Shown one piece after another: positions 1 to 28,996 of a stretch of 28,996 nucleotides of DNA. How positions within the stretch are numbered: the first letter of the stretch is position 1; each line of letters opens with the position of its first letter. Source of the stretch: Candidatus Tectimicrobiota bacterium. GTDB taxonomy: Bacteria; JACPSX01. The notes below the pieces were generated by a model. It had not been told where the DNA came from and searched no databases. It saw only the letters and a list, made by a program, of their open reading frames with translations. The translations under genes and the position numbers were made by a program. Location: NCBI GenBank assembly GCA_016193065.1, contig JACPSX010000045.1, forward strand, positions 1 to 28,996, given 5' to 3'.

Positions 1-2
1 TC

Positions 3-101
3 GACCCCCGGGCTTTTCTGTACGACCCGATCATCCGGAAGATTCAGCAGAGCAGTTTTCCCGAGGAACTCGACCGTCTCTACCCGGGAACCCGGCGGTA
101 A
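3..101 (+). CDS. C-terminal tail of an unidentified protein (5' end outside window)
   Basis: An open frame enters from the left edge and ends at TAA 99-101, encoding about 32 residues that end in LYPGTRR. Nothing in this tail identifies a family. The next gene is a MoaD/ThiS-like sulfur carrier. In many anaerobes such a carrier follows a tungsten aldehyde:ferredoxin oxidoreductase, so a pterin-cofactor enzyme is possible, but this rests on context only. The frame is the most protein-like of the three and its stop falls 79 nt before the next start, which fits a gene end. Confidence 0.4.
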   Translation, partial: DPRAFLYDPIIRKIQQSSFPEELDRLYPGTRR

Positions 102-180
102 GCCTTATGGTCGATTTTTTCCGGGCGGCTTGATCCCTGTTGACCGCTGAGGGAGCTTTGCACAGAGGGGCGGACGGAAA

Positions 181-486
181 GTGCAGGTTAAAGTCACTTT
201 CTTCGGCGTAATCCGGGACCTGGTGGGAAACTCTCCTTCCGTGGCGCTGGATGTGCGCGACGGCTGCACCTTGAAAGAGCTCCTGGGCGTTCTGTGCCAG
301 CGCTACGGCCCTGATTTTGGCGCCGGCTTGATGCGGGACGACGGCGGCGTCCAGCCTTTCGTGAACATTGTGCTGAACGGAAAGACGGCGGACAGTTTCA
401 ACCTCGAGGTACCCCTGAGCGGAAACATCGATGCCTGTCAGCAGGTGGACATTTTCATCATACCGGCTTTTTGCGGAGGGCAATGA
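181..486 (+). CDS. MoaD/ThiS-like ubiquitin-fold sulfur carrier, C-terminus GGQ
   Basis: 101-residue beta-grasp protein beginning MQVKVTFFGVIRD, with the usual MoaD/ThiS layout: strand, 'TLKELLGVL' helix, 'PFVNIVLNGK' strand and a C-terminal 'VDIFIIPAFCGGQ'. Family members carry sulfur as a C-terminal Gly-Gly thiocarboxylate for molybdopterin, tungstopterin or thiamine synthesis, or for dedicated pathways. The start is GTG at 181, with a purine-rich GGACGGAAA just upstream. The odd point is an extra Gln after the Gly-Gly, which would need trimming before adenylation if the protein works conventionally. It sits upstream of a molybdopterin oxidoreductase operon, so a role in Mo/W cofactor supply is plausible but inferred. 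Confidence 0.8.
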   Translation: MQVKVTFFGVIRDLVGNSPSVALDVRDGCTLKELLGVLCQRYGPDFGAGLMRDDGGVQPFVNIVLNGKTADSFNLEVPLSGNIDACQQVDIFIIPAFCGGQ

Positions 487-519
487 TTCGCGTGAAGCAG
501 TATTCAAAAGATGACTTGT

Positions 520-557
520 CCACCCCCACCCTTTCCCTCCCTTCAAGGGGGAGGGAT
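520..557. repeat. GC-rich palindromic intergenic repeat (REP-like stem-loop)
   Basis: Between the MoaD-like gene and the TAXI receptor lies a C-rich arm followed by a G-rich arm. TCCCTCCC at 534-541 pairs exactly with GGGAGGGA at 549-556 around a 7-nt loop. The 5' flank CACCCCCACCCT resembles the outer arm of widespread proteobacterial REP-like elements. It could fold in RNA between two co-directional genes. No T-run follows, so it is not a classical intrinsic terminator. Confidence 0.55.
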
Positions 558-608
558 ATTGATTGAAGCTCACGTCGGGAACAGCATCGTCTCTCGGAGG
601 AGGACCCC

Positions 609-1640
609 ATGAAACGGAGATGCTTTTTCTTTAGCTGCTTGTGGCCTTCCATACCTCTCATCGCCCTGATGATCGCGCTTCCACCAGCGGTGTCCTGGAC
701 GGCCAGCACGCCGGCACAAATCGGCATCGGCACCAACCGGGTGGGACTCGCGTATCACGCGGCCGGGGTGGGAATCGCCAAGGTGATCAGCGAAAAGTCC
801 CCCATGAAGGTCCTGGTGAAGCCTTTCGCGGGTCCCAATGCGTGGATGCCGCTGCTGGACTCCGGGGAATTGGAATTAGGACTGATCTCCGGGACGGATG
901 CCGGATGGGCCTTCACAATGGGCCCGGGCTTTCCACGCCAGAACAAGAACCTGCGGGTCTTGATGAGAGGCAACATGATCGACTTCATCGTGGTGGTAAA
1001 AGCCAGCTCCGACTTCCGGAAAGTGAGCGACCTCAAAGCGCGGAGGGTGACAAGCGATTACGGGGGAAACGTGGTTGTAAAACAGATCGTAGAGGCCTAC
1101 CTGGCCTCGGCCGGCCTCGGATGGGATGACGTAAAGCGGGTCCCGGTGCCGGATATCGCGGCTGGATTGCAGGCCCTGCGGGAAGGCCGAGTGGACGCCG
1201 CCTTTGGCGGAGGCCCCGTGACCGGAGCCCTAAGGGAACTGGATGCCGCGATTCCTGTGAGGGCTCTCCCCTTCGAGCTCTCTGCCGCGACCCTGGCGAA
1301 AGCTCGGGAGCTTTTGCCCAGCGCCAGACCCGTGCTCATCAAGAAGGGGACCGGGATCCTCAGAGAGGATATCCAGGCCCTCGAATATCCCATTTTCCTT
1401 GTCGCCTCGGCCAAGCTCGCCGAGAACACCGCCTACGAAGTCGTCAAGGCCCTGTGGGAAAACTACAAGGACCTCCACCCCATCCACCCCTGGCTGAAGG
1501 GCTGGATTCCGGAGGAGATGTTCGATCCCGATCCCCCGGCGCCGTATCACCCCGGGGCCGTGAAATTCTATAGAGAAAAAAATCTGTGGAGTGCGGAAGC
1601 CCAGAAAAACCAAACGGAATTAATCGGGGCTGCGAAATAA
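609..1640 (+). CDS. TAXI-family TRAP transporter solute receptor
   Basis: 343-residue periplasmic binding protein. The N-terminus has a basic MKRR start and a hydrophobic stretch to about residue 30 (signal peptide). The mature part begins with the TAXI-type strand 'IGIGTNRVGLAYHAAGVGIAKVI'. Typical family elements follow: 'LELGLISGTDAGWAF', 'VSDLKARRVTSDYGGN' and 'ALREGRVDAAFGGGPV'. TAXI receptors deliver small carboxylates to a TRAP permease. A strong GGAGGAGG ribosome site lies 6 nt before the ATG at 609. No permease gene is adjacent; the only TRAP permease in the window begins at 27287. It is followed after about 40 nt by the molybdopterin oxidoreductase, so it may supply that enzyme's substrate (inference). 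It is clearly diverged from the two tandem TAXI copies near 13-15 kb. Confidence 0.88.
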   Translation: MKRRCFFFSCLWPSIPLIALMIALPPAVSWTASTPAQIGIGTNRVGLAYHAAGVGIAKVISEKSPMKVLVKPFAGPNAWMPLLDSGELELGLISGTDAGWAFTMGPGFPRQNKNLRVLMRGNMIDFIVVVKASSDFRKVSDLKARRVTSDYGGNVVVKQIVEAYLASAGLGWDDVKRVPVPDIAAGLQALREGRVDAAFGGGPVTGALRELDAAIPVRALPFELSAATLAKARELLPSARPVLIKKGTGILREDIQALEYPIFLVASAKLAENTAYEVVKALWENYKDLHPIHPWLKGWIPEEMFDPDPPAPYHPGAVKFYREKNLWSAEAQKNQTELIGAAK

Positions 1641-1681
1641 AGAATTCCGCCGCGGCGCACCCTGAAAACCCGGGTAATTTT

Positions 1682-4282
1682 ATGAACCAAGAGCTGCACA
1701 AGAAAACAGAGCGGGAAGACCGCTGGATCCCCACCATATGCGGCGAGTGCTATAACGCCTGCTCGATTTTGGTCCGCGTGGTCAATGGCGTCGTCAGAAA
1801 AATCGAAGGGAACCCCGACAGCCCGATCGGCATGGGGAGGCTTTGCCCCAAGGGGACGGCGGGGATCATGACTATGTACGACCCCAACCGGGTCAACGCG
1901 CCGCTCAAGCGCACCAATCCCGAGAAAGGCATCGGCGTCGACCCTCGCTGGCAGGAAATCACCTGGGAAGAAGCCCTCGCCACCGTCGCCGAGAAATTAA
2001 AGAAGGTCCGCCGGGAAGACCCCAAGAAACTGTTCATGATGGGGACCACCACGACGGTCAGCATCCAGAGAGGCGTCAGCGTGTCTTTCGCCACGGCCTT
2101 CGGCACGCCGAATCACTCCTCTTCAGGGGGCGGGCTGCATTGCGGCAACGGGGCTCACTTTGCGGCCGGACTCTTTCACGGATCCTGGTCCATGGTGCCC
2201 GACTTCGAGTACTGCCAGTACGCCATCTACTTTGGCTCCAGCAAGGGTCATGCCGCCGGCCACGCCGCCAACATCAACGCTCAAATGGCCGCCGATGCCA
2301 GGGCCAGAGGCATGAAGTTGGTCGTCGTGGACCCCCTGTGCAGTTTTGCGGCCGCCAAGTCCACGGAATGGGTCCCGATCCGCCCGGGAACGGACGGCGC
2401 CATGGCCCTGGCCATGATCAACACTCTCTTGAACGAGCTCGGAATTTACGACGCCGAATATTTGCAGAAGCATACCAACGCCCCTTACTTGATCGGTCCC
2501 GATGGCTACTATGTGAAAGACCTCGATAGCGGGAAACCCTTGGTGTGGGACCTGGGGACAGGCGCGCCGAAATGCTTTGACGCATCAGACGTCATGGACT
2601 ACGCGCTGGAAGGCGTCTTCGAAGTCCAGGGTACCCGTTGCCAGCCCGCCTTCACCCTTCTCAGGGAGCACGTGAAGAGCTACACGGCCGAGAAGGCCGA
2701 AACGATTTCCACTGTTCCCGCCGCCACCATCCGGAGGCTGGCCAGGGAGTTTGGAGAGCACTCACGCATCGGAAGCACGATCATTATGGATGGCAAAAAG
2801 TTCCCCTTCCGCCCTGTGGCTGCCGTCGTCTTCCGGGGCGCTCAAGGCCACAAGAACTCGGCGCACACCTGCTACTCCATTGAACTCTTGAACCAGATCG
2901 TAGGGTGCTCCGATGTGGTGGGAGGCAGTCTGGGGTTTAACCCGGTTTCCTTCGGCCATCCGGACACCGGACAGCCCGCCTTTGCGCCCACCCCGGCGCC
3001 GGACGGCCTCCTTTGCCCCGGAACCTGGCTGACCCCTCACCGCATTTATCCGCCCCGGGACCCGGCGCCGCCGCAGACCATGGGTCTCAAAGAGATCCAC
3101 CCATTGGGGCAGTCTTCGCCCTACGTGGTGTCGGCCGACCAGGAGGAACTCTGGACCAAGTTCAACCTTTCCTACCGGCCCGAGGTCATGCTGAACTACG
3201 GCGCCAACCCGGTGATGACCATGGGGAATCCCGGAACGGTCATCGAGGCCCTCAAGAAAATCCCGTTTATCGTATCCTCCAATCTGTTCCTCAACGAATT
3301 TACCGACCTGGCGGACATCGTCCTGCCGGACACCTGCTACATGGAGCGTTATGATACCCTGCCCAACTCGCCCCCCATCCTGAACCACCCCGCCGGCATG
3401 GGCGAGTGGGGTTTCGCCATCGGCCAGCCCGTGGTGCCGCGGCAATACCAACGCTGGGACTACGGTGAATTCATCCTGGAAGTCGCCGACCGCATTGGCA
3501 TCACCCGGGAACTGAACGCGGTTTTGAACATGTTCTACGGACTCCAACCTCCCTACGAACTGCCGCCGGACAGAAAGACCACCCGGGAGGAATTGGCCGA
3601 CCTGCACTTGAAGTTCAACTTCGGCGCGGAGCGCGGCCTGCAGTGGTTCAAAGAGCACGGGCTCATCAAGTGGCCCAAAAAACCGGAAGAGGTGTACTGG
3701 CGCATCCACAATAAGTGTCGCGTGCCGGTGTACATGGAGTTTATGAAAAGGACCGGGACCAAGGTCAAGAAAATTCTGGAACTCTTCGATGTCCCGCTGG
3801 ACCTTTCCCACTACGAGGCGCTTCCCGACTGGCATCCGTGCCCCTCCCACCAGGTCAAAGATCCTCAGTTCGACCTTTACGCCTTTTACTACCGAGACGT
3901 TCTGCACACCAACTCGGCCACCATGGAGAACGCCTGGCTCGATGAAGCTTCCGAGATCAATCCATACAGCTACAACATCACGATCCACCCCGCGGTGGGG
4001 AAGAAAAAGGGGATTCAAAACGGGGATCTGATCTGGGTGGAATCCGTGAGCGGGCGCAAAGTCAGGGGCAAGGTCAACCTGAGCGAGGGGATCAACCCCG
4101 AGGGCTTGGCCGTGGCCGGCTGTATGGGACACTGGGCCCTGGGTATGCCGAAGGCCAAGGGAAAAGGGGTCCTGTTCAATGAACTCCTGGAACTGGACAT
4201 GAATCACGCGGATCCAGCCAACATGAACCTGGATCTCTGCGTCAAAGTAAAAATCTACCGGGACCATCAAGGCAGGAGTTGA
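1682..4282 (+). CDS. Molybdopterin oxidoreductase, catalytic subunit of a CISM complex (DMSO reductase family)
   Basis: 866-residue catalytic subunit. The N-terminal [4Fe-4S] motif is complete: C20, C23, C27 and C55 (CGECYNAC followed by GRLCPKG). The bis-MGD domain follows, and C154 in 'GGGLHCGN' is a candidate Mo/W ligand. 'MLNYGANPVMTMGNP' and a C-terminal 'IHPAVGKKKGIQNGDLIWVES' MGD-binding domain complete the family pattern. The ATG at 1682 is preferred. The same frame is open from GTG 1586, but that start would overlap the upstream receptor by 55 nt. The ribosome site before 1682 is weak. No twin-arginine signal is present with either start, so the enzyme probably stays in the cytoplasm, as in SoeABC-like rather than PsrABC-like complexes. 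It is followed by its iron-sulfur and NrfD subunits. The substrate is unknown: sulfur oxyanions, quinone-linked oxidation of an organic compound or other chemistry are all open. Confidence 0.92.
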   Translation: MNQELHKKTEREDRWIPTICGECYNACSILVRVVNGVVRKIEGNPDSPIGMGRLCPKGTAGIMTMYDPNRVNAPLKRTNPEKGIGVDPRWQEITWEEALATVAEKLKKVRREDPKKLFMMGTTTTVSIQRGVSVSFATAFGTPNHSSSGGGLHCGNGAHFAAGLFHGSWSMVPDFEYCQYAIYFGSSKGHAAGHAANINAQMAADARARGMKLVVVDPLCSFAAAKSTEWVPIRPGTDGAMALAMINTLLNELGIYDAEYLQKHTNAPYLIGPDGYYVKDLDSGKPLVWDLGTGAPKCFDASDVMDYALEGVFEVQGTRCQPAFTLLREHVKSYTAEKAETISTVPAATIRRLAREFGEHSRIGSTIIMDGKKFPFRPVAAVVFRGAQGHKNSAHTCYSIELLNQIVGCSDVVGGSLGFNPVSFGHPDTGQPAFAPTPAPDGLLCPGTWLTPHRIYPPRDPAPPQTMGLKEIHPLGQSSPYVVSADQEELWTKFNLSYRPEVMLNYGANPVMTMGNPGTVIEALKKIPFIVSSNLFLNEFTDLADIVLPDTCYMERYDTLPNSPPILNHPAGMGEWGFAIGQPVVPRQYQRWDYGEFILEVADRIGITRELNAVLNMFYGLQPPYELPPDRKTTREELADLHLKFNFGAERGLQWFKEHGLIKWPKKPEEVYWRIHNKCRVPVYMEFMKRTGTKVKKILELFDVPLDLSHYEALPDWHPCPSHQVKDPQFDLYAFYYRDVLHTNSATMENAWLDEASEINPYSYNITIHPAVGKKKGIQNGDLIWVESVSGRKVRGKVNLSEGINPEGLAVAGCMGHWALGMPKAKGKGVLFNELLELDMNHADPANMNLDLCVKVKIYRDHQGRS

Positions 4283-4283
4283 C

Positions 4284-4961
4284 GTGGCTCGCTGGGGAAT
4301 GGTCATTGATTTAGCCCGCTGCATCGGTTGTGCGGGCTGCCAGATGGCGTGCAAGGCCGAAAACGGCACTCCCCCGGGGATCACCTGGTGTCGGGTGGAA
4401 GTGAAGGACATCGGGAATTTTCCCGCCGTACGGAGAATTCCTTTACCGGTCCAGTGCATGCATTGCCGGGAACCGGAGTGTGAGAAAGTTTGCCCCACCG
4501 GGGCTACCGAGAAGACGGAAAGCGGCATTGTCCGTGTCGATTCCGAGCTTTGCATGGGGTGCCGGGCCTGCGTGCTGGCGTGCCCGTACGGAGCCCGCTA
4601 TTTCTATGAAGAGAAAAAGGGGTACTACGAAACACTTTCCCTCTTCGAGGAACTGGCCTACAAACGGCACCGCGTAGGGACGGTGACGAAATGCGATTTC
4701 TGCCAGGAGCGGGTCGAGCGGGGATTGGACCAGGGGCTCAAGCCGGGGGTGGACCGGGAAGCCACACCGGCCTGCGTGTTCAACTGCATGACCAAGGGCC
4801 GCTTCTTCGGAGATCTCGACGACCCCAGGAGTACGGTGTCGTTGCTGGTCGCTTCCGGCCGTGCCTTCCAGCTCCTGCCGGGGCACCCCAGCGACCCGCA
4901 AGTGTACTACCTGACTCCCGGTACTACACTCAGCGCCGGAGGGCGGGAAGATGGCAAGTAA
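4284..4961 (+). CDS. Four-cluster [4Fe-4S] electron-transfer subunit (PsrB/DmsB/NrfC type)
   Basis: 225-residue ferredoxin-like subunit starting at GTG 4284, one base after the catalytic subunit's stop, so translation is probably coupled. Four cysteine groups are visible: C13/C16/C19/C23, C58/C61/C66/C70, C90/C93/C96/C100 and C137/C140/C164/C168. This is the set for four cubane clusters that relay electrons between the Mo/W subunit and the membrane subunit. No signal peptide is present, consistent with a cytoplasmic catalytic module. The stop overlaps the start of the NrfD-like gene. The family assignment is firm; the direction of electron flow is not readable. Confidence 0.93.
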   Translation: MARWGMVIDLARCIGCAGCQMACKAENGTPPGITWCRVEVKDIGNFPAVRRIPLPVQCMHCREPECEKVCPTGATEKTESGIVRVDSELCMGCRACVLACPYGARYFYEEKKGYYETLSLFEELAYKRHRVGTVTKCDFCQERVERGLDQGLKPGVDREATPACVFNCMTKGRFFGDLDDPRSTVSLLVASGRAFQLLPGHPSDPQVYYLTPGTTLSAGGREDGK

Positions 4962-5853
4962 CGCACTGTGGCAAAGGAGCTGGGGCTGGAAGGTCGTCCT
5001 CTACCTCTTCCTGGCGGGTCTCGGGTCGGGCTCGTTCGCGGTGGGAGCCATCGAGGCTTTTTCTTCTGCCCAGAGTTTCGTGGCCAACCTGGGAATCATC
5101 GCCGGAACCTTTCTGGTCTTACTGGGAACCCTATTTCTGCTCTGGGATCTGGGCCGCCCGACCCGTTCTATTTTTGCCCTCCGACGACTCCGAGTGTCCT
5201 GGAGCTCCCGGGGTACCTGGACTCTCACGCTCTTTAGCCTTTTCGGGGCACTGAACAGCATTCTCAGACTAACCGCTGGAAACGGAAGCCTTCCCGAATT
5301 CCAGCCGGTTCTGGACGGCCTGGGGGTCCTGCTGGCCATAGGCGTGGCGGCCTACACCGGCGTCATGCTGGCTTTGATGAGCGGTCGTCCCATGTGGAAC
5401 AGTTCCATCCTGCCGGCTCTTTTCATCACGTCCGCCTTTTCCACGGGAATCGGCCTTCTCGTCGCCCTGGTTTCCCTGCCAGGAAACCAAACCCCGTTTG
5501 AAGCGATGGAAAAGTGGATCGGCGCCGACATTGTGTCAATCCTCCTGGAGCTCCTGCTCATCTACTTTTACCTCTCCGTGAACTTTGCCAGGGCGCCCGA
5601 GTCCGTCCGTATGGTGACCCGGGGTTCCCTGGCCGGACCTTTCTGGCTCGGAGTCCTTGGCGCGGGTCTGTTGATCCCCCTGGGACTCGAATACCTGAAC
5701 CTGACCGGCGGCGGCTCCCCGGTGCTGGGCTTTGTCTCCGGTGTGGGCCTTTTAACCGGGGGCTTGGCACTGCGCTACATCGTTGTCTTTGCGGGAGGCC
5801 GGGCCCCCGTGCTGGCCGGCAACATCCGCTTTCTCGTGCGCCCGGGAGTGTGA
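4951..5853 (+). CDS. NrfD/PsrC-like polytopic membrane subunit
   Basis: 300-residue hydrophobic protein with about eight predicted membrane segments, beginning 'WGWKVVLYLFLAGLGSGSFAVGAIEAF', the typical NrfD/PsrC opening. 'LLWDLGRP' after the second segment is also characteristic. The ATG at 4951 overlaps the end of the iron-sulfur gene by 11 nt, as expected for a tightly coupled CISM operon. The subunit should anchor the two soluble subunits and exchange electrons with the quinone pool. There are no heme-binding motifs. It is the last subunit gene; the next reading frame, a UbiD, starts 23 nt later, which suggests the same transcript. Confidence 0.92.
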   Translation: MASNALWQRSWGWKVVLYLFLAGLGSGSFAVGAIEAFSSAQSFVANLGIIAGTFLVLLGTLFLLWDLGRPTRSIFALRRLRVSWSSRGTWTLTLFSLFGALNSILRLTAGNGSLPEFQPVLDGLGVLLAIGVAAYTGVMLALMSGRPMWNSSILPALFITSAFSTGIGLLVALVSLPGNQTPFEAMEKWIGADIVSILLELLLIYFYLSVNFARAPESVRMVTRGSLAGPFWLGVLGAGLLIPLGLEYLNLTGGGSPVLGFVSGVGLLTGGLALRYIVVFAGGRAPVLAGNIRFLVRPGV

Positions 5854-5876
5854 CGGGCTCTCAAGGGAGAAAGGCC

Positions 5877-7314
5877 GTGTCTAGAGACCTCAGGCAGTGG
5901 TTGCAAGCCGTACAGGATTTGGGAGAGCTCCGGACCATAAAGAACGCCAGTTGGGAGCTGGAGATGGGCGCGCTGGTGGATATCCTCTACGCCAGATCCA
6001 ATGAGGCGCACCCGGCCATTCTTTTCGAAAATATCCCGGGGTATCCCGACAATGCCCGGGTCCTATTCGGACTCGTCGGTTCCCTGCGCCGGCTGGCCCT
6101 TACCTGGAACCTGGACCTCTCTTTTTCCGATCCGATGCAGTTGGTCGAATCCTGCCGGCAGAAGCTGAGAAGGATGACGCCCATTCCTCACCGCTACGTG
6201 GAGCCGCCGCCCACACTTTCCGAAAAACACCGCGGCGGAGAGATCAACCTGTGGGAATTCCCCTCCCCCCTCTGCCACGAGCTGGACGGCGGGCGCTACT
6301 TCGGCACAGGGCACATGGTGATCACCAGCGATCCGGACACCGGCTGGGCTGGCCCACGACGAGCGCACCCTGGGAATCAACATGGTCCCTTCCAGGCACG
6401 GCGTACAACATATGAAAAAGTACCGGGAATACAACCAGCCCTTTCCCATGGCGATCGTCGTGGGCGGTGATCCCCTGCTTTTCCAGGTATCCACCATGGC
6501 GGTCCCCCAGGGAGTTTCGGAACTGGATTTCGCCGGGGGAATTCAAGGGGAAGCCGTGGAAGTGTTCCGGGGAGAGACCACCGGTCTCCCGATTCCCGCC
6601 GGAGCGGAAATCGTCGTGGAAGGGATTTGCCGGCCGGACCGCCCGAGGTCCGAAGGTCCTTTTGGAGAATGGCACGGCTACTACGCCAATGACGGCCTCA
6701 ACCCCTTGCAGAATCCCACCATTGAAGTGCAGAGCGTCTGGCACCGAGAGGACGCGATCCTGTGCTGCTCCCAGACCGGCCGCTACGACGAGAACGCCCT
6801 GCAGCGGGGGGTCACCCGCTCTGCGATGATCTGGAACGAGTTGGAAAAAGGAGGCATTCCGGGGATAAGAGGCGTCTGGGGCCACGAGGCCGGGGCGGGC
6901 CAGTTCATCATCGTGGTGTCCCTGCGCCAGGAATTCAGCGGCCACGCCAAGCAGGCTGCGTCTCTGGTCGTGGAAAAGAGCTCGGGGGCTTCCCTCTGCC
7001 GTTACGTCATCACGGTGGACGAAGACATTAACCCTTCCAACACGAACGAGGTGTTGTGGGCTCTGTCAACCCGTTCCGATCCGGTCCAGTCCATCGAGAT
7101 CCTGAGCAAGAGAAAGGCCGGACCGAACGACCCCATGCGCGGGATGGTCTCCTGGGCGGGATCGGAAGAACTCCTGTCCAAGGCCCTGATCGACTGCTGC
7201 AGGCCCTTTTCCCGGCGGGATCTTTTCCCTCCCGTGGTGGAAAGCAGCGCCGAGATCATGGAGCGGATTCGCAGGAAGTTCGCTGAACAAATCGGCGAGG
7301 AGTGTTTCTTTTGA
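5877..7314 (+). pseudogene. UbiD-family decarboxylase, copy 1, frameshifted at the catalytic motif
   Basis: The GTG at 5877 sits 7 nt after AAGGGAG and opens a UbiD protein (SRDLRQWLQAVQDLG...) that reads normally up to 'ITSDPDTGW' near 6347. The frame is then lost and, unless shifted, stops at 6470. The rest of a normal UbiD continues in the next frame from 'LAHDERTLGINMVPSRHG' to 'EQIGEECFF' at 7314, including the catalytic 'EGPFGEW' motif. Against the intact copy at 24304, about 23 nt are missing, exactly those coding for 'VNAGTYRV', which holds the Asn metal ligand and the catalytic Arg of the prenyl-FMN site. As written, the gene cannot make an active decarboxylase. It is a recent pseudogene, since the rest is well preserved, or an assembly error. 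It follows the Mo-enzyme operon by 23 nt. Confidence 0.88.
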
Positions 7315-7449
7315 TCAGCGTCCCACTTGCGGGAGAGAATCCTCGGGGTGCCCCCTTGGGCTCCCGGACAGCTTGCGACGAGAATTTTAGGGGCCGAATC
7401 GAGTGGTCTTCGCCTCGCAACCTGTCAGGTCGCCTGCGGGGCTACCCCC

Positions 7450-7459
7450 TCAGATCTGA
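7450..7459. promoter_or_regulatory. 10-bp perfect palindrome upstream of the GntR promoter, possible operator
   Basis: TCAGATCTGA is a perfect 10-bp palindrome located 37 nt upstream of the -35 box of the regulator gene. GntR/FCD regulators usually bind short palindromes near their own promoters, so this could be an autoregulatory operator. The rest of the 7315-7583 gap holds no convincing gene, only GC-rich sequence, this palindrome and the promoter. The palindrome is short enough to occur by chance. Confidence 0.25.
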
Positions 7460-7496
7460 AGACTCTGAATGGGGGAAGGCAAGTGAGAATTAGTCG

Positions 7497-7524
7497 TTGA
7501 CATGTTCCCGGAGAAGGGTATAGT
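7497..7524 (+). promoter_or_regulatory. Sigma-70-type promoter for the GntR regulator gene
   Basis: A consensus -35 box TTGACA at 7497-7502 is separated by 16 nt from TATAGT at 7519-7524 (five of six consensus bases). Transcription would begin near 7531, giving a leader of about 50 nt before the ATG at 7584. It is the best-looking promoter in the window and marks a likely transcript boundary after the Mo-enzyme/UbiD operon. Confidence 0.65.
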
Positions 7525-7583
7525 GCGCTTTATTCCAAACTCTCGAATCTTTCCAATATTTCAGGGGAAATGAGGGCGCTGCC

Positions 7584-8369
7584 ATGAACCCGGTTGAAAT
7601 GGGGTCGAAACGAAGCAGTTCTGAAGGGTCCCTTTTTTCTATCGAAGCGGTTCACAAGCCCAAAATCAGCGAAACCGTGGCCAATCAACTCAGAAAAGAA
7701 ATCGCTCTGGGTCACTTCAAGGTAGGCGAAAAACTCCCTTCCGACCTGGAACTCGCCAGACGGTACCAAGTGGGACGCACGGCCGTCCGGGAGGCATTCC
7801 GAATCCTGGAGTTCAACGGGCTGCTCTCCGTCCGGGCCGGGAATTCAGGAGGCGCTTTCGTATGCCGGCCGGACCAGGGGATTTTGAAAACCCAGCTTGA
7901 GGAAATCTTGAGAATGGACGGGGTGAGCGTGGGGCATCTCTATGAGGTGAGACTGGCCCTGGAACCCGACATGCTGGAGACGGCGCTCAAGCGAGCCACT
8001 CCCGCCGATCTGGCCGCCTTGAGGGAAAACGTGGAACGCTCCGAAGCCTCCTTCCTCGAGGGACGTCAACAGGACAAGGTCAGGGAGACGTACGGATTCC
8101 ACATCATCCTCGCGGAAATGACCCGCAATCCGATCTACGTCTTTCTCATGAAGGCCATCATTGAGATCATGTACCAGTCCTATTCGCGGGTCATGCCGGT
8201 CACGGACTTCAATCGGATTCCCATCGACGATCACCGGGAGATCCTGACCCACATCGAAAACGGCAACATCGCCGAGGCAAAACGACATCTCGTTCACCAT
8301 ATCGAAGAAATCAACGACGGGGTGATGAAGGAGGTCCATCTGCACGATTTCTTGCTGAAGAAGAGCTGA
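7584..8369 (+). CDS. GntR-family transcriptional regulator, FadR/FCD subfamily
   Basis: 261-residue regulator. Residues about 26-95 form the GntR winged helix ('ISETVANQLRKEI', 'KLPSDLELARRYQVGRTAVREAFRILE'). Residues about 115-245 are an all-helical FCD ligand domain with the usual metal/ligand-site histidine pattern ('FHIILAEMTRNP', 'DDHREI', 'HLVHHIEE'). FCD regulators typically sense small organic acids and repress nearby catabolic genes. GAGGG lies 7 nt before the ATG at 7584. An ATG at 7569 is out, because its frame stops within five codons. It has its own promoter and lies between the Mo-enzyme/UbiD operon and the flavin/enolase-superfamily genes, so it is the obvious candidate regulator of this island. 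The effector is unknown. Confidence 0.92.
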   Translation: MNPVEMGSKRSSSEGSLFSIEAVHKPKISETVANQLRKEIALGHFKVGEKLPSDLELARRYQVGRTAVREAFRILEFNGLLSVRAGNSGGAFVCRPDQGILKTQLEEILRMDGVSVGHLYEVRLALEPDMLETALKRATPADLAALRENVERSEASFLEGRQQDKVRETYGFHIILAEMTRNPIYVFLMKAIIEIMYQSYSRVMPVTDFNRIPIDDHREILTHIENGNIAEAKRHLVHHIEEINDGVMKEVHLHDFLLKKS

Positions 8370-8468
8370 CGCACAGCCTTCACGTAGTTTTAAGACAGCA
8401 TTCTTTCCCGGGGGTGTAGTTCTCCCCCCAGACGAACCGAACGGCCCTGTTTCCACAACCGATCGAAC

Positions 8469-8475
8469 GGAGGAG
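8469..8475 (+). promoter_or_regulatory. Ribosome binding site that fixes the LLM oxidoreductase start
   Basis: GGAGGAG lies 8 nt before the ATG at 8484 and directly abuts an in-frame GTG at 8475. The spacing selects the ATG and rules out the three-codon-longer GTG start. Confidence 0.6.
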
Positions 8476-8483
8476 TGTTTCTC

Positions 8484-9455
8484 ATGGCAGGGAAAAAGAC
8501 AGACTTCGGCATCCTGTTGCCGACCCGGGGACTCCTGCTCGCATCCCAGGACACCCAGGAGAATCCCGATCCTAACCTGATTTTCGACATGGCCAAGCAG
8601 ATCGAGGCCTACGGCTACCAGTCCATCTGGGTGGGCGACAGCCTGCTGGCGAGACCCCGTCTGGACGCCCTGGTTACGTTGGCGGCCGTCGGCGCCGTGG
8701 CCCCGAAACCGAAGCTCGGCACCTGCGTGTTTCTGCCGGCCATGCGGCACCCCCTGCTGCTCGCTCAAACCACGGCGACCGTGGATTTCCTCTCGAATGG
8801 GAGGCTGATTCTGGGCATCGGGATCGGCTCCCGGGTGGCGGACTACTACTTCGAGTGGGTGGCCCTCGGGATCCCGCCCGAGAAGCGCACCCGGCGCATG
8901 GTGCACGTCGTGGAAGCGTTGAAGAAGCTGTGGACGGGGGAGCCGGTCACCACCGAAAGCGAGTTCTTCCCCTTCCAGGACGCCCGCATCCTCCCCACTC
9001 CCATCCAGAAGCCGGGAGTCCCCATCTGGTTCGCCACCGGGCACGGCCGCTTCATCCCCGCCCAGTACGCGCGCCTCGTGCGGCTCGGCGAGGGGGCCAT
9101 GATGAACCTGGACATGCCCTGGGAGTTCAAGCAGCACGTGGAAAACATCGAGAAGGAATGCGACAAGCAGGGGCGTGATCCGGCCACCATCCACCGCTGC
9201 ATGTACCTTTCCGTCACCCTCGGCAACGATGCCCAGAAAGCGACCGAAGAAGGGGAAGGATTTCTGACCAAGTACTATCTGCGCAACTGGTGGGAAGGAC
9301 GCTGGGGTCCCTTCGGCCCGCCCCAGGTGATCATCGACCGGATCAACGCGTTCCAGGAGGCCGGCGCCCAGAGCTTCGTCATCCGCTTCTGCTCCTATGA
9401 TCAGATGGCCCAGCTCGAGTGGTTCACCAAGGAGGTCTGGCCCCACTGTCAATGA
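8484..9455 (+). CDS. LLM-class flavin-dependent oxidoreductase (luciferase-like, F420 or FMN)
   Basis: 323-residue TIM-barrel protein of the bacterial luciferase-like superfamily. Recognisable elements are 'FGILLPTRG' at the N-terminus, 'AKQIEAYGYQSIWVGDSLL', 'LGTCVFLPAMRHPLLLAQTTATVDFLSNGRLILGIGIG', and a C-terminal 'FVIRFCS' strand. These enzymes use reduced FMN or coenzyme F420 for oxidation, reduction or monooxygenation. The sequence alone does not settle the cofactor, and no F420 synthesis gene is present here. It is followed after 58 nt by the first MR/MLE enzyme, probably on the same transcript. Its role in the pathway is inferred only from this neighbourhood. Confidence 0.88.
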   Translation: MAGKKTDFGILLPTRGLLLASQDTQENPDPNLIFDMAKQIEAYGYQSIWVGDSLLARPRLDALVTLAAVGAVAPKPKLGTCVFLPAMRHPLLLAQTTATVDFLSNGRLILGIGIGSRVADYYFEWVALGIPPEKRTRRMVHVVEALKKLWTGEPVTTESEFFPFQDARILPTPIQKPGVPIWFATGHGRFIPAQYARLVRLGEGAMMNLDMPWEFKQHVENIEKECDKQGRDPATIHRCMYLSVTLGNDAQKATEEGEGFLTKYYLRNWWEGRWGPFGPPQVIIDRINAFQEAGAQSFVIRFCSYDQMAQLEWFTKEVWPHCQ

Positions 9456-9492
9456 GACTCCGTCCTTGAGTCTTTGCGCCGCATCGGGCGCA
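9455..9492 (+). other. Two consecutive hairpins in the LLM-MR/MLE intergenic spacer
   Basis: AGACTC (9455-9460) pairs with GAGTCT (9468-9473) across a 7-nt loop. Directly after it, TGCGCC (9475-9480) pairs with GGCGCA (9487-9492) across a 6-nt loop. Both stems are perfect. The T-run is too short for a normal intrinsic terminator. They could be an mRNA processing or stabilising element, or chance. Confidence 0.3.
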
Positions 9493-9513
9493 GGGCGGCT
9501 GAAAGGAGGCGCA

Positions 9514-10698
9514 ATGAAAATTGTGGGTGTTGAAATCATTCCCCTGACCTTCGAGTGGAAGCGGGTGATCGAGGAGTCCTTCGGCACCGTGGGCAAGCGG
9601 GAGTTCGACGTGGTGGTGAAGATCGTCACCGATGAGGGTCTTAGCGGTTTGGGCGAGGCCATGACCCTGGGCCCCTTCTATTCGGGGGAAAGCCAGGGAA
9701 CCGTCACGGCCCTCATCGCCGAGGAGTTCGCGCCGAAAATTCTCATCGGGGAGAACCCGTTCAACGTGGACAAGATCCACTTCCTGATGGACAAGTTCTG
9801 CTCGGGTCACTCGATCGCCAAGACTGCCGTCGATGAAGCGCTCTACGACATCATGGGAAAGGCCCTTGGCGTACCGGTCTACCAGCTCCTGGGAGGCAAG
9901 TACACGGAGAAGATCCCCCTGCGCTGGGCGATCGGCATGGGCAAGCCGGAGGAGATGGCCGAGGAAACCCTCATGGGCATCAAGGTGGGGTACAAGGCGC
10001 TCAAGACCAAGGGAGGGATCAACCCCAAGGACGACGTGGAGTCCATCAAGGCCATCCGCAAGGCCGTCGGGGACGAGATCCAGATTACGGTGGACATCAA
10101 CCAGAGCTACGACGTGAAGACGGCCATCCGCGTCATCCGGGCCATGGAGGAATACGGCGTCCAGCTCATCGAGCAGCCCGTGCATCGCAAGGATCTGCAC
10201 GGCATGGCGATGGTTCGCAAAGCCGTGACCACCCCCATCGGCGCCTGCGAGAGTGCTCTCACCCTTCACGAACTGATGGACGTGATCCGCATGGAGGCCG
10301 CCGATTTTCTGAACTTCAAGGTGTCCCGCTCGGGGGGATTTTACGTGGGCAAGCAGATAGTCCACGCCGCCGAGGCGGCGGGGATGTGCGTGGTGGGATC
10401 CACCCAGCTCGGCATGGGGATCGAGCTGGCGGCCAACTCCCACTTCCACACCTCCACGATGCGGCTGGGCCAGCCGCCGTACTGCTACAACGGCTACGGC
10501 TCGGGGATCCTCAAGCTCTTCAACGCGGTGGATTCCAAAGGCATCACCAAAGATATCGTCACCGGGGCGCCGATCATCGCCGACGGGTTTCTTTCGGTCC
10601 CCCAACGGCCCGGTCTCGGGGTTGAATTAAACGAGGAAAATGTGCAGCACTACCTCACCAAGGGAAAGTCCCGCATTCGGGTCGGTGAATTGAAGTAG
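9514..10698 (+). CDS. Enolase-superfamily enzyme, muconate-lactonizing-enzyme subgroup (copy 1)
   Basis: 394-residue MR/MLE-family protein with capping domain (1-125) and barrel. The MLE-type catalytic set is complete: K164-x-K166 in 'LKTKGG', metal ligands D194 ('VDINQ'), E220 ('EQP') and E246 ('ACES'), and K269 in 'NFKVSRSGG'. The family abstracts a proton alpha to a carboxylate and then cycloisomerises, racemises or dehydrates. Start: ATG 9514 with AAAGGAGG 5 nt upstream. The frame is open further upstream but that part overlaps the flavin enzyme. It is followed by a second, divergent MR/MLE gene, suggesting two steps or two substrates. Candidate roles are muconate-like lactonisation or acid-sugar-like dehydration; the exact reaction is unknown. 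Confidence 0.9.
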   Translation: MKIVGVEIIPLTFEWKRVIEESFGTVGKREFDVVVKIVTDEGLSGLGEAMTLGPFYSGESQGTVTALIAEEFAPKILIGENPFNVDKIHFLMDKFCSGHSIAKTAVDEALYDIMGKALGVPVYQLLGGKYTEKIPLRWAIGMGKPEEMAEETLMGIKVGYKALKTKGGINPKDDVESIKAIRKAVGDEIQITVDINQSYDVKTAIRVIRAMEEYGVQLIEQPVHRKDLHGMAMVRKAVTTPIGACESALTLHELMDVIRMEAADFLNFKVSRSGGFYVGKQIVHAAEAAGMCVVGSTQLGMGIELAANSHFHTSTMRLGQPPYCYNGYGSGILKLFNAVDSKGITKDIVTGAPIIADGFLSVPQRPGLGVELNEENVQHYLTKGKSRIRVGELK

Positions 10699-10731
10699 TG
10701 AGGACTTCTAAACAAGCGTCTTATGAGCACT

Positions 10732-10806
10732 CCCCCTCACCCTCCCCTCTCCGCACGCCCAGGGGGCACCCGGGGTACCCGGGGGGAGAGGATAAAGGTG
10801 AGGGGG
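10732..10806. repeat. 75-bp palindromic GC-rich intergenic repeat
   Basis: Outer arms CCCCCTCACC (10732-10741) and GGTGAGGGGG (10797-10806) are exact inverted repeats. Inner arms CCTCTCC (10746-10752) and GGAGAGG (10785-10791) continue the stem. The apex contains GGGTACCC. This arm sequence is typical of a REP/MITE-like family scattered between genes in many proteobacterial and environmental genomes. It lies between the two MR/MLE genes and may fold in the transcript. Confidence 0.75.
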
Positions 10807-10862
10807 TCCGCTAGAATGGCAGGGCATTAGAAACACAGTCATCGATAGAGGAGAATCGGGCG

Positions 10863-12020
10863 ATGAAAATAGACCGAGTGGACGTATGGGCAGTACGGAT
10901 CCCGTATTTTAATCCCATCCGGTTCGCCTTCGGGACCCGCACCGTCGGCGACTACCTCGTCCTGCAGATCTACACGGATACCGGCGTGTGCGGCACCGGC
11001 GGCAGCGGCGCCTTGTGGCCTCCGGTCTCCGGTGAAAGCATCCAGGGCGCGCTGCAAATCGTCGAAGAGAGCTTCGTCCCCCACGTCCTGCTTGGAGAGG
11101 ATCCGAACTGCCTGGGCAAGATCATGGACCGCCTGGACCGGCTGTGCGTCGGGAACACCATGACCAAGTCCGCGGTGGACTTCGCCCTGCACGACCTCCT
11201 GGGGCGCGCCCGCGGCGTTCCCGTCTACGACCTTCTGGGCGGAGCCCAGCGGGATGAGATCCCCCAGGAGTGGATCGTGATGCTGGACAAGCCCGAGGTG
11301 ATGGCCGCAGAGGCCAAGGAATGGATCGACGCGGGATACACCGGGATCAAGGTGAAATTCGGGGGGAACGTCAAGGAGGATATCAAGCGCTACGAGCTCA
11401 CCCGCAAGGCCATCGGCGACCACATCGGCATGTGCGTGGACGCCAACCAGGCCTACAAGGCCGACGGCGCCATCCAGGTCACCAACGCCATCGAGCCCAT
11501 GGGGATCAAGTTCATGGAGCAGGCCCTCCACCGGGACGACGTCGACGGCTGTATGAAGCTCCGGAAGCACACGAACGTGGCGCTGGCCGCCGATGAAGGC
11601 GCCTGGACGGTGAAGGACGCCCGGCGCTACATCGATTTCCAGCTCGTGGACTACCTCCACGCCGCGCCCAGCCGCATCGGCGGGCTGTACCGGATGAAGC
11701 AGTACGTGGACATGGGGAACGCGGCCCACGTCCAGTCCATCTACTCCATCTACAACAGCCCGGCCCTGGAATACGCGGCATCCTGCCACTTCGCCTTCGC
11801 GGCCCAGCCCAAGACGATCCCGGACGAGATCGTGGGGATCTTCAACGTGCACGGCGGCAAGCATACGAACGAGATCAAGGAATCCATCGCGGACCCCATC
11901 AACCCGCCCCTGATCGGGGGCAAGATCACCAAGCCCAAGGGGCCGGGGTTCGGCATGGAGCTGAACGTGGAGTACATGAAGCACTACCAGCTCCACTTCA
12001 AGTCACACACCAAGAAATGA
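10863..12020 (+). CDS. Enolase-superfamily enzyme (copy 2) lacking the usual second catalytic lysine
   Basis: 385-residue MR/MLE protein. K163-x-K165 ('IKVKFGG') and the three metal ligands D193 ('CVDANQ'), E219 ('FMEQ') and E245 ('AADEG') are in place. At the position where copy 1 has K269, this protein has A268 ('HAAPSRIGG'). That site holds Lys in the MLE subgroup and Asp in the MR subgroup, so neither standard acid/base group is present there. 'AAHVQSIYS' supplies a His in the next strand. Start: ATG 10863, preceded by GAGGAG with a 9-nt gap. It is only distantly similar to copy 1, so it is not a recent duplicate. The protein may be a one-base dehydratase or epimerase, or may have a different function. 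Confidence 0.88.
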   Translation: MKIDRVDVWAVRIPYFNPIRFAFGTRTVGDYLVLQIYTDTGVCGTGGSGALWPPVSGESIQGALQIVEESFVPHVLLGEDPNCLGKIMDRLDRLCVGNTMTKSAVDFALHDLLGRARGVPVYDLLGGAQRDEIPQEWIVMLDKPEVMAAEAKEWIDAGYTGIKVKFGGNVKEDIKRYELTRKAIGDHIGMCVDANQAYKADGAIQVTNAIEPMGIKFMEQALHRDDVDGCMKLRKHTNVALAADEGAWTVKDARRYIDFQLVDYLHAAPSRIGGLYRMKQYVDMGNAAHVQSIYSIYNSPALEYAASCHFAFAAQPKTIPDEIVGIFNVHGGKHTNEIKESIADPINPPLIGGKITKPKGPGFGMELNVEYMKHYQLHFKSHTKK

Positions 12021-12054
12021 GAAACCGAGGAGCGGCCACCGGGGGGATTTCCAC

Positions 12055-13176
12055 ATGAGTCTCAAAGCCAGGGATCGGGTTTCGCAAGCCGAGCTGCAAA
12101 GGCGAAGCCGGGAAGTCGCGGGAAGAATCGCAGAACAGGAACTGGACGCTCTCCTCGTGTCGGGGATCAACTTCTCGGCCACCTTGGGGTATCTCCGCTA
12201 CCTGACCAACTGGGCCCAGCCCTTCGTGGGGGAATACTTCCTTCTCAGCAAATCCGGAGAAGGCGTCTTCCTGGCCAGGACCCAGGAGCGCGCGGCTCTG
12301 GTCCGAGAGATCTCCGGCCTCGATTCGCTGACGGGTGCCACTCCCGGGGCGGTCGCTCAGGCAATCCGCAAGATCCAGGCCCGCCGGGTGGGGGTCTGCA
12401 GCCTGGGAACCATGACCGCCGCGTTTTACCAAGGGCTCACGAGAGAAGCCGCCGAGGTGGAGTTTGTCGACGCCACGGCGATCATGGATCAGGTGCGCAT
12501 GGTGAAGTCCGCCGAGGAGATCGACCGGGTGCGGAAGTCCGCCGAGCTGGGCGACCTGGCCTTCGCCCGCTTCAAGGAGCTGGCGGCACCGGGGGCCGGG
12601 GAGCACGAGATCTTCACGGAACTCGACTATCTGGTTCGAAAGCACGGCGCTGAAAGCACCTACTTCATGATGGCCACGGATCCCGCCCCGGTTCCGAAAT
12701 TTCTCGATCTGGCCTCCGAGACGTACCGTCCCGGAGACGTGATTCTGTTCAACGCGGAAATCGCGGGCCCCGGGGGGTACTACACCCAGGTGGTGCGCAG
12801 CGGCTCCGTCGGGAAAGCCTCCGAGGAGACCCGCTCCGTCTTTGCAGTCTGCCGGGAGGCTCTGGAAGCCGGGCAGCCGATGTTGAAGCCCGGCGTTTCG
12901 ATGCGGCAGGTGTTCCACGCCGTGGACGGAGTCATACGGCACAGCAAGTACAAAAGGGGATTACACATCGGCCATGCCCAAGGACTGGACATCTACGAGA
13001 AACCCCTGGTGGATGAAAATGACGAGACCGTCCTGAAACCAGGTATGGTGATGGTGCTCCATCCCCACGTCGAGCTGCCCGCCGGCGGCGGCGTGTGGGT
13101 GGGCGAGACTTTCTTAATCACAGCCGACGGAAGCGTGCGCTTGCATGCTTCCAGACGGGAGCTGTTTGAGGTTTGA
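12055..13176 (+). CDS. M24-family (creatinase/prolidase fold) hydrolase with degenerate metal site
   Basis: 373-residue 'pita-bread' protein: creatinase-type N-terminal domain (about 1-145), then the M24 domain beginning 'VRMVKSAEEIDRVRKSAELGD'. In true aminopeptidases two Asp, one His and two Glu bind two metals. Here the Asp positions are N233/E235 ('ILFNAEIAG') and T244-Q245 ('GYYTQVVRS'), the first Glu is H336 ('VMVLHPHVE'), and only H307 ('IGHAQGLD') and E351 ('VGETFLIT') remain. That points to a metal-free amidinohydrolase or amidohydrolase, as in creatinase, rather than a peptidase. Start: ATG 12055 with GGGGGG upstream, 34 nt after the second MR/MLE gene. It probably hydrolyses a C-N bond in a small substrate. 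Confidence 0.85.
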   Translation: MSLKARDRVSQAELQRRSREVAGRIAEQELDALLVSGINFSATLGYLRYLTNWAQPFVGEYFLLSKSGEGVFLARTQERAALVREISGLDSLTGATPGAVAQAIRKIQARRVGVCSLGTMTAAFYQGLTREAAEVEFVDATAIMDQVRMVKSAEEIDRVRKSAELGDLAFARFKELAAPGAGEHEIFTELDYLVRKHGAESTYFMMATDPAPVPKFLDLASETYRPGDVILFNAEIAGPGGYYTQVVRSGSVGKASEETRSVFAVCREALEAGQPMLKPGVSMRQVFHAVDGVIRHSKYKRGLHIGHAQGLDIYEKPLVDENDETVLKPGMVMVLHPHVELPAGGGVWVGETFLITADGSVRLHASRRELFEV

Positions 13177-13227
13177 TCGGGTGACCGGAAAGTCGTCCGC
13201 TTCATGCAAGCCGGGAAGGGAGAAGAC

Positions 13228-14261
13228 ATGAAGACATCGCAGTGGACCCGGACGGGAATGAAAAGGCTTGGCCTTCTGGCGTTTGTCCCGTGCCTCTCGG
13301 TTTTCCTGGGAACCTTGCCGCTCGCCAACGGCGTGGAAGCCCAGGGGAAAGGGACCGGCACTCTCTCCATTGCCACAGACCGCATCGGCACCACCTTCAA
13401 CGCCTTCGGCAGCGGCATAGCGAAAGTCGTGAGCCAGTACTCCCCCATGACGATCGTCGTGCGCCCCTTTTCCGGCCCCGATGCCTGGCTGGCGGCGCTG
13501 AATCAGGGGGAAATGAATCTGGGTGCCGTATCTTCCCCCAGTACCTGGCTGGCGTACCATGCCAAGGCCGCATACAAGGAGCCCCTGACCAACCTCCGCT
13601 TGTTGCGCTCCGGGGAGGGGAGCCTTCTCTTGAGTTTCGTGGTGCCGGCCAAATCCAATATCCGATCCGTAAAAGACCTCAAGGGAAAAAGGGTCTCCTC
13701 CAGTTTCGGCGGGCATGCGACCATTGTTCCGCAGATCACTTCAGCCCTGGAAGCGGCCGGCCTCAAATGGTCCGATGTCGTCCCAATTCCAGTGGTGTCG
13801 GCGGCCGATGCCGTACAGGCTCTCATGGAAGGAAGGCTTGACGCCTCCTGGGCATCGTTCGGGATGCCGCAGGTGCGGCAAGCGGATGCCCGAATCGGGG
13901 TCCGCTATATCCCCCTGGAATCTTCCCCCCAGGCTCTAGAGGTCTACAGGCGGATCGCTTTCCCGGACCTGCAAATAAGAACGGTAAAGGCTGGTTCCGC
14001 CCCGGGAGTGCTGGAAGATACAGCCATGATGACCCCCGACTCCTATCTGATCGCCAACGCCAAGGTGAGCGACGAGGCGGTCCGCACCGTCCTCTCCACA
14101 TTATGGGATCATGAAAAGGATCTGACCGTGATCCATCCGGGCTTGAAAAACTTCACGAACCGCCGTCCATCCCCTACCACCCCGAGGCGGTCCGGTTTTA
14201 CAAGGAGAAGGGGCTCTGGAATTCAAAGGCCGAGGCGGCCCAGAAGAAGCTGCTCCCCTAG
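13228..14261 (+). pseudogene. TAXI-family TRAP solute receptor, tandem copy A, C-terminus frameshifted
   Basis: A TAXI receptor with an N-terminal signal peptide (hydrophobic 'LGLLAFVPCLSVFLGTLP', then 'VEAQGKG'). It is very close to copy B at 14339 along its whole length. After 'VIHPGLKNFTN' (about 14160) the frame is lost. The proper ending 'EPPSIPYHPEAVRFYKEKGLW...' resumes in another frame and stops at TAG 14259-14261. Compared with copy B about 19 nt are missing, around 'VNSAAVT'. Unshifted, the first frame happens to stay open far into copy B and would append unrelated sequence. Start: ATG 13228 with AAGGGAG upstream rather than the in-frame ATG at 13204. It is either a decaying duplicate or an assembly error in a tandem repeat. 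Most of the ligand-binding fold is unaffected. Confidence 0.88.
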
Positions 14262-14338
14262 CCCGACGCGATGGAAAGGGCCGGAAGGAGGCGGCGTGTG
14301 GGTCGGTAGAACCCTACTTCAAATGGGAGGAGAAAACA

Positions 14339-15379
14339 ATGAAAAGGTCTCAGTGGTACAGAGCAGGCGGCGGAAGGTTGATCGTGTCGGTTTTTGCGCT
14401 GTGCCTCGCGGTCTTCCTGGGAATCTTTGCGCTCGCCGGCGGCGTGGAGGCCCAAGGGAAAGGGGGCGGCTCCCTGACCATCGCCACGGACCGCATCGGT
14501 ACCACCTTCAACGCCATGGGCAGCGGCATGGCCAAGGTCGTGAGCCAGTTTTCCCCCATGACGATCATCGTGCGCCCCTTTTCCGGGCCCGACGCCTGGC
14601 TTCCCGCACTGAATCAGGGGGAGTTGAATCTGGGAGCCGTGTCCGCTTTCAGTTCCTGGCAGGCGTATCAGGCCAAGGCCGAGTACAAACAACCTCTGCC
14701 CAACCTCCGCCTGCTGCGCTCCGGGGAAGGGAGCCTGATGTTGGGTTTCGTGGTGCCGGCCAAATCCAATCTCCGCTCCGTAAAAGACCTCAAGGGGAAA
14801 CGGGTGTCGGCCGGGTGGGGTGGTCATACGGCCATCATTTCCTCGGTCACCTCGGCCCTGGAAGCCGCGGGTTTGAAGTGGTCCGATGTCGTGGAAGTTC
14901 CCGTGGTGGGAGCGGCCGACGGCGTGCAGGCCCTCATGGAAGGGAGACTGGACGCTTCCTGGGCATCCTTCGGGATGCCGCAGGTGAGGCAAGCGGACGC
15001 CCGGATCGGGGTCCGCTACATCCCCCTGGAATCCTCTCCGCAGGCGCTGGAGATTTACCGGCGGGTGGCTTTCCCGGGCGCAATGTTGAAGACGGCGAAA
15101 GCCGGCTCCGCGCCCGGAGCGGTGGCGGATACCCCCATGCTGACGTATGACTCCTATTTGATCGCCAACGCCAAAGTGAGCGATGAGGCGGTGCGCTCCG
15201 TCCTCACGACCTTGTGGGAGCATGAGAAGGACCTGACCGTGATCCATCCGGGCCTCAGGGGGTTTGTCAACAGTGCAGCGGTCACGGAGTTTCCGGTCAT
15301 CCCCTACCACCCGGAGGCGATCCGGTTTTACAAGGAGAAAGGGGCCTGGACTCCGAAAGCCGAGGCTATCCAGAAGTAG
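14339..15379 (+). CDS. TAXI-family TRAP transporter solute receptor, tandem copy B (intact)
   Basis: 346-residue periplasmic receptor. It has a signal peptide with hydrophobic 'LIVSVFALCLAVFLGIFALAGG' and mature start near 'VEAQGKGGGSLTIATD'. TAXI hallmarks are 'TIATDRIGTTFNAMGSGMAKVVSQ', 'LNQGELNLGAVSAFSSW', 'VKDLKGKRVSAGWGGH' and the C-terminal 'IPYHPEAIRFYKEKGAW'. GGGAGGAG lies 8 nt before the ATG at 14339. It is the intact partner of the frameshifted copy A. It lies just upstream of the DUF35/thiolase/CoA-ligase genes, which suggests it captures the carboxylate those genes process (inference). A TRAP permease is present only at 27287. Confidence 0.92.
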   Translation: MKRSQWYRAGGGRLIVSVFALCLAVFLGIFALAGGVEAQGKGGGSLTIATDRIGTTFNAMGSGMAKVVSQFSPMTIIVRPFSGPDAWLPALNQGELNLGAVSAFSSWQAYQAKAEYKQPLPNLRLLRSGEGSLMLGFVVPAKSNLRSVKDLKGKRVSAGWGGHTAIISSVTSALEAAGLKWSDVVEVPVVGAADGVQALMEGRLDASWASFGMPQVRQADARIGVRYIPLESSPQALEIYRRVAFPGAMLKTAKAGSAPGAVADTPMLTYDSYLIANAKVSDEAVRSVLTTLWEHEKDLTVIHPGLRGFVNSAAVTEFPVIPYHPEAIRFYKEKGAWTPKAEAIQK

Positions 15380-15418
15380 CTGCCGCGCTGGAAGGTCACG
15401 GACAGTCGGGAGAAATTG

Positions 15419-15838
15419 ATGTCGGACAAACAACTCATGTCGGGCGCGGATCGGGTTCTCTTTATCAACGAAGAGGACTGGACACGATCCGTGCTGAAGG
15501 CCGGTCGCTGCGGCCAGTGCGGGAACTTGGATTTTCCCAGGGGCCTTTACTGCAAGGGCTGTCTGAGTTCGGACCTCAGAGAAATCGAGTTGAGCCGCTG
15601 GGGGGGCCTCTACTCGTTTTCCCATGCCCGTGTTTGCGCCAGGGGATTTGCGCCCCCCTATGTCTTCGGCTACATCGATCTTCCGGAGGGGATCCGGGTC
15701 TACAGCCAGTTGGAGCCCGCCGATCCCGCCTGCTTCCGCTCCGGCATGGAGGTGGAGCTCACGATGGGGGAAATCCGCCGCGAGGAGGACGGTACCGCCA
15801 TCTGGGGGTATAAATTCCGCCCCCGGGATCGAGGATGA
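15419..15838 (+). CDS. DUF35 / OB-fold zinc-ribbon acyl-CoA-associated protein
   Basis: 139-residue protein with a zinc ribbon (C31, C34, C45, C48: 'CGQCG' and 'CKGC') followed by an OB-fold domain ('GGLYSFSHARVCARGF', 'GYIDLPEGIRVYSQLE'). Such proteins pair with SCP-x-type thiolases and with archaeal HMG-CoA synthase/thiolase complexes, where they bind acyl-CoA and help assemble the enzyme. The partner thiolase starts at 15840, two bases after this gene's stop, which supports a physical partnership. Start: ATG 15419, 5-6 nt after GGGAG. A TTG one codon earlier is less likely. Confidence 0.92.
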   Translation: MSDKQLMSGADRVLFINEEDWTRSVLKAGRCGQCGNLDFPRGLYCKGCLSSDLREIELSRWGGLYSFSHARVCARGFAPPYVFGYIDLPEGIRVYSQLEPADPACFRSGMEVELTMGEIRREEDGTAIWGYKFRPRDRG

Positions 15839-15839
15839 G

Positions 15840-16979
15840 ATGGAGAAGGTAGGGATCGTCGGGGTGGGAATGCACCGCTTTGGGAAGTTCCCCAACCTCA
15901 CCTTGACCGAGATGGGAGTCGAGGCCTGCGTGCAGGCCCTGCGCGACAGTGGCCTGGACAAGAGGAGGATCGGCGCTTGTGTGGTCGGGAACGTGGGAGG
16001 CGGCATGGTCCCGGGGCAGAAGGTCCTGGCCGAATTGGGACTGGCGGGGATCCCTCTGATCAACGTGGAAAACGCCTGCGCGAGCGCCGGCACGGCTCTC
16101 CATGTGGCGTGGTCCTTTGTCGCTTCGGGGCGCTACGAGGCGGCTCTGGCGCTCGGGCTGGAGCAGATGTCTCGCACCATTGAAGGGACCATCCCTCTGG
16201 GAGGCGATTCGCTGGAACTGCAGATGGGGATGATGATGCCGGGGAAATTTGCCCTGGTGGCCCGCAAGCACATGGAGCTGTACAGAACCTCTCTGCAACA
16301 ACTGGCGGCGGTCTCCGTGAAGAACCACCGCCACGGAGCGCTGAATCCCCTGGCCCAGTACCGTAAGGAGTTCACCGTCGAGGAAGTCCTGAGCTCGCCG
16401 CTCATCGCCGATCCTCTGACCCTGCTGCAGTGCTCTCCCACGGGGGACGGCGCCGCGGCGGTCGTACTCTGCAGCGCGCGGGAGGCCGCCAGGGCATCTC
16501 AGCCGATCGTCTGGATCGAGGCCTCGGTGCTCACGAGCGGCACCTACGAGGTCGGTCCCAGGGACATGACCAGCTACGATCAGACCCGGCGGGCGGCGGC
16601 AGCGGCGTACGAGGCCGCCGGGTGCGGCCCGGAAGAAATCGATGTGGTCGAGGTCCATGACGGATTTACGATTTCCGAGATCATCCACAGCGAGGACCTG
16701 GGGTTCTTTCCAAAAGGGGAAGGGGGACCTGCCGCAGAGTCAGGTGCAACGGCGATCGGCGGCAGGATCCCGATCAATCCAAGCGGCGGACTCCTGGCGC
16801 GGGGCCACCCCATCGGGGCGACGGGGCTGGCTCAGATCGCCGAGCTGGTCTGGCAGCTCCGCGGCCAGGCGGGAAGCCGGCAGGTGGATGGTGCGAAGGT
16901 AGGGCTGGCTCACTGCATGGGAGGCCTGGTCCAGGGGCTCGACGCGGCGGCCTGCACCGTCCACATCCTGAAGTGCTGA
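15840..16979 (+). CDS. SCP-x/lipid-transfer-type thiolase (acetyl-CoA acyltransferase-like)
   Basis: 379-residue thiolase-fold protein. The nucleophile region 'VENACASAG' gives C80. 'VEVHDGFT' carries H273, 'RGHPIGATG' carries H323, and 'GLAHCMGG' carries C359, the second catalytic Cys. The set is complete. The His-Asp-Gly-Phe variant in place of the classical NEAF motif marks the SCP-x group, which always works with a DUF35 partner, here encoded immediately upstream. Start: ATG 15840 is the first M of the thiolase domain; the frame is open further upstream but within the DUF35 gene. The likely role is thiolytic cleavage of a beta-ketoacyl-CoA, or the reverse Claisen condensation. No other beta-oxidation gene is in the window. 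Confidence 0.92.
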   Translation: MEKVGIVGVGMHRFGKFPNLTLTEMGVEACVQALRDSGLDKRRIGACVVGNVGGGMVPGQKVLAELGLAGIPLINVENACASAGTALHVAWSFVASGRYEAALALGLEQMSRTIEGTIPLGGDSLELQMGMMMPGKFALVARKHMELYRTSLQQLAAVSVKNHRHGALNPLAQYRKEFTVEEVLSSPLIADPLTLLQCSPTGDGAAAVVLCSAREAARASQPIVWIEASVLTSGTYEVGPRDMTSYDQTRRAAAAAYEAAGCGPEEIDVVEVHDGFTISEIIHSEDLGFFPKGEGGPAAESGATAIGGRIPINPSGGLLARGHPIGATGLAQIAELVWQLRGQAGSRQVDGAKVGLAHCMGGLVQGLDAAACTVHILKC

Positions 16980-17000
16980 AGAGGGATATTGGGGTGACAA

Positions 17001-18617
17001 ATGGTAGTGGGTGACGTGATTGATGGAAATGCCCGGCGCTGCCCGGATCGGGTGGCCTGGACCTTCCAAGGAACCCCCTGGACCTGGTCGACGGCAAACG
17101 AACGCGTCAACCGCCTGGCCGATAGCCTCCTGAGCTTTGGACTTGCCCACGAGGATCGGGTCGCGTTCCTGTCTCATAACTCCCATCGCCTGGCTGAAGT
17201 GTATTTCGCCCTGGCCAAAGCCGGTCTCATCGCCGTGCCCATCAACGCCAAATCCGTGAGCCGCGAAATCGCCTTTATCTTGCAGGACGTGGAAGCCCGC
17301 GCTCTTCTTGTGTCCAAGGAGTTTGTGCCCCGGCTCGGTCCCATCGAATCGGATCTGAAGAGACTGCGCTGCGTGATCGGCCTGGACGAAGGCCACGGCT
17401 TGCCGGTTGATTACGAGGACCTCCTTTCGTCGGCCTCGCCGTCTCCGCCGTCCTCCGCGGTTCACGAGGATTCGATCCGGGCGATCAAATATACGAGCGG
17501 CACGACGGGATTTCCCAAGGGTTCCATCAGCACCCACAAGCAGTTTCTCTTTAACATCACCAACTATCTACTCCACTTGCCATTTACCCCCGAGGACCGC
17601 TGTTTGCTCGCCTTGCCGATGCCGGCTGGAGTCGGTGCCCAGTTGTTGGCCGCCTATGCCTACAGGGCATGCCAAACGTTCATCCTCGAGAAATTCGATC
17701 CAGCCCAAGTCCTCGATGCGATCGAGAGGGAGCGGATCACCCGAATCTACCTGGTACCCACCATGATCGCGGCCCTCGTAAACGAGATGATCTCCCGCCC
17801 CAGGGACCTCTCTTCCGTGCGGCTTATGGGCTACGGCGGGTCGCCGGCCCCTATGGCTTTGATTCGCAAAGCCATGGAGGTTTTAGGGTGCCCGTTTTAT
17901 CAGAGCTTCGGCGCCTCCGAAACCGGGGGATTCATCTGCTATTTCACCCCCGAGGATCACCAGCACAAGCTCGGCTCCGGCTGCGAACCGGCTGACTTTC
18001 GGGGAAAGCAGGTGACCCCGTGCGGCCGCGAGGCCCAGGGGTTTCACATCCGAATCGTGAACTCCGAGGGGAATCCCTTACGGGCCGGGGAAGTTGGAGA
18101 GATGGTCGTCCGAGGGGATTCTCTCATGTCGGGCTACTGGAGGCGTCCCCAGGAGACTCGGGAGGTTCTCAGGGACGGCTGGCTGTTCACGGGCGATATG
18201 GCAAAGATCGACGCGGAAGGATACATCCACATCGTCGATCGCAAGCGGGACATGATCATCTCGGGAGGTTTAAACGTTTACTCCGCCGAGGTTGAGTCCG
18301 TAATCCAGGAACATCCGGCGGTTTCCGAAGTCGCCGTCGTGGGAGTTCCCGACCCCTATTGGGGAGAGGCGGTGCGCGCCTTTGTCGTACGAAAGAAGGG
18401 AGAAACCTGCTCGGCAGAGGAACTGCTCCGATTCTGCGCTGATAATCTGGCAAGCTACAAACGTCCCCAATCCATCGTTTTCTTGGAAGCGCTACCGAAA
18501 ACGAGTTCGGGAAAGGTGCTCAAAGTTCAACTGCGCAGCGAGAACTGGGGGGAAAAGCTCTCGCCCGATGCGCCCCATGACCTTTCGCTAAATCCACCCG
18601 CTGGAGGATCGCTATGA
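17001..18617 (+). CDS. AMP-forming acyl/aryl-CoA ligase (ANL superfamily)
   Basis: 538-residue adenylate-forming enzyme. The P-loop 'YTSGTTGFPKG' is at about 164-174. 'YQSFGASETGG' is the A5-type substrate/AMP motif. 'GWLFTGD' and 'IVDRKRDMIISGG' mark the hinge, and K505 in 'KTSSGKVLK' is the catalytic lysine. It activates a carboxylic acid to its CoA ester with ATP. The sequence does not show whether the acid is aromatic or aliphatic. It starts at ATG 17001, 21 nt after the thiolase. The stop overlaps the start of UbiD copy 2 (ATGA at 18614-18617), so the two are translationally coupled. This makes a ligase-then-decarboxylase pair conceivable, as in phthalate or isophthalate degradation (inference). 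Confidence 0.93.
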   Translation: MVVGDVIDGNARRCPDRVAWTFQGTPWTWSTANERVNRLADSLLSFGLAHEDRVAFLSHNSHRLAEVYFALAKAGLIAVPINAKSVSREIAFILQDVEARALLVSKEFVPRLGPIESDLKRLRCVIGLDEGHGLPVDYEDLLSSASPSPPSSAVHEDSIRAIKYTSGTTGFPKGSISTHKQFLFNITNYLLHLPFTPEDRCLLALPMPAGVGAQLLAAYAYRACQTFILEKFDPAQVLDAIERERITRIYLVPTMIAALVNEMISRPRDLSSVRLMGYGGSPAPMALIRKAMEVLGCPFYQSFGASETGGFICYFTPEDHQHKLGSGCEPADFRGKQVTPCGREAQGFHIRIVNSEGNPLRAGEVGEMVVRGDSLMSGYWRRPQETREVLRDGWLFTGDMAKIDAEGYIHIVDRKRDMIISGGLNVYSAEVESVIQEHPAVSEVAVVGVPDPYWGEAVRAFVVRKKGETCSAEELLRFCADNLASYKRPQSIVFLEALPKTSSGKVLKVQLRSENWGEKLSPDAPHDLSLNPPAGGSL

Positions 18618-20221
18618 CAACTTACTACAGAGACTTGAGGGAATATCTGGAGGTTCTCAAAAAAAACGGCAAGCTGGTGACAATCGAGCGCCCCATGAAC
18701 AAGGACACGGAGATGCATCCACTGGTGCGTCTCCAGTTCCGGGGTTTGCCCGAAAAAGACCGGAAAGCGTTTCTGTTTACTCACGTGACGGATTCTACGG
18801 GGAAACGGTATGACGTTCCCGTCGTCGTCGGCTGCATGGCCGCCTCCAGAGAGATCTATGCACACGGGATGAACTGCGAGCTCGATGAGGTCCCCGCTCG
18901 ATGGCACCAGGCCTTGGTCCATCCGATTCCGCCGGTTCTCGTCGACAAAGGACCCATTCAGGAGGTGATTCTCAAAGGCTCAGATCTGGATGCTGCGAGC
19001 GGCATTTCCTTCATTCCAGTCCCCATCTCGACCCCCGGCTTTGACAACGCTCCTTACCTGACCGCCGCCCATTGGATCACCAAAGACCCCGTCACGGGCA
19101 TCCGCAACGTGGGCAACTACCGGGGGATGGTCAAATCTCCCACGCGCCTGGGATGCTTTCCCGGTGCGAAAACCCAGGGGGTGGCAATTCACTGGAGACA
19201 GTGCAAAGAGATGGGAAAACCCTTGGAGGCGGCCATCGCTCTGGGTGTGACCCCGAACATCTCTTACTGTGCAGTCACACGAATCCCTCACGGCAGGGAT
19301 GAGCTTGAAGTCGCGGGAGGAATCGCCGGGAGCCCGGTCGAACTGGTCAAATGCCAGACGGTGGATCTGGAGGTGCCGGCTCACTCGGAAATCGTCATTG
19401 AGGGAATAATCCCCACGGACTCAGGGGAAATCGAGGGTCCTTTCGGGGAATTCACCGGGTTCATGGGGCCCAGGGGAGTTTCCCTGTACTTCAATGTGAC
19501 CTGCATCACGATGCGCTCCGCCCCCATTTACCAGGCTTTCCTCAGCCAGTTCCCCCCCAGTGAGAGCAGCAAAATCCGGCAGATGGGCCGGGAGCACGTG
19601 CTCAAGAAAACGCTCTCTGTGGACTGTGAGATCCCGGGTGTCCTCGATGTGGCCCTCCTCGAACCCACGGGCACTTACGGATTCGTCGTGGTTCGGGTCT
19701 CCCGGCGCAGTCCAGAGGAAGGGGAAAGACTCAAGAAGGCTGTGAAAAGCATCATGAAAACCTGGCCAGCAAAGACCTTTGTTCTGGTCGATGAGGATAT
19801 CGATCCCCGGGATGCAGACTCGGTGAACTGGGCCATGAGCTTCCGCATGCAGCCCCATAGGGACATGGAGATTTTTGCCTCAGAGTCCCCGACCACGCTC
19901 GATTGTTCCATCAGCCCGCACACCGATATGCGCACCGAATCAGCCCTGGGTAAGGAGACGATGGCCTCCGTGCTCCTGATCGATGCCCGCGCCAAGTGGG
20001 ATTACCCTCCCGTATCTTTGCCGAAGAAAGAGTTCATGGAGCGGGCGCTCCAGATCTGGAACGAGGAGGGTCTGCCCGCTTTGAACAACTTGAAGGCCCC
20101 GTGGTTTGGATACTCCATGGGCTATTGGACGGAAGAGGACGCACAGGAGGCGGATCTGGCCGTGCAGAGCCGGTACTTTGAGACCGGGAAAAAGTTCGAG
20201 GCACGCCGGGAAAAGCTCTGA
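18614..20221 (+). CDS. UbiD-family prenyl-FMN-dependent decarboxylase, copy 2
   Basis: 535-residue UbiD enzyme, intact. The prenyl-FMN/metal motif 'RNVGNYRG' gives N165 and R170, 'LEVAGG' supplies E232, and 'EGPFGEF' supplies E274 and E279. These match the Asn/Glu metal ligands and the Arg-Glu-Glu catalytic trio of Fdc1/UbiD. The enzyme reversibly decarboxylates an unsaturated or aromatic acid and needs prenyl-FMN from UbiX, which is not encoded here. It is about 50 residues longer than copy 3 and clearly from another subgroup. The ATG overlaps the ligase stop by 4 nt. The coupling suggests the substrate may be the ligase's CoA ester, but a free acid is equally possible from sequence. Confidence 0.93.
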   Translation: MTTYYRDLREYLEVLKKNGKLVTIERPMNKDTEMHPLVRLQFRGLPEKDRKAFLFTHVTDSTGKRYDVPVVVGCMAASREIYAHGMNCELDEVPARWHQALVHPIPPVLVDKGPIQEVILKGSDLDAASGISFIPVPISTPGFDNAPYLTAAHWITKDPVTGIRNVGNYRGMVKSPTRLGCFPGAKTQGVAIHWRQCKEMGKPLEAAIALGVTPNISYCAVTRIPHGRDELEVAGGIAGSPVELVKCQTVDLEVPAHSEIVIEGIIPTDSGEIEGPFGEFTGFMGPRGVSLYFNVTCITMRSAPIYQAFLSQFPPSESSKIRQMGREHVLKKTLSVDCEIPGVLDVALLEPTGTYGFVVVRVSRRSPEEGERLKKAVKSIMKTWPAKTFVLVDEDIDPRDADSVNWAMSFRMQPHRDMEIFASESPTTLDCSISPHTDMRTESALGKETMASVLLIDARAKWDYPPVSLPKKEFMERALQIWNEEGLPALNNLKAPWFGYSMGYWTEEDAQEADLAVQSRYFETGKKFEARREKL

Positions 20222-20240
20222 GCTTCTGTGAATCAGCACG

Positions 20241-20248
20241 AAAGGAGG
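20241..20248 (+). promoter_or_regulatory. Ribosome binding site that fixes the CoA-transferase alpha start
   Basis: AAAGGAGG lies 9 nt before GTG 20258. A GTG at 20228 in the same frame has no such site and would translate through the Shine-Dalgarno sequence. The GTG at 20258 is therefore the likely start. Confidence 0.65.
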
Positions 20249-20257
20249 ACTCCCCAG

Positions 20258-21136
20258 GTGGAGAGACGACCGAAAGTGAAAAGCCTGGAAGAAGCCGTGC
20301 AGGTTGTGAAAGACGGCACCACACTAGCTATGACTGCCACCCACTACAACAGCGTCCCCATGGCAGCCATCCGCCAGATCGTGCGGCAGGGGAGCAAAAA
20401 GCTCACCGTCATCCCGACGCCCAGCGCGGGCCTCGCCATCGACCTGCTGATCGCCGCCGGGTTGCTGGAGATCTGCTACGTTTCCTACGTCGGGCTGGAA
20501 TTTCTGGGACTGGCTCCGAATTTCAGGAAAGCAGTCGAATCTCACAGCCTCAAGATTTTCGATGTGGATGAACCTACGATTATCATGGGATTCAAGGCCG
20601 CGGCCGCGGGCATCCCCTTCATGCCCCTGCCTCCCTATTACCGGCTCACGGACTTTCCGCGAGTGAACCCCTATTATCGGGAGATTACCGACCCCTTCAC
20701 GGGAAAGGCCGCCTACGCGGTGCCGCCTCTGTGCCCCGATGTGGCCATCATCCATGTGCAACAATGCGACCCGTTCGGAAACGCGCGGCAACTGGGCGGA
20801 AATCATACGGAGAGCCTCATCGCAAAAGCCGCCAATCACGTGATCGTTACCACGGAAGAAGTCATTCCCCTGGAAGACACCATGTCCGACCCACTGCGCA
20901 CGACGATCCCGGGAATCCTCGTTAACTCGGTGGTAAAGCTCCCCTACGGCGCTCACCCGGGTGCCTGCCCCGCCCGCTATAACTACGACGAGGAGCACCT
21001 GAAGCGCTATGCCACCCTGGCCAAGGAAGGAAGGACCGCGGAATACATCGAGGAGTTCGTCTTCGCACGCAAGGATCATTCCGAGTATCTGGAGAAGATC
21101 GGCGCCGGACGCCTGCGGGAGCTACAAATTTCCTGA
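20258..21136 (+). CDS. Class I CoA-transferase-like alpha subunit (IpdA/GctA type)
   Basis: 292-residue subunit with the family's N-terminal 'VKSLEEAVQVVKDGTTLAM' opening. The region 'YVSYVGLEFLGLAPNFRKAVE' places E81 in a short Glu motif, and 'GNARQLGGNHTESLIAKAANHVIVTTEEV' is the typical alpha-subunit core. Its length matches mycobacterial IpdA, a ring-cleaving CoA hydrolase, where a Glu in the alpha subunit is catalytic. E81 is a candidate for that residue. Glutaconate-type transferases keep their Glu in the beta subunit instead. The beta subunit follows after 44 nt. Start: GTG 20258. Role: either CoA transfer to a carboxylate or hydrolytic ring opening of a cyclic CoA ester; the beta subunit favours the second. 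Confidence 0.88.
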   Translation: MERRPKVKSLEEAVQVVKDGTTLAMTATHYNSVPMAAIRQIVRQGSKKLTVIPTPSAGLAIDLLIAAGLLEICYVSYVGLEFLGLAPNFRKAVESHSLKIFDVDEPTIIMGFKAAAAGIPFMPLPPYYRLTDFPRVNPYYREITDPFTGKAAYAVPPLCPDVAIIHVQQCDPFGNARQLGGNHTESLIAKAANHVIVTTEEVIPLEDTMSDPLRTTIPGILVNSVVKLPYGAHPGACPARYNYDEEHLKRYATLAKEGRTAEYIEEFVFARKDHSEYLEKIGAGRLRELQIS

Positions 21137-21180
21137 CCGCCGATCCGGAGAACCCGACCCGGCAAGATTCAGGAGGGAGA

Positions 21181-21981
21181 ATGTCCAAAGAATCAGCAAC
21201 GCCCGGCTACTCAAGCGCTGAACTCATGGCCGTTGTCCTGGCCCGCGAAATGAGGGACGGAGAGCTAGGAGGCCTAGGGGCTGCTTCTCAGATTCCGATG
21301 GCCGCCGTGAAACTCGCAAAGCTGACCCATGCGCCGAACCTTTCCTGGATCTGCGGCGGCAGCGGAGCTATCGATTCGAAGCTCCCGAGACTCCTCCAAT
21401 CCGCTGCGGACTATCGCAATTTATTTGGCGCGGAGTACCGCACCAGCATGGAAGACGTCGTTGACCTGGAAATGCGCGGACGCGTCCACTTCGCCTTCCT
21501 GGGGGGCATGCAGGTGGACCAGTTCGGGAACCTGAACATGGTCTGCATCGGCGATTACCACAAACCGGCCGTCAGGGGGCCCGGAACGGTGGGCCTGATC
21601 TTCACGGCTGCGTTTGGGAGAATTTATATCTACCTCCACCATCACAGTCCCCAGATCCTGGTGGAAAAGGTGGACTTCATCAGCGGGCCGGGATTCTACG
21701 ACGGCTCGAAGATGCGCGATGAGTTCGTCAACAAGAACGCCCGTGGACCCTGCATGGTGCTGACCCCTCTGTCGATCTTCGACTTTGAGGAGACCTCCCG
21801 GAAGATGCGGTTGTGCTCCGTGCATCCGGGCCGCACCGTGGAACAGGTCCTGGCCCAGACCGGGTTTCGCCCCTTGCTGAGAGACCCGGTGACTGAGACT
21901 CAGCCCCCAACCGAGGAGGAACTCGGACTTCTGAGGACCCAGGTGGATCCGGAGGGAGTACTGCGCCGGCTCATCCCGTAG
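21181..21981 (+). CDS. Class I CoA-transferase-like beta subunit lacking the canonical active-site Glu (IpdB/GctB type)
   Basis: 266-residue beta subunit. 'ELGGLGAASQIPMAAVKLAKLTHAPNL' and 'FAFLGGMQVDQFGNLNMVCIGDY' are typical of the family. In glutaconate CoA-transferase the nucleophilic Glu lies in a 'YExG'-like strand after 'APNL'. Here that strand reads 'SWICGGSG', with Gly in place of Glu. Loss of this Glu is the known difference between transferases and IpdAB-type ring-opening hydrolases. AGGAGGGAG lies directly upstream of the ATG at 21181. It is encoded right after the alpha subunit and UbiD copy 2. A non-catalytic or hydrolytic role is therefore more likely than CoA transfer, though neither is shown. 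Confidence 0.88.
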   Translation: MSKESATPGYSSAELMAVVLAREMRDGELGGLGAASQIPMAAVKLAKLTHAPNLSWICGGSGAIDSKLPRLLQSAADYRNLFGAEYRTSMEDVVDLEMRGRVHFAFLGGMQVDQFGNLNMVCIGDYHKPAVRGPGTVGLIFTAAFGRIYIYLHHHSPQILVEKVDFISGPGFYDGSKMRDEFVNKNARGPCMVLTPLSIFDFEETSRKMRLCSVHPGRTVEQVLAQTGFRPLLRDPVTETQPPTEEELGLLRTQVDPEGVLRRLIP

Positions 21982-22003
21982 CCGCGTGTTAGCACTCTTT
22001 TGC

Positions 22004-22143
22004 CGTCATTCCGGCGACAGCCGGAATCCAAGAAGTTGGGAAGCTGGACCCCGGCTCCCCGATGTGGAGGGGGGCGCAATGAATTGCGCCCCTACAGTAG
22101 GGGCGTCATTCATGACGCCCACGGGGCTTCCGCCGGGGTGACG
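22004..22143. repeat. 140-bp MITE-like palindromic element with two internal perfect hairpins
   Basis: The ends are near-perfect inverted repeats: CGTCATTCCGGCG at the left and CGCCGGGGTGACG at the right. Inside, GGGGCGCAAT (22071-22080) pairs with ATTGCGCCCC (22083-22092). GGGCGTCAT (22101-22109) then pairs with ATGACGCCC (22112-22120). No coding capacity is present. It occupies most of the gap between the CoA-transferase-like pair and the first cupin. Such 'CGTCATTCCGGCG' and 'GGGGCGCAAT' units are common dispersed repeats in environmental genomes. It may also attenuate transcription between the two gene groups. Confidence 0.8.
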
Positions 22144-22166
22144 CAAGACACAAAGGGAGGAAAACA

Positions 22167-22661
22167 ATGAATCCGGGAACAGGAAATCCAACAGGGAATG
22201 TTGACTGGTACGAGGAGGTTTTTCGTTTTCGGGAAAACTGGCGCCGGAGGGCGGCTGAGGGGAATCGATTCCTGAGAGGGGAAGAGGTCCCGTTTCAGCA
22301 GAGCCGGCAATCCCTGAGCCAGTGGTACCTCCTCCCTTTCAAAGAGGATACGGCCGCCCAGCAGTGGGCCGTGTTCACCCAGGAGATCCGGACCCGATCG
22401 GGAAAACACAAGCACCAGGGCGGTGTGGCGATTTTCATCCTGGAAGGGAAAGGGTACAGCGTCGTGGACGGAAAGCGCTACGACTGGGAAAAGGGGGACA
22501 TGCTCCTTTTGCCCGTCAAGCCGGGAGGCTGCGAGCACCAGCACTTCAACCTGGATCCGGAGAAGCCGTCGAAATGGCTGGCTCTGCGGTACATGCCCAC
22601 AACGGACGTTTTGGGCAATCAGCATGAGCAAGTGGAAAATCACCCGGATTTCCGCAAGTAG
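22167..22661 (+). CDS. Small cupin protein with intact metal site (copy 1)
   Basis: 164-residue single-domain cupin. The first cupin motif 'GKHKHQGGVAIFILEGKGY' provides H81, H83 and probably E93. The second 'PGGCEHQHFN' provides H124 and H126. This is enough for a mononuclear metal site. The fold resembles one half of gentisate 1,2-dioxygenase-type cupins, but the sequence does not decide between a dioxygenase, an isomerase and a sensor. AAAGGGAGGAAAACA precedes the ATG at 22167. It sits just after the palindromic element and before a paralogous cupin, so the two may form a heteromer. Confidence 0.82.
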   Translation: MNPGTGNPTGNVDWYEEVFRFRENWRRRAAEGNRFLRGEEVPFQQSRQSLSQWYLLPFKEDTAAQQWAVFTQEIRTRSGKHKHQGGVAIFILEGKGYSVVDGKRYDWEKGDMLLLPVKPGGCEHQHFNLDPEKPSKWLALRYMPTTDVLGNQHEQVENHPDFRK

Positions 22662-22699
22662 CCGGCGACAGCAGGCAACAAGAGAAAGGTGATGCCGAA

Positions 22700-23167
22700 A
22701 TGGACCTTTTTGAAGCACTCATAAGAAGAAGGAATGAAGAGAGGGAAAGGATGGGGAATCCCACCGTGGTGGTGAAGGGGAAAGAGCTGCCGTGGTCGCA
22801 GAGCAAGTACGGAAAGATGCGCTGGTACATGCACCCCGAGTTGAAGGATCGCGCCTTGCAGACCCTGGCGGTGTACATGCAGGAACTCCCCCCCGGGGGC
22901 AGAAGCGCGAAGATCCAGCAGCAGGGGGAGGTGGTCATTTACCTGCTGGAGGGGGAAGGGTACTCCATCGTGGATGGGGCCCGGTTCGATTGGAAACCGG
23001 GGGATTGCATCAACCTACCTTCCAAGCTGGAGGGGGTCGTCCACCAGCACTTCAACAAGAGTCCGTCCGGGCCCGCGCGCTTCATCGTTGCAATCCCCAA
23101 CCTGTTTGATTCCCTGGGGGTTGATATGGGGTGCGGGCTTGAAGTCCTGGAGGAGGCATCTTCCTAA
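22700..23167 (+). CDS. Small cupin protein with degenerate metal site (copy 2)
   Basis: 155-residue paralogue of the preceding cupin, sharing 'YLLEGEGYSIVDGARFDWKPGD' with 'FILEGKGYSVVDGKRYDWEKGD'. Where copy 1 has His-x-His (H81, H83), this protein has I72 and Q74 ('AKIQQQGE'). The second motif 'VVHQHFN' keeps H115 and H117. Two of the usual ligands are therefore gone, and it probably cannot hold metal as copy 1 does. Start: ATG 22700, 38 nt after copy 1, with AAAGGTG upstream. A structural partner of copy 1 is a reasonable guess. Confidence 0.82.
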   Translation: MDLFEALIRRRNEERERMGNPTVVVKGKELPWSQSKYGKMRWYMHPELKDRALQTLAVYMQELPPGGRSAKIQQQGEVVIYLLEGEGYSIVDGARFDWKPGDCINLPSKLEGVVHQHFNKSPSGPARFIVAIPNLFDSLGVDMGCGLEVLEEASS

Positions 23168-23216
23168 CCGATCGCGTCCGCCCTATTGAATGTGTCGGGC
23201 AAGGAGGAAGGAGATT

Positions 23217-24263
23217 ATGAAAAGAAAAAGTTTCACTGCAGGTCTCGCGGCCGTCCTGTCAATTTTCATGTTCTTGGTGGCACCGGCGGGATCCCTCAAT
23301 GCGCAGGAGAAGCCCTTCTACCAAGGAAAGACCCTGACCATCGTGGTCGGTTACGCGGCGGGCGGGGGGTACGATCTGTACGCCCGCATCCTGGCGCGGC
23401 ACATCGGAAGGCATATTCCCGGGGAGCCCACGGTGATCGTCCGGAACGTGCCGGGAGCCGGCAGTCGCGTGGCCATCAACCAACTGTACGCCGAGACGAA
23501 ACCGGACGGGTTGACCATCGCCACGTTTGACCGCGACGCGTACACCTCCCAGCTTCTCAAGCACGCCGGCATCCTGTACGATCTGCGGAAGTTGAGCTGG
23601 ATCGGGAGCGCGTCGAGCGAGCTGAGCGTACTCCAGGTGCGCACCGACGCCGGGATTCGCTCCCCCCAGGATCTCTTTACCCTGAAATCCCCCCTGATCG
23701 TGGGCGACACGGGCGTGGGCTCTTCACCCTACGTGCAGTCCCGAGGCGTGGAGACGGCACTGGGGCTCCAGTTCAAGCACGTCACCGGTTATAAGGGATC
23801 TTCCGAAGTGGCCATCGCCATCGAACGAGGAGAGGTGCAGGCCGTCGTCGGCTCGATCAACAGCTTGCAAACCCGCAGACCCCACTGGCTCAAGCAGGGG
23901 CTGATCCGGATCGTTCTGCAAATGACGGAGGAGAGGAGGCCCAATTTGCCCGATGTACCGGCTGCCGGGGAGCTCGCCAAGGATGAAAAGGGCCGGCAAC
24001 TGATCGCTGCGTCCGTGGCCGGCAACGAGTGGGCCCGCCCCTATGCCGGACCCCCGGGGATGCCCGCAGACCGCCTCCAGATCCTTCGGAAAGCCCTTGC
24101 GGAGACTCTCAAGGACCCCAAGTTCCTCGCGGAAGCAAAACAGCAAAAGCTGGAGCTTGAGGATCCCATGACCGGCGAGCAAGTGGAGAAAAAGATGAAG
24201 CAGGTATTGGAAATGCCTCCGGATGTTCTGGAAAATTTCAAGCGCCTGTTCGAGGAGAAATAA
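23217..24263 (+). CDS. TctC/Bug-type tripartite tricarboxylate transporter receptor
   Basis: 348-residue periplasmic binding protein. A signal peptide covers about residues 1-30 (MKRKSF, hydrophobic 'LAAVLSIFMFLVAPAG', then 'LNAQEKPFYQGKTLTIVVGYAAGGGYDLYAR'). 'VRNVPGAGSRVAINQLY' is the characteristic Bug-family ligand loop. The family binds carboxylates and delivers them to TctAB permeases. No TctA or TctB gene is in the window, so this may be an orphan receptor. AAGGAGGAAGGAG precedes the ATG at 23217; the in-frame ATG-like start at 23190 lacks this spacing. It lies directly before UbiD copy 3. Confidence 0.92.
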   Translation: MKRKSFTAGLAAVLSIFMFLVAPAGSLNAQEKPFYQGKTLTIVVGYAAGGGYDLYARILARHIGRHIPGEPTVIVRNVPGAGSRVAINQLYAETKPDGLTIATFDRDAYTSQLLKHAGILYDLRKLSWIGSASSELSVLQVRTDAGIRSPQDLFTLKSPLIVGDTGVGSSPYVQSRGVETALGLQFKHVTGYKGSSEVAIAIERGEVQAVVGSINSLQTRRPHWLKQGLIRIVLQMTEERRPNLPDVPAAGELAKDEKGRQLIAASVAGNEWARPYAGPPGMPADRLQILRKALAETLKDPKFLAEAKQQKLELEDPMTGEQVEKKMKQVLEMPPDVLENFKRLFEEK

Positions 24264-24303
24264 CCGTTTGCACGGGCGACCGAGACACCCGGCGGGAGCC
24301 GCA

Positions 24304-25752
24304 ATGAAATACAGAGATCTACGAGAATGGATCGACCAGGTGAAGGCCATGGACCAGCTGCAGCTTATCCACGGAGCCCAGTGGGACCTGGAAATCGGCG
24401 GGCTTACGGAAATCATCTGCAAGAAGTTCAAGCCGCCCCCGGCCCTGCTTTTCGACAATATCCCGGGTTATCCTGAGGGCCACCGGGTTCTCGTCAACAT
24501 GCTCGACAGCGTTGAGAGGCTGGCCCTGACCACGGGTCTCGACCCGCAAATCACCCCGGTTCAATTCATCCACAAGTGGCGCGAAAAAATCAAGCGCCTG
24601 AGCCCTGTCCCTCCCACAGTGGTAAAGGACGGGCCTGTACTTGAAAATGTTCGCACGGGCTCCCAGGTCAATGTTCTGGAGTTTCCCGCCCCCAGGTGGC
24701 ACGAGATGGACGGCGGGCGCTACCTGGGAACGGCGAACTTGGTCATTACCCGAGACCCCGATGAAGGCTGGGTGAACGCCGGAACTTACCGGGTCATGGT
24801 CCAGAACGAAAATACCGTTTCGGTTTACATTTCTCCGGGGAAACAGGGCCGCATTCAGCGTCAAAAGTATTTTGATCTCAACAGACCCTGTCCGGTGGCC
24901 ATCGTCTTTGGCCAGGATCCTCTCCTTTTTGTCGCGGCCAGTACGGATGTCCCCTACGGAATGAGTGAATACGAATACGCCGGGGGGATCCGAGAGGAAC
25001 CGATCTCCGTGATCCCCGGACCCGTGACCGGGCTGCCGATCCCCGCCCACGCGGAGATTGCCGTGGAAGGAGAAATGCATCCCGGAGATCTCATGCCCGA
25101 GGGCCCCTTCGGGGAGTGGACCGGGTACTATGCGAGCGCCCGCAGATCCGAACCGGTGGTCCGGGTGCAATCCATCATGTTCCGCAACGATCCGATACTG
25201 TGCGGCGCCCCCCCCATGCGTCCCTCGGTGGGCCAGGGCTTTTACCGCTCCCTGGAGCGCTCCGCCCTCATCTGGAACGCATTGGAAGAGGCCGGGGTCC
25301 CCGATGTGACGGCGGTCTATTCTCACCCTGCCGCCGGCCGCTTCCTCACCATCGTCGCCATTCGCCAGCGCTATCCCGGGCACGCGAAGCAGGCCGCTGT
25401 CGTCGCCGGCCAGTGCAGGGCCGGAGGCTACCTGGGACGCTACGTCATCGTGGTGGATGAGGATGTGGATATCTACGACACCGAAGAGGTTCTCTGGGCC
25501 CTGTGCACACGGAGCGATCCGGAACGGTCCATCGATATCCTGCGGCGCTGCTGGAGCGGTCCCTTGGATCCGATCATCCCCAAGGGGCGCAAGGGGTTTA
25601 ATTCCCGAGCGATCATCGACGCCACCCGCCCCTTCGAGTGGAAAGACGAGTTCCCTCCGGTGAGCGAGATCAGCAACGCCCTGAAAGATCAGCTGGAAGG
25701 AAAGTGGCGCGCTCTACTCTCCGGTCTGGCCCGCGAGGAGCAAAATCCGTGA
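24304..25752 (+). CDS. UbiD-family prenyl-FMN-dependent decarboxylase, copy 3 (intact)
   Basis: 482-residue UbiD enzyme and the intact relative of broken copy 1. The active-site motif 'GWVNAGTYR' gives N158 and R163, 'SEYEYAGG' gives E224, and 'EGPFGEW' gives E266 and E271, with the spacing expected for the Arg-Glu-Glu catalytic trio. Where copy 1 has His in 'SRHGV', this copy has Q181 in 'GKQGR'. The position aligns with a metal-ligand His in many UbiDs. Start: ATG 24304, preceded by GGGAG; the frame continues upstream into the receptor gene and is ignored. It lies between a TctC receptor and an M29-like hydrolase, suggesting uptake followed by decarboxylation. Confidence 0.93.
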   Translation: MKYRDLREWIDQVKAMDQLQLIHGAQWDLEIGGLTEIICKKFKPPPALLFDNIPGYPEGHRVLVNMLDSVERLALTTGLDPQITPVQFIHKWREKIKRLSPVPPTVVKDGPVLENVRTGSQVNVLEFPAPRWHEMDGGRYLGTANLVITRDPDEGWVNAGTYRVMVQNENTVSVYISPGKQGRIQRQKYFDLNRPCPVAIVFGQDPLLFVAASTDVPYGMSEYEYAGGIREEPISVIPGPVTGLPIPAHAEIAVEGEMHPGDLMPEGPFGEWTGYYASARRSEPVVRVQSIMFRNDPILCGAPPMRPSVGQGFYRSLERSALIWNALEEAGVPDVTAVYSHPAAGRFLTIVAIRQRYPGHAKQAAVVAGQCRAGGYLGRYVIVVDEDVDIYDTEEVLWALCTRSDPERSIDILRRCWSGPLDPIIPKGRKGFNSRAIIDATRPFEWKDEFPPVSEISNALKDQLEGKWRALLSGLAREEQNP

Positions 25753-25797
25753 GCTTCCTCTTGTCCCACGGATCCTTACCATTGGAAAGGGATGCAG

Positions 25798-27165
25798 ATG
25801 TGCGAGCAGCCGTCGACGAACAGTTGGAACTATGAAGACCTGCTGCAGGAGAGCAGACCCAAGATCCGCGACATCTCGGATCTGCTCCCCTATGCCGAGT
25901 ACCTGGCCGCTCAGCCCGAGCGCCGCACGACCCACATCGGCTTCAACGGCTACGGGAGCACCAAGGCGGGCGATCGGGTCTTAATCGCGGTCGATAGCGA
26001 GTACGACGACCGCGTGGTCGCCGCCGTGGCCGCGGCCCTGAGAGCGCGCGGGGCCAAAGTGGACGTCCTGCGGATCGACAAGGGGCCGGTTCGGGAGTTC
26101 GACGAGCTGGATGAGATCCGCGTCATCATCCGGCGCGGACCGTGGCAGGACAACCCGCGACGCTGGGAGGGGATCCCCTGGGTCGAAGAACTCGCCCATG
26201 CGAATAAATACGACCTGCTCATTCACGGGAAGGGGGGGCCCATTCCCAAGACCGATTACCGCTATGAAGCGATCCCCTGGCTCGGCGCGGAGCAATTTGC
26301 CTGCCCGGCCACCATATATCCCAGAGACGTTCACCTACTGATCAACCAGAAAACCTGGGACATGCTGTGGAGGCGCGGCAAGGGCGGACGCGTCCGGATT
26401 ATGGATCCCGAGGGGACGGACCTCACCTACACGCTCCACGAGGGGTACTACGACGGGCGCTACGGCTTCAATGAGAACCCGGTCTGCGGGCACCTCTTCG
26501 GCCATCCGCCCACCCCGATGATCGATCCCGAGGACGCGGCGGGCATCATCAAGGGAACCACGAACCACTTTTCCCGGCCCTTTTCTCCCATCACGGTGCA
26601 AATGGAGGCCGGGCAAGTGACCCGGGTGGAAGGAGGTGGCGCCTACGGGGCGGCCTGGAAGGACCTCCTGGAGGAGACCCGCAAGATCAAGTACCCGTGC
26701 TTTCCCCGCAGCGGTCTCTTCTGGCTCTGGGAAGTGGCCATCGGTACAAATCCCAAGGTCCGCCGGCCCCGCAACATCCATCTGCATTCCTCGGGCGGAC
26801 ACGAGTGGGAGCGGCGCCGCTCCGGGATCATTCACCTGGGGCTCGGGACCTTGTGGCGGGGTCCGGAAGAATACTGGGCCGCGGAGAACAAGCTCCCCTA
26901 CGGCCACCTCCACGTTCACCTGATGTTTCCCACCCTGGAGGTGACCACCAAGGAAGGGGGGACTCTCGTGGTCATAAATCGAGGGCGGCTCACGGCGATG
27001 GATGATCCGGAAGTCAGGAACCTGGCCGCGAAATACGGGGATCCCGACCGGCTCTTGAGCGAAGACTGGATCCCGGACATTCCGGGGATCTCCACCGAGG
27101 GGGAATACGAGTCCTATGCCAGAGATCCGGCGGGCTGGCAGTACAGAGGGATTCGCGGTCAATAA
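25798..27165 (+). CDS. M29-like metallohydrolase / NicX-like protein
   Basis: 455-residue protein related to the aminopeptidase T (M29) and 2,5-dihydroxypyridine 5,6-dioxygenase (NicX) group. An N-terminal Rossmann-like half begins 'GDRVLIAVDSEYDDRVVAAVAAALRARGAKVDVLRID'. The C-terminal metal half shows 'VTRVEGGGAYG', 'LWEVAIGTNP', 'SGIIHLGLGTLWRG' and 'HLHVHLMFPTLEV'. These correspond to the family's Glu, Glu, His and His-x-Asp ligands. The last motif has His where M29 enzymes have Asp. It is longer than typical members (about 350-410 residues). ATG 25798 fits the upstream GGAAAGGG better than ATG 25792, two codons earlier. It follows UbiD copy 3 by 45 nt. Function: hydrolysis or ring cleavage of a small substrate; not determinable. 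Confidence 0.82.
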   Translation: MCEQPSTNSWNYEDLLQESRPKIRDISDLLPYAEYLAAQPERRTTHIGFNGYGSTKAGDRVLIAVDSEYDDRVVAAVAAALRARGAKVDVLRIDKGPVREFDELDEIRVIIRRGPWQDNPRRWEGIPWVEELAHANKYDLLIHGKGGPIPKTDYRYEAIPWLGAEQFACPATIYPRDVHLLINQKTWDMLWRRGKGGRVRIMDPEGTDLTYTLHEGYYDGRYGFNENPVCGHLFGHPPTPMIDPEDAAGIIKGTTNHFSRPFSPITVQMEAGQVTRVEGGGAYGAAWKDLLEETRKIKYPCFPRSGLFWLWEVAIGTNPKVRRPRNIHLHSSGGHEWERRRSGIIHLGLGTLWRGPEEYWAAENKLPYGHLHVHLMFPTLEVTTKEGGTLVVINRGRLTAMDDPEVRNLAAKYGDPDRLLSEDWIPDIPGISTEGEYESYARDPAGWQYRGIRGQ

Positions 27166-27286
27166 CACGGAAGCGCCGGGAGATTGAAAAGTCTGGGATT
27201 GGCGCGTTGTGCAGATGACGCACGGCACTTGAAAAATCTCTGCTCTGTCCGACCGGGCGGATCAGGAATGAACGGGGGCGTGGAGC

Positions 27287-28996
27287 ATGGATGAGGAAGG
27301 GCGGGTAATCCAGAAGCGCAGAGACTTGCCGGGAACATGGAGAACCGTGGAGAGGGCATTTCTTTGCCTCATAAGCATCCTCGGAGCCGTCTACGCGCTG
27401 GGAATCCCGGGGTATTTTCGGCTGGCCTTTTTCGTCGAACAGTACGCCGGCCTGCTCTTTGGAATGATGGTCTTCGCCTTGTTCCTCTCCACAAAAGCGT
27501 TCCGTCGCTCCCGGGACCGCACTCCTCCCGTCCTGGATGTGCTGTTCGCGATTGCCGGGCTCGCTTCGGGTCTCTACATCGCCGTGTTCTACCCGACCAT
27601 CGTTTTCCGCAGCGGTTTCATCACCATGCCGAACCTGGTCTTCGGCCTCGCCGCGTTAGTCCTCGTCCTGGAAGGCACCCGGCGCACCTCGGGGTGGGTC
27701 CTGGTCATCGTTACTCTGGTCATGGCCGCCATCGCCTTATTCTCCGGATCCCTCCCCGGAATCTTCAAGATATCATCGGTGGCCTGGGACCGCCTGGTCA
27801 ACTATCTCTACCTGGACACCAATGCTCTCTTCGGGCTCCCCTTGACAGTGACTCTGGATATGGTCCTCCCCTTCATCCTCTTCGGCTCTTTCCTGTTCGC
27901 CATGGGAGGCGGGGAGTTTTTCGTGGACATGGCTCTCGCGCTGTTCGGGCGCTACCGGGGAGGTCCCGCCAAAGTATCCGTCGTCGCCTCGGGCTGCTTC
28001 GGAACCATCTCCGGAAGCGCCGTGGCCAACGTGATGGTGGACGGCTGGATAACCATCCCCATGATGGTGCGGGTGGGCTACCGCCCCCATGTGGCCGCAG
28101 CCATTGAGGCCATTGCCTCCACCGGCGGACAATTGATGCCGCCGGTCATGGGTCTTACGGCATTCCTGATCGCCGAGTTTCTCAACGCACCGTACGCACA
28201 AGTCGCCCTGGCGGCCGCCATCCCCGCCGTCCTTTATTACCTGTGCATCTTCGTCCAGATCGACCGGGAGGCCGCCCAGCATGGGATCAAGGGATTACCG
28301 CCCTCGGAGATCCCCCACATCGGGTCGGTCGTCAGAAGGGGGTGGATCTTCGTGGTCCCTCTGGCCCTGCTCATCTACGCCCTGTTCTTTCTCAACCTCC
28401 AGCCCGGAAAGGCGGGGATGTATGCGGTGCTGGCCACACTGGCCATCGCTCTACTGGGGAAGGACACGAGGAGCCGGCTCGCCAAGAGCGGGATTTCCAT
28501 CCTGGAAAACGCCGGCCGCACGATCGTGGAGCTGGGGATGATTACGGCAGTGGCCGGATTGATCATCGGCCTGGCTTCGGTCAGCGGCCTGGGATCCCTG
28601 CTCTCCATCGAAATCGTCCGGTACGGGGGACACAACACCCTGGTGTTGCTGCTCCTGACGGCGGGGGTCTCCCTCATTCTCGGCATGGGCATGCCCACCG
28701 CCGCGGCCTACATCTTGCTGGCGATCACCGTGATCCCGTCCGTCGTCCAGGGCGGCATCACTCCCATGGCCGCTCACCTGTTCATCTTCTACTTCGGCGC
28801 CATCTCCATGATCACGCCGCCGGTGGCCATCGCGGCTTTCGCCGCGGCCTCCATCATCGGGACCTCGCCCATGCGGACCGGGTATGCCGCCTTCCGGCTG
28901 GGAATTTTGGCCTATCTGGTCCCGTTCATTTTCGTCTATTCGCACGAACTGATCATGATCGGTCCCCCCTGGCGGATCGCGCTGGCGTTCGTCACG
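27287..28996 (+). CDS. TRAP transporter permease, TAXI-type fused 4TM/12TM (3' end outside window)
   Basis: An uninterrupted 570-codon frame runs from ATG 27287 to the right edge without a stop. The first part holds a short basic N-terminus and about four or five membrane segments ('LCLISILGAVYALG', 'LVFGLAALVLVLE'), the fused small (DctQ-like) unit. The large DctM-like unit follows with 'LPFILFGSFLFAMGGG', 'GTISGSAVANVMVDG', 'TGGQLMPPVMG', 'LGMGMPTAAAYILLA' and 'ITPPVAIAAFAAASIIG', all classic TRAP large-subunit motifs. Such fusions work with TAXI receptors. It is the only permease in the window and the natural partner for the receptors at 609 and 14339, although they lie 12-27 kb upstream. 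The start has a weak site (GGGGGCGTGGAG). Confidence 0.92.
   Translation, partial: MDEEGRVIQKRRDLPGTWRTVERAFLCLISILGAVYALGIPGYFRLAFFVEQYAGLLFGMMVFALFLSTKAFRRSRDRTPPVLDVLFAIAGLASGLYIAVFYPTIVFRSGFITMPNLVFGLAALVLVLEGTRRTSGWVLVIVTLVMAAIALFSGSLPGIFKISSVAWDRLVNYLYLDTNALFGLPLTVTLDMVLPFILFGSFLFAMGGGEFFVDMALALFGRYRGGPAKVSVVASGCFGTISGSAVANVMVDGWITIPMMVRVGYRPHVAAAIEAIASTGGQLMPPVMGLTAFLIAEFLNAPYAQVALAAAIPAVLYYLCIFVQIDREAAQHGIKGLPPSEIPHIGSVVRRGWIFVVPLALLIYALFFLNLQPGKAGMYAVLATLAIALLGKDTRSRLAKSGISILENAGRTIVELGMITAVAGLIIGLASVSGLGSLLSIEIVRYGGHNTLVLLLLTAGVSLILGMGMPTAAAYILLAITVIPSVVQGGITPMAAHLFIFYFGAISMITPPVAIAAFAAASIIGTSPMRTGYAAFRLGILAYLVPFIFVYSHELIMIGPPWRIALAFVT

Follow-up and report, generated by a model that had tools for sequence, protein, structure and literature searches.

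A frame break that removes the catalytic motif from a UbiD-family gene in the window analysed here (a stretch of 28,996 nt) is most likely not a real biological feature. We consider it probable that the break arose as a local error in assembling a draft genome from a metagenome. The source is a draft with the appearance of a metagenome bin (2.9 Mb in 294 contigs, 86% complete), in which the window lies on contig C20, and lesions of the same class recur in unrelated genes of the assembly at a level above that of a control genome.

The affected gene, UbiD copy 1 (5877-7314, + strand), is one UbiD-family gene read in two frames. Its N-terminal piece (5877..6347, +) has a GTG start, is read in frame +3 and ends in DPDTGW (HMVITSDPDTGW); it matches UbiD_N (PF20695, 2e-10) and profile positions 8-54 of the UbiD core (PF01977, 1.1e-7). 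The C-terminal piece (6349..7314, +), which is read in frame +1 and begins with LAHDERTLGINMVPSRHGV, contains the rest of the core (PF01977 positions 75-205, 1.4e-38), the EGPFGE motif and UbiD_C (PF20696, 4.9e-23), and ends with a stop at 7314. All of these Pfam matches are above the cut-offs. Copy 1 as assembled therefore has UbiD_N, the UbiD core in two pieces and UbiD_C, in frame +3 to 6347 and in frame +1 from 6349, with no continuous reading frame. The original prediction placed the break right after DTGW, and this was confirmed, as the frame changes at 6347 (last codon of the first piece TGG, 6345-6347), with the junction (6347..6349, +) ambiguous by 1 nt due to the G at 6348. The estimate of about 23 missing nucleotides of the form 3n+2 was likewise borne out by the alignment pairs with homologues, in which the median was 23 nt and the form was 3n+2 in all 89 of 89 pairs. 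What is absent corresponds to the eight codons of [VI]NxGTYRx less one base. In an alignment showing approximately 40 intact relatives, the gap covers exactly eight columns and the segment is invariant in length, and the lost motif is the one that had been named, present as VNAGTYRV in the intact copy 2. The parts of copy 1 flanking the junction had been described as well conserved, and according to both Pfam and the alignment the two halves are otherwise intact, with no further break in their frames.

The missing NxGxYR segment, which relatives shown in the alignment retain, carries the catalytic Arg as well as an Asn that we take to be a metal ligand. The EX4(E/D) pair is kept in the second piece (EGPFGE, SEGPFGEWHGYY), and from the EX4E spacing we take it to be the site of the two network Glu residues. 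An Arg173-Glu277-Glu282 network is needed for UbiD catalysis, with the Arg located in the NxGTYR motif (PMC5818171). Because the missing motif holds the Arg of this network, no normal enzyme could be made from copy 1 as assembled. No targeting is needed to explain why the catalytic motif was affected: active-site residues are distributed along the protein, and a simple calculation gives about one in ten as the share of random losses of eight residues in a UbiD protein that would touch one of them.

We also considered the genomic context of copy 1 and its relatives. Directly upstream (1673..5853, +) are genes for a molybdopterin oxidoreductase, a 4Fe-4S protein and an NrfD-like membrane subunit, as identified by NCBIfam. 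An intact copy 1 would specify a UbiD-type (de)carboxylase of the usual prenyl-FMN-dependent kind, next to a molybdopterin/NrfD redox complex. A comparable four-gene set with an intact UbiD carrying VNVGTYRS is found in a betaproteobacterial metagenome genome (L082:5383-11818), although the gene order differs between window positions 1673-7314 and this distant locus. Redox-coupled (de)carboxylation is a possible role for the set. Copy 2, also located in the window (24304..25752, +), is the closest relative of copy 1, at 47% protein identity; it is intact and has VNAGTYRV at 24772. Copy 3 (18614..20221, +) is intact and more distant, with NVGNYRG at 19106. Downstream of copy 2, positions 25792-27165 encode a 457-aa protein that matches nothing in NCBIfam and whose Pfam matches all fall below the cut-offs. 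Comparison with orthologous loci had been suggested as a check. The counterpart set in L082 has the motif; close orthologues of copy 1 were found neither in 58 further genomes nor in a collection of genome contigs (best match 43% identity), and over all collections searched the best protein identity was approximately 47%. Because such orthologues were not found, substitution rates are unusable for dating the event. A near-identical intact version of copy 1 was sought among the other contigs of the genome, and none was found. UbiD-family genes are unusually numerous both in the genome of this window (G000; approximately 17) and in G047 (39 matches).

A second break was detected in the window, in a TAXI (NMT1_3) solute-binding gene (13204..14260, +) whose frame is broken near 14165 (14160-14170) with approximately 19 nt absent. 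This loss was sized against the tandem paralogue at 14339-15379, and the break was also found by blastx. The paralogue is intact and shares 80% DNA identity with the broken gene. Following these two short out-of-frame losses within 29 kb, we widened the test and sampled approximately 1.0 Mb of the contigs of the genome, 434 kb of which had homologues, using blastx against three sets of proteins: those of relatives, those encoded in the sample and those of E. coli K-12. The scan produced 20 candidates in the 434 kb, about eight of which proved on inspection to be losses of a segment without N; tgt was added by the E. coli comparison, giving approximately nine such losses in the approximately 1.0 Mb sampled, with estimated sizes of approximately 19 to 166 nt and in unrelated genes. 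Contig C20 has two of them, in UbiD copy 1 (23 nt) and the TAXI gene. The others, all without N, affect a second broken UbiD gene (C162:14441, ~157-166 nt missing), CaiB (C123:506, ~72 nt), DctM (C3:2220, ~41 nt), an ABC ATPase (C150:4775, ~116 nt, comprising the signature segment), DegT (C44:1017) and a LivJ-like protein (C48:37816), each of the last two lacking a segment, and tgt (C250:15320, ~157 nt). Homologue support ranges from 89 pairs for UbiD copy 1 down to one for LivJ, DegT and tgt, with the losses in LivJ, DegT, DctM, CaiB, TAXI and tgt resting on one or two homologues. Several breaks with single support were dropped because they turned out to be shadow frames on the antisense strand or a fusion of two genes (L176, L133). 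SecA on L131 (contig C14) was not counted as a break, as no second piece was found; its homology (L131:329-2356) stops at E. coli residue 715 while the contig runs on, and the gene may be truncated.

When 390 kb of G047, another UbiD-rich genome, were scanned identically as a control, the 213 kb with homologues yielded one weak candidate, versus approximately nine losses in 434 kb here. At two further breaks in our sample the frame is lost at a run of N (4 N on C28; nuoH on C21, with 56 N), and another is a slip of one base within a G homopolymer. Decaying genes usually gather stops and small indels. No premature stop supported by at least three homologues was found in the sampled contigs; because of this, and because there was only one single-base slip, the lesions do not resemble decay, and their pattern fits contig joins that drop unassembled sequence. 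Housekeeping genes are affected in the case of tgt, which is a housekeeping gene although absent from some bacteria, and of nuoH at its N gap, while four long essential genes, rpoB, dnaE, leuS and most of rpoC, showed no break, fewer than one being expected in these genes at the observed rate. The sample contains 11 N runs of 4-60 nt each, and only one pair of their flanks overlaps, by 5 nt. In nuoH, the 56 N represent approximately 87 nt relative to the closest homologue, approximately 31 nt more than the length of the run, and gap sizes can therefore err by tens of bases.

In the case of copy 1, an intact UbiD gene was probably assembled in two pieces, which were then joined without the intervening 23 bases. 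Scaffold gap sizes are variable and imprecise, and an estimate of approximately zero would let two pieces abut without N, with the unassembled stretch lost; a true gap of approximately 23 nt could be estimated as zero in this way and the pieces directly joined. We infer both this exact assembler step, which was not itself observed, and the presence of an intact copy 1 in the organism.

Alternatively, copy 1 could have become a pseudogene through a genuine deletion of 23 nt, so recent that no further decay has followed, a loss that might be tolerable given the many UbiD genes of this genome. The original prediction had offered two explanations, a very recent event and an error of assembly, and this choice still holds, with assembly error now favoured and a real deletion in our view unlikely. 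A deletion is consistent with the junction without N, with a missing length that is exact and out of frame, and with the intact remainder of the gene, which a recent event requires; redundancy among the UbiD genes is also plausible. However, the class of lesion recurs across the genome, tgt included, without premature stops and with a single one-base slip, and a second lesion lies on the 29-kb contig of copy 1 itself. The claim that copy 1 has biologically lost its motif is not supported, given this TAXI break and the many breaks sampled elsewhere, which are not matched by premature stops. The junction sequence does not favour a deletion either. A short direct repeat there had been proposed to fit slippage, and GGCTGG and GCTGG are indeed present and adjacent at 6342-6352, but slippage between two copies would have consumed one of them and both remain; this mechanism is not supported. 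The fold energy at the junction is ordinary, with no hairpin or palindrome better than shuffled sequence (z -0.09), and no nearby short repeats bracket the missing bases.

The deletion could also be present in only part of the population, with the consensus having taken the deleted variant. Such a strain mixture would be in keeping with a fragmented draft of 294 contigs that resembles a metagenome bin and would likewise leave a junction without N, but a second version of the locus was not found among the contigs of the genome and the lesions are scattered over many unrelated genes, and we regard it as very unlikely. We give almost no credence to a functional split, in which two polypeptides or a programmed frameshift would produce a UbiD-like protein with another role. 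The second piece does have an ATG at 6382 that is open for 310 aa; however, a frameshift could not restore the missing eight residues, the segment has a constant length in every relative of the displayed alignment, and the break falls inside the conserved UbiD core rather than between domains.

The assembly error that we favour for copy 1 calls for caution: in a draft genome from a metagenome, a join that lost bases can take out a catalytic motif and pass for sharp evolutionary evidence. Read support is needed before claims about gene content or pseudogenes are made from this assembly, and its sequence needs to be handled carefully. If the deletion were real, copy 1 would count as a young pseudogene of an ordinary kind, one member of a large family of paralogues.

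Local assembly errors yielding wrong protein sequences have been documented in metagenome assemblies (Chen et al., 2020; PMC7111523). The present case resembles those errors in having scaffold N gaps, wrong or incomplete coding sequences at joins and a defect that is invisible without read mapping, and differs from them in that a segment is typically lost here without leaving any N. Compared with the prenyl-FMN-dependent UbiD decarboxylases, for which the best solved match is 7pda and which include A. niger Fdc1 (PMC5818171), the assembled copy 1 differs in lacking [VI]NxGTYR with its catalytic Arg and in being out of frame thereafter, whereas it shares with them the domain order UbiD_N, core, UbiD_C and the EGPFGE of the Glu277/Glu282 pair.
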